From Methanobrevibacter sp. (GTDB lineage: Archaea; Methanobacteriota; Methanobacteria; Methanobacteriales; Methanobacteriaceae), in assembly GCF_030539665.1 (NCBI RefSeq), contig NZ_JAUNXR010000001.1, forward strand, positions 288,767 through 352,766: a stretch of DNA of 64,000 nt, written 5' to 3'. Below the pieces are notes generated by a model. That model was not told the DNA's origin and ran no database searches. It worked only from the letters and a program-made list of their open reading frames with translations. Positions within the stretch are counted from its first letter, which is position 1. Each line of letters starts with the position of its first letter. A program made the translations under genes and the position numbers. Positions 1-64,000 of the stretch are shown here, one piece after another.

Positions 1-87
1 ACATTCGTCACAAATAGATTTTCCACATATATCACATGTTTTTGTACTTTCTCTTCCCGGATGGTTTTGACATTCCATATGTTTCAC
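1..87 (-). CDS. B-box-like zinc finger protein, partial (N-terminus only)
   Basis: Only the first 26-29 codons lie in the window; the rest runs off the left edge. From an ATG at 78 the product begins with C-x2-H-P, then C-x2-C and C-x2-C pairs (ECQNHP, CDICGK, CDEC), the spacing of a B-box/LIM-like zinc-binding module. An in-frame GTG at 87 is an alternative start; no convincing Shine-Dalgarno decides between them. A TATA-like ATTATATATAAT lies upstream at about 143-154 on this strand. In archaea such N-terminal zinc modules often precede membrane domains, but nothing can be said about the missing part. Confidence 0.55.
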   Translation of the reverse strand, partial: MKHMECQNHPGRESTKTCDICGKSICDEC

Positions 88-237
88 ACTTCTTTTAGTT
101 AATAAACACAAATTTTTATTTTATGATATTTTTAATTTTCAGATTATATATAATTTTTCTTTATAATCGATTTTGTTTCAAATTATATTTGTTTTTGCTG
201 AAAAATCATCAAAAAAATTTAAAAGGACCAATATTAA

Positions 238-1800
238 TCATGGCCAAGTTAATACTTTTGGGGATTTTGCTTCTTTAAGCTTATCCTTTACAAGTTGTGG
301 CCAGTTTTCCTTATCGAATCCTTTTTGTGAGATAAATCCGAATACCCATCTTGTAATTCCAAATCCGGTACATCCTGTCCAAATTTTATGACCATGAGCT
401 TCTTTAATTGAAAAACCTTCAATAAAGTGTGTTCCATGGACATTTGCTGAAACAACTGCCACACCTTTTTCCTGACCAGGTATCTTTAATCTCATTTCAT
501 ATTTTGCAACATCAGGATATTCAATTCCTCTGTCGTCTTGTTTTCTTCCTTCAAGATAGAATGGGTCGTCTCCAATTTCAGTATACCATTCAAGTTCAAG
601 TTCGTTTGCAAGTTCATGTGATAAATCACGGGTTGCATCCCTGATTTTTGTTACTTCCTCTGGACTTCCCATCCATACACATTCTATCCTTTGGAATTCA
701 TGAACACGGTCAAGGCCTTTTGCACCTCCACCTTCCCATCTGTAGGTCCATCCGCTTTTATCATAGAACTTGATTGGCAATTCGCTTTCGTCTATGACTT
801 CATGTGAGAAGAATTGGTAGAATGGTTCACATTGAGCAGCTGCATTCACGTAACCTGGATCTTTAAGCCCTTCTTTTAATAAGTCTATAGGGACCTCTTT
901 ATTCACTATTAACTCGTTTTTGAATTGGGTAAATGTTTCAGGATCTCTTTTTGGAGCACTTACATAATACATTCCTTCAGGCAATCCTTCAAGATATTTC
1001 ATTTTTTCCATAACGTTAATCGGGATAAGTTTTGGGAATAAACATTCTTGGAATCCTATTTTTTCAATGACTCTTTCTACAATAATTTCTTCTAAAGCAC
1101 GTTCAAGGGCGGTTATTTCAGGACCGTAGAACCATTGTCCTTTTCCAGGGAATGGTTTTACCCATCCACGTTTCATTGATTCTTCAGTCATATCCCCTTC
1201 GAAATATGTTTCAAATTCTTCACTTTCAGCTATAATTTCTCCAGGAGTTGCATTTAATTTGTATGTGATGTCTAATTCCTCACCATCTTCACCAATTGCA
1301 ATTTCTTCCTGTTTTTTAGCTACTTGTTTGATGATCCTGTTTACACTTTGTTTTTTAATGATTGATTCATCCAAGTCTTTAATTAAAAAGGATACTGCAC
1401 CATCTTTTATTTTTATATCTTCTAATTGTGTAAACTGTTTAGCGGAATCTAAATCAAAACTATATTCTCCTTCCCCTATTGGAATTGTAACTTCATATTC
1501 ATCAATATGGAGTTTTCTTACACCCAAATGATATTTTTTTCCTAACAGTTGGCTCAAAGGATTTTTGATTCTAAGCAATCCGTCGTGAGCTCTAATTTTA
1601 TAACCTGATTCAATGGTAAGATTTAATTTATCTCCATCAAGTTCCCATTCTGTTATTCTTGCAGCTTCGGATTCATCTGCACTTCCAAGTCCTTTCAAAA
1701 GTATTTCGCTATTTGCCTGATTAATAAATTCGCTAATGTCTGATTCAGCGTCTTTAGCATCTTTACTAAATGTCACTGATCCGTTTAATCTAAATTTCAT
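238..1800 (-). CDS. serS: Seryl-tRNA synthetase, methanogen type (type 2)
   Basis: Charges tRNA-Ser with serine in the cytoplasm. At 520 residues it matches the rare methanogenic SerRS rather than the common bacterial/eukaryal form. Residues 1-165 are the idiosyncratic N-terminal tRNA-binding region; the class II core follows, with GPEITALERALEE (motif 1 area), the zinc site and WTGCTGFGITRW (motif 3). Cys324, Glu373 and Cys477 fall where the characterised Methanosarcina barkeri enzyme has its zinc ligands Cys306, Glu355 and Cys461, so all three are kept. It lies 34 nt downstream of pcc1 on the same strand and is probably co-transcribed. A short bulged hairpin around the stop is followed by a T tract. 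Confidence 0.96.
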   Translation of the reverse strand: MKFRLNGSVTFSKDAKDAESDISEFINQANSEILLKGLGSADESEAARITEWELDGDKLNLTIESGYKIRAHDGLLRIKNPLSQLLGKKYHLGVRKLHIDEYEVTIPIGEGEYSFDLDSAKQFTQLEDIKIKDGAVSFLIKDLDESIIKKQSVNRIIKQVAKKQEEIAIGEDGEELDITYKLNATPGEIIAESEEFETYFEGDMTEESMKRGWVKPFPGKGQWFYGPEITALERALEEIIVERVIEKIGFQECLFPKLIPINVMEKMKYLEGLPEGMYYVSAPKRDPETFTQFKNELIVNKEVPIDLLKEGLKDPGYVNAAAQCEPFYQFFSHEVIDESELPIKFYDKSGWTYRWEGGGAKGLDRVHEFQRIECVWMGSPEEVTKIRDATRDLSHELANELELEWYTEIGDDPFYLEGRKQDDRGIEYPDVAKYEMRLKIPGQEKGVAVVSANVHGTHFIEGFSIKEAHGHKIWTGCTGFGITRWVFGFISQKGFDKENWPQLVKDKLKEAKSPKVLTWP

Positions 1801-1834
1801 ATTTTTGCTCCTTTTTTTTATTTTTCCGTATAAA

Positions 1835-2068
1835 TTAATTATCGTTAGTAGAGACTATTATTTTTTCAACAACAATTTCTGATGCAATCAAATCGTCAAC
1901 AGTCGATAGAAAGCTGCCAAGTGATTCGCTCGAAATGTTATATGTTATTTCATTTTCATTGTATTCCGATTCAATGAAATTTTTATTGTCGATTTCCAAA
2001 CTCTTAAATACAGTTTCACAATCTCTCGAGTTGTTGTATCTTAATTTAAGCTCTCCATTAATTTTCAT
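1835..2068 (-). CDS. pcc1: KEOPS complex subunit Pcc1
   Basis: Small 77-residue protein matching the Pcc1 family in length and pattern: an N-terminal strand MKINGELKLRY, a middle helix with SLEIDN, and SSESLGSFLSTVDDLIAS near the C-terminus. Pcc1 is the dimerisation subunit of KEOPS (with Kae1, Bud32 and Cgi121), which makes the t6A modification at position 37 of ANN-decoding tRNAs. It is the first gene of a probable two-gene unit with serS, so both products act on tRNA. No other KEOPS subunit is in the window. The family call is by eye and rests on weak but consistent similarity. Confidence 0.75.
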   Translation of the reverse strand: MKINGELKLRYNNSRDCETVFKSLEIDNKNFIESEYNENEITYNISSESLGSFLSTVDDLIASEIVVEKIIVSTNDN

Positions 2069-2238
2069 AATATCTCAACATTTAAAAAGTATGTTTTTCA
2101 ATATATATAATTATTATTTAAATTTAGTATGGATTTATATTATCTTATTATTCTTTTAAAATTAATTTTTTTACTGTTAAATTATGGTAACATTTATTAA
2201 TAATTAAAATAAAATAATTAAGTATTCTATATATTCAT

Positions 2239-2249
2239 AAATATATAAT
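2239..2249 (+). promoter_or_regulatory. TATA box of the L10e gene
   Basis: AAATATATAAT lies about 100 nt upstream of the L10e start. Initiation about 25 nt downstream would leave a leader of roughly 70 nt containing a 7-bp inverted repeat (2256-2288). Inferred from sequence only. Confidence 0.4.
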
Positions 2250-2255
2250 GTTTAC

Positions 2256-2288
2256 ATAGCTAGTAAGGTCACTATTTTAAATAGCTAT
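2256..2288 (+). promoter_or_regulatory. Inverted repeat in the L10e leader
   Basis: ATAGCTA (2256-2262) and TAGCTAT (2282-2288) form a perfect 7-bp inverted repeat with a 19-nt spacer, ahead of the ribosome binding site. It could be an operator or an mRNA hairpin; no function is shown. Confidence 0.3.
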
Positions 2289-2340
2289 TTTTCAATCAAA
2301 CGAGAAGTTTGTGTTATTTATTTATTGTGGAGGAATTGTA

Positions 2341-2823
2341 ATGGTTCGTGCTTATACAAGAAGAGATTATATTAGAAAAATCCCAAATTCAAGAATTGTA
2401 CAATATGATATGGGTAATTTAAGAGAAGAGTTTCCAGTTGCAGTAAGTTTAGTTGTTAAAAAACCTACTCATCTTAGACACAATTCTTTAGAAGCTGCAA
2501 GGATTGCTTCTAACAGATTAATGCAAAGAAAAGCTGGTAGATTAGGTTACCACTTGAAATTAAGAACTTACCCACACCACATTGTAAGAGAAAACCCAAT
2601 GGCTACCGGTGCAGGAGCAGATAGGGTACAAAGTGGTATGAGAAACGCTTTCGGTAAACCTATTAGTGTTGAAGCTATCTTAAAAGCTGGTCAAAGAGTT
2701 ATCACTATTGAGATTCAACCTAAAAACTTTGAAGATGCTAAATTAGCATTGAAAAGAGCTTCAATGAAATTCCCAGTTCCTTGTAGAATTGTGGTTGATA
2801 GAGGTCAAGAATTACTCAAATAA
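2341..2823 (+). CDS. rpl10e: Large ribosomal subunit protein L10e (uL16)
   Basis: Component of the large ribosomal subunit near the peptidyl-transferase centre. The start [13 protein letters not shown] is the usual L10e N-terminus and is preceded by GGAGG at 2329-2333; an in-frame upstream start at 2311 would add ten residues unlike the family and is rejected. The 160-residue length and the motifs [31 protein letters not shown] and [10 protein letters not shown] are diagnostic. It is monocistronic here, with its own promoter region and a stop-codon hairpin followed by long T tracts. High expression is expected. Confidence 0.97.
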
Positions 2824-2852
2824 TTCTTCTGACTTTTTTCCTTTTTTTTTTT
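2807..2852 (+). terminator. Stop-codon hairpin and T tract after L10e
   Basis: AAGAATTA (2807-2814) pairs perfectly with TAATTCTT (2821-2828) across a 6-nt loop. The TAA stop (2821-2823) lies in the 3' arm. T runs follow. Confidence 0.6.
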
Positions 2853-3075
2853 AACTTTTTTTTCTAATTTTTTCATGTTTGTCTGTTAGTATTAGGTATC
2901 TCATTTCATCATTCGGTTGATTGATTTTTGTTAATGCTGTTTTTAAAATTCATAATCTCTAATTTTTACTTAAGATATATTAATTATGAAAAGCAAATAT
3001 AAGATTATTATATTGGCATTACTTGTCTAAGATGTCAATTTTCAAAATAATTTTTTCAAACCAAGAGGTTATGAC

Positions 3076-5355
3076 ATGTATGTTGTAAAATTTGAGGATT
3101 TAAATAAATCTGATATTGGAATTGCAGGTGGAAAGGGTGCAAATTTAGGAGAACTCACCCAAGCAGGTATTCCTGTTCCACCAGGCTTTGTAGTAACTGC
3201 TGAAACTTATCAAAAGTTCATGGAAGATGGTGGAATTAATGATAAAGTTATGGAAATTTTAGCAGGAATTGATATTAACGATACTAAAGAACTTCAAGCT
3301 GCTGCTGAAGAAATCAAGTCTCTTATTATTAAAACTCCTATTCCTGATGAAATAACCACTTTCATTATTGAAGCTTACAATCAGCTCTGCCAAAGAGTTG
3401 GTGAAGAAGACACTGATGTGGCTATACGTTCTTCCGCAACTGCTGAAGATTTGCCTGAAGCTTCTTTTGCAGGTCAACAAGATACCTTCTTGCATGTTTC
3501 AGGTTATAAGGATGTAATTGAATATGTAAGAAAATGTTGGGCATCATTGTTTGAAGCAAGAGCTATCTTCTACAGGGAAGAAAATGATTTTGAACACTCA
3601 AAAGTATATATTGCTGTTGTAGTTCAAAAAATGGCTAACGCTGATAAGGCAGGTGTAATGTTCACTGTAAACCCATCTACCGGTGAGGAAATTGCTTTAA
3701 TCGAAGGTTCATGGGGACTTGGTGAAGCTGTAGTTTCAGGTGATGTAACTCCTGATAATTATGCAGTTGACAAAAAGAACGATGAAATTGTTAACGTGAC
3801 CGTTAGTGATAAAAAAGTAATGTACACCAACGATGAAGCAGGAACTAGTGTAAAGGTCGATGTTCCTGAAGAATTAAGAAATGAAAGGGTATTGTCTGAT
3901 CAAGAACTCATTGAATTAACTGAAATGGGTAAAAGAGTTCAAGCTCATTATGGAGAACCAATGGATACTGAATGGGCATTTGAAAAAGGCATGTTATTCT
4001 TATTACAAGCAAGACCAATCACTACTCTCGACAAGGATTCACCTGCAGATGAAGGCTCTGATTCTGTTGTTGATGGTGAAGTAATAATCAAAGGTCTTGG
4101 TGCAAGTCCAGGTATTGCTTCTGGGTTAGTAAAAATTATTAGAGATATTGATGAATTAGATAAAGTTAAAGATGGAGACATTATGGTCACTACAATGACC
4201 ACTCCTGATATGGTTCCAGCTATGAGAAGGGCTGCTGGAATTATTACTGATGAAGGTGGTGTAACCTGTCATGCTTCCATTATTTCTCGTGAATTAGGAA
4301 TTCCTTGTGTTGTAGGAACTGGTTCAGCTACTTCAACTTTAACTGAAGACGATGGCGTAACCTTAGACGGTAAAAAAGGATTGGTATTTGAAGGTTTAAC
4401 TGAAACCAAAGAAGAGGCTCCTGTTGCAGCAACCAATGTGGAAGCAGCTCCAATCATCACCGTAACTGAAGTTAAAGCAAATGTAAGTATGCCTGAAGCT
4501 GCTGCTAGGGCTGCAGCTACCGGTGCAGATGGTGTTGGTTTACTTAGAACTGAACACATGATGTTGACTAGCGGTATTCACCCTGGAAAATTCGTTGCTG
4601 AAGGTAGGGAAGATGAATTGATTGACATTATTGCAGACAATGTTAAAATCGTAGCTGATGCATTCTATCCAAAACCTGTTTGGTATAGGACTCTTGATGC
4701 TCCAACCGATGAGTTCATAACTTTAGAAGGTGGAGAGAACGAACCTGAAGAACACAACCCAATGTTAGGTTGGAGAGGTATCAGAAGAGAATTGGACCAA
4801 CCTGAAATTCTTAAATGCGAATTTAAAGCTATTAAAAAATTATACGATCAAGGATACACAAACCTCGGTATCATGATTCCATTGTCACAAAGTCCTGAAG
4901 AGCTTAAAAAAGCAAAAGAGCTTTGTGCTTCTGTAGGTCTCATTCCTCACAAGGATATTGACTTTGGTATGATGGTGGAAATACCTGCTGCTGCTTTAAC
5001 CATTGAAGATTATATTGCTGTAGGTATTGACTTTGTAAGTTTAGGAACCAACGATTTAACCCAATACACTTTAGCGGTTGATAGAAACAACGAATTCGTT
5101 GCTAAACATTATACCGAAGAGCATCCTGCTGTTATGATGCTAATTGAAAGAACAATTAAAAAATGTGTTGAAGCAGGAGTAAAATGTAGTATCTGTGGTC
5201 AAGCAGGTAGTGTACCTCGTATTGTTGAAAAACTTGTTGGATATGGAATTACAAGCGTTTCATCTAATGCGGATGCTGTAGCTGAAGTTAGAAAAACTGT
5301 AGCTAGAGCTGAGAAAAAATTAATTCTCGATGCTGCTCGTAAGAATCTAAATTAA
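3076..5355 (+). CDS. ppsA: Phosphoenolpyruvate synthase
   Basis: Converts pyruvate, ATP and water to phosphoenolpyruvate, AMP and phosphate, the entry to gluconeogenesis in an autotrophic methanogen. The 759 residues hold the pyruvate phosphate dikinase order: N-terminal ATP-binding domain (about 1-330, with IRSSATAEDLPEASFAGQQDT), a swivelling phosphohistidine domain with the catalytic His399 in GGVTCHASI, and a C-terminal PEP-binding barrel (about 470-745) ending in the NDLTQYTLAVDRNN and CSICGQAG region. AGAGGT at 3064-3069 supports the ATG at 3076. It stands alone between T-rich regions; mfnA follows after 56 nt. Confidence 0.95.
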   Translation: MYVVKFEDLNKSDIGIAGGKGANLGELTQAGIPVPPGFVVTAETYQKFMEDGGINDKVMEILAGIDINDTKELQAAAEEIKSLIIKTPIPDEITTFIIEAYNQLCQRVGEEDTDVAIRSSATAEDLPEASFAGQQDTFLHVSGYKDVIEYVRKCWASLFEARAIFYREENDFEHSKVYIAVVVQKMANADKAGVMFTVNPSTGEEIALIEGSWGLGEAVVSGDVTPDNYAVDKKNDEIVNVTVSDKKVMYTNDEAGTSVKVDVPEELRNERVLSDQELIELTEMGKRVQAHYGEPMDTEWAFEKGMLFLLQARPITTLDKDSPADEGSDSVVDGEVIIKGLGASPGIASGLVKIIRDIDELDKVKDGDIMVTTMTTPDMVPAMRRAAGIITDEGGVTCHASIISRELGIPCVVGTGSATSTLTEDDGVTLDGKKGLVFEGLTETKEEAPVAATNVEAAPIITVTEVKANVSMPEAAARAAATGADGVGLLRTEHMMLTSGIHPGKFVAEGREDELIDIIADNVKIVADAFYPKPVWYRTLDAPTDEFITLEGGENEPEEHNPMLGWRGIRRELDQPEILKCEFKAIKKLYDQGYTNLGIMIPLSQSPEELKKAKELCASVGLIPHKDIDFGMMVEIPAAALTIEDYIAVGIDFVSLGTNDLTQYTLAVDRNNEFVAKHYTEEHPAVMMLIERTIKKCVEAGVKCSICGQAGSVPRIVEKLVGYGITSVSSNADAVAEVRKTVARAEKKLILDAARKNLN

Positions 5356-5411
5356 TTTTTTCATCTTTTTTTTATTTTTATTTTTTTCAAAAACTTTTAT
5401 AAGGTTATTTT

Positions 5412-6569
5412 ATGGAAGAAAAGCCAGTATCAAAAGATATTATTCTAAAAAATTTAGAAGATTTTCAATCTCAGGATTTAAAATATAGTGATGGTAGAAT
5501 TTTAGGTTCAATGTGTACTGAAGCACATCCTTTTGCAAAAGAAATTTTTTGTAATTTTTTAGATTCAAATTTGGGAGATCCTGGTCTTTTTAAAGGAACT
5601 AAACAGATTGAAGATTCTGTTATTAAATCTATTGGTGGATTATTGTCTGCTGATGAAGTTTATGGTAATGTTGTAACTGGCGGTACTGAAGCTAATATAA
5701 TGGCAATCAGGGCTGCTAGAAATCATGCAAGGAAATATAAGGGAATTAAAAAGGGCGAAATAATAGTTCCTGAATCAGCCCATTTTTCATTTAAAAAAGC
5801 CGCAGACATGATGGATCTTAAAATTGTTGAAGCTAAATTGGATGATAATTATAAGATTGACATTGAATCATTGAAAAACTCCATTTCAGATAAGACAGTT
5901 GCTATTGTGGCTATTGCCGGAACAACTGAATTGGGGCTTGTGGATCCTATTGATGAAATTTCAAAAATAGCATATGATAACAATATCTATTTTCATGTAG
6001 ATGCTGCATTCGGTGGTTTTTCAATTCCGTTTTTAAAGGAAATAGGTTATGATTTTCCAGACTTCGATTTTTCACTTCCAGGGGTCTGTTCAATTACTGT
6101 TGATCCGCATAAGATGGGTTTGGCACCTATTCCTGCAGGTGGGATTTTGTTTAGAAAAAAAGAATATCTTGAAGTTATGGCTATTGATTCCCCATATCTT
6201 ACTGTTAAAACACAATCAACCATTGTTGGAACAAGGTTAGGTGCGGCTTCGGCAGCTACCTATGGTATTATGAAATACTTTGGAAAAGAAGGCTATTTGG
6301 AACTGATACAAAATTTGATGAGCAACACCATATTCTTCAAGGAAGAGCTTAAAAAAATCGGTTATAATATTGTTGTTGAACCTGAATTGAATATTGTTGC
6401 CTTTAATCATCCTACAATCGGAGCTGAAGAGCTTTCTGATTTGCTTGATGAGAGAGGATGGAAAGTTTCAGTAGCTTCTTGTCCTGTAGCTATTCGCATT
6501 ATTTTAATGAATCATATTAAAAAAAGTCATTTGGAAGAATTATTGGAAGATTTAAAAGATTTATATTAA
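5412..6569 (+). CDS. mfnA: L-tyrosine/L-aspartate decarboxylase MfnA
   Basis: PLP-dependent decarboxylase that makes tyramine from tyrosine for methanofuran; archaeal homologues can also make beta-alanine from aspartate for coenzyme A. The 385 residues show the group II decarboxylase fold: [18 protein letters not shown] early, HVDAAFGGF for the PLP-stacking aspartate, and DPHKMG with the Schiff-base Lys234. AAGGT at 5400-5404 supports the start. Its 3' end overlaps the convergent mptD gene by 4 nt, so two C1-carrier biosynthesis genes meet tail to tail. Confidence 0.92.
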
Positions 6570-6937
6570 TCTTCTATATCTTCAACATACATAAGTGGAT
6601 AATTTAATTCTTCAATAAATTCCATTCTAATGGTTGCCTTTACATTACCTACCTTTGTATATATTTTCACATCTAACATGTCGCCATTTAAGGAAGTGTA
6701 ATCAAATTCAGATAATGCTTCTTCTAATCTTTCAAAGTTTATTTTTACTTCTACATCTTCAATAGCTGGTTGAAGTTTCAAAGAGTTTTTTATAGCTATT
6801 TCCAAGCTTTCTTTTGTATTGTTGTTTACAGGAGTTCCAATGAATTGATGGAATAATGCTCCCATACTTATAGCTCCTTCAAATATTGCTCTTTCTCTGG
6901 AACTTATATTTGAAAAGTATTCTTTATCAACGTCCAT
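6566..6937 (-). CDS. mptD: Dihydroneopterin aldolase MptD (archaeal type)
   Basis: Cleaves 7,8-dihydroneopterin to 6-hydroxymethyl-dihydropterin and glycolaldehyde in tetrahydromethanopterin synthesis. At 123 residues it fits the archaeal MptD (formerly DUF372) family; the N-terminal block [19 protein letters not shown] and GTPV are its signature. It is the last gene of a minus-strand run after the sortase (12-nt gap) and converges on mfnA. Confidence 0.88.
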
Positions 6938-6949
6938 TTTATCGTCTCC

Positions 6950-7675
6950 TTATGCAAATTCACCATTCAGGAATCCTATTTTTGAGAATATAATATCTGG
7001 TGGTATTGGGAATAGGTAGAAATAGAATATTATTGCTGAAATTATAAGGACAGTAACAATTAAATAAATTCTATTGTCTTTTGAATAGAACCAACTGAAT
7101 ATTAATCCTCCAATAAGGAATAATGTTGCTATTATTAGGCCATAATATTCTTGAGGGTTGTCTTTAATTATCTGTTCTTGAATAGGTCCTTGTGAGCTTA
7201 ATTCTCCTTCTATTATTAATCTATTAGCTGTGGATCCTATTGGATCACATGTTACCAAGAATAGTTTATGCCCTCCTTGCACAGTTGTTAGTTGGTAGTT
7301 TGCAGGCACTATCTCTTTATTTGTAACTGTGTATTTGAGTTCTCCAATTTCAGGCCATTCCACTACAAGTTCATCACCTTTATTTACCTGATCTAGCCTT
7401 AAAAATGGTGATCCCTGTAGCGTTCTATGTCCATAAAGCACAACATCTCCAGTATCTGGAGTATAAGTGTCAATCTGCCTATATACCCCTTGTGAAAGTG
7501 ATATGTTATTTATTTTTTCCGATAGTCCAATTGCAGGAATTGTTATTACGGGAGAGTCAACATTACGTTCTGTTGTTATTTTCATTGAATAATAGTCAAC
7601 TTCACCTAATGCATACAAACCTATTATTGCAATAACAATTATCAGAATGATTGTTGAAATTGTTGGTTTTTTCAT
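6950..7675 (-). CDS. Archaeal sortase with C-terminal membrane segments
   Basis: Membrane-bound cysteine transpeptidase of the sortase family. A TM segment (about 7-25) precedes the catalytic domain, in which His83 (VLYGHRT), Cys143 (LFLVTCDP) and Arg152 (NRLIIEGEL) form the canonical triad. Two further TM segments lie at about 179-195 and 203-222, so the enzyme is anchored at both ends. Its substrates are unknown; the adhesin-like protein in this window has no LPxTG-like motif. It sits between a DUF515-like protein and mptD. Confidence 0.87.
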   Translation of the reverse strand: MKKPTISTIILIIVIAIIGLYALGEVDYYSMKITTERNVDSPVITIPAIGLSEKINNISLSQGVYRQIDTYTPDTGDVVLYGHRTLQGSPFLRLDQVNKGDELVVEWPEIGELKYTVTNKEIVPANYQLTTVQGGHKLFLVTCDPIGSTANRLIIEGELSSQGPIQEQIIKDNPQEYYGLIIATLFLIGGLIFSWFYSKDNRIYLIVTVLIISAIIFYFYLFPIPPDIIFSKIGFLNGEFA

Positions 7676-7712
7676 AATATCTATATATTTAGTTCAATAA
7701 TTATAATTATTT

Positions 7713-8915
7713 TTATTTTTCATATGTGTCTTTCAGTTCATTCACCATCCATGTTGGGGCATTGCTTGTAGGTATTGTCAAAATTATATTGTCCATGTTG
7801 TCTAAAACGTAATTCACTTTGTCATGGGGGACTTCCAATAGCAGCAGATACTGTGCATCAAGTTCTGCCAAATTTATTCCTCTTTCGCAGTTGGCTAATT
7901 TTACCCCGTAGTTTTTAAGGAGATTTAATGTTTGCCTTTCATTATATCCCCCAGCCAATGATCCCTTTATCATTTCAATTACATTTGCTGTGAATGTTTT
8001 TGTGTTTTCATTGGGATTTGTGTTGTTTCCTTTTACTAATGTCTGGGATGTTCCATATTCTGATTCTATTTCTCCACTTGCCTCACATCTCATTATTGAA
8101 ACTACCGTGCATCCGCTAATTGCAAGGGAGCTGTCGTTTTCCAGATTTTGACTGTTGTTTAGGTTGTTTTGAGTATATATGTCCACTATGCTACCTACTG
8201 ATATCAGTCCTGCTCCCGCCTGAAGGCGAGACAACAGTATTGGAACTGATATTGTATTCGGTTTTTTAAATTCAATATTTGACAGGATATTCGCTCCATT
8301 GTTATTTACAATGGTGAATGCATCTGAAATAGGCATTATTACTGTTTTATTGTCTTCCGTTTGATAAATGGCCATTGTTCTATTGAATTTGTCATGATTC
8401 TCATTAATGGCCTTTTTTTGAAATTCTCTCCAATCCTTTGTTGCCGGCCCCATTATGTTAATTGCATTTACTTCATGGGCACTTTTGGCTTTTTTGATTT
8501 GTTTTTCCAAGGTAAATGATTCAGTTGATGAAGCTAATGGGCCTTTATACAACGAATGGAGTTCATTCAGCTTTTCTGTTCGGGCTTCCTCCAGACTTTT
8601 TTGTGAAGGTTCATATATTAAAAAATAATAGCAGGATGTTATTAGGACAATTACAATCAGTGTTGTTATGGCTATTCCTATTTTCTTCTTTTTTTCATCT
8701 TCGCCGATGTCTGATGAGCTGCTCTTGAATATTTTTGAAAGTCTTTCATTTATTTTTTCAAAGATTTTCAAATCGTTTGTTATATTTTCCTCGTGTTCCT
8801 CTTTCAATCTTGGCCTATTCAATTCCTTTTGTTTTTGAATTTTTCTTTTTAGGCTTTCTGTGTTTTCTTCGTATTCATATGGATAAATGGAATCTTCAGG
8901 TATTTTATTGTTCAT
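7713..8915 (-). CDS. DUF515-like single-pass membrane protein
   Basis: 400-residue protein of unknown function that resembles the archaeal DUF515 family. It has a charged, coiled-coil-prone cytoplasmic N-terminus (1-77), one TM segment (about 79-100) and a large outer domain beginning with YEPSQKSLEEAR. ISVPILLSRLQAGAGLISVGSIVDIY looks like a small beta-rich SAF-like module; this is inference. It lies directly upstream of the sortase (37 nt), so a role at the cell surface or as a sortase partner is plausible but not shown. The DUF assignment is from memory. Confidence 0.6.
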   Translation of the reverse strand: MNNKIPEDSIYPYEYEENTESLKRKIQKQKELNRPRLKEEHEENITNDLKIFEKINERLSKIFKSSSSDIGEDEKKKKIGIAITTLIVIVLITSCYYFLIYEPSQKSLEEARTEKLNELHSLYKGPLASSTESFTLEKQIKKAKSAHEVNAINIMGPATKDWREFQKKAINENHDKFNRTMAIYQTEDNKTVIMPISDAFTIVNNNGANILSNIEFKKPNTISVPILLSRLQAGAGLISVGSIVDIYTQNNLNNSQNLENDSSLAISGCTVVSIMRCEASGEIESEYGTSQTLVKGNNTNPNENTKTFTANVIEMIKGSLAGGYNERQTLNLLKNYGVKLANCERGINLAELDAQYLLLLEVPHDKVNYVLDNMDNIILTIPTSNAPTWMVNELKDTYEK

Positions 8916-8956
8916 TTGATGACCTCTACTTATATAAATAAGTAGATGATTAGTGT

Positions 8957-9661
8957 TTATCTAAATAAATAACTTATTAAGCAATATAGGCATATAATTA
9001 ATAAAAATAGTGCTGGAATATTAATATTGAATGCTATTAGTGGTAATTGCAATATCAAAAGGATAATTAGCACGGCTCCGATTCCAATTATTGTAAAATT
9101 ATCTACTTTTTTGTATTTGAAATTGCTTATCATGAACAATGAAACGATTGTCATTAAGACTAATGCAATATAAATATTGAATGCTCCTGTCAGGTAATAA
9201 CTAGCAAGTATTACGCTAATTCCAGGGATTGGAAATCCGATAAATCCTTTAAAATCGATATAATCGTTTATTGCATTATATCTTGTCAGTCTCAATACTC
9301 CACATGCTACCATTAGTACAGATACGATCAGTACAAGTATTTCTGGAGAATTTTGTATTGTTTTAGAGACGGAATAAAGGAATAATGCAGGGGCTACTCC
9401 AAATGATACCACGTCGGATAATGAATCAATATTTTTTCCAAATCCGTATTGGTCATTTCTATTAATTTTTCTTGCCACCCAACCATCTACAGAGTCAAAC
9501 AAGAGTGAAAAAAACATAGCTGTAGCAGCATATTCAAAATAACCGTTCATTGATAATATTATGGATACAAATCCACTTATCATATTCAATAAGGATACAA
9601 TATCTGATAATGCCATAAAGCTTGTTATTTTGGTGTTTTCTATTTTCATGTTTCGACCCAT
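8957..9661 (-). CDS. Archaetidylserine synthase (CDP-alcohol phosphatidyltransferase family)
   Basis: Integral membrane enzyme that transfers L-serine to CDP-archaeol, giving archaetidylserine, precursor of the aminophospholipids. The CDP-alcohol phosphatidyltransferase signature DxxDGxxARxxxxxxxxGxxxDxxxD is complete, starting FDSVDGWVAR and ending GKNIDSLSD. About six to eight TM segments are visible in 234 residues. The start is uncertain: ATG at 9661 or the in-frame ATG at 9649, neither with a good ribosome binding site. First gene of a probable minus-strand unit with the DUF515-like and sortase genes. Confidence 0.88.
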   Translation of the reverse strand: MGRNMKIENTKITSFMALSDIVSLLNMISGFVSIILSMNGYFEYAATAMFFSLLFDSVDGWVARKINRNDQYGFGKNIDSLSDVVSFGVAPALFLYSVSKTIQNSPEILVLIVSVLMVACGVLRLTRYNAINDYIDFKGFIGFPIPGISVILASYYLTGAFNIYIALVLMTIVSLFMISNFKYKKVDNFTIIGIGAVLIILLILQLPLIAFNINIPALFLLIICLYCLISYLFR

Positions 9662-10053
9662 GGTAATACTTTTTTAGTTATTTATTATTAACTTTCTCTT
9701 GTCAATGAACTTAGTTTTTTCAATGTCTATTCTTAAGGTTTAGACAATATTTTTTTTAAAAAAATAAGACGATTGATTTGTTATAATATAATTTATGTTT
9801 GTTTAGAATATATTTATCGGCAGTTCTTATTAAACTTATTTTTTTTAATTTTTTTGCTTGTTTTTAATTTATTTTTAAACAAAGATAAAATATATATAAT
9901 AATAATCAGTAATAATTAATTATTAGAACTTTAATGATGTTTTCTATAATTTTGGTTATTAACTAAAATAAGCTATAAATAGCAGTTATTTTATCATTTG
10001 TAGTAACATTGTTTGAGTATGAGATTATATATTAATATATTGTGAGTAGTTAA
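9662..10053. other. AT-rich intergenic region, no gene seen
   Basis: About 390 nt between divergent genes. It is very AT-rich with several T and A runs and no reading frame or RNA fold that I can support. A TATA-like ATTATATATTAAT at about 10023-10035 lies 20-30 nt before the ATG at 10054, and another, AAATATATATAAT, is near 9888-9900. It probably carries promoters for both directions. Confidence 0.5.
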
Positions 10054-10707
10054 ATGATAGAAGATAATATTCAGGCTCTTAGACGTCTTGCAAGAATTTC
10101 ATCTGGAGATGATGATTTAGATGACCACATGTGGTGTATTATTGCAGGAAATGTTGAGTTGGTTGATGAAATTGCATATAAGGCTATTGCATCAAATCGT
10201 ACTGTAAAAATATTATTTAGGGAGCATGTAATAATAAATGAAAATAAATTAAGCAAAAAATTTGATTTCATTATGTTATATGGAAAATCATTTAAAATTG
10301 ATGAATTTAAGAAGTTTTGTGATGAAAAAGGAGGGGCATTTATCAGAATCTCCCATTCTCATCTAAAACAGGAATCCAATTTAATGGCATTCATCGCTCC
10401 TGAAAATGTTATAAAGGACACTGTCGCTTACTTGGGAAAATCTAAAATCCCACTTGATATTTTATCCGAATCTCAAACAACCGCATTTATTGATGTTGAT
10501 GTAAGTGCTAATGTTAAGCTACCAAATTTCATTAAAAAGGCTTTAAAACCTATTTATAGTGCTGAAGATGTTGTATTGTCTACTGTTTTAGTATCTGCCA
10601 AAAATGATAGTGATGTTTTTAAAGTTCAGAGTGTAGCTACATCAAATAAAATTTTCGTTATAGATTTTAAAGATTTTAAAAATTTAAATATGGAGGCCAC
10701 CAAATGA
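10054..10707 (+). CDS. Conserved hypothetical protein coupled to mreB
   Basis: 217-residue soluble protein that I do not recognise. No TM segment or signal peptide is visible. It reads as mixed alpha/beta, starting MIEDNIQALRRLARISSG with an acidic patch, and contains SHSHLKQESNLMAFIAPENV. Its stop overlaps the mreB start by 4 nt (ATGA), so translation is coupled and a functional link to the MreB-like actin is likely. The start lacks a Shine-Dalgarno and lies about 25 nt from a TATA-like element, so the mRNA may be leaderless. Confidence 0.7.
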   Translation: MIEDNIQALRRLARISSGDDDLDDHMWCIIAGNVELVDEIAYKAIASNRTVKILFREHVIINENKLSKKFDFIMLYGKSFKIDEFKKFCDEKGGAFIRISHSHLKQESNLMAFIAPENVIKDTVAYLGKSKIPLDILSESQTTAFIDVDVSANVKLPNFIKKALKPIYSAEDVVLSTVLVSAKNDSDVFKVQSVATSNKIFVIDFKDFKNLNMEATK

Positions 10708-11783
10708 ATATTTTCGGACGCGAGGAAGAAACTGAATTAAATAATAATCCTGAAACAAGAATTATTAGAAATAGCTTAGGAATAGATTTAGGTACTTTAA
10801 ATACTGTTATTGCAAAACCAGCAGGAGACAAATTTGAATTGTATCAAATACCATCTGTTGTTGCAGTTAAAAAGGATGATCCATCAGAAGTCTTGGCTGT
10901 TGGTGAAGAAGCTAAAAAAATGCTTGGAAGAACTCCTGAAGACATTATTGCAGTTAGACCTTTGAAAAAAGGAGTAATTGAAAACGTAATGCAAGCACAA
11001 GCTTTACTTATTAAAGCAATGCAAATCGGAATTAATGAAGGAGAAACTGTGGGCAGGATTGTTATTGGTATTCCTGGAGATGCATCTGAGGTAGAAAAGA
11101 ATGCTGCTGAAGAAATTGGTAGAAAAGCAGGTGCCGAATATGTTCGTGTAATTAGTGAAGGATTGGCTGCAGCTATTGGTGGAGGATTGCCTATTGCAGA
11201 GGCTCATGGAACTATGGTTGTTGATATTGGTGCTGGTTCCACAGATATTGTAATTATTTCTCTTGGTGGTATTAACGATATTGAAACCGTCAGATGTGGT
11301 GGAGATGATGTGGATAATAGGATTGTTGAATTAGTTGCTGAGAAATACGATGTAGCTATTGGTATTCATGATGCGGAAGCGGCTAAAATGGAAGTTGGTA
11401 TGGTTCATTCCGGTGAACAATTCGAAAATTTAAGTTTTGAAGTCATCGGTAAGTCTCTTGAAACTAATAGGCCTAAAAAAGTAGTTATTGACTCAAATTT
11501 AGTGGCTGATGCTGCTGAACCTTATATTGAGCAAATAATTGATGGTTTAAATATTATCCTTGAAAGATTATCTCCTGAATTAATGGCTGGTGTTTACCAC
11601 AATGCTATTGCTGTTGGAGGAAGTTCAGGTTTCCGTGGATTGAAAGAAAGAATTTATGAAGAAATTGGAATTCCTATTGAAATTTCCGATGATCCTATGA
11701 CTGTTGTTGCAAAAGGAACAGCTATTGTTGCTGCTGAACCTTTAGCATTAGAACCTGACGTACGTATAAGAGCAATGAAATAA
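10704..11783 (+). CDS. mreB: MreB-like actin homologue
   Basis: Actin-fold ATPase expected to form filaments under the membrane and guide wall (pseudomurein) growth in rod-shaped Methanobacteriales. SLGIDLGTLNTVIAKP is the phosphate-1 motif, VVDIGAGSTDIVIISLGG phosphate-2 and IAVGGSSGFRGLKE the adenosine-binding motif. 359 residues, slightly longer than bacterial MreB (about 340) because of a polar N-terminal extension. It could also be read as a DnaK-like actin-superfamily member, but the size excludes Hsp70. Overlaps the upstream unknown gene by ATGA; ends in a stop-codon hairpin. Confidence 0.85.
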   Translation: MNIFGREEETELNNNPETRIIRNSLGIDLGTLNTVIAKPAGDKFELYQIPSVVAVKKDDPSEVLAVGEEAKKMLGRTPEDIIAVRPLKKGVIENVMQAQALLIKAMQIGINEGETVGRIVIGIPGDASEVEKNAAEEIGRKAGAEYVRVISEGLAAAIGGGLPIAEAHGTMVVDIGAGSTDIVIISLGGINDIETVRCGGDDVDNRIVELVAEKYDVAIGIHDAEAAKMEVGMVHSGEQFENLSFEVIGKSLETNRPKKVVIDSNLVADAAEPYIEQIIDGLNIILERLSPELMAGVYHNAIAVGGSSGFRGLKERIYEEIGIPIEISDDPMTVVAKGTAIVAAEPLALEPDVRIRAMK

Positions 11784-11811
11784 TTATTATTTCATTTTTT
11801 ACTTTTTTTTT
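11774..11811 (+). terminator. Stop-codon hairpin and T tract after mreB
   Basis: AATGAAATAA (11774-11783) pairs perfectly with TTATTTCATT (11787-11796) across a 3-nt loop. The TAA stop is the end of the 5' arm. A long T tract follows and ends just before rnhB. Confidence 0.65.
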
Positions 11812-11818
11812 GATATTT

Positions 11819-12433
11819 ATGGAAATTCTTGGTGTAGATGAGGCAGGCAGGGGTTCTGTTCTCGGCCCGTTAGTTGTCGCAGGAGTAGTGGTTCCGGATA
11901 ACATGTTAACCGTTCTTGAAAGAATGGGTGTTAAAGATTCTAAAAGGTTAACTCCCAATAGGAGATATGTTTTAGCTCGCAAACTTAAAAAAATGTTTCC
12001 ATATGAGATAGTTGTTTTATCAGCTCGTGATATTGACAATTTAAGGGCAGAAGGCGTTAATCTTAATGAAATAGAAAAAAATGCGATGGCCGAGATTGTT
12101 TCAAGAATCAAACCTGAAAAGGCTATTGTTGATGCGGTGGATGTTAAGCCTGAACGTTTTCAAAACTTTTTGTGTGAGATGACTGGATGTGATGTTTTGG
12201 CAGAGCATAAGGCTGATGACAATTACATTCAGGTTAGTGCAGCATCTATCATTGCAAAGCAAACCCGTGATGAATACATTCAGGAAATCAATAAGGATTA
12301 TAGGAAACTTGGGGGAATCGGTTCAGGATATCCTAGTGACCCAACAACCAAGAAGTTTTTAACCAATTTTACTTATGATGAAATGCCGGATTTTGTTAGA
12401 AGGTCATGGGCAACTGTTAAAAAAATGAAATAA
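11819..12433 (+). CDS. rnhB: Ribonuclease HII
   Basis: Cleaves the RNA strand of RNA-DNA hybrids, removing misincorporated ribonucleotides and primer remnants. The N-terminal MEILGVDEAGRGSVLGPLV carries the catalytic Asp7-Glu8, and VDAVDVKPERF and DDNYIQVSAASIIAK supply the remaining acidic and fold residues. The ATG at 11819 gives 204 residues, typical for archaeal RNase HII; a TTG nine bases upstream is in frame but unnecessary. No Shine-Dalgarno is visible. Confidence 0.93.
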   Translation: MEILGVDEAGRGSVLGPLVVAGVVVPDNMLTVLERMGVKDSKRLTPNRRYVLARKLKKMFPYEIVVLSARDIDNLRAEGVNLNEIEKNAMAEIVSRIKPEKAIVDAVDVKPERFQNFLCEMTGCDVLAEHKADDNYIQVSAASIIAKQTRDEYIQEINKDYRKLGGIGSGYPSDPTTKKFLTNFTYDEMPDFVRRSWATVKKMK

Positions 12434-12530
12434 AATCGATTTTTTCTCTTTTTTTTATAAATATTTAAGTATTTGAATTAATAAAATATTTTTATAGAGT
12501 TTTTTTAATTTATTAATTTTGAGGTTAATA

Positions 12531-13370
12531 ATGATATTTGAATATTTTGCTCAATTTTTCGAAATGTTAATGGAAATATTCAGTCAGGGTGGTATAATTA
12601 CCTATGTCATATTGTTTATAGGTATTTATGGTATTATCATTGCGGCTAGAAAAATCCATTATCTTAAAAAAATTAGTAAAGTTGATGCAACAGAGATTTT
12701 TGGTGTTGTAACTGCTTCTATGGAAAGAGGCGGAGCTGTTGAAGCGTTAAAACAATTAAATACTTATAAAAATCCAATTTCAAGAATTATATCTGAGACA
12801 TTAAAAATTGGTTATAAAAATAAGATTGAAGTTGAAGAAAGTATTGAACAGATTTTTATTGTTGAAGTCAGTAAAATGACAAAAAATATCAATACTCTTA
12901 AAACCATTATTGAATTAGCTCCATTTTTAGGTCTTATCGGTACAGTTATTGGAATTTGGATGACTTTTAAAACATTGGGAGTAGGTGCGGATGCAACTGC
13001 AATGGCACAAGGTATTTATGTTGCTCTTATTACCACAATTATGGGATTGACCGTAGCTATTATTTTATTGCCAATTTTCACTTATATTCAAGGTTTAATT
13101 GACAATGAAATGGATAAAATTGAACTTGCTACAAAAATGACCAATTGGGGTTATGGAATTGCTAAGGTAAGAGTAGATGCAAATGTAGAATGTGCATTGG
13201 AAGCTTTGCAAAGAGCTGAAGGTGTTGTAAATACTAGAGCTATTTCAGATCCTTATGCTAACATTAAAGTTTCATTCAAACCAAGTATGTTGGATAAGAG
13301 TATTTCCAATGTTATTCTAGAGAAATGTAATGTTAATTCTGAAATAATTGAGAGTAAATTGAAACAGTAG
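12531..13370 (+). CDS. exbB: MotA/TolQ/ExbB-family proton channel protein
   Basis: 279-residue membrane protein with three TM segments (about 17-40, 131-152 and 160-190). The LAPFLGLIGTVIGIWMTFKTLG and GIYVALITTIMGLTVAII blocks are the ExbB/TolQ hallmark. With ExbD it should form a proton-motive-force-driven complex. The ATG at 12531 follows GAGGT (12521-12525); an in-frame TTG at 12519 overlaps that site and is rejected. exbD follows after 8 nt. Archaea lack the TonB-dependent outer membrane these proteins normally serve, so the driven partner is unknown. Confidence 0.87.
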   Translation: MIFEYFAQFFEMLMEIFSQGGIITYVILFIGIYGIIIAARKIHYLKKISKVDATEIFGVVTASMERGGAVEALKQLNTYKNPISRIISETLKIGYKNKIEVEESIEQIFIVEVSKMTKNINTLKTIIELAPFLGLIGTVIGIWMTFKTLGVGADATAMAQGIYVALITTIMGLTVAIILLPIFTYIQGLIDNEMDKIELATKMTNWGYGIAKVRVDANVECALEALQRAEGVVNTRAISDPYANIKVSFKPSMLDKSISNVILEKCNVNSEIIESKLKQ

Positions 13371-13378
13371 GGGTTTTT

Positions 13379-13783
13379 ATGGCAATTGATGTTAAATCAT
13401 ACAAAAAGAGAGTTTCAAGTCAAAAGCCAAACTTCAATTTGGTTCCATTTATCGATATTTTATTTACTCTTATGATTTTTTTAGTTGTTACAAGCAGTTT
13501 TGCACCTGCTAGCGATGTGGCAGCAACAGATCAGGATGGAGGCACTGGAAAACCAAACATGACTGACAGTAGTGGTGTAAAAGAGTATTATGTAGTTCCT
13601 GTAGCTAATTTGCATAAGGTTACAGTAAACGGTGAAGATATGTCTAGCATGATTAAGAATAATGCTATTGGTGTGCTGGCATCGGTCATGGATAAGGGTG
13701 AAGTTAATATTAAGCCTGGAGAAATCATTATCACAACTCCTGATGGTATCTCACCTCAGGAAGCTGTTCATGTTCCTAATTAA
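13379..13783 (+). CDS. exbD: ExbD/TolR-family protein
   Basis: 134-residue single-pass protein. A short basic cytoplasmic tail precedes VPFIDILFTLMIFLVVTSSF, which includes Asp26, the position of the proton-carrying aspartate of ExbD/TolR. The extracytoplasmic domain (about 45-134) is small. AGGGGT upstream supports the ATG. Forms a pair with the ExbB-like protein; purO follows after 22 nt and is metabolically unrelated. Confidence 0.85.
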   Translation: MAIDVKSYKKRVSSQKPNFNLVPFIDILFTLMIFLVVTSSFAPASDVAATDQDGGTGKPNMTDSSGVKEYYVVPVANLHKVTVNGEDMSSMIKNNAIGVLASVMDKGEVNIKPGEIIITTPDGISPQEAVHVPN

Positions 13784-13805
13784 TTAATGATGGGGATTTT
13801 ATAAA

Positions 13806-14435
13806 ATGAAATATACTGGGAGAATTTTATCAATTGGGATGAATGTTGATGGTAAACCTTTTGTAGCCTACAGGGTTTCAAGTAGGTCATTTCCAAATAG
13901 ACAATGCCTTACTTTTGAAAATAGGGCAGCAATCGTTCCTAAAGAAGGTTTTGAAAAAGATATTTTTGAAAATACTTATATCACTTACAACTGTATTAGG
14001 ATTGTAAATGGTGTAGCTATTGTATCTAATGGTTCACATACAGATGTGATTGCGGATAAGATACATGTTGGAATGAATATTAAAGATGCTATTGCATATT
14101 CTTTATTGACTATGGATTATGAGAAAGACGATTATCATACTCCAAGAATTGCAGGTGCTGTAACTTCCACCAATAATAAAGAGGAATATCAATGTTATAT
14201 TGGAATTGCTAATGATGAAAAGTTATTGGTTGACAGGGTTCCGTATGGTGAGGCTGCTTTTATTTCAACTTATGGTTCACAGGATTATGATCATGTTGAT
14301 TTTGAAGCTAAGGATTCCAAAGAAGCGGCTCAATACATATTCGATCAAGGTATCTTTGCAAATTATAAGAAACCAGTTACATCTGGTGCAGCTATTTTTG
14401 ATGGAGAATGGACTATCGAGTCCCTTAATCCATAA
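13806..14435 (+). CDS. purO: IMP cyclohydrolase PurO (archaeal)
   Basis: Catalyses the last step of purine synthesis, closing FAICAR to IMP. PurO is the archaeal replacement for the PurH cyclohydrolase domain and was characterised in Methanothermobacter. The 209 residues match in length and contain the typical N-terminus [27 protein letters not shown] and the central [18 protein letters not shown] at 13792-13796 precedes the ATG. A T tract follows without a clear hairpin. Confidence 0.93.
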
Positions 14436-14471
14436 TTTTTTTTATTTTTTTTATTTTTAGTGTTGATTTTT

Positions 14472-15236
14472 ATGACTATTGAATTAATTGGTCTTACTGA
14501 AATTCCTTTAGTTAAAAAGGATGATAATATTTCTGATTTAATTGAAGATTCTTTAAATAAACAGGATATTGATTTGGTGCATGGAGATATTCTATTAATA
14601 GCTGAAACTTTAATTTCTAAAGCTGAAGGTAATTTTATAGATTTGAATGAATTGGTTCCTTCAGATGAAGCGATTGAACTTGCTAAAAAATGTGGTAAGG
14701 ATGTTCAACTTGTTGAAAGCATTCTTCAGGCTTCCAATGAGGTTGTCAAGGTCGGTCCTGATTTTATAATCACTGAAACAAAACATGGTTTTGTCTGTGC
14801 TAATGCAGGAATTGACGAGTCCAATGTTGATGATGATTTGGCTACTCCTATGCCGGACGATCCTGACAAATCAGCTCGTGAAATTAGAGAATCTCTGGAA
14901 GAAAAATATTCTACCGAAATTGCAGTTATCGTTACAGATACTCAGGGCAGGGCATTTAGGGTAGGTGCAATAGGCACTGCAATCGGTTGTAGTGGAATTT
15001 CTCCATTGTGGCGTAGAGTTGGAGATACTGATCTTTATGGTCGTGAACTTGAAACTACTGAAATAGCTACTGCCGATGAACTTGCGGCGGCTGCTTCTTT
15101 GATTATGGGTCAGGCTAATGAGGGTATTCCTGTTGTATTGTTGAGAGGTTTTGATAGTTTTGATTTACTTCGGGATGTTGATTCTGACATTTCCAAGCTA
15201 TTGAGACCAAAGAAATTTGATGCATTTAGAAATTAG
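14472..15236 (+). CDS. cofE: Coenzyme F420-0:L-glutamate ligase CofE
   Basis: GTP-dependent ligase that adds gamma-linked glutamates to F420-0 to give F420-2, the hydride carrier of methanogenesis. The 254 residues start [14 protein letters not shown], like characterised CofE, and include [17 protein letters not shown] and [21 protein letters not shown]. In-frame GTG and TTG codons at 14460 and 14463 are rejected because homologues start at this ATG. cofD follows after 9 nt, so the last two F420 steps are one unit. Confidence 0.94.
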
Positions 15237-15245
15237 GTTGTTATT

Positions 15246-16148
15246 ATGATTACTGTTTTATCTGGAGGTACTGGAACTCCTAAACTATTGCAAGGTATTA
15301 AAGAACTCGTTGATAATGATGAATTGAATATTATTGTTAATACATTGGAAAACGAGTATTTTTCTGGCGTTTATGTTTCTGCCGATATTGATACTGTACT
15401 GTATACTATGGCCGATATGATTAATGAGGAATTTTGGTATGGTGTTAGGGATGACACTTTCATAACTCATGAACGACTTAATGAAATTGGCACTCCAGAG
15501 TTGCTTAGAATAGGGGATATTGATAGAGCCACTAAAATACAGAAGACTCTATTGTTGGAAAACCATCCTTTGGATGAAGTTGTTAAAATCCAAGCAAGGA
15601 ATATGGGTATTAAAGCTAATATTATGCCAATGAGTAATGAAAATTCTGATATTAAGATAGTAACCGATATCGGCGAATTGGAATTTCATGATTTTTTAAT
15701 CAAGCATCAAAGCGAACCTGAAGTTTTAGATGTGGTTTTCAGTGAAGTTGCACCTGCTCCTGGAATTATTGAAGTAATCAAGAATTCCAAGGCGGTTATT
15801 ATAGGTCCTTCAAATCCTATAACCTCAATTTTGCCAATTTTATCTTTGGATGGTGTTAGGGAAGCTCTTAAAGAAACGCATGTTGTTGCAGTTTCTCCTA
15901 TAATCGGCAACGATTCTGTTTCAGGACCTGCAAGTAAGTTTATGAAAGCTTTGGGCATTCCAGTATCATCTGTTGGTGTTGCGTCACTATATAAGGATTT
16001 TTTAAATAATTTTGTAATTGATGATAAGGACAGCGATTTAAAAGAAGAAATAGAAAATTTCATTGATGAAGTTACTGTTACAAATACAATAATGAAAAAT
16101 TTAGATGATAAGAAAAAGCTTTCTGAATTAATTTTAAATAATATATAA
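15246..16148 (+). CDS. cofD: 2-phospho-L-lactate transferase CofD
   Basis: Transfers the phospholactyl group from lactyl-diphospho-guanosine to FO, forming F420-0. The 300 residues begin with the family motif MITVLSGGTGTPKLLQGI, continue with NTLENEYFSGVYVSADIDTV and end with GPSNPITSILPIL and SPIIGNDSVSGPA, all diagnostic. Directly downstream of cofE. Confidence 0.95.
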   Translation: MITVLSGGTGTPKLLQGIKELVDNDELNIIVNTLENEYFSGVYVSADIDTVLYTMADMINEEFWYGVRDDTFITHERLNEIGTPELLRIGDIDRATKIQKTLLLENHPLDEVVKIQARNMGIKANIMPMSNENSDIKIVTDIGELEFHDFLIKHQSEPEVLDVVFSEVAPAPGIIEVIKNSKAVIIGPSNPITSILPILSLDGVREALKETHVVAVSPIIGNDSVSGPASKFMKALGIPVSSVGVASLYKDFLNNFVIDDKDSDLKEEIENFIDEVTVTNTIMKNLDDKKKLSELILNNI

Positions 16149-16188
16149 ACTATATTTTTATATGTGTATTTTAATTTGGTGACATAAT

Positions 16189-16950
16189 ATGATACAAATG
16201 ACTTTAATTCAAATTGATAACTATGGTCCATGGACTGTTACTCCAAGACCAAGAACTGAATCTGATCTTCAGATTTTACAAGCAGAACTTTATGCAGACA
16301 TTCAAAGACAGGTTGCTGCTAGAAAAGGATTAGTATTTTATACAAGATTTGATAATTTACTTGCAATTACCAATGGTCTTAGCGTAGAGGATCATTTGAG
16401 AATACAAAGGTCCATTAGGAATAGATATCCAATTACTATTAGTATGGGAATTGGAGCTGCAGAAACTCCTCATGAAGCTCAAAAATTGGCTACTATTGCA
16501 CTTCAGGAAAAAGGAGGAGCTCAATCCAGTGATAGGAAAGAAATCTTGGCAGTGGACAGCATTATTGAAGATCCTGAAGATTCATTTGTTCAAGTAGCTC
16601 ATATTGATATTAACAGTGTTACAGAAACATTGACAGATATTGAATCTGCATTTGACACTAGTTTCATGGTTAATAAAACACAACATTACTTAATGACCAA
16701 ATTAGTTAAAAAAGGCGCTTTATTATTCTTCATTGGTGGAGATAATTTTATGTCACCATGTAATGGATTATCAGAACAAGATATTGAAGATATCTTGGTT
16801 GAAATCGATGAGGAAATTGGAATCGGCCTTAAAGCAGGTATTGGAAGATCCGACAATGCCGAAGATTCTGCTTATATGGCTGATATTGGTCTTGAAGAAA
16901 TCCGTGACAAAAACAATGAAATGTGGACTTGTGTTATCGATAAATTATAG
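16189..16950 (+). CDS. gch3: GTP cyclohydrolase III
   Basis: Hydrolyses GTP to a formamidopyrimidine (FAPy) nucleotide, the archaeal first step towards riboflavin and the deazaflavin of F420. The start [22 protein letters not shown] is typical and the 253 residues comprise two GGDEF-like halves: [14 protein letters not shown] (first) and [11 protein letters not shown] (second). Position after cofE-cofD fits a supply role for F420. Start at 16189 is kept because homologues begin with the same residues. Confidence 0.94.
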
Positions 16951-16961
16951 GGGGAATTCTT

Positions 16962-17684
16962 ATTAAAGTAGTTGCTCCAATGGCAGGGATTACTGATGCT
17001 GCTTTTCTAAATAAGGTAATTCCTTTTGGTTTTGATGTAGCTACTTTAGGAGGTTTCAATTTGGATGAGCCTACAATTGAAGCTTCTGGAAAAATCCTTG
17101 AAAGGGGAAGAAAGGAATTTCATTTCCCTAAAAATCTAATTTTTACTCATATTGCTAATGAGGCATCATCGATTAAGGATAAGAATGATGATGTTAAGGT
17201 TTCAGTTAATGTGCGTTCTACAACTCCCAATCCCATTATCAGATTAGATGAAATTGAAGATCTTGATATTATTGAGATAAATTGCCATTGCAGGCAACCT
17301 GAATTTCTGGAAATTGGCTGTGGTCAGAACATGCTTCAAAGAAATGATTTGGGGGAATTCATTTCAGAAGTTGTTGACAATGTTTCTAAGGAGGTTTCTG
17401 TTAAGATTCGGGCCAATGTTGTTGATGATTTGGCTGTCTGCAGAATTATCCAGGATTCCGGGGCGGATTATTTGCATGTGGATGCTATGAAGCCAGGTGT
17501 TTTTGATGCTGATTATGAACTTTTAACAAGATTATGTTCCAATTTGGATATTCCGGTCATTGGCAATAATTCAATTGATAGTGAAGAAAAAATAATTAAA
17601 ATGTTAAATACAGGTATTTCTGGTTTTTCTATTGCAAGAGCGGTTATTTCAGGTAAACTGGACTTTAACATATCTGATTTTTAA
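16962..17684 (+). CDS. Dus-like TIM-barrel protein with probable ATT start
   Basis: Archaeal TIM-barrel protein related to the NifR3/tRNA-dihydrouridine synthase family, about 240 residues. APMAGITDAAF at the N-terminus, CHCRQPE in the middle and IPVIGNNSIDSEEKI near the end follow the Dus flavoprotein pattern; an RNA-modifying or FMN-binding role is inferred. The first ATG (16980) would cut the first beta strand (KVVAPMAG). GGGGGA at 16950-16955 is placed correctly for the ATT at 16962, giving IKVVAPMAG, so a rare ATT start is likely. If not, the coding region begins at 16980. Confidence 0.8.
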   Translation: MKVVAPMAGITDAAFLNKVIPFGFDVATLGGFNLDEPTIEASGKILERGRKEFHFPKNLIFTHIANEASSIKDKNDDVKVSVNVRSTTPNPIIRLDEIEDLDIIEINCHCRQPEFLEIGCGQNMLQRNDLGEFISEVVDNVSKEVSVKIRANVVDDLAVCRIIQDSGADYLHVDAMKPGVFDADYELLTRLCSNLDIPVIGNNSIDSEEKIIKMLNTGISGFSIARAVISGKLDFNISDF

Positions 17685-17721
17685 TTTGACTTATGATTAG
17701 CTTGATTTAGTTTATAAAAAG

Positions 17722-17756
17722 TCTAATAACAATGTTATATAATCTTCATTATTAGA
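17722..17756 (+). promoter_or_regulatory. Inverted repeat around a TATA box upstream of atwA
   Basis: TCTAATAA (17722-17729) and TTATTAGA (17749-17756) are perfect 8-bp arms that flank a TATA-like GTTATATAAT (17734-17743). This is the layout of an archaeal operator; the regulator is unknown. Confidence 0.4.
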
Positions 17757-17814
17757 AAGTATTATTAATGGATGTTTCTATAAATATATAGTAATTTATA
17801 ATAAAGGTGATTTA

Positions 17815-19413
17815 ATGGAATTCATAACTCTTAAAAATATTACAAAGAATTTTGGTGGAGTTGATGTTCTTAAAAATATTAATCTAGAAATCGAGGAAGG
17901 CCAAACATTAGGTATTTTGGGCCGTAGTGGTAGTGGAAAATCAGTTTTAATTAACATGCTTAGAGGTACATTGGACTATAAGCCTGATGAAGGTCAAGTA
18001 ATTCTCAATCTTGCAGTATGTCCAGAATGTTTAGCAGTAGAATCCCCATCTCATGTTGGTGAAAAATGTGCTTGTGGCGGAACTTATGAGTCTCAAGTAG
18101 TGGACTTCTACAATTGTGATAGAAAACTATTCGCAAGCATAAAAAGAAGAATAGCTATCATGTTACAACGTAACTTTGCATTGTACGATGAGGAAACCGT
18201 AATCGAAAATGTAATGAGGGCTATGGGTGACGAAGGGGAATATGAAGAGAAACTCTACAGGGCTTTAGAACTTTTAGAAATGGTTCAAATGAATCATAGG
18301 ATTACCCACATTGCTCGTGATTTAAGTGGAGGAGAAAAACAAAGGGTAGTTCTTGCAAGGCAATTGGCAAAAGCACCAATGTTGTTCCTAGCAGACGAAC
18401 CTACAGGAACTTTGGATCCTCAAACTGCAAAAAAATTACACAATACATTAATCGAAGGGGTTAAAGATGAAGGAATTACAATGTTAATCACTTCTCATTG
18501 GCCTGAAGTTATGGTGGAGCTTGCAGATAAGGTAATTTGGTTAGATGAAGGTAAAATGATAGAGGAAGGTCCTGCTGATGAGGTAGTGGAAAACTTCATG
18601 AAAACAGTGCCTGTAACCGAAAAGGCTGAAAACCCTGAAATTGGTGAAGTTGAAATCAAAATCGATGACGTTAAAAAACATTACTTCTCAATTGAAAGAG
18701 GGGTTGTAAAAGCAGTAGATGGAATCGATTTGGAAATCCACAAGGGCGAAATCTTCGGTATAGTAGGTTTAAGTGGTGCTGGTAAAACCACTTTAAGTAG
18801 GATGCTTATAGGCCTTACAGAACCAAGTAGCGGCGAAATCGTAATTAAACTTGGTGACGAATGGATTGACATGACAAAAGTAGGTCCACTTAACAGAGGC
18901 CGTATCATGCCTTATTTAGGTTTATTACATCAAGAATATTCTTTATATCCTCACAGAACAATCATTGGAAATTTAACTGATGCTATTAGTCTTGATTTGC
19001 CTGCAGAATTTGCAAAGATTAAAGCTATTCATGTATTGACTGCTGTTGGATTTACTAATGATGCAGCTGCAGCATTGCTTGACAAATATCCTGACGAATT
19101 AAGTGTAGGGGAAAAACACAGGGTTGCTTTAGCACAAGTATTAATTAAAGAACCTAAAATCATTATTTTAGATGAACCGACAGGTACTATGGATCCAGTT
19201 ACCAGAGTTATAGTATCAGATTCTATTTTAAGAGCACGTGAAGAATTAGATCAAACCTTTATTATTATTTCTCACGATATGGAATTCGTTCTTGATGTTT
19301 GTGATAGGGCAGCTATTATGAGAGGCGGAAAAGTATTGAACATTAGCAGTCCTGAAGAAATCGTTGAAATTTTAACTGCTGATGAAAAAGAAGGAATGTT
19401 CGGAAACAATTAA
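17815..19413 (+). CDS. atwA: Methyl-coenzyme M reductase activation protein AtwA (component A2)
   Basis: ATP-binding protein needed for reductive activation of methyl-coenzyme M reductase. 532 residues with two ABC ATPase domains: Walker A GRSGSGKS and signature LSGGEKQR in the first, GLSGAGKT and LSVGEKHR in the second. A cysteine-rich insertion in the first domain (Cys69, Cys72, Cys85, Cys87, Cys101; CPEC and CACGG) may bind zinc or an Fe-S cluster. AAAGGTGA precedes the ATG. An inverted repeat surrounding a TATA box lies upstream, and the gene ends in a stop-codon hairpin. Confidence 0.92.
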
Positions 19414-19441
19414 ATTCCTTCAAATTTTCTTTTTCTTTTTT
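19390..19441 (+). terminator. Stop-codon hairpin and T tract after atwA
   Basis: GAAGGAAT (19390-19397) pairs perfectly with ATTCCTTC (19414-19421). The loop holds the last codons and the TAA stop. T-rich sequence follows. Confidence 0.55.
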
Positions 19442-19590
19442 TATTTTTTATTTTTGTATCCTTTGCTCTTTTTTGTGTTAATATCATTAGCTTTAAATAA
19501 AAAAAACATTAATATATTAAAAAGTCAATAAATATTAATATTCTAAATTATTAGTTAATTATAGTTTTAAGTATAAATGGAGGAGAGTAT

Positions 19591-19893
19591 TTGTCAAAAC
19601 CAGATAATAATCAACAAGAATATAGAAGAGTAAGAACTCCAAAAAAGGGTGAGATTCCTGGAGTTGTTGAACAAATCATGGGACATGGAAAACTTAAGGT
19701 TAGATGTGCTGACGGAAATATAAGAATGACTAGAATCCCTGGAAAAATGAAAAAACGTATTTGGATTCGTGAAGGTGATGTAATCCTTGTAAAACCATGG
19801 GATTTCCAATCTGATGAAAAGGCAGATGTAATTTGGAGATACACAAAAACAGAATCTAACTGGCTTGAAAGAAAAGGTTACTTAAAAATGTAA
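19591..19893 (+). CDS. eif1A: Translation initiation factor aIF1A
   Basis: OB-fold factor that helps place initiator tRNA and mRNA on the small subunit. 100 residues with the S1-like core GQ-type strand VEQIMGHGKLKVRCADGNIRM and the C-terminal IWIREGDVILVKPWDFQ. It starts with TTG; GGAGGAG at 19579-19585 is well placed and no in-frame ATG precedes the core. rio1 follows after 34 nt with a weak terminator-like hairpin between them. Confidence 0.95.
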   Translation: MSKPDNNQQEYRRVRTPKKGEIPGVVEQIMGHGKLKVRCADGNIRMTRIPGKMKKRIWIREGDVILVKPWDFQSDEKADVIWRYTKTESNWLERKGYLKM

Positions 19894-19911
19894 TCTAAAT
19901 TTCTTTTTTTT
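19875..19911 (+). terminator. Stop-codon hairpin and T tract after eif1A
   Basis: AGGTTAC (19875-19881) pairs with GTAATCT (19890-19896) with one G-U pair; the TAA stop lies in the 3' arm and a T tract follows. rio1 starts soon after, so termination may be partial. Confidence 0.4.
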
Positions 19912-19927
19912 ATTTATACTGATTTTA

Positions 19928-20704
19928 ATGGATCCTAAAATAGCTAAAGCAGATAAAAAAATTCAGGACATGAATGAGCGCAAAAGAAAAAAGGACAGCT
20001 CAGACAGGAAAGTAGGCAGCGAAATATTTGACAAGTCTACTTTGGAAACTCTTTATAAGCTAGCTAATCAGGGATATATTGATGTTCTTAATGGAGCAAT
20101 TAGTACTGGAAAGGAAGCTAATGTTCTAAAAGGCATAGAAAAAAACGATAATATTGTGGCTGTTAAGATTTACAGAATAGCTACTTCTGATTTTAAAAAG
20201 ATGAACTATTATATTGATGGGGATCCAAGATTCAATGTTAAGACAAAAAATAAACGTCAAATAATTTATAATTGGGTTAGTAAGGAGCTTAAGAACCTTA
20301 CCAGACTGTATAATGCTGGTGTCAACGTTCCAAAACCAATTACTCATTCCAATAATGTTCTCATAATGGAGTTCATTGGTGATGATGAGGGCAATCCTTC
20401 AAACACAGTTAAAAATCAACCACCAAAAGATCCTGAAAGCTTCTTTAACCAACTGCTTGTCGAATTAAAACTTTTTGTAAATGATGCCAAATTGGTTCAT
20501 GGTGATTTGTCTAATTTCAACATTCTCAATCACAACGAAAAACCTGTAATCATCGATGTTTCACAGTCTGTGGTTTTAGACAATCCTATTGCAAAGGAGC
20601 TATTCGAAAGGGATGTCAATACTCTTGTAAATGAATATAAGAGACTTGGTGTTGAAACAAGCTTCGATGAAGTTTATGAATATGTAAATCCTCATTTTTC
20701 ATAG
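19928..20704 (+). CDS. rio1: RIO1-type serine protein kinase
   Basis: Atypical protein kinase/ATPase for late small-subunit ribosome maturation. 258 residues with the RIO ATP-binding loop GAISTGKEANVLKG, the catalytic VHGDLSNFNIL (Asp in HGD) and the metal-binding IIDVSQSV. In many archaea rio1 is followed by a KH-domain ribosome-assembly gene; here that gene is about 4.5 kb away, beyond a minus-strand ECF/CbiZ cassette. rio1 and cbiZ abut tail to tail with no gap. Confidence 0.94.
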   Translation: MDPKIAKADKKIQDMNERKRKKDSSDRKVGSEIFDKSTLETLYKLANQGYIDVLNGAISTGKEANVLKGIEKNDNIVAVKIYRIATSDFKKMNYYIDGDPRFNVKTKNKRQIIYNWVSKELKNLTRLYNAGVNVPKPITHSNNVLIMEFIGDDEGNPSNTVKNQPPKDPESFFNQLLVELKLFVNDAKLVHGDLSNFNILNHNEKPVIIDVSQSVVLDNPIAKELFERDVNTLVNEYKRLGVETSFDEVYEYVNPHFS

Positions 20705-21757
20705 CTACTTTTTATTCAAATAAACTTTTACAATATGATTCACTAATTTTTTCATGGATGACCATTCTGGTTTGCTTATCTGATTTTTAAAAATGGAATC
20801 AATAATTTTCTCAGCGGTTTTTTCAGTAACCAATCCATTTTGGTATTGGTCTAGAACATGCAGAATCAGGGAAACGTATCCAACAAGCTCTGAATCTCTA
20901 TTGGCTTTTCTCAATTCAATTAAGAACTCTTCCTTGTCGGGAATGTCATTATAGAACTCATTTATGTCAACATCGTATCTGGATAATCTGATAAGTGCAT
21001 TGGATTGGTATGTGGGGGTTAGCCAAATCTGTTTCACCAATGATTCCTTAATCGATTTTATCACTGATTTGGCAATTAGCTCTCCGAGTTTTGAATGTTT
21101 GCCTGCATTTGATAAATGATTTTCCGAATTTGGTTCTGAAAAGATAGCTATTCCGTCAGTTCCAGTCCCTGTTGCAACCTTTGACGAATATCTGCTTGGG
21201 ACAATCAGTTCCCTTAAAGCTACAGTTTTTGCTTCTGTTGCGGTCATCTCTGCCTGCAATAGGCAGGATTCATTTAATCTTGCATTTATGAGTATTATGG
21301 TATTTATCGTACCAATTTCCAAGTCAAATTCTCCATTTTCCTCGTAATAGCCTGCCGGATCTCCTGCTGCAACTGCATTTACATTGGTTCCGGCGGTTGA
21401 AATGGCAACGACTTCCAGTTTTCTAAATCTTTCAACAGCAATTCCGGCATTTTTCATTTTAGCCGATGTTATTAGTCCGCTTATGTTTTCCTCATTTAAA
21501 TTAAACTCATCGGCCAGATTTTTAGTTAATCTGTTGAGGTAAACATTGATGTCAACTTCCCCACTTTCATTTTCATCAATATTTTTTTGGGAAAGCTGAT
21601 GGTTAAAAACAGCCTGGAAATCTTCACTATAGCCTCCGTTTACCAGAGAGGTTATAATTCCATTTCTTTTATTTCTAAATTTAATTAAAATGGTATTGTC
21701 GGTTGAATAAATTTTGTCTCCATCGTTGAATTTTCTTGTTAGTTTAAATTTATTCAT
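20705..21757 (-). CDS. cbiZ: Adenosylcobinamide amidohydrolase CbiZ
   Basis: Hydrolyses (adenosyl)cobinamide or pseudo-cobamides to cobyric acid, letting the cell rebuild its own cobamide. The family blocks are present: NGGYSEDF (40-47), TAGTNVNA (121-128), AGDPAG (131-136), TATEAKT (172-178) and GTGTDG (197-202). At 350 residues it has about 110 extra C-terminal residues beyond the CbiZ domain, mostly helical. It is the last gene of a minus-strand unit with an ECF transporter, which suggests that the transporter brings in a corrinoid. No good Shine-Dalgarno is seen. Confidence 0.9.
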   Translation of the reverse strand: MNKFKLTRKFNDGDKIYSTDNTILIKFRNKRNGIITSLVNGGYSEDFQAVFNHQLSQKNIDENESGEVDINVYLNRLTKNLADEFNLNEENISGLITSAKMKNAGIAVERFRKLEVVAISTAGTNVNAVAAGDPAGYYEENGEFDLEIGTINTIILINARLNESCLLQAEMTATEAKTVALRELIVPSRYSSKVATGTGTDGIAIFSEPNSENHLSNAGKHSKLGELIAKSVIKSIKESLVKQIWLTPTYQSNALIRLSRYDVDINEFYNDIPDKEEFLIELRKANRDSELVGYVSLILHVLDQYQNGLVTEKTAEKIIDSIFKNQISKPEWSSMKKLVNHIVKVYLNKK

Positions 21758-21783
21758 AATACCATTTTAGTTTTTTAATTTAT

Positions 21784-22389
21784 TTAATTGGTTTGCAAAA
21801 ACTTGGTTTTTGCACGTAGGAATATTTTCTTAAACCATTTGTAGAATATTACCAATAATACAGCGTTAGCAATCGCATGCAATAAATCGAAGAATGCGCT
21901 GGCTGCGAATAATGCGATAACTGAAGTTGCAGTTGGCACTATGTAGAATATTCCTGAAATGTCAGTTATCCATCCATATAGGAATCCCCATGCAAACCCG
22001 AATGCTGCTCTTGCAATTGTATTGTCCAATTTTGTAGTTATTAGTCCTGCAGTATAACCCATCAATCCCCATCCAATCATTTGGAATAGGGACCAATATC
22101 CGAGTCCTGTGAAAAGATCACTAACCAGTGCTGCGAGAGCCCCTACAAGGAATCCTTCGTTACGGCCATAGACAATACCTACCATTATCACAATGAACGA
22201 ACAGGCCTGAACTCCAGGAACTGCAATGAATGCCAGACGACCTATTGTGGCAATAGCTACCAGAATAGCTATTAAGACAATTGATTCAACGCTTGGCTTT
22301 GATTTTTCATACATCTTAAATGCAACATATACGAATCCTAATATTATCGCTGCGGACAAGATTAGGGTTGTCATCATAATTGTATCCAT
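21784..22389 (-). CDS. ECF transporter S component (probably corrinoid)
   Basis: 201-residue substrate-binding membrane subunit of an energy-coupling factor transporter, with six hydrophobic segments. IGRLAFIAVPGVQACSFIVIMVGIVYG and GALAALVSDLFTGLG are typical of ECF S components. Substrate is inferred from the neighbour cbiZ: cobinamide or cobamide. The ATG at 22389 follows a GAGAGTGA; an in-frame GTG at 22398 overlaps that site. Lies between the ATPase gene (22-nt gap) and cbiZ (26-nt gap). Confidence 0.8.
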   Translation of the reverse strand: MDTIMMTTLILSAAIILGFVYVAFKMYEKSKPSVESIVLIAILVAIATIGRLAFIAVPGVQACSFIVIMVGIVYGRNEGFLVGALAALVSDLFTGLGYWSLFQMIGWGLMGYTAGLITTKLDNTIARAAFGFAWGFLYGWITDISGIFYIVPTATSVIALFAASAFFDLLHAIANAVLLVIFYKWFKKIFLRAKTKFLQTN

Positions 22390-22411
22390 AGTTATCACTC
22401 TCTATATTTTT

Positions 22412-24148
22412 TTATAAGTCCCATTTTTTGCGAACATCAGGTATTGTAACGCATTTTGGGCAGTAATTTTTCACCATTCTGTTGATGAATGTTGTGTAAA
22501 AGTTATTTTCTCTAAATATCGCTTTTGGGAATGTATCTATTTGAATGTCTTTGTCAAATAGCATCAAACAGCGTTCACAGTTATTTGCAACAAATGGCAA
22601 ATCATGACTTGTCATTACTATTGTCATTCCATCTTTTCTAATCTCTTCGAAGATTTTTGCCAACTTTAAACTTGAAATCGGGTCCAATGCTTTCGTAGGT
22701 TCATCCAAAATTAGGATGTCAGTATCCTGAAGCATTGTTTTCATTATGACTATTTTCTGCTGTTCCCCACCACTACAATCATAGGGGTTGCGACTTAGCA
22801 GATTCCCTATTCCAAATAAATTTATTAGCTTTTCAAAGTTTAAACTGGAATTGTCATAGGTAATCTCATTCAATTCATTGTCTGTAATTAAGTCATAATC
22901 GTCAAGTTCCATGAGTTGTTCCCTATATTCGTCTGGAATATTGATTGAAGATATTAGCTCTTCTTTTACGGTATCCTTTGAAAAGTGAATCATTGGGTTT
23001 TGATAAACGAAACCGATTTTAAGGCCTTTTTTATATTTTATTTTTCCCTTGATTGGGTCTAATAGTCCGGCCATCAATTCTAATAATGTTGACTTTCCAG
23101 AGCCGTTTCCTCCGATTATGCTGATGTAATCGTTTTCATAAATTTCCAGATTTATGTTTTTAAGAACAAGGTTGTGTTTTTCGTATGCGAAGTACAGGCC
23201 ATCTGCTTTTATAACATATGGTTTTTCTTTATCTACATCCATATTCCCATAATCATTTTCCAAATTTATTCCATTATCCTTCATTTTCATTAATTGGTCA
23301 TGTATTAAATTGAGACATTTCCTACCTTCACGGATGGTTAATGGAACCTCGATTTCATTTAAAATAGGGTATTTTTTAGATAATAGGTTATATAATCTGC
23401 TTACTGATGGAAGGTAGTGAATAAATGTTTCGTCACTGAAGCTTTCTTTAGCTATTTCATATGGATTTCCGGAATATTCAATGGTTCCATCCTTCATAAA
23501 AACAAGTCTGTTGATGGATGAAAAGACATGGTCTGCCTTATGCTCGCTTAAAATAATTGAAATGGAAAACTCCTCGTTTAAACGATTTAAAATTGATATG
23601 AAATCATGGGTGGCTATTGGATCCAGCTGTGAAGTGGGTTCATCTAACAACAACACTTTAGGTCTTAATGTTAAAAGGGAACAGAGGTTTACAAGTTGCT
23701 TCTGCCCTCCGGAAAGTTCATTGACATTTTTATGCAAAATGTCATTAATTCCAAAGAAAGTAACGATTTCACTGACTCTATTGCGTATTTCGTCAGTTGG
23801 AAGTCCAATATTCTCAAGTGGAAATGCTATTTCCTGAATTACCGTGTCCATTACAAGCTGGCTGTCAGGATTTTGGAACAGATAGCCGATATCGCATGCG
23901 GAAGTCAATTCATCAAGATTGGAAATTTCAGTTCCATCATATTTTATTGTTCCACTTTTTTCACCGTTTGGAATCAATTCCTTTTTTAAGTTGCTTAATA
24001 ATGTGGTTTTTCCGCATCCTGAAGGTCCGCATAACAGGATAAAGTCACCTTCCTCAACTTCTAAATTAATATTTTTTAGGCATTTTTTCGCTTTGCCCTC
24101 TTCATCGATATAAGAAAAATCAAAATCTTTAATTTCTATCTGTGCCAT
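22412..24148 (-). CDS. ECF transporter ATPase, two fused ABC domains (EcfA-EcfA')
   Basis: 578-residue protein with two complete ABC ATPase domains that energise the ECF transporter. Domain 1 (about 2-240) has Walker A GPSGCGKTT and signature LSGGQKQL; domain 2 (about 310-560) has GGNGSGKST and CSGGEQQK. Most systems use two separate genes or a homodimer; the fusion is common in some archaea and actinobacteria. A C-terminal tail has a C-x2-C (YCPKC). GGAGG at 24156-24160 sets the ATG at 24148, 13 nt inside the end of the EcfT gene. Confidence 0.9.
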   Translation of the reverse strand: MAQIEIKDFDFSYIDEEGKAKKCLKNINLEVEEGDFILLCGPSGCGKTTLLSNLKKELIPNGEKSGTIKYDGTEISNLDELTSACDIGYLFQNPDSQLVMDTVIQEIAFPLENIGLPTDEIRNRVSEIVTFFGINDILHKNVNELSGGQKQLVNLCSLLTLRPKVLLLDEPTSQLDPIATHDFISILNRLNEEFSISIILSEHKADHVFSSINRLVFMKDGTIEYSGNPYEIAKESFSDETFIHYLPSVSRLYNLLSKKYPILNEIEVPLTIREGRKCLNLIHDQLMKMKDNGINLENDYGNMDVDKEKPYVIKADGLYFAYEKHNLVLKNINLEIYENDYISIIGGNGSGKSTLLELMAGLLDPIKGKIKYKKGLKIGFVYQNPMIHFSKDTVKEELISSINIPDEYREQLMELDDYDLITDNELNEITYDNSSLNFEKLINLFGIGNLLSRNPYDCSGGEQQKIVIMKTMLQDTDILILDEPTKALDPISSLKLAKIFEEIRKDGMTIVMTSHDLPFVANNCERCLMLFDKDIQIDTFPKAIFRENNFYTTFINRMVKNYCPKCVTIPDVRKKWDL

Positions 24149-25017
24149 ATCCACACCTCCTCAAGCTCTAAATAAATTAAAGGTAATAAAAATACTATGA
24201 ATGCAAAATAGTAGATATTTAGTGGAAAATCATTCCATGAAAAGTTCATTTTTGGATAGATTGAAATATATCCGTTTCCATAAATTAGTCCATAAATCAG
24301 GACAGTTAATGTTATGGCCATTAACAAAATAAAACAATAATCTGCTTTGTTCATTGTATATTTCAGGTAACTGGTTCTTTTTGAACTTAGATAGCCTCTG
24401 GCTTTCATGGATTTTGCTGTAAGCATTGCCTCTTCTAGAGACCAGGCTACAGTCACTCCCATAATGTTTCCAACTTTTTTTATTCTTTCTTTTAATTTGT
24501 CGAATTTGGAATTTTCTCCTGTTTTGTCTTTTTCTTCTAATTTCATTAAATTGCTGACTTCTACTGTTCTTTTTTCAAGAAGCGGGATGAATCTTAATGC
24601 CATCACTAAAATCATTGAGATTATTGGAAATTTTTTAGATAAAATATAGAGCATTTCCTGGTATGAAACCATCTGGTTGTAGGAATTCAGTGTTAGCAAT
24701 ATAAGGAAAAATGATCCAGCCATTATGAATCCGTATGAAACTGCTTCAATTGTAATAAAATAGCTTCCCCAAATATAAATTCTATTGTCTCCAGTGTAAT
24801 TGAATAAAAAATTCAGGACCACTATAAAAATTCCGATGGGAATGAATATTTTTATCTGATTTAATATGTCTTTTTTCCCACCTTGGAGATAGATTAGTAA
24901 TAATATCATTAAAATAAACGTTATCATATAATAAGGATTTGTAAAAACAAACGAAAACACGGCTAATAATACATAATATGCTATTAAAATTCCAGGATGT
25001 ATTTCCGTCAATTCCAT
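24136..25017 (-). CDS. ECF transporter transmembrane protein EcfT
   Basis: 293-residue membrane scaffold of an ECF transporter linking the ATPases to the S component. It has about six TM segments and the coupling-helix motif AMLTAKSMKARGYLSSKRTS, which contains the conserved A-R-G element. First gene of the minus-strand unit EcfT, EcfA-EcfA', S, cbiZ; AGGAG precedes the ATG. Confidence 0.88.
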   Translation of the reverse strand: MELTEIHPGILIAYYVLLAVFSFVFTNPYYMITFILMILLLIYLQGGKKDILNQIKIFIPIGIFIVVLNFLFNYTGDNRIYIWGSYFITIEAVSYGFIMAGSFFLILLTLNSYNQMVSYQEMLYILSKKFPIISMILVMALRFIPLLEKRTVEVSNLMKLEEKDKTGENSKFDKLKERIKKVGNIMGVTVAWSLEEAMLTAKSMKARGYLSSKRTSYLKYTMNKADYCFILLMAITLTVLIYGLIYGNGYISIYPKMNFSWNDFPLNIYYFAFIVFLLPLIYLELEEVWIWHR

Positions 25018-25220
25018 TTTCTCATCTCCTAGTGTCTTTATTATTAAAAGTATTATTCAACATATTTAAAGTTTTCTTTAAAAAAATTAAAATCAATTTG
25101 TAAATTTTCATGTATTTCTAAAGGTTTGTCGATAAAATGAGGATGGGTGTGGATGTGTGGAAAACTTTATAACAATTAATATTAATATAAAGATTGAAAA
25201 ATAAAAGTAGAGGTGGAAAA

Positions 25221-25841
25221 ATGCCCGAAACAGATTATGTAAAAATTCCTCAAAAAAGGATTGGAGCATTAATAGGTAAAAATGGAGAAGTTAAAAAAGC
25301 TATTGAAGATGCAACAGGAACCTATATTGACATTGACAGTGAAGACGGAATAGTTGACATTTCTCCAAAAAAAGATATGGAAGATCCATTAGGTGTTTGG
25401 AATGCTAATCATATTGTAAAGGCGATTGCCAGAGGATTTAATCCTGACGTTGCAATAAAATTAGTGGATGATGACATCTATCTTGAAATTATTCAATTGC
25501 CTTTGCTTGTTGGCAAATCCAAAAATGCCCTTGCAAGATATAAAGGCAGGATAATCGGAAAAGATGGTAAAACACGTGAGATTATTATGGATATGGCAGA
25601 AGTTGATATGGCAGTATATGGTAAAACCGTTTCCTTCATCGGAAAAATAGAAAATATCATGATTGCTAAAGAGGCTGTTGAAATGATAATCAATGGTTCT
25701 AGACATAAATCAGTTTATAGCTTTTTAGAACAAAAACAACACGAGCTTAAAGTAAAAGAATTTAAAACAATCGTAGGAATCGACGAAGATAAGATTGAAT
25801 ATCGTGACGATTTCTTGGAAGATGAAAAAGAGTCTGATTAA
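25221..25841 (+). CDS. KH-domain RNA-binding protein, Pno1/Krr1-like
   Basis: 206-residue protein with two KH domains: first with RIGALIGKNGEVKKAIEDATG (about 9-29) and second with RYKGRIIGKDGKTREIIMDMA. This is the archaeal counterpart of Dim2/Pno1 and Krr1, small-subunit assembly factors that work with Rio1. GAGGTGG at 25211-25217 supports the ATG at 25221; an upstream in-frame TTG at 25194 is rejected. A TATA-like CTTTATAAC lies near 25165. Ends in a stop-codon hairpin with eight T. Confidence 0.92.
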   Translation: MPETDYVKIPQKRIGALIGKNGEVKKAIEDATGTYIDIDSEDGIVDISPKKDMEDPLGVWNANHIVKAIARGFNPDVAIKLVDDDIYLEIIQLPLLVGKSKNALARYKGRIIGKDGKTREIIMDMAEVDMAVYGKTVSFIGKIENIMIAKEAVEMIINGSRHKSVYSFLEQKQHELKVKEFKTIVGIDEDKIEYRDDFLEDEKESD

Positions 25842-25857
25842 TCAGATTCTTTTTTTT
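25828..25857 (+). terminator. Stop-codon hairpin and T tract after the KH gene
   Basis: AAGAGTCTGA (25828-25837) pairs with TCAGATTCTT (25842-25851) with one G-U pair; the TTAA loop holds the stop codon. Eight or more T follow. It has the form of a bacterial intrinsic terminator. Confidence 0.7.
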
Positions 25858-25913
25858 GGATTTTTTGTCTACTTTTTACACATATTTTGTAGTTTTTAAA
25901 ATTAAAATGAAAA

Positions 25914-25926
25914 CATTTATATACTT
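25914..25926 (+). promoter_or_regulatory. TATA box of the 114-residue gene
   Basis: CATTTATATACTT lies 32-44 nt before the ATG at 25958, which predicts a very short leader that includes the GAGGTG ribosome binding site at best. Confidence 0.5.
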
Positions 25927-25957
25927 GGTTGTTCATCTTTAATTTGAGGTGAAAAAT

Positions 25958-26302
25958 ATGCATGGATTATTATATAATGTAAAAAGTGACATAGAAAAAT
26001 ACGATGGGGCTGACATTCAGCTAAGATTAAAAATATTCTTTAACGATCCGGATAAAGAATGGGATGACAACATCGCAAATGCTTTCTTCGAGAATGACTA
26101 CAAAAGAGGTTCTCCTGAAGATGTAAAAGGAGAATGTGATTGTGTAGATTCTGCTATCTACAATGAGTTCTACGCAAACCTTCAAAAATTAGCTGACTCT
26201 GGAATTATCTATTCCCAAGCTGCTGATTTAGATGTTGGTGGAATCATCAGATATACTGAAGAAGGTGTAATTGTAACCTGTGAAGCAGAAATTACAGATT
26301 AA
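25958..26302 (+). CDS. Conserved hypothetical protein, acidic
   Basis: 114-residue soluble, strongly acidic protein that I do not recognise. It contains KGECDCVDSAIYNEFY, with two cysteines, and a C-terminal beta-like GGIIRYTEEGVIVTCEAEITD. GAGGTG at 25944-25949 supports the ATG; the in-frame GTG at 25949 is part of that site. A strong TATA box lies just upstream and a hairpin/T-tract terminator follows, so it is probably an independent and well-expressed gene between the KH gene and top6B. Confidence 0.75.
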   Translation: MHGLLYNVKSDIEKYDGADIQLRLKIFFNDPDKEWDDNIANAFFENDYKRGSPEDVKGECDCVDSAIYNEFYANLQKLADSGIIYSQAADLDVGGIIRYTEEGVIVTCEAEITD

Positions 26303-26305
26303 ATT

Positions 26306-26346
26306 TGTAGCATTTTTCTAAAATGTTACATTTTTTCTTTTTTAAA
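26306..26346 (+). terminator. Hairpin and T tract after the 114-residue gene
   Basis: TGTAGCATTTT (26306-26316) pairs with AAAATGTTACA (26320-26330) with one G-U and a 3-nt loop, followed by T runs. Unlike the other cases, the stop codon lies just outside the hairpin. Confidence 0.65.
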
Positions 26347-26420
26347 ATCAATCTCTTATATTTATTAAATTTAGTTTGTATAAAAAACATTTGTGTATAA
26401 TATTTACATGAACTGTAGTT

Positions 26421-26447
26421 ATTACATGGATATGTAATTTTTTTTTA
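26421..26447 (+). terminator. Second hairpin and T tract upstream of top6B
   Basis: ATTACAT (26421-26427) and ATGTAAT (26432-26438) pair across GGAT and run straight into nine T. It is either a backup terminator or the end of a short unannotated transcript. Confidence 0.45.
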
Positions 26448-26653
26448 TTGTTGTTTTTTCTTAATTTTTTTTCGATAAAAATTTATATACTTTGATAGAC
26501 ATATATACATATGTTAAAATAAGTATAGTATTTTCTCACATTTTTTTATTTTGAGTTTTCAATATTACTTTTTAAATGCTCTCAGATTTTATTTAAATAC
26601 TATATTTTAAAGACTTTAATTATATTATCTTAAAAATTATTAGGGGGAAGATT

Positions 26654-28354
26654 TTGTCTCAACAAGCGCATGAACTCTTTGACAATTTTCAACAATTGAC
26701 TCCATCAGAGTTTTTTAGAAAAAACAAACAAATGTTAGGATTTACAGGTAAGATTAGATCATTAACTATTGTTTTCCACGAATTGATTACAAATAGTTTT
26801 GATGCTGCTGAAGAAGCAGGAATATTGCCTGAATTAAATATCGAACTAAAAAGAGTAGATAAAGATCATTATATTCTCAGACATTCTGATAATGGTCCTG
26901 GAATTCCTGAAGACTATGTGATGCAGGTATATTGTAGTATGTTTGCAGGTTCTAAATTCAGAAACATCCAATCCAGAGGACAACAAGGTTTAGGTTGTAG
27001 TGGTTGTGTACTTCTTTCACAGATGACAACAGGTGAACCTGCAAGGGTTATCTCTTGTTATGAGGAAGGGGATGAACTTAAAGGAGTTAAAATGAAGTTC
27101 AAAATGGATGTAAAACAGAATAAAGGTTTATTAATGGAAAAAGAGTACATTAAACCGGAACACACTGGCGTTTGCATCGAACTTCACTTTAAGGATGTTT
27201 CATATTCAATGGCTGAACAAGGAGCTTTTGAATACATTAGAAGAACAATGATTGGAAACCCTCATGCAAAAATTACTTTTAAAGACCCAACAGGACATAA
27301 GTATATCTTCAAAAGAGCAGCGGATATTGTCCCAATTTTGCCAAAAGAAGTTTTACCTCATCCAAAAGGGGTAAGTGCTGATGATATATTGTTCATGGCA
27401 AAGCATACTGACAAAAGAAGATATAAAAGCATGTTGACCAGTTCCCTTTCAAGAATGTCCAACAAAAGAATAAAAGAAATTGAGGAACTTACTGGCGTAG
27501 ATATGAATAAGCGTCCTAAAAACATGAAATGGGCTGAAGCAGAAGCTATTGTAAATGCTTTCAGTGAAATGAAATTTATGGCTCCACCAACTGACGGATT
27601 GATACCAATCGGTTCTGAACAAATAGAAAAGGGTATGAAACAAATTCTAAAGCCGGAATTTGTAGCAACCCTTACAAGAAAACCTGTAACATATAGGGGA
27701 GGTGTATCCTTCATTATTGAAGCAGGAATTGCATATGGTGGGGATGCTGGAAGAATTGTAAACGATCAAAAGAAATCTGAAATTATGAGGTTTGCAAACA
27801 GGGTTCCACTAACTTTCGATCAAGGAAGCTGTGCAATTACTGAAGCTTTAAAAAGTATTGATTGGAAACGTTACGGTCTTAAAGACTTAGACAGCACTCC
27901 AATGACTTTGTTCATCAATATTATTTCAACACAAGTCCCATATCTTTCCACTGGAAAGCAAAGTGTTTCTCCAGAACCTGAGATTGTTCAGGAAATCAGA
28001 CAAGCTACAATGAAATTGGCTCGTCAACTTCAAAAGCATTTAAGAAGGAAAAAGGCAGCTAAAGAAAAAGAAATGCGTTCAAAAGTATTTGAAGATTATG
28101 TTCCAATTATTATCGAAGAGGCTGCAAAACTTGGTGAAGTTAGTTTACCACCACAACAGGACATTCAGGATGTTTTATCCAAGGTAACTAAAAGGTCTCT
28201 TGCTGAATTGCTTGGTGAGAAAGTTGAAGATGATGATGAAGAACTTATTGAAGAAGATGCATTGATCATGGAAGAATTGGATGAATATGGTTATGCGGTT
28301 GATGATGAAAATAGTTCTTTAAATAAATCAATGGAAGAAGAGGAATTTGAATAG
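26654..28354 (+). CDS. top6B: DNA topoisomerase VI subunit B
   Basis: ATPase subunit of the type IIB topoisomerase that relaxes supercoils and decatenates DNA. GHKL motifs: [15 protein letters not shown] (N box), DNGPGIP (G1) and GQQGLGCSG (G2). The 566 residues end in an acidic, disordered tail (about 520-566). The TTG start follows AGGGGGAAG at 26642-26650 and matches the usual N-terminus. top6A begins 10 nt after the stop, so the two subunits are co-expressed. Confidence 0.95.
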
Positions 28355-28364
28355 GGGGAATTAA

Positions 28365-29442
<1,078 letters not shown>

Positions 29443-29459
<17 letters not shown>

Positions 29460-29490
29460 TTTCCTTGCTTTTTTCTATTTTTTTTTATTT
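29443..29490 (+). terminator. Stop-codon hairpin and T tract after top6A
   Basis: GGAAA (29450-29454) pairs with TTTCC (29460-29464); the loop holds the TAA stop. AAGC (29443-29446) and GCTT (29467-29470) extend the stem beyond a small internal loop. T runs follow. Confidence 0.5.
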
Positions 29491-29622
29491 TTTTAATACA
29501 ATATTATTATTTTATTTTCATTTTTCCTTTGATTTGTTCATTTTTAATAATTTTGTTCAATTATTTATTATTTATTTATAAATGCCGTTTTTCAAAACTG
29601 GATTTTTTTTAAACCAATATAC

Positions 29623-29650
29623 ATAAATATTTAATAAAAGAAATATTTAT
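29623..29650 (+). promoter_or_regulatory. Inverted repeat upstream of the amino acid transporter operon
   Basis: ATAAATATTT (29623-29632) and AAATATTTAT (29641-29650) are perfect 10-bp arms with an 8-nt spacer, 46 nt before the first gene. All bases are A or T, so chance is a real alternative to an operator. Confidence 0.3.
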
Positions 29651-29695
29651 TCATCTGAATTTATTTTAGATATATCAAAAATTTTGAGTGTGTTT

Positions 29696-30502
29696 ATGAA
29701 CAAAAAAATTAAATATATTTTTCTTGGTTTCATAATTTGTACAATAGCTGTTGTTTGCTTAAATGCAAATCTATTAACATCTGAAGATAATGGGGGAACT
29801 TTAATCGTAGGTTTTGATTCAGAATTTCCACCATATGGTTTTATAGATGATAATGGAGAATATGCTGGTTTTGATTTAGATTTAGCTCAAGAAGTTTGTG
29901 ATAGAAACAATTGGACATTAATTAAACAGCCAATTGATTGGGATGCAAAGGATACTGAGTTAAATTCTGGTACCATCGATTGTATTTGGAGTGGTTTTAC
30001 CATTAATGGTAGGGAATCTCAATACACTTGGTCTGATCCTTATATTGACAACAAGCAGGTGATTGTCGTTAAGAAAGATTCTGGAATTAATACGCTTGGT
30101 GATTTAAGCGGTAAGATTGTAGAAACACAAAGGGATTCATCTGCTCTTGCAGCTTTAGAAGGCGATCAAAAACCATTGGCAGATACATTTGAAAAATTAA
30201 CACAAATTGCGGACTACAATACTGGATTTATGGATTTGGATTCAGGTGCGTGTGATGCAGTTGCAATGGATTTAGGTGTAGCGCAATATAATATTAACTC
30301 CAAAGAAGATGGGAATAAATATATTATTTTAGATGAGGAAATCTCATCAGAGCAGTATGCTATTGGATTTATGAAAGGAAATGTAGAACTTAGAGATCAA
30401 GTTCAAAAAACATTGGATGAAATGTTTAAAGATGGAACAGTAGCAAAAATAGCTGAAAAATATTCAGATTATGGTGTTCCAGGATCTCTTGTAAAGAAAT
30501 GA
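29696..30502 (+). CDS. Polar amino acid ABC transporter, substrate-binding protein
   Basis: 268-residue solute-binding protein of the family-3 (polar amino acid) class. An N-terminal hydrophobic segment (about 8-27) acts as signal or anchor; it lacks a good lipobox. LIVGFDSEFPPYGFIDDNGEYAGFDLDLA is the typical first lobe, with the Arg-containing INGRESQYTWSDPY ligand region later. The ATG at 29696 is chosen over in-frame TTG and GTG codons upstream. First gene of a three-gene operon with permease and ATPase. The exact amino acid is not evident. Confidence 0.88.
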   Translation: MNKKIKYIFLGFIICTIAVVCLNANLLTSEDNGGTLIVGFDSEFPPYGFIDDNGEYAGFDLDLAQEVCDRNNWTLIKQPIDWDAKDTELNSGTIDCIWSGFTINGRESQYTWSDPYIDNKQVIVVKKDSGINTLGDLSGKIVETQRDSSALAALEGDQKPLADTFEKLTQIADYNTGFMDLDSGACDAVAMDLGVAQYNINSKEDGNKYIILDEEISSEQYAIGFMKGNVELRDQVQKTLDEMFKDGTVAKIAEKYSDYGVPGSLVKK

Positions 30503-30527
30503 AATTAAATAGACGGGCGATTAAATC

Positions 30528-31175
30528 ATGTTATTAGAGACAATTATTATTGAACTATGTGAAGGTATGCTTACCACCATAGAAATATTCTTATTAACAC
30601 TTTTATTTGCTATTCCTCTTGGATTATTGATTTGTGCAGGTAGGAGAAGCAAATTTAGACCATTAAGTGACATAATGAAATTCTTTATTTCTATTATGAG
30701 AGGTACACCTTTAATGCTACAACTGATTATTATATTCTTTGGGCCGTTTTTCATATTCGGATTCCATTTATCTTCAACATATAGGTTTGTAGCAATTATC
30801 ATTGCATTCTCCTTAAACTATTCAGCTTACTTTGCTGAGATTTTCAGGGGAGGTATCGAGTCAATTCCTAAAGGTCAGTATGAGGCTGCAAAAATTTTGG
30901 GTTATAGTAAATTCCAAACATTTTACCATATAATCTTACCTCAAATGTTTAAAATTACTATGCCTTCAATTACTAATGAAACAATTACACTTGTAAAGGA
31001 TACTTCTTTAGCATTCGTATTAGCAATTCCTGAAATGTTTACAGTAGCTAAACAGATTGCTGCTGCTAATGCTTCAATTATGGCTTTACTTATTGCAGGT
31101 GTATTCTATTATGTATTCAATATTGTTGTTGCAGCTATTATGAGTTATATTGAAAAACAAATGGATTATTATTAG
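30528..31175 (+). CDS. Polar amino acid ABC transporter, permease
   Basis: 215-residue inner-membrane permease of the HisM/GlnP type, with about five TM segments. The EAA coupling loop is seen as AAKILGYSKFQTFYHIILPQ, and RGTPLMLQL is the usual early motif. Gene lies 25 nt after the binding protein and 13 nt before the ATPase. One permease gene suggests a homodimer. Confidence 0.9.
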   Translation: MLLETIIIELCEGMLTTIEIFLLTLLFAIPLGLLICAGRRSKFRPLSDIMKFFISIMRGTPLMLQLIIIFFGPFFIFGFHLSSTYRFVAIIIAFSLNYSAYFAEIFRGGIESIPKGQYEAAKILGYSKFQTFYHIILPQMFKITMPSITNETITLVKDTSLAFVLAIPEMFTVAKQIAAANASIMALLIAGVFYYVFNIVVAAIMSYIEKQMDYY

Positions 31176-31188
31176 ATTGGGTGATTCT

Positions 31189-31878
31189 ATGAAATTATTA
31201 GAAATTAAAAATCTTAAAAAATCTTTTGGTGACAATACAGTATTGAAAGATATTTCTTTTGATGTGGATGAGGGGGAAGTATTATCCATCATAGGACCAT
31301 CCGGTTCTGGGAAATCTACTATTCTTAGATGTGCAACAGGCCTTGAAACTCATGATTCTGGTGAAATAAACTTTAATGGGACTTTTGGTTTGGTATTTCA
31401 AAACTTTAACTTATTCCCTCATCAAAGTGTAATGGAAAATATTGTTAATGCTCCTATTAAGGTTCAAAAAAGGAATAAGGAGGAAGTTTACAAGCAAGCT
31501 AGGGATTTGCTTAAGAAAATGAACTTGTCAGATAAGGAGGATGCTTATCCAAGTTCCCTTTCTGGAGGTCAACAACAAAGGGTATCTATTGCAAGGGCTT
31601 TAGCTATGAATCCTGATATTTTGTTCTTTGATGAACCGACATCAGCTTTGGATCCTGAGCTTACTGGTGAGATTCTTAAGGTAATTAAGGATTTGGCTTC
31701 TGAAAATATGACCATGGTTATTGTAACTCATGAAATGAATTTTGCAAGAAGTGTTTCTGACAAGATTATTTTCATGGAAGGGGGAGTCATAGCTGAGGAA
31801 GGAACTCCTGATGAAGTATTCAGTGCAGACAATAAGCGTATGCAGGAATTCTTAGGTCATCTGGCTGGTGATTTTTAA
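31189..31878 (+). CDS. Polar amino acid ABC transporter, ATP-binding protein
   Basis: 229-residue ABC ATPase of the GlnQ/HisP type: Walker A GPSGSGKST, Q loop VFQNFNLFPH, signature LSGGQQQR and Walker B ILFFDEPTSALD. The ATG at 31189 follows GGGTGAT; an upstream in-frame TTG overlaps the permease gene and would add unrelated residues. Last gene of the operon, ending in a hairpin with a T tract. Confidence 0.93.
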   Translation: MKLLEIKNLKKSFGDNTVLKDISFDVDEGEVLSIIGPSGSGKSTILRCATGLETHDSGEINFNGTFGLVFQNFNLFPHQSVMENIVNAPIKVQKRNKEEVYKQARDLLKKMNLSDKEDAYPSSLSGGQQQRVSIARALAMNPDILFFDEPTSALDPELTGEILKVIKDLASENMTMVIVTHEMNFARSVSDKIIFMEGGVIAEEGTPDEVFSADNKRMQEFLGHLAGDF

Positions 31879-31911
31879 AAAGATTAATTTAATCTTTTTT
31901 TCTTTTTTTTT
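31877..31911 (+). terminator. Stop-codon hairpin and T tract after the ABC operon
   Basis: AAAAAGATT (31877-31885) pairs perfectly with AATCTTTTT (31891-31899); the TAA stop (31876-31878) overlaps the stem base. Further T runs follow to about 31911. Confidence 0.65.
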
Positions 31912-32091
31912 AAATGCTATAAATAGATAGTTTTATATTAAGATATCTAGAAAAATATTTATGTTAATTACATTTTGGCATGTGATTAATCGGGTCTTTT
32001 AAATAATGATATAAAAAATATTCAATTTTTAGTTTATCTTTTATGTTATTTTTTATGGGCTTATATTATTATATTTGGGGTGAAATAACAA

Positions 32092-35000
32092 TTGAAACTT
32101 TATAAACTAATGCTTATTAGTTTATTAGTATTATTATGTTTTTCATCTGCAGTTAGTGCAAGTGATTTAAATTCAACTAATCTTGGTGCAAATGATGCAT
32201 CACGTCCAGAGGCTACTTTTGCAGATTTACAAACAGCTATTGATAATGCTGATGCTGGAAGTTCTATATATTTGAATGGTACTCATTATAAGGGAGAACA
32301 GGTCATTACCGTCAATAAGAACCTTATTATTTATGGACATTCAAAAGGAAGCTCAGTAAGCTCCATAATCGATGGTCAGGAGAAGACAAATCTTTTTGTA
32401 GTGAATGGTGCTGTTAAGGTATACTTTGTCAATATTGAATTTGTAAATGGAATACCTCCAAGAGATAATACTCAGGGAGGTGCGATATATGCTGCAAATG
32501 GTAATTCTCTTGTTTCAGTACAATATTGTAATTTTGTCAACAACCATGTGAATTCAGGAAATAGTATGGGTGGAGCTATATGTTCTGCAGGTTCACTTTC
32601 CGCTCACTATTGTGATTTTATAAATTGTACTGCATGGCAAGGTGGAGCAATCTCCACTGCTGGTAGTGGTAAACTAACTACAGTCACAAATTCTTACTTT
32701 AGTGGCTGTGAGGCTTATGCTATGGGTGGTACTATTGCAGCTAATGGAATATATTTGGTCAATTCAACTATTGTAAATGGTAAATGTGGCCATTATGGTG
32801 CAGCTGTATATGCAAATTATCTTTATGGATTGGATAACTGTTTATTCATGAATAACACAGCGACAAGCTATGGTGGAGCAATCTATTTCAAGGGATTTAA
32901 CAATGCTCTCTATCCATTTAGAAATTGCGCATTCATAAATAACTCCGGTTATTGGGGTGGTGCAATATATGGATATTTAAGTAATTCAAATTCCTTTGAA
33001 TTCGATAACTTCCTTTTTGTTAACAATAGCGCATGTTCAGTAGTTGACTCCGTACCTTATTCTATGGATGGTGGGGCAATTTTCATAATGACTCCATCCA
33101 GGAATGTACAAGGAACCATAACCAATTCATTATTCTTTACCAATAATGCGAGAAACGGTGGTGCAATATCTGAAGGTACAACTTCCAATTCAGGCTCCGT
33201 TACTCTAAATATTGTTAATTGTACATTCATTAGAAACGATGCAATTGGAAATGGTGGGGCTATAAATTTAGGCAGTCGTGCTAACACCAATATAGAAAAT
33301 TCCGTTTTCTATAACAACACAGCTAATAACACATCCAATGTTTATGCCGTCGCACAAACAGTTGCTGATGGTAATTGGTGGGGTAACAATAGCGTAAATG
33401 GTGTGGAAGGATTTGAAGTATCTAATTGGTTAATAGTGGCTCTTTCAAATGAGAAAAATCAAATTACTTTGGAATTTAAAGTAAAGGATGAAAACGGCGA
33501 ATATGATTACAATAGTGAGTTGCCTGCAAGAGGGTTTATTCTTTCCACCAACAAAGGAAGCTTAAACGTAACCGAAGGCGCAATTCAAAATAATGTAACC
33601 ACCACCTTATCAACAGAAGGGGCAGGAAATTACACAGTTACAGCCAAAGTAGATAATCAAATTCTCTATGTATCATCATATGTTCCAAAAGTTGAACTAA
33701 CATCAAATTCACCTGTTAATTTAGGTGAAGACATCATTTTAACTTCAACAACAACCTATGAAGAAAATCCAGTAACTGGTCAAATTGAATTTTATGACGG
33801 TGAAGGAAATTTAATTGGTACTGTAAATACAGATGATGTTGGAAAAGCTTCAATGACATTAAAGAATTATGAAATTGGAATTTATTCTAATTATTCTGCT
33901 AAATTTATGGGAAATGACATTTATCTTTCATCTGAAAGTAATAAAGTCAATTTTACAGTTGAAAAAGCAGATTCTAATCTTGAAATTGCCTTGGATGATG
34001 TGGTTTACAATAAGAACATAACTGGTAATGTAACTCTAACAAGCAGGGGTAATCCTATTGATGGAACTGTTAATGTTGTAATTAACGGTAAGACTTATCC
34101 TATTGAAGTGGTTAATGGCTTCGCTTCATTTAATATTGCAAATGAGTTATCAGCTGGTAAAAATAATATATCCGCATCTTTTAATGGTGATGGTGTTTAT
34201 AATTCTGCTAATGTTAACAAAACTATTGATGTTTTAAAGGCTAATTTGACTGTTGTTATAATTTGTGATAATATGACTTATGGTGAAGCAGCCAATATTG
34301 AAATTTCAGCTTTTGATGGTAAGGAATATCTTAACGGAACTGCAACAATTGGAATTAACGAAAATGAATATTCTGTTGATGTTGTGGATGGTAAAGGTTC
34401 ATTAGAGGTTCCTGGAATTTTATCTGCTGGAAATTATGGGATTAATGTGCTTTTCCATGAGGTAAATGGTAATTATGATGATTGCGAAAACACTACATCA
34501 TTTACCATTAATAAGGCAGACAGTGAATTGTCTCTTGCTTTTGATAATATCACAACTAAAGAGAACATAACTGGTGAAATTAGTCTCAAAGGTATTGGTG
34601 CTGGTTTGAATGGTAATGTAACAGTTAATATTGATGGTCATGATTATTCTATTGTGATTGTTAATGGAACTGGTAATATCAATCTTCCTAATGATTTGGC
34701 TTCAGGAGAATATGTGGCTGTAGCTAAGTTTGATGGTAATGGAGATTATCTTCCTTCAAACAGCAGTAAAGTCAATTTTACAGTTGAAAAAGCAGATTCT
34801 AATCTTGAAATTAGCTTGGATGATGTGGTTTACAATAAGAACATAACTGGTAATGTAACTCTAACAAGCAGGGGTAATCCTATTGATGGAACTGTTAATG
34901 TTGTAATTAACGGTAAGACTTATCCTATTGGAGTGGTTAATGGCTTCGCTTCATTTAATATTGCAAATGAGTTATCAGCTGGTGAAAACACCATCAAAGT

Positions 35001-36318
35001 ATCATTTGATGGATCTGATGATTACAAACCATATTCTATCAATAAAACTATTGATGTTTTAAAAGCTAATGCTACTGTTTCAGTTACTGCAAATGATATT
35101 AGGTATGGTGAAACACCTAGTTTAAGTGTTTCAGCTTATGGTGAGAAAAATGGTCTTAATGGAACTGCAAACATTAACATAAATGGAAATAGTCATACTA
35201 TGGATATTTTAAATGGTGAGGGATTTTTAGAATTGCCTGAATTTTTATCTGTTGGAAATCACACAATTAATGTGAAATTCCATGAAAATGGAGGTAATTA
35301 TGAGGATATTGAAAATAATGCATCAATCACTGTAAAAGAAATTGAAATAACTATTGATTCATTAAATGTTACATATGGTGATTATGGTGAAATCACTATC
35401 AAAACAAATGCTGAAGTTCCAATTAACGTTACTGTAACTTTAAATAAAATTAGTGATTCTAAAATGTTATCTACTACATTAAGGCCTGGTGAAAGTCAAA
35501 CTATTGAAGTAAATGGTAAAATTGATTTGGATATGGGTATTTTGGATGCTGGTACATATAGAGTTACTGTATCTGAAGTTGACGGTGATGTTATAAATTC
35601 AACTGTTTTCACTGTAAGTAAAGCAAACACAAAAGATGAGTTAAATGTAAATAATTTGACTTTTGGTGATGATATAACTGGTGATATCTTAATTACTGGT
35701 GACCATGATGAAGGTATTAACTGTACAGCTACAGTATCAATTGACGATAAGGATTATAATTTGACTTTAATTGATGGGAAAGGCTCATTCTGTATTCCAA
35801 ATGATTTGGCTGCAGGTGAACATTTACTTTCACTATCTTTCAATGGGAACAAAAACTATAATCCATTATCAAATCAAACTTCATTTGTAATTGAAAAGGC
35901 AAATCCTGAAATGGATATTGTACCAACAGTTAAAGGAGATTCCTTAGAATTAGCTGTTAAAATGCCTGAAGATGTAAATAAGAACATCGTTATTAATGTT
36001 GATGGTGTTAACCATACAGTTGCTATTAAAAATGGTGAGGGAAAACTTACAATACCTCATATTTCCTCTGGAAAGCATAATACTACAATAACTTTCCCTG
36101 GAAATGAGAATTATACTAGTAAACAAATAAGTTTAAACTTTACAATCCCGAAAAACGGAACTGATGATCAGAGCAATGGCACTTATAAGGGTGACAATGC
36201 AGGTAAACAGATAGAAACACTCAAAGAAAACTTGGCTGTTGAAAGAACTGGTAATCCTATAGCATTACTTTTATTAGTGTTATTTGTTTTACCAATAAGA
36301 AGAATGTTCAAAAAATAA
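32092..36318 (+). CDS. Adhesin-like surface protein with beta-helix and Ig-like repeats
   Basis: 1408-residue secreted protein. A signal peptide (about 1-22, ending VSAS) is followed by a right-handed beta-helix region (about 40-430) full of GGAI and NN repeats, then several Ig-like domains of about 90-100 residues (about 460-1340) rich in NFT/NKTI motifs, and a C-terminal tail with TGNP, a hydrophobic helix and RRMFKK that should anchor it. Such adhesin-like proteins are abundant in Methanobrevibacter. The TTG start is supported by GGGGTGA at 32077-32083. Two Ig segments are nearly identical at DNA level, pointing to recent duplication or conversion. Confidence 0.88.
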   Translation: MKLYKLMLISLLVLLCFSSAVSASDLNSTNLGANDASRPEATFADLQTAIDNADAGSSIYLNGTHYKGEQVITVNKNLIIYGHSKGSSVSSIIDGQEKTNLFVVNGAVKVYFVNIEFVNGIPPRDNTQGGAIYAANGNSLVSVQYCNFVNNHVNSGNSMGGAICSAGSLSAHYCDFINCTAWQGGAISTAGSGKLTTVTNSYFSGCEAYAMGGTIAANGIYLVNSTIVNGKCGHYGAAVYANYLYGLDNCLFMNNTATSYGGAIYFKGFNNALYPFRNCAFINNSGYWGGAIYGYLSNSNSFEFDNFLFVNNSACSVVDSVPYSMDGGAIFIMTPSRNVQGTITNSLFFTNNARNGGAISEGTTSNSGSVTLNIVNCTFIRNDAIGNGGAINLGSRANTNIENSVFYNNTANNTSNVYAVAQTVADGNWWGNNSVNGVEGFEVSNWLIVALSNEKNQITLEFKVKDENGEYDYNSELPARGFILSTNKGSLNVTEGAIQNNVTTTLSTEGAGNYTVTAKVDNQILYVSSYVPKVELTSNSPVNLGEDIILTSTTTYEENPVTGQIEFYDGEGNLIGTVNTDDVGKASMTLKNYEIGIYSNYSAKFMGNDIYLSSESNKVNFTVEKADSNLEIALDDVVYNKNITGNVTLTSRGNPIDGTVNVVINGKTYPIEVVNGFASFNIANELSAGKNNISASFNGDGVYNSANVNKTIDVLKANLTVVIICDNMTYGEAANIEISAFDGKEYLNGTATIGINENEYSVDVVDGKGSLEVPGILSAGNYGINVLFHEVNGNYDDCENTTSFTINKADSELSLAFDNITTKENITGEISLKGIGAGLNGNVTVNIDGHDYSIVIVNGTGNINLPNDLASGEYVAVAKFDGNGDYLPSNSSKVNFTVEKADSNLEISLDDVVYNKNITGNVTLTSRGNPIDGTVNVVINGKTYPIGVVNGFASFNIANELSAGENTIKVSFDGSDDYKPYSINKTIDVLKANATVSVTANDIRYGETPSLSVSAYGEKNGLNGTANININGNSHTMDILNGEGFLELPEFLSVGNHTINVKFHENGGNYEDIENNASITVKEIEITIDSLNVTYGDYGEITIKTNAEVPINVTVTLNKISDSKMLSTTLRPGESQTIEVNGKIDLDMGILDAGTYRVTVSEVDGDVINSTVFTVSKANTKDELNVNNLTFGDDITGDILITGDHDEGINCTATVSIDDKDYNLTLIDGKGSFCIPNDLAAGEHLLSLSFNGNKNYNPLSNQTSFVIEKANPEMDIVPTVKGDSLELAVKMPEDVNKNIVINVDGVNHTVAIKNGEGKLTIPHISSGKHNTTITFPGNENYTSKQISLNFTIPKNGTDDQSNGTYKGDNAGKQIETLKENLAVERTGNPIALLLLVLFVLPIRRMFKK
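33943..34158 (+). repeat. Internal repeat copy 1 in the adhesin gene
   Basis: 216-bp segment encoding residues about 618-689. It matches 34768-34983 with only about three mismatches seen by eye, at a constant offset of 825 bp. Confidence 0.85.
34768..34983 (+). repeat. Internal repeat copy 2 in the adhesin gene
   Basis: Second copy of the 216-bp segment (residues about 893-964). The same residues start each domain (VEKADSNLEI), and the sequences diverge sharply outside the repeat. Confidence 0.85.
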
Positions 36319-36339
36319 CATTCTTTAACTTTTTTTTTT
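36300..36339 (+). terminator. Stop-codon hairpin and T tract after the adhesin
   Basis: AAGAATGTT (36300-36308) pairs perfectly with AACATTCTT (36317-36325); the TAA stop (36316-36318) spans the loop and 3' arm. A run of T follows. Confidence 0.65.
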
Positions 36340-36362
36340 ATTTTAACTTATTTCATTATTCT

Positions 36363-36380
36363 AGATTAAAAGGATAATCT
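36363..36380 (+). promoter_or_regulatory. Short inverted repeat beside the HMA gene promoter
   Basis: AGATTA (36363-36368) and TAATCT (36375-36380) lie directly upstream of a TATA-like TTTATAAAAT (36381-36390). It may be a metal-regulator operator; short arms make this tentative. Confidence 0.25.
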
Positions 36381-36431
36381 TTTATAAAATAACATCATAT
36401 AATTACTATTAAAAATAACGGAGATGTTATA

Positions 36432-36647
36432 ATGGCAAATGAAAAAGAAAAAACTTTAAAAGTTGTTGGAATGCATTGTCCATCATGTGTAGCTGCTGTA
36501 GAATTATCCATAACTGATATTGATGGTGTAGATGAAGCAAAAGCAAATTTGGACACAGGTGATGTAGAAGTTAAGTACAATGCAGATAAAGTCAATGATG
36601 AAGATTTAATCGAAGCTGTTGAAGAAGCAGGTTTTAAAGTAGAATAA
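36432..36647 (+). CDS. Heavy-metal-associated domain protein (CopZ-like chaperone)
   Basis: 71-residue single HMA domain with the metal-binding motif GMHCPSCVAAVE and the second-half pattern DVEVKYNADKVNDEDLIEAVEEAGF. Likely carries Cu(I) or another soft metal in the cytoplasm. No metal ATPase gene is adjacent, so its partner is elsewhere. GGAGATG precedes the ATG. Own promoter and a strong stop-codon hairpin. Confidence 0.9.
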   Translation: MANEKEKTLKVVGMHCPSCVAAVELSITDIDGVDEAKANLDTGDVEVKYNADKVNDEDLIEAVEEAGFKVE

Positions 36648-36675
36648 ATTTTTCAATTCTACTTTCTTTTTTTTT
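36636..36675 (+). terminator. Stop-codon hairpin and T tract after the HMA gene
   Basis: AAAGTAGAAT (36636-36645) pairs perfectly with ATTCTACTTT (36656-36665) across 10 nt. The stop codon straddles the 5' arm and loop. Ten T follow after one C. Confidence 0.7.
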
Positions 36676-36745
36676 AAATATCAAATTTTATATAATTTAA
36701 ACAATAGAAATTATTTTATAAAAAATTTTTTTTAGGGAAGTTAAT

Positions 36746-37762
36746 ATGAAATCTGTAGCTATTAATGGATATGGAACCATCGGAAAAAGAGTAGCTGATG
36801 CAGTAGCTGCTCAGGATGACATGAAAGTTATTGGTGTTAGTAAAACAAGACCTAACTATGAAGCTAGAAGTGCTGTTGAAGAAAAAGGTTATGATTTATA
36901 CATCGGAATCCCAGAACGTGAACAACAATTTAAGGATGCTGGAATCGAAATTGCAGGAACTGTGGAAGACATGATTCAGGAAGCAGATATTGTTGTTGAT
37001 TGTACTCCTGGAAATATCGGTCCTAAAAACCTTGAAATGTATAAGGAAGCAGGTGTAAAAGCTATTTATCAAGGTGGAGAAGACCATGATTTAACAGGTC
37101 TTTCATTTAATTCATTTGCAAATTATGATGACTCTTACGGTGCAGATTACACTAGAGTTGTTTCATGTAACACTACTGGTTTAACCCGTACATTACACAC
37201 TCTTGATCCTATTGTAGATATCAAAAAGGTTAGAGCTGTAATGGTAAGAAGAGGATCCGACCCTGGTGAAGTAAAAAAAGGTCCTATTAATGCTATAGTT
37301 CCAAATCCTCCTAAAGTACCATCACACCACGGTCCTGACGTAAAAACCGTAATGGGGGACATTGATGTTACTACAATGGCTTTACTTGTTCCAACCACAT
37401 TAATGCACCAACATAATTTGATGGTTGAGATTAACAATGAAGTAACTAACGATGAGGTTATTGACGCTTTGGAAAAACGTTCCAGAGTAATGGTTGTTGA
37501 CGCTGCTGCCGGTTTAGGTTCTACTGCAGAACTCATGGAATATGCAAAGGAACTTGGAAGAAATAGAAATGATCTATATGAGATTCCTGTTTGGAGAGAA
37601 TCAATAAATGTTGTAGGAAATGAACTTTTCTATATGCAGGCTGTTCACCAAGAATCAGATGTTGTTCCTGAAAGTGTTGATGCAATCCGCGCAATGCTTG
37701 AAATGGAAAGCGACAATGAAAAGTCAATAGCTAAAACTAATAAAGCAATGGGAATTTTATAA
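36746..37762 (+). CDS. gap: Glyceraldehyde-3-phosphate dehydrogenase, archaeal type II
   Basis: Phosphorylating GAPDH, used mainly for gluconeogenesis here. 338 residues with the Rossmann start [16 protein letters not shown] and the catalytic Cys141 in [12 protein letters not shown], equivalent to Cys140 of characterised archaeal enzymes. AGGGAAG precedes the ATG. It is preceded by a TATATAAT element and followed by a stop-codon hairpin. Confidence 0.95.
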
Positions 37763-37785
37763 ATTCCTTTATTACTCTTTTTTTT
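37751..37785 (+). terminator. Stop-codon hairpin and T tract after gap
   Basis: GGAATTT (37751-37757) pairs perfectly with AAATTCC (37761-37767) across TAT. The TAA stop (37760-37762) spans loop and 3' arm. T runs follow. Confidence 0.6.
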
Positions 37786-37792
37786 TGATACA

Positions 37793-38629
37793 ATGAAATC
37801 AAAGGTACTATTTGGGCCTTCTGGAAAACCTGTTAATTATTCTGGCCCTGTTTATAAAGCAACTAAATATATTAAGGATGAGGGTCTTGACTCTTTTGAA
37901 TATGGGGCTGTTCATGGCGTAAGGATCAGCGAAAAATCAGCAAACGTACTGAAGGAAGGTTCTAATGACAATGATATTCTAGTTTCAATGCACGGTCCTT
38001 ATTATATCAATTTATGTTCTACAAGTGAAGAGACAATGGAAAAAAGCATTGGGCATCTATTTAAGGCAGCACAGGCGGGTGAATGGATGGGTGCTTATAG
38101 AATTGTTTTCCATCCTGGTTTTTACAGCAAAAGGGATCCGAAAATAGCTATGAGTGAAGCTAAAAAAACCATTAATAAACTTCTGAACAAGTGTGAAGAG
38201 GAAGGAATTGAAGATTTTACTTTTTCTCCGGAAACAACCGGAAAACGTACACAATTGGGAAATGTTCATGAAATTGTTGAGCTATGTTCCGAATTTGAAC
38301 ATTTTGAACCAACTGTAGATTTCGCTCATGTTCATGCTCGTGGAAGGGGTTGCTTGAACACTAAGGATGATTATAACTGTATTTTTTCAGCCATTGAGGA
38401 TAATTTGGACATTGACATGTTGCACTGTCATTTCACTACAATTGAATATGGGGATGGGGGTGAAATCAAACACCATACATTGGCTGAAGGTGATGAATTC
38501 GGGCCTGACATTAAAGATTTGCTAGAAATTCTGATTGACAACGGTTGGAATGCAAATATAATTTGTGAAACCCCTAATCGTGATGAAGATGCAATTCTAA
38601 TGAAAGAAACCTATCTTTCAATGCTTTAA
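37793..38629 (+). CDS. nfo: Endonuclease IV-like TIM-barrel protein
   Basis: 278-residue xylose-isomerase-like TIM barrel of the AP endonuclease family 2. Metal ligands are visible in SMHGPYYINL, VFHPGFY, FSPETTGK, TVDFAHVHARG and LHCHFTTIEYG, as in endonuclease IV, which cuts 5' to abasic sites. A homologue in Methanothermobacter has endonuclease activity. No Shine-Dalgarno is visible; the start is close to the end of the gap terminator. Confidence 0.85.
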   Translation: MKSKVLFGPSGKPVNYSGPVYKATKYIKDEGLDSFEYGAVHGVRISEKSANVLKEGSNDNDILVSMHGPYYINLCSTSEETMEKSIGHLFKAAQAGEWMGAYRIVFHPGFYSKRDPKIAMSEAKKTINKLLNKCEEEGIEDFTFSPETTGKRTQLGNVHEIVELCSEFEHFEPTVDFAHVHARGRGCLNTKDDYNCIFSAIEDNLDIDMLHCHFTTIEYGDGGEIKHHTLAEGDEFGPDIKDLLEILIDNGWNANIICETPNRDEDAILMKETYLSML

Positions 38630-38682
38630 CTTAAATACTATGAGTTATAAAATTATAGCTACATTGATAAAGGGTGATTTGA

Positions 38683-39807
38683 TTGAAAAGTAATCCAAAA
38701 CAAGTCGAAAGCAAAAGTTCCGTTAACGTTAAGGTAGTTAAAAACTCTGAAAATACTAAATATGCGGAATTGGTTGTTATTAAAGCTGTTGGATATCCGT
38801 TCGATTTCAGTTTGATGGAAAACGATTTGGAGATACTTGATAAAGACCTTTTTGAACAGTATGCTCGTGAACAGTGGATGGGGCTTGTTGTAAGGGAAGG
38901 CTCTTATCTTTTTGATCAGAAAATCATTCCTGATTTTGGATTTCAGATATTGACTGCAGAACCTAATGACTCCACCATTTCTGAAAATACTAAAATAGAA
39001 TTGGTTGAAGAGTCTATTTCTAAAAATAATGAGATAAAATCAGTCAAGTCCAATATAATGCTTGCTGATGTTGTCGGTCAGCAAAATGCTAAAAACAAAA
39101 CCAAAGTTTTAGTTAAATACATTCAGGACCCTGAAAAATTCGGTGATTGGGCTCCTAAAAACATTTTATTTTATGGCCTTCCAGGGACTGGCAAAACCAT
39201 GCTTGTAAAGGCATTATCCAATGAGCTTGATGTTCCATTGTATTTAATCAAGGCCACTTCTTTAATAGGCGATCATGTTGGGGATGGTGCATCTAAAATA
39301 GAGGAACTTTTTGACAAAGCTCAGAAGGATACTCCAGCAATAATTTTTATCGATGAGATTGATGCAATAGCTCTTCACAGGTCTTTCCAGTCTTTAAGAG
39401 GGGATGTTACTGAAATTGTAAATGCGCTTTTAACAGAAATGGATGGAATTAATAGGAACGATGCTATTGTAACAATTGGAGCTACTAACAATCCGACTTC
39501 CTTGGATTCTGCCGTTAGAAGTAGGTTTGAAGAGGAAATAGAATTCACTCTTCCAAATGACGATGAGAGAAGAGCAATATTTGAAAATAATCTTAAAACA
39601 TATCCTCTTGAATATGATCTTGATATGGAAAAACTAGTTAAATTGTCTAAAAACATGTCTGGAAGGGACATTAAGGAAAAAATACTTAAAACAGCCCTTC
39701 ATCATTCAATATCTATTGATAAGGATGTTGTGGAAATGTCAGATATTGAATATGCATTTAAATCAGGCAAAGTTAAAAATTCAGAAGTAAAGGGAATGTT
39801 CGAATAG
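38683..39807 (+). CDS. AAA ATPase with unique N-terminal domain
   Basis: 374-residue AAA protein related to proteasomal and FtsH-type ATPases. Residues 1-115 form a domain I do not recognise; the AAA module has Walker A GLPGTGKT (165-172), Walker B IIFIDEID (220-227), sensor-1 ATNN and arginine fingers Arg279/Arg281. It lacks the N-terminal coiled coil of PAN and any protease domain. Its last residues, GMFE, resemble a proteasome-docking HbYX tail with Phe for Tyr; this is inference. TTG start with AGGGTGAT just upstream. Converges with hemA 2 nt away. Confidence 0.85.
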   Translation: MKSNPKQVESKSSVNVKVVKNSENTKYAELVVIKAVGYPFDFSLMENDLEILDKDLFEQYAREQWMGLVVREGSYLFDQKIIPDFGFQILTAEPNDSTISENTKIELVEESISKNNEIKSVKSNIMLADVVGQQNAKNKTKVLVKYIQDPEKFGDWAPKNILFYGLPGTGKTMLVKALSNELDVPLYLIKATSLIGDHVGDGASKIEELFDKAQKDTPAIIFIDEIDAIALHRSFQSLRGDVTEIVNALLTEMDGINRNDAIVTIGATNNPTSLDSAVRSRFEEEIEFTLPNDDERRAIFENNLKTYPLEYDLDMEKLVKLSKNMSGRDIKEKILKTALHHSISIDKDVVEMSDIEYAFKSGKVKNSEVKGMFE

Positions 39808-39809
39808 TT

Positions 39810-41003
39810 TTATTTAAAAATGTATTCTGCCATTTCTATAACCTTTTCTTCATCATTCTTTGCGGCTTCTTTTAGGTTTTTGTTTATATCATAAAAAATT
39901 TTATTCACTATTGATTTTGTCAAATTATCTAAGATTTTCACACTGCCATCTACATCAGATAGTTTTACTATAGCTTTTTGTGTTTCACGTTGTCTTATAT
40001 CTTCCATAGATGAACGTAAATGGCCAAGTATGTCATCTATTTCCATTATTTTAAATGATTCTTTAAGCAAATCAAACTCTTCACCTATGATTATTTCGGC
40101 CTCTATTGATTCGCTTTTTCTTTGGTTTTTATTGAACTCTGCAAGTTCACGCAAATCATCTATATTACATAAGTTAACACCCAAATCTTCCACATCACTG
40201 CTGATATCACGAGGATTTGCAATATCTACCATAAAAAGTCCTTCAAAATCATTTCCTATCTCCAAAAGTCTTTTTTTAGTAATTATTGGATGTGGCGCAC
40301 CAGTTGCACTTATCACAACATCTGCTGTTTTCAGATATTTATTCAAATCATCAAAGAATATTGCTTCCCCATTTAAATCTTTAGCTAATTGAACTGCTGT
40401 ATAATATGTTCTGTTCGCTACAAAAATGGCTTCCAGATTCTTTTCAGCCAATGATTTGGCAACAAGACTGCCCATTTTTCCAGCACCGATAACCAAAACT
40501 ACCTTGTTTTCAAGAGTTTCAAAGTGTTTTTCAGCCAGATCAACAGCTACGGACCCGATTGAGACGGAACCTTTGTTGATGTTGGTTTTATTACGCACCA
40601 CTTGTCCCACATGGATGGCCTTTGTAAAAATAGTGTCTAAAATTTTTCCACAGTGGCGTTCTTTTTTAGCAATGTTTAAAGAATCTTTAATTTGGCCTAA
40701 AATCTGGTCCTCTCCAACAATCATTGATTCCAAACCTGAGGCCATTCTAAATAAGTGATTTATAGCTACATCACCATGTTCTATTATTATGGACTTGTTT
40801 TCATGATCAAGAAGCGGTTCATCGATTACACAATTGTCATTATGAATATAATATTCCTTTCTATTGCATGTGGATATTTCAATGTATTCATCAATAGAAT
40901 ACTTTTCTTTAAGCCTTTCAAAAATCTCATCGATTTGTTTTGAAACATGTTCCATTGTTTCAATGTCTGCAACTGTATAATCCACTCTTATATTAATAAT
41001 CAC
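39810..41003 (-). CDS. hemA: Glutamyl-tRNA reductase HemA
   Basis: NADPH-dependent reduction of glutamyl-tRNA to glutamate-1-semialdehyde, the first step to all tetrapyrroles (F430, siroheme, cobamides). 397 residues: catalytic-domain EISTCNRKEYY with its active-site Cys, GEDQILGQIKDSL, and the NADPH fold VLVIGAGKMGSLVAKSLAEK, then a C-terminal helical dimerisation domain. The GTG start follows GGAGG. Last gene of the marker-9/siroheme/hemA unit. Confidence 0.95.
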   Translation of the reverse strand: MIINIRVDYTVADIETMEHVSKQIDEIFERLKEKYSIDEYIEISTCNRKEYYIHNDNCVIDEPLLDHENKSIIIEHGDVAINHLFRMASGLESMIVGEDQILGQIKDSLNIAKKERHCGKILDTIFTKAIHVGQVVRNKTNINKGSVSIGSVAVDLAEKHFETLENKVVLVIGAGKMGSLVAKSLAEKNLEAIFVANRTYYTAVQLAKDLNGEAIFFDDLNKYLKTADVVISATGAPHPIITKKRLLEIGNDFEGLFMVDIANPRDISSDVEDLGVNLCNIDDLRELAEFNKNQRKSESIEAEIIIGEEFDLLKESFKIMEIDDILGHLRSSMEDIRQRETQKAIVKLSDVDGSVKILDNLTKSIVNKIFYDINKNLKEAAKNDEEKVIEMAEYIFK

Positions 41004-41015
41004 AAAAACAGCCTC

Positions 41016-41633
41016 CTAAATATGGGCAATTAATTTATTAATGTATATTTTTGATTCTTCAATTTTTCTTTGTTTAATTAAGTCTTCAAGGTTCGGATTT
41101 TCAAATATTTCATATAAATATTGCTTTCGAACCTTCTGGTCATCAATGTTCTTTTTAAGTATCTTTCGAGCATAATCCTGAAGTTCGATTTTTATAATGT
41201 CCTCTTCAGTAATGATGCTTTGAATTTTTTTACGGAGATATTTTGAAATCAAGGGGCTTTTTGCTCCTGTAAAAATAGAAATTTCAATATCCCCTACATA
41301 AAAGCTATTCGGAACAATAATATTTCCTTTGTCTGGAAAATCTGCCCGGTTTAGCAGCTTATCCTTTGATATTTCAGATACATATTCGCAAAGTTCTTCA
41401 TCGCCACTAGCTATTATGACAATGTCTGCCCATTCAACCAATTCGTTAACTTCATCAGTGCTTTTCAAAAGAGCTCCTTTTTCTTTTAATCCTTCATCCA
41501 AATGGTTTCCAGCCAGACAAACATTCGCCCCATGGTCAAGAAATTTATTTGCTCTTCTAGTAGCCACTTCTCCAGTACCTAGAATAAAAACATTATGATT
41601 TTCAGTTTTAAGATAAATTGAAGTCCAATTCAT
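41016..41633 (-). CDS. Precorrin-2 dehydrogenase (siroheme synthase-like)
   Basis: NAD-dependent oxidation of precorrin-2 to sirohydrochlorin, possibly with ferrochelatase activity, as in Met8/CysG-N. 205 residues begin with the Rossmann motif HNVFILGTGEVATRRANKFLDHGA, followed by NIIVPNSFYVGDIEISIFTGAKSPLISKYLR, typical of the family. One base separates it from the marker-9 gene and 12 nt from hemA, so it is translationally linked to tetrapyrrole synthesis. Confidence 0.9.
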   Translation of the reverse strand: MNWTSIYLKTENHNVFILGTGEVATRRANKFLDHGANVCLAGNHLDEGLKEKGALLKSTDEVNELVEWADIVIIASGDEELCEYVSEISKDKLLNRADFPDKGNIIVPNSFYVGDIEISIFTGAKSPLISKYLRKKIQSIITEEDIIKIELQDYARKILKKNIDDQKVRKQYLYEIFENPNLEDLIKQRKIEESKIYINKLIAHI

Positions 41634-41634
41634 T

Positions 41635-42117
41635 TTAATCAGAATCTTCTAATGATTTGACTTTTAATAATTTTACAGCTTTTCTTAAATCGTTATTGCA
41701 ATCTTCCAATACCTTCAATGCTTCAGTTTTTGAAATATCGAAATTTTGAGAAAGAGCTATTGCATTTTCATCAAGAGTACTTCCTTCCTCACCAACCAAT
41801 GCCTCTGAAAGTTGTTTTTTCAAGTCCAAATATTCATCTGGAGTCATATTGATATTTCTTAAGGTCATGTCACGTAATGGGCATGGTTTAGAAGGTTTAC
41901 AACACCATACGAGAGATCCAAAACAGGTTCCAGGACCTTCACCTAATCTAGTTTCCTTCGCAAATTTGTTTTTAATGTCAATATATTCTTGTGGAGTTAA
42001 ATTTACTTCCTCTAATGCAAACATGATTGGACATGGCTTTACCGGCGGACAGCAAAATGCTAATCCTCTTTTATCTCCGCCTCTACAAATGTGTGATGGT
42101 GCATCATCCCAACTCAT
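41635..42117 (-). CDS. Methanogenesis marker 9 domain protein
   Basis: 160-residue cysteine-rich protein of unknown function restricted to methanogens. It holds a tandem repeat: [20 protein letters not shown] then [13 protein letters not shown], and again [16 protein letters not shown] then [13 protein letters not shown]. The eight or so cysteines suggest Fe-S or metal binding. The C-terminus (about 115-155) resembles a UBA domain. GGAGG at 42124-42128 touches the ATG at 42123 but is ideally spaced from the ATG at 42117, which is taken as the start. First gene of the siroheme/hemA unit. Confidence 0.8.
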
Positions 42118-42300
42118 ATTCATCCTCCGTAAAAATTTTATATTATAAATAAATATGTTGGAAGTTATTATTTAAATTTTGGGTAGGTTTTTATTTAATT
42201 CTTATTAAGATTAATTATCCTATTTTATTGTAAGTTAACAGCACATTTTGCTTTTTATTTCTGTATAATTCTAAATAGAAATCTTTAAAGTAATAGTTCC

Positions 42301-42311
42301 ATATAATATAT
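42301..42311 (+). promoter_or_regulatory. TATA box of moeA
   Basis: ATATAATATAT is centred about 25 nt before the moeA ATG and no Shine-Dalgarno is present, which fits a leaderless mRNA. Confidence 0.45.
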
Positions 42312-42330
42312 CTTAATCAAATATGAGTTG

Positions 42331-43569
42331 ATGAAAGTGGGAACAGAATTTTTAAAAATTAAAGAATCTGAAGAAGCTACTGAAATTATCCAAAACCTTT
42401 TTGACGAATGTTACCGTGCGGAAGGTGAAGAAATTCCTGTAGCTGATGCTTATGGTAGAATTCTTTTTGAGGATGTTTTAAGCCCAATGGATTTCCCTCC
42501 ATTTGATAAGGCGTTAAAAGATGGTTTTGCAGTAAAGGCAGAAGATACTTTTGGTGCAAATGATGAAAATCCAAACACTTTGGAAGTTATAGATTTTCTT
42601 GAAGCCGGTTCAACAACAGATAAGGTAGTTGAAAGCGGAAAGGCTATTGAAATAAGTACTGGTGCTGCAATGCCTGAAGGTGCAGATGCTGTTGTTATGG
42701 TGGAATACTGTGATAAGGGTGAAAAATCTGTAGATATCTTAAAAAGTGCAACACCAACATTGGATGTAGCTAAAAAAGGATCTGACATTGGTCAGGGAGA
42801 ATTGCTCATGGAAAAAGGTTCAGTTTTAACTCCAGGTAAAATAGGAGTGTTGCTTTCTCAAGGATTTAAAACTGTCAACGTATTTAAAAAACCTTCTGTT
42901 GGAGTAATATCTACTGGAAATGAATTAATTGATCAGGAAGATGAATTAACCTACGGAAAAATCTTTGACGTTAATGGAAACATGATTAAAAATGATGTAA
43001 TTTCCTGCGGTGGAGATGCCAAATTTTTAGGAATAGTCAAGGACAACTATGACCAACTTAAGCAAAAGATTCAGGAATCTTTAAAAGAGGCAGATATTTT
43101 AATCTGCTCAGGCGGAACCTCTGCCGGTCTTGGAGATGTAATAAAGCACGTATTGGATGAATTGGGTGAAGTATATATTCATGGAATATCTGTGCAGCCA
43201 GGAAAACCAACAATTGTAGGGGTTGTAGATGATAAAATAATAATTGGGCTTCCGGGAAATCCTGTTTCTGCATTAATGATATTTAATGTATTTGTAGCTC
43301 CAGCTATTACAAAATTGTCTGGAATCGACTATAATTTTGCAGAACATTCAATTAATGGAATTTTGCAAAAAAGAATTCATTCTCCTGTTGGAAGGATGCA
43401 ATATCAATTGGTAAAAATTGATGGGGATAAGGTATATCCTATTTTTAAAGATTCTGGAGCAATATTTTCACTTTCAACAGCTGATGGTTATGTTAAAGTC
43501 CTTAAGTCAGTAGAACTTGTTGATGAAGGGGAAGAAGTAGAAGTATTCTTGTTTAATAAATTGATATAG
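42331..43569 (+). CDS. moeA: Molybdopterin molybdenumtransferase MoeA
   Basis: Inserts molybdate or tungstate into adenylated molybdopterin, needed for formylmethanofuran and formate dehydrogenases. 412 residues with the MoeA sequence VADAYGRILFEDVLSPMDFPPFDKALKDGFAV, GAAMPEGADAVVMVEY, GVISTGNEL and the MPT-binding ICSGGTSAGLGDVI, then IIGLPGNPVSALM. A TATA-like element lies about 25 nt upstream and no Shine-Dalgarno is visible, so the mRNA may be leaderless. Two small genes follow closely. Confidence 0.94.
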   Translation: MKVGTEFLKIKESEEATEIIQNLFDECYRAEGEEIPVADAYGRILFEDVLSPMDFPPFDKALKDGFAVKAEDTFGANDENPNTLEVIDFLEAGSTTDKVVESGKAIEISTGAAMPEGADAVVMVEYCDKGEKSVDILKSATPTLDVAKKGSDIGQGELLMEKGSVLTPGKIGVLLSQGFKTVNVFKKPSVGVISTGNELIDQEDELTYGKIFDVNGNMIKNDVISCGGDAKFLGIVKDNYDQLKQKIQESLKEADILICSGGTSAGLGDVIKHVLDELGEVYIHGISVQPGKPTIVGVVDDKIIIGLPGNPVSALMIFNVFVAPAITKLSGIDYNFAEHSINGILQKRIHSPVGRMQYQLVKIDGDKVYPIFKDSGAIFSLSTADGYVKVLKSVELVDEGEEVEVFLFNKLI

Positions 43570-43578
43570 TGTGATAAA

Positions 43579-44049
43579 ATGCAATGCGAGGAAAAACACA
43601 TACCTGATCAAAAACTAGCAGTAATTAATTATAAAGGACCAATTGAAGATATGGATGTTCTTGTAGCTAAGCTAATGGGCTGGGTTGAAGAAGAAGAGAT
43701 TGATGTTAAAGGCGAACCGTTCATTATTTATTATTCTCCAAGACATGAAGTTGGAAATGGTGAAGATGTCGTATTCGATGTTGGAATTGTCTTGGGTGAT
43801 GATGAAGATCCTGAAAAGACAGATTTAATCAGAATCGTTGATTTATTTGAACATAATGTTTTGGCAGGAATTCATGAGGGAGACACCAGCTCAATAATGG
43901 ATACCTATGAAAAAATTGTTGACTATTCCGTTAACAATGGATATGAGATAATCGGATCACCAACTGAAATTTTGATTAAAAGCAAATATAATGCGGATGA
44001 TGTAGATAATTATATAACTGAGATTCAAGTTCCTATTATTAAGATATAA
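43579..44049 (+). CDS. GyrI-like small-molecule-binding protein
   Basis: 156-residue stand-alone GyrI/AraC-effector-binding domain. AVINYKGPIEDMDVLVAKLMGWV at the start and YYSPRHEV in the middle fit the SOUL/GyrI fold, and ending IQVPI is typical. Such domains bind small hydrophobic ligands or hydrolyse adducts. It follows moeA by 9 nt, but a link to molybdopterin is not evident. Confidence 0.78.
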   Translation: MQCEEKHIPDQKLAVINYKGPIEDMDVLVAKLMGWVEEEEIDVKGEPFIIYYSPRHEVGNGEDVVFDVGIVLGDDEDPEKTDLIRIVDLFEHNVLAGIHEGDTSSIMDTYEKIVDYSVNNGYEIIGSPTEILIKSKYNADDVDNYITEIQVPIIKI

Positions 44050-44064
44050 TTATTTGGTGATAGT

Positions 44065-44313
44065 ATGGCTAAAAAGGAAAGTGATTTTGATAAAAAATTC
44101 AAAAGATTATCTAGAAAAAACGACCTTGATGTGTTCAAGAGCAACATGGGATTTGAAGCTGAACTGAAAAATTTGGATAATGAAATTGAAAACATATCTA
44201 AAGCTAAAATCAAGGATTTTGATATTGAAAAGGAACCACTTTCAGAATATTTGAGTATCGACGGCAACAGTGACTTTGTAGAAAGATGTAGGAAGAAATT
44301 AGATAGTTTATAA
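44065..44313 (+). CDS. Small charged hypothetical protein
   Basis: 82-residue protein not recognised. It is highly charged (KKESDFDKKFKRLSRKND at the start), predicted helical, with no cysteine motif apart from one Cys near the end and no TM segment. It follows the GyrI-like gene by 15 nt with a TTTGGTGAT-type binding site, so it is likely translated. Ends in a 10-bp stop-codon hairpin. Confidence 0.7.
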   Translation: MAKKESDFDKKFKRLSRKNDLDVFKSNMGFEAELKNLDNEIENISKAKIKDFDIEKEPLSEYLSIDGNSDFVERCRKKLDSL

Positions 44314-44331
44314 TTTCTTCACTTTTTTTTT
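44292..44331 (+). terminator. Stop-codon hairpin and T tract after the moeA cluster
   Basis: GAAGAAATTA (44292-44301) pairs perfectly with TAATTTCTTC (44311-44320) across 9 nt. The TAA stop is the start of the 3' arm. Nine T follow. Confidence 0.7.
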
Positions 44332-44341
44332 AATTTTAAAT

Positions 44342-45652
44342 TCAATTTTGTCCAATAACTCTTAAATTATGGACTAATACTTTAGGAATGATATATGGTC
44401 CATATTGTTTGATATCGGATTCTACTTTTTGGCAATCTTTTAGCAATTCAAAAATGTTTCCTGAAATCATTGCCTTTTTAATAGGGGTTGTTATTTCTCC
44501 ATTTTCTATTTTGAATGCATTATTTGCCTCCACTGAGAAATCTCCAGTAATCGGATTGGCAGTATGTGCTCCTAAAACGCTTGATACAAGAACTCCTTTT
44601 TGAATTTCATTAATTCCAACACTTTCTTTAAAATTAAAAATCAAATTGCTCGGTGCAACGGATGGTGTTGAGGCATAACTTCTGCTTCCATTACTTGTAC
44701 TTTTCGTATTCGCTTTATTCGCATTTGTTATGTCATATAAAAATGAATTCAAAACACCGTTTTCAAGGAGTGTGGTGTTTTCACTTACTGTTCCTTCACC
44801 ATCAAAAGGCCTGGAATATATTCCGCCATCATATGCCCCATCATCTATTAGTGTTAATGCTTCTGTAGTGATTTGTGTACCTTCTTTTCCTTTAAGTATT
44901 GATCTTCCGCGCTCCACGTTTTCAGAGGAAAATGCTGAGATGAATGTTGAAAGGAGGCCTGTAGCGGCATGATAATCAAGAACAACATTATAATCATCGG
45001 TTTCAATATTATTTCCTCCTAAAGAATTCAATGCAAGATTGCAAACGTTTTCACTTAATTCGTCACCCTTTATGTTGTCGTAATTGGTGGATACTACTGA
45101 ATCGTAAGATGTGGAAATGTCTGTTCCTTTTATAACATTTACGGATAATCCTATGGAGAACAGTGTCTTTTGTAAACTTGAATTTACTCCATTTGAATTA
45201 ATTATGACTCTTTCAATTTCATTAGCTGAAAAACCAGATGAAGTAACTTCACATCCCCTTTCCTCTGACTGTTGGATGACATTGTTCAAATTGTCAATAG
45301 CTGTTTCAATGTCCAGGCTTTCAAATGTTTTATCATAAATGTTCTTGACGTTTATCTGTTTTTCAGGCATTGCAAACTTAATGTTTTTGTCTTCTTTATT
45401 TAATTTAGTGTTTGATAAAGCTTGTTCTGCAGTTTCCTTAATTTTTGAGAAGTCTGAAGTGAATGCAAATCCCACTTTGTTGTCTTTTATTACTCTGATT
45501 CCAATACCTTCACTTATCTCTTCTTTTGCAAAATTAAGTCTGTTCTTTTCGGATTCAAGTTCAATCTCTTTTCCCTGAACCATGTATATCTCATATTCTT
45601 CAGCTATTTTTGAGACCTCATTTACTACATCGTCACCTTTATCGATTAACAT
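44342..45652 (-). CDS. TldD/PmbA family protein, TldE-like
   Basis: 436-residue subunit of the TldD/TldE metalloprotease pair. No HExxxH zinc motif is present, so it is the TldE (PmbA) rather than the TldD member. GIGIRVIKDNKVGFAFTSDFS near the N-terminus and VVLDYHAATGLLSTFISAFSSENVERGRS in the middle are typical. The partner TldD is not in the window. Possible roles are peptide processing or degradation of unfolded peptides. It begins 3 nt after the phosphatase gene, and is the last of a hypD-led minus-strand unit. Confidence 0.88.
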   Translation of the reverse strand: MLIDKGDDVVNEVSKIAEEYEIYMVQGKEIELESEKNRLNFAKEEISEGIGIRVIKDNKVGFAFTSDFSKIKETAEQALSNTKLNKEDKNIKFAMPEKQINVKNIYDKTFESLDIETAIDNLNNVIQQSEERGCEVTSSGFSANEIERVIINSNGVNSSLQKTLFSIGLSVNVIKGTDISTSYDSVVSTNYDNIKGDELSENVCNLALNSLGGNNIETDDYNVVLDYHAATGLLSTFISAFSSENVERGRSILKGKEGTQITTEALTLIDDGAYDGGIYSRPFDGEGTVSENTTLLENGVLNSFLYDITNANKANTKSTSNGSRSYASTPSVAPSNLIFNFKESVGINEIQKGVLVSSVLGAHTANPITGDFSVEANNAFKIENGEITTPIKKAMISGNIFELLKDCQKVESDIKQYGPYIIPKVLVHNLRVIGQN

Positions 45653-45655
45653 AAA

Positions 45656-46366
45656 TTATTCATCTCCGAGCACGAATTTTTCAATAGCTTCTGCTACACC
45701 GTCACCATATGGTTTTTCACAAACATAATCACTTTCTTCCTTAAGCCCTTCATCGGCGTTTGCAACTGCAACTTTAAGGCCTGCATATTTTAAAAAGTCA
45801 ATATCGTTTTGACTGTCTCCCATTGCCATAACATTGTCAATGTTTATGCCTGTCTGTTCACATAAGATCTTGAGGGATGATCCTTTGCTTACTCTTTTGT
45901 CGGTTAGGTGAAGTGCAAATCCACTATCATAAATTTCTACTTTGTCAGCATCTTCAAATCCAATCAATGCTTTTTCTAAGTCTTCTTTTTCCATAAATTT
46001 GTAGTAAGCCACTTCTGTTTCACGATAATCATTATCCTGTGCACTGATTTTTGCAAGTTTTGGTATTTTTTCAAGCAAATATTCGTTAGCTTTATTTACA
46101 TATGTTTTCTCTGTTAAGATTTGGACTCTTGTATCGTTAAGGCCTTCTTTGAATATGACTCCTCCGTTTTCACAAACAACCCCTCCTGTAGCTCCTATAA
46201 GGGTGGCTGTTGCATATCCGAAAGTTACCAAATTGCCGGTAACTATTATTGTTGGCACTCCAATCTCTTCAGCTTTTCTAATGGCTTGCATGGCTGAATT
46301 GCAAAGTCTTCTTTTTGAGTCTGTTATTGTTCCGTCTATATCTACTGCGATTGCTTCAATTTTCAT
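45656..46366 (-). CDS. Phosphoglycolate phosphatase (HAD family)
   Basis: 236-residue HAD hydrolase of the archaeal phosphoglycolate phosphatase type. Motif I AVDIDGTITDSKR, motif II IIVTGN, a C2B cap, and motif IV MAVGDSQ-like AMGDSQNDIDFLKYAG are all present. AGGTGAT upstream selects the ATG at 46366; the GTG at 46375 lies inside that site. Between hypD and TldE genes with very short gaps. Confidence 0.88.
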   Translation of the reverse strand: MKIEAIAVDIDGTITDSKRRLCNSAMQAIRKAEEIGVPTIIVTGNLVTFGYATATLIGATGGVVCENGGVIFKEGLNDTRVQILTEKTYVNKANEYLLEKIPKLAKISAQDNDYRETEVAYYKFMEKEDLEKALIGFEDADKVEIYDSGFALHLTDKRVSKGSSLKILCEQTGINIDNVMAMGDSQNDIDFLKYAGLKVAVANADEGLKEESDYVCEKPYGDGVAEAIEKFVLGDE

Positions 46367-46371
46367 ATCTA

Positions 46372-47418
46372 TCACCTTTTTGCATATCTGTGTGCTATGT
46401 TACATGTTCCTTCTTTACTTACCATACATGCTCCTATTGGATGAAGAGGGTTGCATGTTTTTCCAAATAGTTTACAATCTTCCGGTCTTGCCATTCCTCT
46501 TAGAATAGGGCCGCAAATGCATCCTTTTGGAGCTTCTGTAACTTCTTTCACTTCAATATCATATTTTTCCCGTGCATTAAATTCTGAAAATTCGTCTTTT
46601 ATCTCAAGGACAGAATTTGGAATTTGTGGGAATCCTCTCCATTCTCTGCTTTCCACATTAAATACCTGTTCCATCATTTCCTGTGCAATTTCATTACCTT
46701 CTTCACGAACTGCACGATTGTATTCATTTTCCATTTTTGGGGAATCATTTTTTATCTGTCTTAAAATCATGTAAACTGACATTAAAATATCTAATGGGTT
46801 AAAACCAGCTACAGATTGTGGTATTTTATATTCGGTTGAGAAATAATCAAATGGTTTGGTTCCAATAATTGTACAAACATGGCCAGGTTCAATCAAAGCG
46901 TTTACATTTGTCTGTCCGGAATTTATCAGATAATCAATTGCTGGAGGTATTAGCCTATGGCAGGAAAGTACTGAAAAGTTTTCAGGAGGTGTAGCTAATA
47001 GTTCTGCCGCTGTTGTCGGTGCTGTTGTTTCGAATCCTGCAGCAATAAAAACAACATCGTTATCCTCTTTTTCAGCTATTTCAATAGCTTTATTAATTCC
47101 ATATACTACCCTAACATCTCCACCTTCAGCTTTTGCTTCAGCTAATGATCCATTTGACCCCGGTACTCTAAGCATATCTCCAAATGTTGTTACTGTAACT
47201 CCTTTATCAATTAATTCAAGTGCTTCATCGATTTCACGTGAAGGAACAACACAAACAGGACATCCTGGCCCTGCAACAATTTCCACTTCTTCAGGAAGCA
47301 GTGTTCTTATTCCGTTTTCCATTATTGTATGTTCATGGGAACCACAAACATGCATTATTTTTACGGGAGTTTTTATTTCGTTTATTTTTTTTATTAGGGT
47401 TTTTGAAAGATTTTTCAT
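46372..47418 (-). CDS. hypD: Hydrogenase maturation protein HypD
   Basis: Scaffold Fe-S protein that, with HypC, assembles the Fe(CN)2CO group of [NiFe]-hydrogenases. 348 residues: IMHVCGSHEHTI, GPGCPVCVVPSREID, FIAAGFETTAPT, CSVLSCHR-like LSCHRLIPPA, and the C-terminal CxC and Cys residues for the [4Fe-4S] cluster in GCICGPILRG, CKLFGKTCNPLHPIGACM. First gene of the minus-strand unit. No other hyp genes are in the window. Confidence 0.96.
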   Translation of the reverse strand: MKNLSKTLIKKINEIKTPVKIMHVCGSHEHTIMENGIRTLLPEEVEIVAGPGCPVCVVPSREIDEALELIDKGVTVTTFGDMLRVPGSNGSLAEAKAEGGDVRVVYGINKAIEIAEKEDNDVVFIAAGFETTAPTTAAELLATPPENFSVLSCHRLIPPAIDYLINSGQTNVNALIEPGHVCTIIGTKPFDYFSTEYKIPQSVAGFNPLDILMSVYMILRQIKNDSPKMENEYNRAVREEGNEIAQEMMEQVFNVESREWRGFPQIPNSVLEIKDEFSEFNAREKYDIEVKEVTEAPKGCICGPILRGMARPEDCKLFGKTCNPLHPIGACMVSKEGTCNIAHRYAKR

Positions 47419-47513
47419 TATTAAACACCAGAGTATTTTAGTAAAGCTAATATTATATTAGTCTAATATATATTAATGTTAATTAATATTATTTGTTATA
47501 TTCGTGGGATAGT

Positions 47514-49166
47514 ATGTTTAATAATAATAAAATTTTAGCAGTCATTCCCGCAATGAGTGGTGAGGAAAAGATTCCTCGTAAAAATACTCGTTTATTGGGA
47601 GAAAAACCACTTATTGCCCATACTATTGATACCTTGAAGGAATCGGAGTATGTGGATGATATTGTTGTGCTAACGGAAGATGTAGATATTGCAAGAATTT
47701 CTGAATTATATGGTGTGACTCCATTTAGAGGCTCATCAGGAGAAGAAGAGGCTTCATTCGAATCTCAGATTTTGGAAGCAATGATTCAAAGAGAAAAAGC
47801 TGCTTTTGATGAATATGATATCATACTTATTGTTCAGCCAAACGCTCCTCTTTTAAGTGTAAATTCCCTTAACGTGATCATTGAAAAATTCGATAATCCA
47901 AACATCGACAGTATAATTTCAGTTAAGGAAGACAGGCATTTGAGATGGGGATTCGACGCTGAAAACAAGAGGTTTTTCCCTATCTATTCTAATAGGGATG
48001 ACGTTAATAGATTGCCTCCACAATATATTGAAACCGGAACAATATTGGCTACCCGCAGACATTTTGTAAATGGGGAATCAGTTTTAGGTCTCAATATAGA
48101 TCTTGTTGAATTGTCCAAAAAGGAGAGTATTGTTGTTGATACATTTGAAGATTTGTGGTTGGCTGAAAAGTATTATAATAAGAAAAGAGTTGTCATTGTC
48201 GTAAATGCTTTTGATGAAATAGGTTTGAATCATATTAGGCGATCTCTTGCAATCGCTTCAAAATTAGTTGTCCACGATGTTATTTTTGTATCAAATGTTA
48301 ATTATCCTATGGGAATCGAAGCCATTAAAGAAAACAACTATCCTATTGTAACCTATGACGATTCCGATGAAATTTTTGATGTTATTGACAAGTTGAACCC
48401 GGATTTTGTAATTAATGATATCTTAGATACAAAATCAGAATATATTTCAAAATTAAGGGAAAGTGGCTATTTTGTTATTAATTTTGAAGATTTGGGTCCT
48501 GGAGTCGAATATGCAAATCTTGTTTTCAATTCTTTATCCGATTATGGATTGGATCTTCCAAACGTTTATACTGGCCATGAATATTACATTTTGGATGATG
48601 AGTTCTATTTCCAACCAACTAAGGAAATCAAGGAAAATGTAAACAGGGTTCTCATTATGTTTTTAGGTAATGACCCTCATAATCTCACTGAAAAGGCAAT
48701 GCAGGCCATTTTATCTTCAGGTTATTCAGGTTCTGTTGATGTTTTATTGGGTGTAGGTTATCCTAATAAAAAAGAGTTTGAAGAAAAATATGAAATATTC
48801 AATAACGTAGCCATTTATGAGGATGTTAGAAGTATGAGTGAATTGATTCATAAAGCAGATATTGTCATCACTTCTGCAGGAAGAGCAATGTATGAGATTT
48901 GCCATATTGGTGTTCCATGCATCGTTATTTGTGAGGATAACAGGCAATTAACCAATTCATTTGCAAATGATAAAAACGGCTTTATAAATATGGGTCTTGC
49001 GGATGATGTGACCTTAGAGGATATTCGCGACAAGTTTTCTTATTTGGAAGATAATTTTGAGTTAAGAACCTCTATGAATAAGAAAATGCTAGATGTTGAT
49101 TTGAAAAATGGATTCAACAACATATTGTCTGTTGTAAAAGAAAATAGTGATGATTTTGACTTTTAA
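47514..49166 (+). CDS. CMP-sugar synthetase-like/PseG-like fusion protein
   Basis: 550-residue fusion. Residues 1-225 resemble CMP-nonulosonate (NeuA/PseF) cytidylyltransferases: IPAMSGEEKIPRKNTRLLGEKPLIAHTI and VQPNAPLL. The usual ARGGSK loop is altered to AMSGEE, losing the Arg and Lys. Residues 226-550 resemble PseG: GLNHIRRSLAIAS keeps the catalytic His position, and a GT-B half follows with ITSAGRAMYEICHIGVP. It should act in nonulosonic acid or other surface sugar synthesis. GTGGGAT before the ATG at 47514; an upstream TTG is rejected. Confidence 0.75.
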   Translation: MFNNNKILAVIPAMSGEEKIPRKNTRLLGEKPLIAHTIDTLKESEYVDDIVVLTEDVDIARISELYGVTPFRGSSGEEEASFESQILEAMIQREKAAFDEYDIILIVQPNAPLLSVNSLNVIIEKFDNPNIDSIISVKEDRHLRWGFDAENKRFFPIYSNRDDVNRLPPQYIETGTILATRRHFVNGESVLGLNIDLVELSKKESIVVDTFEDLWLAEKYYNKKRVVIVVNAFDEIGLNHIRRSLAIASKLVVHDVIFVSNVNYPMGIEAIKENNYPIVTYDDSDEIFDVIDKLNPDFVINDILDTKSEYISKLRESGYFVINFEDLGPGVEYANLVFNSLSDYGLDLPNVYTGHEYYILDDEFYFQPTKEIKENVNRVLIMFLGNDPHNLTEKAMQAILSSGYSGSVDVLLGVGYPNKKEFEEKYEIFNNVAIYEDVRSMSELIHKADIVITSAGRAMYEICHIGVPCIVICEDNRQLTNSFANDKNGFINMGLADDVTLEDIRDKFSYLEDNFELRTSMNKKMLDVDLKNGFNNILSVVKENSDDFDF

Positions 49167-49198
49167 GAGGATTTATATCTTCTTATAACTTTTTTTTT
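49165..49198 (+). terminator. Stop-codon hairpin and T tract after the fusion gene
   Basis: AAGAGGAT (49165-49172) pairs with ATCTTCTT (49177-49184) with one G-U pair across TTAT. The last two bases of the TAA stop open the 5' arm. Nine T follow. Confidence 0.5.
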
Positions 49199-49232
49199 AA
49201 GCTTTAAATTTTAAAATAAAAAAATAGAAAAA

Positions 49233-50744
49233 TTAAGATTCGTTTGAACAATCTGCAGCATATTTACTAAGCAATACTGCACATTTATCAATTGTCTCTG
49301 AATCTAATTTTACTGAACCATATTCGATTTTATGTAATAATTCGTCTATAAATAGGTCTTCATCAGTTAAAGGCATATTTATGACCACTACATTCTCATT
49401 TACAAATCCTACAAGAGGTTCTACAAAACAATTTCTTATTTCATTGTCACTTAAGAAATTAATCAGGTTTTCACCAAGTCTCAATGATTCTTGCTTGATT
49501 TTGTTGTCTTGTGGGAATTTTGTTTGTTTTGTAGTGTATCTGAATAATCTCATGTTATTTGGACGTATGATTTCTTCAATTCTTTCTTCTTTTTCAACCT
49601 CTTCATTTGGAGCTTTTTCTATAGCCGCATTGTTTTTTGGGTTGTATTTTTGTGAAAGAATTTCATAGATTCCACTAGGCCCTATAACTAAATGATTTAT
49701 TCCTTTGTTGGATCCAGGTATTTTTACATCATAGAATACATAGTATTCTTCTGGAAGAGTTAATAAGTGTTCTCTAACGATTTTACTTCTTTTTTTAACT
49801 TCAACTTCATCTTTTTTACGGTATAATCCATAACAGATGAGTATTACTCCAACAAATAATGCAAAAATTCCAATTCCACTATTTATGAGAAGTATTTCTC
49901 CAATACTTAATATAAATATGGTTGCCCCAATAATTATTGCAAGATTTTTAGGGCTTTTTAGACTTTCGTTTTCAGATTTTATGCTATTGTCAAATGCTAT
50001 TTGCTTTTCTTTTTTGTCATAAAGGGATTTGCTTGAATATGATCTGTATGATCCGTTTGGAACTGAATCATAGTCGTCAATTCCATAATACTGGGAAACC
50101 CCTTTGAAAAATTCGTCTTTGAGGAATTCTTTTAAAACGTTATAGTCGTTGGTTTTAGGAACTAAAAATTCTTTTTCAAATCTACGGCGTGTAGCGTTTG
50201 GAATTTTTGTTCTTGCAGTTTTTTTGACAACGTCCTCTTTTTTAGATTCTTCAGCAACAAGCATTTGCTCTTCATTGGCTATGCTATGTAAGCCTTTTTC
50301 TGAAAATAAGTTTTCAAATCTGCTTGAGAATGATTTCACGGAATTTATTGGACTTTTTGTTGTTGTTTGGGTATCTTCACTTGCATTAGGATTGTTCTGA
50401 ATATTGGAAATGATTCTATTTTGAGTTAATTGATTTTCTCTTTCTTTCACGATTTTATCAATGTCTTCATTCATTTCTTCATCAACATATCTTAGAGATC
50501 CACCGCAACTTTCACATTCATAGTCTAAAATGTTGTCTGATGGGTTGAGGGCATATTTTAACCCGCAATCAACACAGTAAGTTATGTTTGAATTATTTGG
50601 AATGTAATTGTCGTTTTCATTTGAAATAGAACCTTCACACAATTCTAATTCTCCTGTGCAAGAAGTACATTCAAAGGCGCTAATGTCATCATTGTCATCA
50701 AGCTGATATTTAGCACCACATTTCTTACAACATACAACTTTCAT
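49233..50744 (-). CDS. Double zinc-ribbon, two-TM protein with NERD-like domain
   Basis: 503-residue membrane protein. Two zinc ribbons open it: CKKCGAKY/CTSC (about 5-32) and CVDCGLKY/CESC (about 57-81). A low-complexity linker follows, then two TM segments (about 260-295). The C-terminal domain has YYVFYDVKIPGSNKGINHLVIGPSG and IYEILSQK, the NERD (nuclease-related) pattern, but the usual catalytic Glu of the I-E-x-K motif appears to be Ser. Binding to nucleic acid or a sensory role is possible; nuclease activity is doubtful. Strong GAGGAT before the ATG. Confidence 0.65.
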   Translation of the reverse strand: MKVVCCKKCGAKYQLDDNDDISAFECTSCTGELELCEGSISNENDNYIPNNSNITYCVDCGLKYALNPSDNILDYECESCGGSLRYVDEEMNEDIDKIVKERENQLTQNRIISNIQNNPNASEDTQTTTKSPINSVKSFSSRFENLFSEKGLHSIANEEQMLVAEESKKEDVVKKTARTKIPNATRRRFEKEFLVPKTNDYNVLKEFLKDEFFKGVSQYYGIDDYDSVPNGSYRSYSSKSLYDKKEKQIAFDNSIKSENESLKSPKNLAIIIGATIFILSIGEILLINSGIGIFALFVGVILICYGLYRKKDEVEVKKRSKIVREHLLTLPEEYYVFYDVKIPGSNKGINHLVIGPSGIYEILSQKYNPKNNAAIEKAPNEEVEKEERIEEIIRPNNMRLFRYTTKQTKFPQDNKIKQESLRLGENLINFLSDNEIRNCFVEPLVGFVNENVVVINMPLTDEDLFIDELLHKIEYGSVKLDSETIDKCAVLLSKYAADCSNES

Positions 50745-50812
50745 AATATCCTCATTTTATTTTATGTATAATATTTTATCTATTTTTTTTAATTATATAT
50801 GTTTTTATTTTA

Positions 50813-52420
50813 TCATGACGGATTTTTCTTATATAAATAAACCCCATCAATGTTTTTTATTTCACTGTAATTTTCAAGATTGTCAAGCTTGTTGTTACTT
50901 ATGTAATATGTAATGTTGAACTCTTCCAGCCTGTCCAGATCACTGTTTTTAATGGCGAATATTCTTTGCTCCAGATACCACTTGTATGGTCTGATGGTGT
51001 TTGACGCTACATTCTTATCTTTATAGTCAGGCAGTTCCTGTACAATATAATCCCCCATCTCCTGAGGAGCTTTAAACACATCAGTTTCTTCAACACCCAA
51101 TGTGAATGTGAACGCTGAAAACAGCAAAATAACAGTTAAAACTATAGGGATTATGAATTTGTTGATTTTAACTTTTTCCTGTATTTTATAAATTCCATAA
51201 ACTATGAAATATGCAACTGTGGGAAGGCATGGGATAAAATATCTGTTGACTTTAAAGTTGATTATGCTGAAGAACAGCAGGTTTATCAATAGCCAGGATA
51301 AAAGCATTAAACTTAGGTCATATTTTGAACTTCTGAATATTTTGCGGGCGAATATCATTGTTATGAATGTGAAGAAAATTGTCAGTGATGTTTCCAATTT
51401 CATAAAGAAGATGAATGTTATAATTCCACAAACGATTGTCCCAACAAGATATTTCTTTGAAAATTTTCCTTTAATGTTGTCTTTTAAGGCAATCAGGCCT
51501 CCAACTATTAGGATTATTCCATAAGCTATTGAAATTATGGTGGGATTGTTCAATTGGGGATTTCCTTTAAAGAATTCCACATCGAAAAATGTGACGTTTG
51601 AACTTCCGAGGAAATTGAAGAAGTTTGCAATATAATAGAAGACATTGAGATTGTATGCAGGATTTGCTTTGCTTCCTTGCTCTCCACCAAGAAAACCCAA
51701 TCCGGTCGTAAGCATGGTAAGCTCTCCGGTTTTAATGAAAATGATGGCCATTACAACTGCAGACATTATTCCTATTGAAACAACTGGAATCACCAAATAT
51801 TTTAGTTCATTCCAAGGAGCCTCGTATTTCTTTCTATAGATGAAATAAAGGAGCAATACAGGCAATATCAAAACCACGGTATATCTTACAAGGAATGCTA
51901 GCAGGAACATTACTATTGTCCAAAGATAGTATTTTGGATTTTTATCGATTGCTATTATTCCAAATAGGACAGTCCAAATGGTCAGGCTTACTGCAGGAAT
52001 GTCCAATGAGCCGTTAGCTAGCCAAATCAAATTTAGGGAGAATGTTGAATAGATTACAACTCCTAAAAAGCTCAACACTTTATTGAATTTTAGTCTGAAA
52101 AGGAGATAAAGCCCTACATTTCCAATTATTGCTAAAATTCCTGTTACGATAAATATGCTTACTTGATTCTTAAGCCCAACGTCAAAAAGGAACGATGTTA
52201 AAATGCAGGTCAATGGGGTCAGCCACATGTCTTTGTTTGCATTTACGTTTTTCCCTGCATAGAACAGGGCATTGACCAAATAAACATACACATCAGAACA
52301 AAAAATACCGATGTTCATTGAAAAAATAAGATAGTAAAGAGTTAATATGGAACTTATAGCTATTATGAGCCCCAAATATTGTTTGTCTCTTTTTCCTAGG
52401 TTTAATTCTTTTAAAATCAT
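50813..52420 (-). CDS. GT39/ArnT-like membrane glycosyltransferase
   Basis: 535-residue integral membrane protein with about eleven TM segments, a dolichol-phosphate-sugar-dependent glycosyltransferase of the PMT/ArnT superfamily by its overall layout. The first outer loop has SDVYVYLVNALFYAGKNV, with an acidic residue at the catalytic position, and the C-terminus is a soluble tail after the last TM. Acceptor (protein, lipid or pseudomurein precursor) is unknown. No good ribosome binding site; start tentative. Confidence 0.7.
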   Translation of the reverse strand: MILKELNLGKRDKQYLGLIIAISSILTLYYLIFSMNIGIFCSDVYVYLVNALFYAGKNVNANKDMWLTPLTCILTSFLFDVGLKNQVSIFIVTGILAIIGNVGLYLLFRLKFNKVLSFLGVVIYSTFSLNLIWLANGSLDIPAVSLTIWTVLFGIIAIDKNPKYYLWTIVMFLLAFLVRYTVVLILPVLLLYFIYRKKYEAPWNELKYLVIPVVSIGIMSAVVMAIIFIKTGELTMLTTGLGFLGGEQGSKANPAYNLNVFYYIANFFNFLGSSNVTFFDVEFFKGNPQLNNPTIISIAYGIILIVGGLIALKDNIKGKFSKKYLVGTIVCGIITFIFFMKLETSLTIFFTFITMIFARKIFRSSKYDLSLMLLSWLLINLLFFSIINFKVNRYFIPCLPTVAYFIVYGIYKIQEKVKINKFIIPIVLTVILLFSAFTFTLGVEETDVFKAPQEMGDYIVQELPDYKDKNVASNTIRPYKWYLEQRIFAIKNSDLDRLEEFNITYYISNNKLDNLENYSEIKNIDGVYLYKKNPS

Positions 52421-52455
52421 TAATGTTATTTTAGTTGGTTATGTTAATTAAATTT

Positions 52456-53301
52456 TTATAAATATGATCCGAATACGAAGGACACAAAGGCAATTAGCAT
52501 TCCTATCTTTAGGTATTTTGACACCTTATGGCAGTTTTCAGGTGTCTGGCTTTTCAAAATCAAAACAGCAGAATATAAAAAGATTATGACTGCAATTGTG
52601 ATTATTACAAGGTACAATGCATTAAATATGTGGTTTATGTAGAGTATTGGACAGAGGGCGCAGGTTATTATAATTAAAATGGCTGTAAGTATTGCTGATG
52701 GTTTTTCACAGAACAATATTGGGAATGTTTTTGCACCTTCTTTTTTATCTCCTTCCATATCTTCGATGTCCTTTGTAATCTCACGTGCCAGTGTCATTGC
52801 ACATGCGAAAAATCCAAGATAATATGAAATCATTATTATGTGGGGATTGTTTATTGTATATCCTCCAAAGACGAAACTTAACCCGGTTATAAACCCTACA
52901 ACGAAGTTTCCAAGTAAGGGGGTTGTTTTAAATTTCCAAGCATATAAATAAAGAACTATGATTGCGAATATTACAATTATAAGTGGGATTAGGTTTCTTG
53001 TAAGGATATAGCTGATTATTTCAGTTATGATTGCTCCTGCAAATAACAGATATGCGTAATTTCTTCCGGCTTTAAGTGAAATCTGTCCTGACGGCAGCAC
53101 TCTGTCTGGACGATTTATTAAATCAATATTGTAGTCATAATAATCGTTTATAACATTCCCGGCACTGATTGCAAAGAATACTACAATTATAGCTAAAATT
53201 ACCGGTAAGCTAAAATCCAAATCAATCAAAGCAACCAAAACTATTGTTATTAGTGCCATAAGCACATTTCCTGGCCTTATAATTTTTATATATGGGTTCA
53301 T
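52456..53301 (-). CDS. Digeranylgeranylglyceryl phosphate synthase (UbiA family)
   Basis: Membrane prenyltransferase adding the second geranylgeranyl chain to GGGP in archaeal lipid synthesis. 281 residues, eight or nine TM segments, and both Asp-rich UbiA motifs: NDYYDYNIDLINRPDR and DIEDMEGDKKEGAKT. Archaeal position and length favour DGGGP synthase over other UbiA enzymes. 36 nt downstream of it in transcription order lies the GT39 gene, so both may be co-transcribed. Confidence 0.9.
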   Translation of the reverse strand: MNPYIKIIRPGNVLMALITIVLVALIDLDFSLPVILAIIVVFFAISAGNVINDYYDYNIDLINRPDRVLPSGQISLKAGRNYAYLLFAGAIITEIISYILTRNLIPLIIVIFAIIVLYLYAWKFKTTPLLGNFVVGFITGLSFVFGGYTINNPHIIMISYYLGFFACAMTLAREITKDIEDMEGDKKEGAKTFPILFCEKPSAILTAILIIITCALCPILYINHIFNALYLVIITIAVIIFLYSAVLILKSQTPENCHKVSKYLKIGMLIAFVSFVFGSYL

Positions 53302-53436
53302 AGGATGTTCCTCATTTATTTTCAGATAACAATATATTGTTTTTTTAATATTATATAATTTAAGATAATTTTATTAAGTAATTCAAAGATATTATAAATG
53401 TTATTTAGATAATTAGTTTTACTAGTGGGTGTTAAT

Positions 53437-54531
53437 TTGGAGAAAATAAAAATAGCAATTGTTGGGATTGGTAACTGTGCAAGTTCATTAATTCAAGGAA
53501 TTCATTATTATGATGGAAAAAAGCCGGAAGAGGCAATTGGATTGATGCATTGGGATATTGGGGGATATTCTCCTAGCGATATTGAAGTTGTAGCTGCTTT
53601 TGATGTTGATGAAAGGAAAGTGGGCAAAACCGTAGATGAGGCAATATTCGCTAAGCCTAACTGTACTACAGTTTTTCAAGAGGATATTCCAAAATATGAA
53701 ACTGAAGTTAAGATGGGGCATGTTTTGGATGGCGTTGCCGATCACATGTCTGATTATGATGACGAATACACTTTTGTTGTAAGTGACAATGATCCTGTCG
53801 ATATTGTCAAGGAACTTAAGGAAAGCGGTGCTGAAATCTTGGTTAGCTATTTGCCTGTAGGTTCTGAAAGGGCGGCCAGATTTTATGCTCAATGCGCTTT
53901 GGATGCTGGAATTGCTTATATAAATTGTATGCCTGTTTTTATTGTAAGCGATCCTGTATGGAGTGCTAAATTTAAAGAAAAAGGAATTCCTATTGTTGGT
54001 GATGATATTAAAGCACAGATAGGAGCTACAATTACTCATAGAACTTTAGCTAACCTCTTTAAGGATAGGGGAGTTAAGTTGGATAGAACATACCAAATCA
54101 ATACAGGAGGAAATACCGACTTTTTAAACATGCTTAACAGGGATAGGCTTGATTCTAAAAAAGAGTCAAAAACAGAAGCTGTTCAGGCTGTTGTAGGGGA
54201 AAGGATGGACGACAGGAACATTCATATTGGTCCAAGTGACTATGTTCCATGGCAAGATGACAACAAGCTATGTTTCCTGAGAATGGAAGGCCGTACATTT
54301 GGTGACGTTCCAATGAATATAGAGCTTAGGTTAAGCGTTGAAGATTCTCCAAACTCTGCAGGATGCGTTATTGATGCTATAAGATGTTGTAAGTTGGGAC
54401 TTGAGAGGGGCATTGGTGGTCAATTGACATCTATCTCTTCATATACAATGAAACATCCTCCGGTTCAGTTCAGTGATGACGAAGCTTATGAGAATGTTGA
54501 AAAATTCATTAGAGGGGAATTGGAAAGATAA
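53437..54531 (+). CDS. Inositol-1-phosphate synthase
   Basis: NAD-dependent conversion of glucose-6-phosphate to inositol-1-phosphate, the head group precursor of archaetidylinositol. 364 residues: Rossmann start AIVGIGNCASSLIQGIHYY, AAFDVDERKVGK, VSYLPVGSERAARFYAQ and GDDIKAQIGATITHR with the catalytic Lys region. The TTG at 53437 is preceded by GGGTG at 53427-53431; a GTG at 53425 is in frame but overlaps that site. Divergent from the DGGGP synthase gene, linking two lipid genes across a shared promoter region. Confidence 0.9.
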   Translation: MEKIKIAIVGIGNCASSLIQGIHYYDGKKPEEAIGLMHWDIGGYSPSDIEVVAAFDVDERKVGKTVDEAIFAKPNCTTVFQEDIPKYETEVKMGHVLDGVADHMSDYDDEYTFVVSDNDPVDIVKELKESGAEILVSYLPVGSERAARFYAQCALDAGIAYINCMPVFIVSDPVWSAKFKEKGIPIVGDDIKAQIGATITHRTLANLFKDRGVKLDRTYQINTGGNTDFLNMLNRDRLDSKKESKTEAVQAVVGERMDDRNIHIGPSDYVPWQDDNKLCFLRMEGRTFGDVPMNIELRLSVEDSPNSAGCVIDAIRCCKLGLERGIGGQLTSISSYTMKHPPVQFSDDEAYENVEKFIRGELER

Positions 54532-54649
54532 TATATTCGGTTTTTTAGGTAAAATATTTTAATACTAACTGACATATATTATAGTTGATTAAGAATTTTT
54601 ATAATTTATTTATACTTTTTAATAAACCTAATGAGAGGTGTATTTTTTT

Positions 54650-56362
54650 ATGAAAAAAGTGAGATTTACAGAAACAGCCCTTAGGGACGCACATCAATCT
54701 CTCTTAGCTACAAGAATGAGAACAAGAGATATGGTTCCAGTAGCTGAAGAATTAGATAAAGTAGGTTACTACTCAATTGAAGCATGGGGTGGAGCTACTT
54801 TTGATACATGTATTAGATATTTAAATGAGGATCCTTGGGAAAGGTTAAGGCAATTAAAATCAGAAATTACTAAGACTCCAATTCAAATGCTTTTAAGAGG
54901 TCAAAATTTAGTGGGATATAAACATTATCCTGACGACATCGTAACTAAATTCGTTGAAAAATCCTATGAAAACGGTGTAGACATATTTAGGGTCTTTGAT
55001 GCTTTAAATGATATACGTAATATGGAAACAACTATCAAGGCTGCTAAGGAACAAGGGGCACAAGTTCAAGGAACAATAAGTTATACTATTAGTCCTGTAC
55101 ACAGTTTGGATGATTTTGTTGAACTTGCAAAAGAACTTGAAGCATTGGATTGTGATTCAGTAGCTATCAAGGACATGGCAGGATTATTAAAACCTTCAGA
55201 TGCTTATGATTTGGTATCCAGATTAAAAGAGGAAACAGATTTGCTTGTAGATTTACATTGTCATTGTACCAGTGGAATAACTCCTATAAGTTACTATGCT
55301 GCTTGTGAAGCGGGCGTAGATATTTTGGACACTGCAATTTCTCCACTTTCATGGGGAACAAGCCAACCACCAACTGAAAGTATGGTTGCTGCACTTCAGG
55401 GAACTCCATATGACACTGGTCTTGACTTAAACCTTTTAAACCATATTAAAAAGTATTTCGAACAAATCAAGGAAAAATACTTGGCTTTGCTTGATCCTAT
55501 ATCTGAAAAAATCGATACTGATGTTTTATTATATCAAATTCCAGGTGGAATGCTTTCCAACTTAATTTCACAACTTAAGGAACAAAATGCTCTTGATCGT
55601 TACAACGACGTATTGGAAGAAATGCCTCGTGTAAGGGAAGATATGGGATATCCTCCTCTTGTAACTCCAACCAGTCAGATTGTTGGAATTCAAGCAGTAA
55701 TGAACGTTCTTGGTGGGGAAAGGTACAAAACCGTATCCAACGAAGTTAAAGAATATATGAAAGGTAATTACGGAAAACCTCCTGCAGAGGTTAACAAGGA
55801 AATAGCTGAGAAAATAATCGGTGATGAGGAAGTTATTACATGCAGGCCTGCAGATTTGCTCGAACCTGAATTCGACAAGTACAAGTCTGAAGGTACTGAT
55901 GCAGGATTTATTAAATCCGATGAAGACGTATTGACTTATGCATTATATCCAGCTATCGCTCCTAAATTCTTGAAAGGGGAAGCTACAGAAGAAGAGCTTA
56001 AATCCGTATCTCTTCCAGAAGAAGGAAACGAAATAGCCATTCCAACACAATATAATGTCGAAGTCGATGGTGACGTTTTCGAAGTAAAAATAATGCCTAC
56101 AGGATTTTTAGAAATTGAAGAAACAGGCGACAAGACATTTGAACCTGTAGAAGGCGGAATCTACTCCTCAATGCAAGGAATGGTTATCAAACTCAATGTA
56201 AACGTAGGAGATAGGGTCACTGAAGGTTCAACCATTGCCGTTATTGAAGCTATGAAAATGGAAAACGATATACAGTCAGAAGTTGACGGTATTGTTAAGG
56301 ACATTTTCGTAGAACCTGGTGACGCTGTAAGCGCAGGCGATATTTTAATGGTTATTGAATAA
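54650..56362 (+). CDS. pycB: Pyruvate carboxylase subunit B
   Basis: Carboxyltransferase plus biotin carrier of the two-subunit archaeal pyruvate carboxylase, which makes oxaloacetate. 570 residues: FTETALRDAHQSLLATRMRT (carboxyltransferase start), LLVDLHCHCTSG metal-binding segment, a conserved PYC_OADA domain, and a C-terminal biotinyl domain with EAMKMEN (biotinylated Lys536). AGAGGTG supports the ATG at 54650. PycA is not in the window, as is usual in Methanobacteriales. The stop lies in a 9-bp hairpin. Confidence 0.94.
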   Translation: MKKVRFTETALRDAHQSLLATRMRTRDMVPVAEELDKVGYYSIEAWGGATFDTCIRYLNEDPWERLRQLKSEITKTPIQMLLRGQNLVGYKHYPDDIVTKFVEKSYENGVDIFRVFDALNDIRNMETTIKAAKEQGAQVQGTISYTISPVHSLDDFVELAKELEALDCDSVAIKDMAGLLKPSDAYDLVSRLKEETDLLVDLHCHCTSGITPISYYAACEAGVDILDTAISPLSWGTSQPPTESMVAALQGTPYDTGLDLNLLNHIKKYFEQIKEKYLALLDPISEKIDTDVLLYQIPGGMLSNLISQLKEQNALDRYNDVLEEMPRVREDMGYPPLVTPTSQIVGIQAVMNVLGGERYKTVSNEVKEYMKGNYGKPPAEVNKEIAEKIIGDEEVITCRPADLLEPEFDKYKSEGTDAGFIKSDEDVLTYALYPAIAPKFLKGEATEEELKSVSLPEEGNEIAIPTQYNVEVDGDVFEVKIMPTGFLEIEETGDKTFEPVEGGIYSSMQGMVIKLNVNVGDRVTEGSTIAVIEAMKMENDIQSEVDGIVKDIFVEPGDAVSAGDILMVIE

Positions 56363-56370
56363 ATAACCAT
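56348..56370 (+). terminator. Stop-codon hairpin after pycB
   Basis: ATGGTTATT (56348-56356) pairs perfectly with AATAACCAT (56362-56370) across GAATA; the TAA stop spans the loop and arm. Unlike most others there is no strong T tract, and the convergent HD-domain gene ends at the next base, so it may separate both transcripts. Confidence 0.5.
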
Positions 56371-56880
56371 TTAACCTCTCATTTTTAAATCAAATAAATT
56401 TTTACAGATTTCCTTTCCGCTACTTGTTTTGAAGATTTTTTTATAAACATTTTCAATGGTCTTTATTTGTGAATTTTCTTCTTCTAAATTGACTAGAAAA
56501 TCTGCTTCTATAAGAATCTGATAGTAGATTCCATCAATTTCATTATATGTGTGATGATGTGCTATTAAAAAAAGTATTCTATCTATATCTGACACATCAT
56601 AATCCAATTTTTTAAGTATTTCTAGGGCAACTTTCGGCCCTTCCCTTTCCTGAAGCTTTCCTCCGCATGACTCATATTTCTCTTCGCAAACCTTGATTCC
56701 GATGTCATGAAGAATTGCAGCACTTTCAAGGACAAACAGGTCTTGTGGATCGATTTTTTCTAAAATGCCTATTGTTCTTGCATAGTCATGGACCTTTATT
56801 AGATGGGCAATGCGCCTCTTGTCTCCGTAATTGTATTTTATCGCTTCATTAAGTAATTTAGCTATTGTATATTGTTTCAT
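56371..56880 (-). CDS. HD-domain phosphohydrolase
   Basis: 169-residue metal-dependent HD hydrolase. The ligands are seen in order: His in RRIAHLIKVHDYA, the HD pair in AAILHDIGIK, LIAHHHTYNEID and a late Asp in ILIEADFLVN. Likely substrates are nucleotides. Its start lies 23 nt inside the end of queC, so it is translationally coupled to queC. Converges with pycB with no gap. Confidence 0.85.
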   Translation of the reverse strand: MKQYTIAKLLNEAIKYNYGDKRRIAHLIKVHDYARTIGILEKIDPQDLFVLESAAILHDIGIKVCEEKYESCGGKLQEREGPKVALEILKKLDYDVSDIDRILFLIAHHHTYNEIDGIYYQILIEADFLVNLEEENSQIKTIENVYKKIFKTSSGKEICKNLFDLKMRG

Positions 56881-57538
56881 CTTTAATTCCTGCTTGTTTA
56901 AATGCTCTTTTACGTCTCATGCAAGATTCACAGACACCACAATGGTTTTCTTCCCCCATATAGCATGAATAGCTCAATTTCATTGGCGCATTCACAGATT
57001 CGCCTAATTCCACAATCTCGTCCTTGTCCAAATCGATTGCAGGGGCCTTCACCTCAATATTGTCTGGTGATCCAATCTGAATCAGTTTATTGAAAGCTTC
57101 TAGGAATTCCTTTGAATTGTCTGGAAATGTGGCTGCTTCTTCCTTATCCCATCCTACAATGATAATTTCTGCGCCGATGCTTTCTGCAAGAGCTGTTGCA
57201 ATAGCGGTGAAAACTGTGTTTCTTGCAGGAACCCAAACGCTGCTTGCAGTCTGTGAACAGATTTCCAAATCATCCAGCTCATCTTCATTAAGCTCAGGAA
57301 CTTCGTTGTCACTTGTAAGTGAGGAATTGCTGATTTCACCTAACCATTTCAAATCAATTATGGTATGTTCAAAGCCCATTTTCTCACAAATCTCTTTTGC
57401 AGCTTTTATTTCTCTATCTACGCTTCTTTGACCATAGTCGAATGTTATTGCATGAATATCGTAATCCTTTGCATAAACTGATGTGGCCACTGTTGAATCC
57501 AATCCTCCGGAAAGGACAGATATTGCTTTTTTACTCAT
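56858..57538 (-). CDS. queC: 7-cyano-7-deazaguanine synthase QueC
   Basis: ATP-dependent conversion of 7-carboxy-7-deazaguanine to preQ0, precursor of archaeosine in archaeal tRNA. 226 residues: PP-loop VLSGGLDSTVATSVYA, TFDYGQRS, and the C-terminal zinc site CYMGEENHCGVCESCMRR with four cysteines. Starts within 8 nt overlap of the larC end and overlaps the HD gene, forming a tight larC-queC-HD unit. Confidence 0.95.
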   Translation of the reverse strand: MSKKAISVLSGGLDSTVATSVYAKDYDIHAITFDYGQRSVDREIKAAKEICEKMGFEHTIIDLKWLGEISNSSLTSDNEVPELNEDELDDLEICSQTASSVWVPARNTVFTAIATALAESIGAEIIIVGWDKEEAATFPDNSKEFLEAFNKLIQIGSPDNIEVKAPAIDLDKDEIVELGESVNAPMKLSYSCYMGEENHCGVCESCMRRKRAFKQAGIKDETIYNS

Positions 57539-58712
57539 CTAATTCACCTATTCTGTTTATAATGTCTTTCAATGGGATTCCGGTTTGGAGGGCTATTTTT
57601 TTAGCGTCCTCAAACTCTATTCTACTGGAAATAACATTTCCATTCACATAGCCCACTTTGTATGTCACTTCAAAGATTTCATCGTCAATTTCAACTTCTT
57701 TTTTAATAAACTCTCTTTTTGCAAGGCCTCTATGGAGATTTGGGACTATTCTAATTCCCAATGTTCCGACTTCCCTAAAAATAATGTCTATTAATTGTTC
57801 TGTTGATTCCTTTTTGGCTATTACTTTTAAGATATGCCCCGGACGATTTTTTTTCATCAGAATGGGGACTAGTGAAACGTCTCTTGCGCCTTTTTCCAAA
57901 AGCAGGTCAAAAAGATATCCGAGCTCTTCACCTGTTAAATGATCGATATTTGTCTCAATCACATTGATTTCATCGCTGTTAGTAACTTTTTCACTTTGTA
58001 TTACTCTTAAGACGTTCGGAAAATCAAACTCCTTTTTTCCAGCTCCATATCCTATCTTTAAAGGAGTTATTTGAGGAATGAAATCTCTAATTTCATCTAC
58101 AAGTTCCATATAGATTGCACAGCCTGTTGGTGTTGCAAGTTCACTGTCAACAGGCCCTCCAACACATTTTCCTTCCTTAAGTATCTCCACTACTGCAGGT
58201 GCAGGAACAGGAAGTATTCCATGGGCAGTTTTCACTCTCCCACCACCTACAGATATTGGAAGTCCTATTATTTTATCCTCATTTAATTTTAGGGAATAGT
58301 ATGCACTTACAGCACCGATTACATCTGCTACCGCATCGCTTTGACCCACTTCATGGAAATGGACCTTTTCCAGACTGCTTCCATGAACTTTGGCTTCTGC
58401 CTTAGCTATTCTTGTAAATATGCTTATGGATGTCTCCTTTATTTGCTCATCTAAATCCAATGTCTGTATTTTTGCTATAAACTCGTCGAAGTGCATCACG
58501 TCTCCCTTGTCAATGATTTCCACATTGCAGTAGGTAGACGCAATTCCTTTTTTGTTTATTTTTTCAAATGAAACTTTAACCTCTCCAAATTCATTAGCTG
58601 ACTTTTCCATAATTTCCTTTATGTAATTTTCATCTGCTCCCAGGTCGATAAGAGCTCCAATTATCATGTTTCCAGCTATTCCGCTTGTTTGAGGGTCAAT
58701 AATGAGTGTCAT
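57531..58712 (-). CDS. larC: Nickel-pincer cofactor nickel insertase LarC
   Basis: CTP-dependent nickel insertion into the pyridinium-bisthiocarboxylate (NPN) cofactor of lactate racemase-like enzymes. 393 residues with DPQTSGIAGNMIIGALIDLGAD at the start, VHFHEVGQSDAVADVIGA and TPTGCAIYMELV in the middle. The ATG at 58712 matches homologues; an in-frame extension to 58826 encodes a basic, low-complexity stretch and is rejected. Divergently arranged with larE, 183 nt apart, so both cofactor genes may share a control region. Confidence 0.9.
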   Translation of the reverse strand: MTLIIDPQTSGIAGNMIIGALIDLGADENYIKEIMEKSANEFGEVKVSFEKINKKGIASTYCNVEIIDKGDVMHFDEFIAKIQTLDLDEQIKETSISIFTRIAKAEAKVHGSSLEKVHFHEVGQSDAVADVIGAVSAYYSLKLNEDKIIGLPISVGGGRVKTAHGILPVPAPAVVEILKEGKCVGGPVDSELATPTGCAIYMELVDEIRDFIPQITPLKIGYGAGKKEFDFPNVLRVIQSEKVTNSDEINVIETNIDHLTGEELGYLFDLLLEKGARDVSLVPILMKKNRPGHILKVIAKKESTEQLIDIIFREVGTLGIRIVPNLHRGLAKREFIKKEVEIDDEIFEVTYKVGYVNGNVISSRIEFEDAKKIALQTGIPLKDIINRIGELDE

Positions 58713-58895
58713 AATAACAACTTTCCATTTTTTTATATATTTGCATGAATTTTTGTTTTTAATGTTATTAGTTTTTTTGTAATGTTTGTCTGGGAGCATA
58801 AAGTGTGAATAATTCATTTTCAACATAGAAAGGGTTATGGATAATTGGCAAAAGATATAATCTTTAAAAAAATAAAAATTAAATGTGGTTATTTG

Positions 58896-59864
58896 ATGAT
58901 TATTGAAAACAAAATCGATGAAGTAAAAGAAATACTTAAGGATAAGGAAGTTGCTATTGCCTTTTCGGGAGGAGCAGACAGTACGTTAATGGCTTATTTG
59001 GCAAAAGACGTGTGTAAAAGAGTTTTGGCCATTACTATTGATAATAATATTTTACCTCCTTCTTTCATTGAAAATACTGAGAAATTTTGCCGGAGTTTAA
59101 ATATTCCTCAGGAAATTATTTTTGAGGATTTTTATAATCATGAGGATATAATATCCAATAACCATGACAGATGTTTTTTATGCAGAAAAGAGATGTACAG
59201 GCATATTTTTTCCGTTGCTAATGATAATGGATTCTCAACAATTGTAGATGGAACCAATATTTCTGATTTGGTAATTGACCGTCCTGGAATTTTAATAAAT
59301 TATGAAAATGATGTTTTAAGTCCATTTGTTAAAGCAAGATTAACTTCAAAAGAAATACATGAATATTTGAATAGGAATAACATTCCTTATTCCAGCTCTA
59401 CAACTTGTTTGGCTACCAGGATTCCATTTGATGATAGATTTACAAAAGATGCATATGAAAGAATTTCCGATTCGGAGGAGTTCGTTTATAATAATTCTGA
59501 CTGTAAGATTGTTAAGGTTCGTGAAAATTCATCCACAGCAACCGTTGAAGTGGATTCAATTGAAAATTTAATAGATAATGATAAATTAGGTTTAATAACC
59601 ACTTATTTGAAAGGCAAAGGATATGAAAAGGTCTTATTGAATTTAACAGAAATTGAATCCGATGAGGATATTCATATTGAATTTTCAAACAATGAATTCA
59701 GCTATATGCTGCCTTATGGGATTGATCTTGAAAAAACATTCATTGATGATGAAAATATTGATGTTTATGAAAACGGTTTGATAGTTGGTAGAAATTTTGA
59801 GAGCTATGATTCCGCATTAAATTCATTTATGGATATTCTTCCGATGATTAGAAGGCAAATTTAG
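58896..59864 (+). CDS. larE: Sulfur transferase LarE for the nickel-pincer cofactor
   Basis: ATP-dependent PP-loop enzyme that turns the carboxylates of the NPN precursor into thiocarboxylates. 322 residues: PP-loop AFSGGADSTLMAYLA (24-30), RCFLCRKEMY with Cys93 and Cys96, and TTCLATRIPFDD with Cys171. The single-Cys sacrificial type needs only the last; three cysteines in this arrangement fit LarE proteins reported to bind a [4Fe-4S] cluster. The ATG at 58896 matches homologue starts; a TTG at 58845 is an alternative. LarB and LarA are not in the window. Confidence 0.88.
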   Translation: MIIENKIDEVKEILKDKEVAIAFSGGADSTLMAYLAKDVCKRVLAITIDNNILPPSFIENTEKFCRSLNIPQEIIFEDFYNHEDIISNNHDRCFLCRKEMYRHIFSVANDNGFSTIVDGTNISDLVIDRPGILINYENDVLSPFVKARLTSKEIHEYLNRNNIPYSSSTTCLATRIPFDDRFTKDAYERISDSEEFVYNNSDCKIVKVRENSSTATVEVDSIENLIDNDKLGLITTYLKGKGYEKVLLNLTEIESDEDIHIEFSNNEFSYMLPYGIDLEKTFIDDENIDVYENGLIVGRNFESYDSALNSFMDILPMIRRQI

Positions 59865-59900
59865 CTATTTTTTAATTTCAAATTTTCTTTTAATAGAAAG

Positions 59901-59910
59901 ATTTATAAAT
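59901..59910 (+). promoter_or_regulatory. TATA box of cysK
   Basis: ATTTATAAAT lies 71-80 nt before the cysK ATG. Initiation about 25 nt downstream would fall inside the inverted repeat at 59921-59955. Confidence 0.5.
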
Positions 59911-59920
59911 GAAATAAGTC

Positions 59921-59955
59921 AATATAACTATTGTTATTATTACAATTGTTATATT
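59921..59955 (+). promoter_or_regulatory. Long inverted repeat, candidate operator of cysK
   Basis: AATATAACTATTGT (59921-59934) and ACAATTGTTATATT (59942-59955) pair at 13 of 14 positions with a 7-nt spacer. It lies just downstream of the TATA box, where a repressor would block initiation. Confidence 0.5.
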
Positions 59956-59980
59956 ATTGGTATTTTAAAAGGTGAATTAT

Positions 59981-60928
59981 ATGGTTAATATTCCAGAATT
60001 AAAAAGAGGTATTTTAAATGACATAACTGAAGCCATAGGAAACACTCCTATTGTAAGGTTAAACAATTTAACTGAAGGATTAGATGCGGAAGTCGATGTA
60101 AAATTAGAATCATTCAATCCAACAAACAGTGTAAAGGATCGTGTTGGTGTTTCTTTAATTGAAGATGCAGAAGAAAAAGGATTGATTGATAAGGATACTG
60201 TAATCATCGAACCAACAAGCGGAAACACAGGTATTGGATTAGGTTTTGTTACAGCTGCAAAAGGTTATAAATTGATTTTAACCATGCCTGAAACAATGTC
60301 TATCGAAAGAAGAAAACTTTTAGGAATTTTTGGTGCAGAAATAGTTTTGACTCCAGGTTCTGAAGGAATGGGTGGAGCAATTGCCAAGGCAAAAGAACTT
60401 GAATCCGAAATCGAAAATTCAATCATATTGCAGCAATTTGAAAATCCGGCAAACCCTAAAATTCATAGGGAAACCACTGCACAGGAAATTCTCAGGGACA
60501 CTGAAGGGGATGTTGACATTATTGTAAGTGCGGTAGGTACTGGCGGAACCTTAAATGGAATTGCAGAAGTATTGAAAGAAGAAATTCCGGATGTCAAAAT
60601 CGTAGCTGTCGAACCGGAATCCTCTCAAACATTAGGAAAAGGAGTTAAAGGACCTCATAAAATCCAAGGTATCGGAGCAGGTTTCGTACCTCCGGTTCTT
60701 AACACAGAATTGATTGATGAAATCATTCCAGTTAAAGACGAGGATGCTGGTGAAACTTTCTTAAAATTGGCTAAAGAAGAAGGAATCTTTGCAGGAATCT
60801 CTTCTGGTGCAGCTACTTGGGCAGCATTAGAACTAGCTAAAAGGCCTGAAAACAAAGGTAAAAGAATAATTGCTATTTTGGCAGATGCAGGTGACAGGTA
60901 TTTGTCTGTTGACTGGTTATTTGAATAA
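59981..60928 (+). CDS. cysK: Cysteine synthase (O-acetylserine sulfhydrylase)
   Basis: PLP enzyme that makes cysteine from O-acetylserine and sulfide. 315 residues: [28 protein letters not shown] with the PLP Lys, [25 protein letters not shown] and [12 protein letters not shown]. Length and motifs favour CysK over cystathionine beta-synthase. AAGGTGAA supports the ATG at 59981. A TATA box and a long imperfect inverted repeat upstream suggest regulation, and a stop-codon hairpin ends the gene. Confidence 0.93.
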
Positions 60929-60958
60929 AATAAATTCAAATTTTATCTTTCTTTTTTT
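60919..60958 (+). terminator. Stop-codon hairpin and T tract after cysK
   Basis: ATTTGAAT (60919-60926) pairs perfectly with ATTCAAAT (60934-60941) across 7 nt. The T of the TAA stop is in the 5' arm. T runs follow. Confidence 0.6.
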
Positions 60959-61049
60959 AAATTATTCAAAACCAATATTTTTCCCTAATTAATTCTATAT
61001 ATGATGAATTATAGAATTATTCATATTAATTTTAAGGGAATGGTTTTTT

Positions 61050-62159
61050 ATGAGTAAGTCAACATTAAACATTGTTGAAAAGGAAAATGGGGTTTGCATC
61101 AACAATCCTGATTTCTTTTTAACATTCAGCGATTTTTTAGTAAGTGACGGTATTGATATTGTTGAAAATATCGATATCATTAAAGGAGATTATGATTTTG
61201 AGTCTTTAGCGGAAACTGCAGAGGATTTCAACGAAAATGAGGAATCCTACATTGCACAAAACGCGGATTCAATCGATTATTTTGAAAACATCTATGATGA
61301 TGTGGAAATATTCACATTTGTTTCAAATGATGTGGAAATCGAAGACTTTACAGATATGTTAAAGGTGGCCAATTCCAAAAAGGGATTCTTCGACGCTGAA
61401 ATCAACATTGGAAACGTCATTTATATCAATAAAATATTGTCTCCAAAAATTCTCATGAAGATATATAAGGCAGCCATTGTTGCTAAAACAAGCTATTTCG
61501 ATAGCTTACGTTTACCATTCCATATTTCAAACATTCTAAACAATCATGACTTTTTAGCCATTGTTGCAAACGTTCCTCCAGATAGCTTTGAACAGGAAAA
61601 CATTTTTGAAGACAGCGTGGATATCATCAACAACGAATATGACGATGATTTTGACCTTGATGAATTCATAACTTCAATAAAGGAAAAGGTTGAAATTGCA
61701 TGTGAAGACGCCTTCAAAAAAATTGAATTGGACTTTGGAATTCTTGACTATTTGGTTTCCGAAGGAATTTTAATCGGAGATTTGATTGATGCCGGAATGG
61801 CGCTTCTTGCAGGGGTGGAAGAAACAGACGAGCTTCGTGAAAAACTTGAAAAGCAAATTCTCAAATCTTTAACAGACATTAATGTAATTGCACTTTTAAT
61901 GGCGGCCATCAGGACCGAAGACGATTTGTCCAAAGGAAGAATTCGTGAAATTGATGTAAGTGACGATCCAGCATATCTCTACACTGATGAGGTATTGGGC
62001 CTTGCCATTTCAAACCAGATTGCCGGAACAAAGGCAACATTCAATTTTAAAAGATATGATGAGGCAAAACCGGGAATCATTTCAGGTTTAGGGCCGATGG
62101 TTGATGATATATTTGCAGGCCTTATTGCAGGGTGCATGTCAAAAATATTTGAGGAATAG
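61050..62159 (+). CDS. CbiS-like protein: degenerate CbiZ-like N-terminus plus CobZ phosphatase
   Basis: 369 residues. The C-terminal part (about 225-369), with [15 protein letters not shown] and [21 protein letters not shown], is a PgpA-family domain like CobZ, alpha-ribazole-phosphate phosphatase. The next gene is cobS, so CobZ rather than lipid PgpA is favoured. Residues about 118-172 align by eye with CbiZ: IN at 126-127, AKT at 145-147 and Pro156 match, but the TATE and GTGTDG residues are lost. It looks like the CbiZ-CobZ fusion CbiS with a decayed amidohydrolase half. It stops 2 nt before the cobS start. Confidence 0.75.
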
Positions 62160-62161
62160 AA

Positions 62162-62935
62162 ATGGAAGATGATTATTTTAAGGATGAAAAATTCTCTCCA
62201 TTCAAGTCCATTTTAGGGCTTGTAACATTCTCAACAATTCTGCCGATCAATGTTTTCACATCTATTGAATACATGACAAAAATGACCTGGTTTTGGCCAA
62301 TTATCCATTTTTTCATTGGGGCGTTGGCTGCAGGAGTTGCTTTTATTTGTCAGGACTTTTTGCATTTCAACCCATTGCTTGTGGCTGTCATAACCTATGC
62401 ATTCTTAATGTTAATAACCGGATTTAACCATATTGATGGCGTGATGGATATGGCTGACGGAGTGATGGTTCATGGGGATGCTAAAAAGAAGATATCAGTC
62501 ATGAAGGACTCAATGGTTGGTGCTGGAGGAATAATGGCTGCCATTCTTATTGCATTGATAACAATTGCAGGCATTTGCAATGTTCTTGATTATAGGTTCA
62601 TAAATGGAATCATAATCTGTGAAATGGTTGCAAAAACTTCCCTTCTCACAACAGCTTTAACCTCAAAACCGATTGATGGTATCGGGTCATACTTTATAAG
62701 GTCAACCAATATTGTAAATTATGCGGTCTCTACAATTATTGTAGCTGTCTTATGCTTCCTATTGGGGAATATTGTGGGGATATTTGGACTTATTGGTGCA
62801 ATGTTTGCCGGAGCAGTAGTAAGTTTGATAGCTAAGAAAAACTTTGGAGTAGCTAATGGGGATGTTTTAGGAACATCAAATGAAATCGGAAGGGCTGTGG
62901 CACTTTTATTCATGATTATAATGTTATTTTATTAA
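62162..62935 (+). CDS. cobS: Adenosylcobinamide-GDP ribazoletransferase CobS
   Basis: Membrane enzyme joining alpha-ribazole (phosphate) to AdoCbi-GDP to complete the cobamide. 257 residues, six or seven TM segments; the hallmark GFNHIDGVMDMADGVMVHGDAKKKISVMKDS and the later VGAGG are complete. It lies 2 nt after the CbiS-like gene and abuts trm56, so it forms a cobamide assembly unit with the upstream gene. Confidence 0.95.
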   Translation: MEDDYFKDEKFSPFKSILGLVTFSTILPINVFTSIEYMTKMTWFWPIIHFFIGALAAGVAFICQDFLHFNPLLVAVITYAFLMLITGFNHIDGVMDMADGVMVHGDAKKKISVMKDSMVGAGGIMAAILIALITIAGICNVLDYRFINGIIICEMVAKTSLLTTALTSKPIDGIGSYFIRSTNIVNYAVSTIIVAVLCFLLGNIVGIFGLIGAMFAGAVVSLIAKKNFGVANGDVLGTSNEIGRAVALLFMIIMLFY

Positions 62936-62944
62936 GTGGTTATT

Positions 62945-63487
62945 ATGAATGTAAATGTTTTAAGATTGGATCATAGATTAAGAAGAGATACACGTATTAC
63001 AACTCATGTATGTTTAACAGCAAGGGCATTTGGAGCAAGCAAGATCTATTTGGCTGGCGAAAGGGACAATAAGCTCATGGATAATGTTCGTGACATCGTT
63101 AATCGTTGGGGTGGTGATTTTGAAGTTGAGTATGCTGATAGTCACAAGAAAATCATCAACGATTGGAAGGACAATGGTGGCAAGGTAGTTCATTTAACAA
63201 TGTACGGTACCCAGGCTCATGAGGCAGCTCCTGAAATCAGGGAATCTGGAGAGGATATTCTGATTGTTGTGGGGGGATCTAAAGTTCCAACCGATGTTTA
63301 TAAAAGTGCCGATTGGAACGTTTCAGTTACTACACAGCCTCATTCTGAAGTGTCCTCATTAGGTGTTTTCCAACATTTGTTGATGGATGGAAAAGAGTTT
63401 GAATTGGAATTTGAAGATCCCGTATTTGAAGTAATTCCAACAGCTCATGGAAAGAATGTAAATATCCATAATGAAAATAAGAAGTAG
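62945..63487 (+). CDS. trm56: tRNA (cytidine(56)-2'-O)-methyltransferase aTrm56
   Basis: Archaeal SPOUT methyltransferase that 2'-O-methylates C56 in the tRNA T-loop. 180 residues: VLRLDHRLRRDTRITTHVCLTARAFGA, YGTQAHEAAPEIR, LIVVGGSKVPTDVY and VTTQPHSEVSSLGVFQHLL are characteristic. The ATG at 62945 is preferred to a GTG at 62936 that sits where the ribosome binding site should be. Co-oriented with cobS and converges with the DUF763 gene with no gap. Confidence 0.93.
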   Translation: MNVNVLRLDHRLRRDTRITTHVCLTARAFGASKIYLAGERDNKLMDNVRDIVNRWGGDFEVEYADSHKKIINDWKDNGGKVVHLTMYGTQAHEAAPEIRESGEDILIVVGGSKVPTDVYKSADWNVSVTTQPHSEVSSLGVFQHLLMDGKEFELEFEDPVFEVIPTAHGKNVNIHNENKK

Positions 63488-64000
63488 CTAGTTCAAAAAG
63501 TCTTCAAGTCTTTTAATGGCTTTTAACTTTTCATCTTTTTTTATTTTGGCTTCTTCTACAGCTTCCTTTATTGTATTTATTGAATTGTCATAGACTTCCC
63601 TGTCTACTGGATATGGAAATCCGTCTTTTCCTCCATGGGTGAAGCTATATTTTACCGGATCTTCCCAGCTTGCAGGCTCCCCATATACCAAATCTGAGAT
63701 TAGGGCCAGCGCTCTTATTTTTTTAGGTCCTATTCCTTGAAGCAATATTAGCTCTTCATAGTTTTCAGGCTGTATTTCCCATGCTGCCCTTAAGACTTCA
63801 TATTCCTTATCTGACAAATCACTATCAAGCACAGGGTGGTGTTTCGGCATTGTAAAATCGGTTAACAACATTTGATTGTCCTTTCTTTTAAAGAATTGTC
63901 TTAAATGGGCGGGATTATCGTTGATTAGGTCAACACTTATTTTTTGAGCTTCTTTACTTTCCTTATCTGCCATATTCAATGCTTTATTGTTTTTCATATC
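63488..64000 (-). CDS. DUF763 family protein, C-terminal part
   Basis: The reading frame is open to the right edge, so the N-terminal half lies outside the window; an internal ATG near 63997 is not the true start. The visible 170 residues match the C-terminal half of the DUF763 family (about 360-380 residues): NPAHLRQFF, LLQGIGPKKIRALALISDLVYGEPASW and DPVKYSFTHGGKDGFPYPVD. The GIGPKKIRAL stretch is a helix-hairpin-helix-like element, which suggests DNA binding; function is unknown. Confidence 0.85.
   Translation of the reverse strand, partial: DMKNNKALNMADKESKEAQKISVDLINDNPAHLRQFFKRKDNQMLLTDFTMPKHHPVLDSDLSDKEYEVLRAAWEIQPENYEELILLQGIGPKKIRALALISDLVYGEPASWEDPVKYSFTHGGKDGFPYPVDREVYDNSINTIKEAVEEAKIKKDEKLKAIKRLEDFLN

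Follow-up and report, generated by a model that had tools for sequence, protein, structure and literature searches.

What does an ECF transporter import when its genes form a single unit with the gene for the corrinoid amidohydrolase CbiZ? The question is raised by positions 20705-25017 of the window (i.e., the whole 64-kb stretch of DNA analyzed here), which are filled by four ORFs of the minus strand (Table 1). The first-pass annotation had described EcfT, a fused EcfA-EcfA' ATPase, an S component and CbiZ as one tight unit, and the ORFs and Pfam matches confirm that description. It had also guessed at a corrinoid as the substrate, and it is to this point that most of the evidence below refers.

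Table 1. Features of the ECF-CbiZ unit, in window coordinates
Feature	Position	Strand	Basis
EcfT, CbiQ-family transmembrane coupling (T) subunit, 293 aa	24136-25017	minus	Pfam, NCBIfam, same place in relatives
EcfA-EcfA', fused double ATPase, 580 aa	22412-24154	minus	Pfam, NCBIfam, ATPase motifs by eye
S component, CbrT-type, predicted corrinoid-binding subunit, 204 aa	21784-22398	minus	Pfam, profile searches, AF2 model
CbiZ, adenosylcobinamide/cobamide amidohydrolase family, 350 aa	20705-21757	minus	Pfam, NCBIfam, tree
Candidate promoter, TATA-like TTTAAATA	25070-25063	minus	Inference, read by eye
Candidate leader (25021-25070), ribosome-binding-site-like GGAGATGAG	25029-25021, before EcfT ATG	minus	Inference, by eye

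The EcfT and ATPase ORFs overlap by 19 bp, and gaps of 13 bp and 26 bp separate the ATPase from the S gene and the S gene from that of CbiZ, respectively. The listed start is GTG for both the S and the ATPase gene; to judge from the sequence, the ATG codons found 9 bases inside the former (22389, giving a protein of 201 aa) and 6 bases inside the latter (24148) look like better starts. EcfT gave a weak match to the CbiQ/EcfT family PF02361 (27.5 bits, cut-off 25) and scored 35.7 bits with TIGR02454, under the equivalog cut-off of 111.8. The fused ATPase comprises two ABC_tran stretches, Walker A, the signature SGG and Walker B being kept in both halves as read by eye, and scored 307.7 bits with TIGR04520 (cut-off 315) and 231.4 bits with TIGR01166 (cbiO), over the cut-off of 211.8. 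With A, T and S genes together, the unit qualifies as an ECF transporter that has a dedicated module to itself. It has the ECF architecture in common with the cobalt importer CbiMNQO, but it has a vitamin-type S component and contains no CbiM; two CbiM-bearing ECF loci lie elsewhere in this genome. The unit is flanked on the other strand by a RIO-type and a KH-type gene, as named by eye, and the CbiZ gene directly adjoins the stop codon of the former. Rfam returned no match anywhere in the 64 kb, including to the cobalamin riboswitch.

The S component matches two Pfam families over their cut-offs, PF07155 (50 bits) and PF12822 (35.2 bits). Taken at its word, the "riboflavin" label of PF07155 would make a non-corrinoid vitamin (riboflavin or folate) the substrate, with CbiZ present in the unit by chance. 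CbrT itself, however, matches the same two families, so the label is not specific, and the window's S component scored only 17.9 bits with the riboflavin S component model NF010182 (cut-off 99) and 13.5 bits with the FolT family model TIGR04518 (cut-off 60). Profile searches against all PDB sequences instead ranked CbrT, whose prediction is reportedly due to Rodionov et al. (2009), in first place. A profile of 21 archaeal S sequences (A1) found CbrT (6fnp) with an E-value of 8.7e-14, then 4hzu_S, which we take to be a FolT, with 2.5e-4, and no other chain up to E 1. With bacterial members added (profile A3), the E-values were 7e-25 for CbrT and 3.9e-8 for 4hzu_S, followed by two folate S chains (0.015 and 0.058) and one unrelated chain (0.82). 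4hzu_S, second best by sequence, would fit a folate transporter, but the E-values favor CbrT over it by about three orders of magnitude with the single protein, nine with A1 and sixteen with A3. Identity between the window's S component and the CbrT stretch used is 26%, and an 18-row alignment revealed two patterns common to the S family and CbrT, GxGxWxxxQ and DxxHxxxN, the exceptions being locus L126 (Y for W) and locus L083 (without the H and N); locus L128, outside the alignment, has E for D in the second pattern. By these sequence criteria the S component can be classed as CbrT-type, with CbrT ahead of the other S families of known structure.

The closest folds would again point to a non-corrinoid vitamin. 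When the AF2 model of the S component (mean pLDDT, 88.2) was compared by VIA-align, folate, thiamin and riboflavin S chains (Z of about 14 to 15.6; folate, about 15) ranked above CbrT (6fnp_A; Z 10.5, rmsd 3.2, 148 aligned, rank 22), and CbrT was absent among the best 50 of 111 Foldseek matches (up to E 10). All S components have a common fold, and as a guide to substrate within them the fold search was not informative and did not favor CbrT. With the sequence evidence and the cobalamin riboswitches described below set against it, we regard import of riboflavin or folate as very improbable.

Outside the Methanobacteriales, of the ten Bacillota loci with a member of this S family, nine (L120, L121, L122, L126, L128, L130, L131, L133 and L136) showed a cobalamin riboswitch (RF00174), in eight cases on the same strand and upstream of the ECF operon; the tenth locus, without RF00174, is from a Clostridia MAG (L137). 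The scan, which covered loci beyond the methanogen set L104-L119, found RF00174 in none of eight non-Bacillota S loci (six Methanofastidiosum-type and two Actinomycetota). DUF4430, a transcobalamin domain, occurs in operon genes of eight of the nine riboswitch-bearing Bacillota loci (L133 has SLH only) and beside EcfT in all four Methanofastidiosum-type loci tested, and had no match among 149 Methanobacteriales genomes. The Bacillota operons are like the methanogen unit in their S family and, in most maps, in ORFs labeled EcfT- and EcfAA-like, and unlike it in having the riboswitch and large DUF4430 and/or SLH proteins and no detected CbiZ-like ORF; in the methanogen, CbiZ is part of the unit, and both the riboswitch and the DUF4430/SLH proteins are absent. 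With CbrT first in the PDB profile search, the riboflavin and folate models far below cut-off and riboswitches at 9 of 10 Bacillota relatives, no clustering with a non-corrinoid family was apparent, and the predicted corrinoid substrate of the S component gains support from both the CbrT kinship and the riboswitches.

Which corrinoid is a narrower matter. Cobalamin riboswitches control other B12-related genes too (one, at L126, precedes a cobalamin-independent methionine synthase), and the data would leave room for another corrinoid precursor or fragment, such as cobyric acid or a lower-ligand compound. Against such a substrate, cobyric acid would be useless to CbiZ, an enzyme that acts on cobinamide and cobamides. 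Moreover, CbrT, the nearest characterized relative, takes whole cobalamin and cobinamide: the Lactobacillus delbrueckii transporter ECF-CbrT (PDB 6FNP) transports both in liposomes (PMC5997447). A precursor or fragment is hence a highly doubtful candidate. The S component of ECF-CbrT belongs to the same sequence family as that of the window's unit, and the ECF module is of the same kind. The window's unit differs in being archaeal and in bringing the S gene together with those for EcfT, the fused EcfA-EcfA' and CbiZ, cbrT of L. delbrueckii lying in an nrdJ-cbrS-cbrT-pduO cluster.

CbiZ matches PF01955 with 185.4 bits (cut-off 27), the only such match in the genome. It has this family in common with the known archaeal cobinamide amidohydrolase and the Rhodobacter sphaeroides remodeling enzyme and, unlike them, carries a C-terminal extension of about 115 aa that belongs to no known family. 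Assignment to CbiS (CbiZ fused to alpha-ribazole phosphatase) was rejected, as NF038002 gave 78.8 bits against a cut-off of 250 and covered only model positions 2-191 of 335. Hydrolysis of adenosylcobinamide/cobamide to cobyric acid is an activity of other CbiZ members, and a link between CbiZ and uptake has been proposed before (PMC7733943). In many bacteria cbiZ is reported to lie next to cobalamin transporter genes, the case described concerning btu-type genes (PMC8620254); the partner in the window is of the ECF type, not BtuFCD.

Is CbiZ then a functional partner of the transporter? Alternatively, the ECF system could import complete cobamides for direct use, CbiZ being a mere neighbor engaged in de novo or recycling metabolism, with no coupled remodeling. 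Among 149 Methanobacteriales genomes surveyed, the S component was present in 33, 21 of which also have CbiZ and 12 of which do not, while 80 of the 149 have CbiZ without S. Where both occur, they are not within 5 kb of each other in 8 of 21 genomes, and phmmer yielded no CbiZ-like ORF in the 18 S loci from outside the Methanobacteriales, some of which are short, all of which would accord with a mere neighbor. On the other side, S and CbiZ are linked within 5 kb in 13 of the 21 genomes, in three gene orders (T-AA-S-CbiZ, S-CbiZ-T-AA and CbiZ-T-AA-S), so a remote position of CbiZ is not the rule throughout the relatives, and the recurrence of the unit shows that it is not a product of chance. 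The use of CbiZ as a pointer to a corrinoid substrate in the first-pass annotation draws support from the recurrent linkage and from the cassette-type grouping of this CbiZ described below; being widespread without the transporter, CbiZ is by itself no proof. In G005, the second genome of the window's genus (g1) with S, CbiZ is on another contig beside a chaperonin-type gene. At 1e-8, Pfam matched neither of two ORFs (clusters c13 and c22) that adjoin the unit in relatives.

In the three genomes of genus g5 with S but without CbiZ, the gene beside S encodes a protein of AP_endonuc_2, the superfamily of the remodeling enzyme CbiR, with CbiR NF041277 as best NCBIfam match (59-75 bits, cut-off 105). 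Replacement of CbiZ by CbiR was rejected: all 149 genomes match the CbiR model at E <= 0.001, with single matches of up to 89.6 bits (in three genomes the cut-off is exceeded, but only where neighboring genes are fused within a single frame), and in a sample of 30 paralogues the copies next to S fall inside the wider group. The comparable gene at Anaerotalea locus L121 resembles sugar isomerases.

Phylogeny also bears on the partnership. The vertical marker tree places the window genome inside g1 (100/99), but its CbiZ groups with cassette CbiZs (supports of 98/88 and 99/99), and a single clade of all g1 CbiZs was rejected (p-AU 5.45e-05). By the tree, the window's CbiZ is of cassette-type ancestry, not of the usual type of its genus; percent identity, at 49-53% to full-length cassette-clade CbiZs and 43-51% to g1 CbiZs, does not separate the groups. 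This substitution of a cassette-type lineage for the usual g1 type, together with the recurrent linkage, makes import without coupled remodeling unlikely.

The reading we prefer, with a probability of roughly 0.8, is that the unit is a dedicated ECF corrinoid importer whose last gene encodes the enzyme starting the remodeling. The CbrT-type S component would bind its corrinoid, either cobinamide or a complete cobamide, on the external side, dock on EcfT-EcfAA', topple and release the corrinoid inside at the expense of ATP. CbiZ would then hydrolyze the amide bond that adjoins the aminopropanol linker to give cobyric acid, from which a cobamide with the cell's own lower ligand could be made via CbiB, a nucleotidyltransferase and CobS.

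CobS is present, within the window. No CbiB turned up in this assembly, although 124 of the 149 genomes have it; contig C1 begins collinear with contig 14 of G005 at about 39 kb of the latter, and CbiB of G005 lies at 13.5 kb, beyond the C1 start, so that its absence is probably an assembly gap. The de novo marker CbiC is present, and corrinoid uptake need not therefore be essential: for the earlier statement that this organism scavenges corrinoids, "supplements or remodels" fits better. An alternative importer could be of the BtuC type: FecCD matches occur in 99 of the 149 genomes; in the one relative tested, the FecCD permease matches BtuC best, below cut-off, and is followed by an FmdE-like gene (by eye), so that its substrate may be other than a corrinoid. 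In this genome FecCD is represented by two short pieces only (model positions 233-268 and 270-311 of 311), beside a shortened binding-protein ORF. The broken BtuC-type locus may be an assembly fault, or an intact copy may lie in a gap (assembly 95% complete).

We put forward tentatively a wider scenario in which, in gut Methanobacteriales, the CbrT-type ECF importer and a specialized CbiZ lineage form a co-transferred uptake-and-remodeling cassette, through which foreign gut cobamides might be cut on entry and converted to the cell's own form. The genome that acquired the cassette would appear to have dropped its old CbiZ, its BtuC-type importer being broken in the assembly.

What is most likely new here is that a CbrT-type ECF importer and CbiZ are joined in one archaeal unit; the kind of system was already known. 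To our knowledge, how many archaea import cobamides has not been established. The unit is a candidate corrinoid importer for gut and rumen methanogens, with the remodeling enzyme in the same unit, and suggests that corrinoids are handled by an S-component family whose Pfam label is "riboflavin." Since methanogenesis depends on cobamides, the sharing of corrinoids between gut bacteria and methanogens would become directly testable with one four-gene construct.

The first-pass annotation had described EcfT, a fused EcfA-EcfA', an S component and CbiZ as one tight minus-strand unit. This description was borne out: the four genes fill the entire interval, with overlaps or gaps of ≤26 bp between them, and all four families passed the curated Pfam cut-offs (marginally for EcfT, 27.5 versus 25). 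Upstream of the first gene, that for EcfT, a TATA-like box and a ribosome-binding site were discerned by eye. The whole genome has one CbiZ copy and three CbiQ-family loci, i.e., the cassette and two loci whose S component is the cobalt-type CbiM. No Pfam family scored above cut-off in the C-terminal ~115 residues of CbiZ; relatives usually have open frames of similar length. Elsewhere in the window, two adjoining ORFs resemble, by eye, LarC and LarE (nickel-pincer cofactor synthesis).

Coordinates of the cassette and of other features discussed in the text
Feature	Location	Strand	Remark
EcfT, EcfA-EcfA', S, CbiZ	window 20705-25017	-	
C-terminal part of CbiZ	window 20705-21052		past the CbiZ domain
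LarC- and LarE-like ORFs	window 57531-59864		
CobS (cobamide synthase)	window 62162-62935	+	~37 kb from the cassette
FecCD/BtuC-type permease pieces	G000:C2:203613-203845		window genome, locus L150
First riboswitch and methionine synthase gene	L126:11243-13915		
AP_endonuc_2 paralogues beside S (genus g5)	L079:3983-4726, L081:4054-4785, L082:5363-6106		

The S component matched Pfam families PF07155 ("riboflavin") and PF12822. A 160-residue stretch of CbrT, the cobalamin/cobinamide S component of Lactobacillus delbrueckii, also exceeded both cut-offs, and the "riboflavin" label is therefore non-discriminating. Scores against the NCBIfam riboflavin-type and folate-family models were far under their cut-offs. 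Searched against all PDB sequences, the single S protein matched CbrT (6fnp_A, 3.1e-8) and then 4hzu_S (3.5e-5), presumably a FolT. A profile of 21 archaeal S relatives (A1) gave CbrT at 8.7e-14 and 4hzu_S at 2.5e-4, with no other match up to E 1. With a 16-row profile (A3; 11 of the 18 non-Methanobacteriales S sequences plus five from methanogens), the values were 7e-25 and 3.9e-8, followed by two folate S chains (0.015 and 0.058) and, at 0.82, an unrelated chain. The CbrT stretch as a lone PDB query matched only itself. Across 18 jointly aligned sequences (CbrT, six from methanogens and 11 others; first-row numbering), invariant positions included G94, G96, Q102, G134, Y137, G138 and D167, while W98, H170 and N174 were nearly so; the S sequence of L128, left out of this alignment, has E where the others have the D. 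Structural comparison starting from a good AF2 model of the S component (pLDDT 88.2) placed CbrT (Z 10.5) behind S chains for folate, thiamin and riboflavin (Z about 14 to 15.6); a single fold is common to S components.

Scanning bacterial and archaeal genomes with A1 yielded 34 S loci, 16 from methanogens of the window's group and 18 others, the latter being the set covered by the Rfam scan. A cobalamin riboswitch (RF00174) was found in 9 of 10 Bacillota loci (raw count; best per locus, 100 to 129 bits), namely Neobacillus, Anaerotalea, three Cohnella, Aneurinibacillus, two Brevibacillus and one Paenibacillaceae MAG. Rfam detected none in the tenth, Clostridia MAG L137, nor in the remaining eight S loci (six Methanofastidiosum-type, two Actinomycetota). 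In eight loci the riboswitch is located upstream of the ECF operon, on its strand, and is followed by the genes leading to S, with a 304-aa opposite-strand ORF also called in between in L133; some ECF ORFs are merged or unlabelled in the maps of L121, L130 and L133. The other locus, L126, has two riboswitches, both downstream, and its ECF operon starts beyond the locus edge. A genome typically holds only a few cobalamin riboswitches. This setting of the relatives is evidence for corrinoids independent of S sequence kinship. The first riboswitch of L126 directly precedes a gene for cobalamin-independent methionine synthase, downstream of the ECF operon.

We also scanned 29 proteins from non-Methanobacteriales S loci, most of them encoded upstream in or beside the operons, and found DUF4430 in 15, SLH in nine and a prenyltransferase-type toroid in five (some by whole-protein score only). 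DUF4430 is described as a C-terminal domain of transcobalamins (PMC4350170, in excerpt). Of the 9 riboswitch loci, 8 contain it, the exception being L133, which showed SLH alone; in all four Methanofastidiosum-type loci tested (L124, L125, L127 and L132) it is encoded divergently next to EcfT. The toroid domain resembles the other domain of transcobalamins. DUF4430 proteins, often with SLH or toroid in the same or a neighbouring gene, were noted in L120 to L122, L124 to L128, L130 to L132, L134 and L136. A prokaryotic transcobalamin-like corrinoid capture system is possible at these bacterial and archaeal loci. DUF4430 had no match in 149 Methanobacteriales genomes, and this part is therefore missing from the methanogens.

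Among these 149 genomes, S was present in 33, CbiZ in 101 (one below the family cut-off) and both in 21. The two genes lay ≤5 kb apart in 13 of the 21 (gaps of 105 to 3467 bp; G000 [the window genome], G025, G031, G035, G048, G051, G070, G093, G103, G107, G119, G139 and G144), 17.6 to 765 kb apart on one contig in three (G099, G022, G020), and on separate contigs in five (G005, G041, G054, G080, G096). S occurred without CbiZ in 12 genomes (three of genus g5, six of g13, three of g4, the last incomplete or fragmented assemblies) and CbiZ without S in 80. Since the CbiZ rate was similar with and without S (21/33 versus 80/116), presence at genome level is uncorrelated and the linkage is positional. 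The order T-AA-S-CbiZ, found in the window and in most cases, is replaced by S-CbiZ-T-AA in G035 and CbiZ-T-AA-S in G103, and an opposite-strand ORF separates S and CbiZ in G051; persistence of the linkage despite such rearrangement speaks for a functional tie. Apart from the window, all nine sampled loci of genus g1 (G005 and eight S-less genomes) have CbiZ next to one gene cluster, the member examined being a Cpn60/TCP-1 chaperonin; a cobalt-type CbiO gene can be its neighbour in g2 and g4. Four g13 genomes (G065, G090, G091, G098) have three to five S-like matches each, some fragments, and no CbiZ. In the three g5 genomes, an AP_endonuc_2 (TIM-barrel) paralogue adjoins S; identification as CbiR, of the same superfamily, was rejected because its scores were no different from those of other paralogues.

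A CbiZ tree of 52 sequences (from 52 of the 101 CbiZ genomes, several long-branched) placed the window CbiZ as sister to that of G048 (g4), one of three partial rows (support 98/88), inside a g4 plus g2 clade (99/99) in which ten of 13 CbiZs come from linked loci. The 19 other g1 CbiZs grouped apart, and forcing the g1 CbiZs together cost 55 log-likelihood units (p-AU 5.45e-05, test run after the tree was seen). The Top6B marker, in contrast, put the window genome within g1 (100/99; 29 of 30 rows, one short row dropped), and identity to G008 was 88% for Top6B versus 51% for CbiZ. S was found in only 2 of 66 g1 genomes. The flanking RIO and KH genes lie ~1 kb from each other in G008 and G023, with no match to the four cassette proteins between them. 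The tree conflict, the rarity of S in g1 and this empty site leave two origins for the cassette: transfer, or retention of an old copy that other genomes have lost.

CbiC, a gene of de novo corrin synthesis, occurs in the window genome and in 136 of the 149 genomes. CobS, the enzyme needed for rebuilding cobamide after CbiZ, is also encoded, and with both genes present the methanogen is probably not an obligate scavenger. CbiB, reportedly required in the archaeal CbiZ route (going by a 2003 title of Woodson), was found in 124 of 149 genomes and not in the window assembly; synteny with G005 puts its expected site outside contig C1, past the contig start, so that an assembly gap is likely. Of the lone FecCD/BtuC-type permease found in the genome, two short C-terminal stretches are left, next to a shortened ORF for a binding protein; in relatives the genes so arranged are longer. 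With this permease broken in the assembly, the ECF unit is the only candidate corrinoid importer found among the importer types searched.

ECF-CbrT mediates ATP-driven uptake of cobalamin and cobinamide, with a KM for cobalamin of 2.1 nM and CbrT Kd values of 9.2 nM (cobalamin) and 36 nM (cobinamide) (PMC5997447, in excerpt). CbiZ hydrolyses the amide bond adjacent to the aminopropanol linker; a coupling of this enzyme to uptake has been suggested previously (PMC7733943, in excerpt). In many bacteria cbiZ adjoins cobalamin transporter genes; the case described in the excerpted text is btu-type (PMC8620254), whereas the transporter of the window cassette is of the ECF type. CbiZ coupled to an ECF system or S component was not described in the titles and abstract openings of the CbiZ, CbrT, ECF-methanogen and DUF4430 literature, among the matches listed. 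Most likely, the ECF unit would import cobinamide or foreign cobamides, substrate and flow into CbiZ being inferred, CbiZ would cleave the imported corrinoid, and the cobamide would be rebuilt with the methanogen's own lower ligand.
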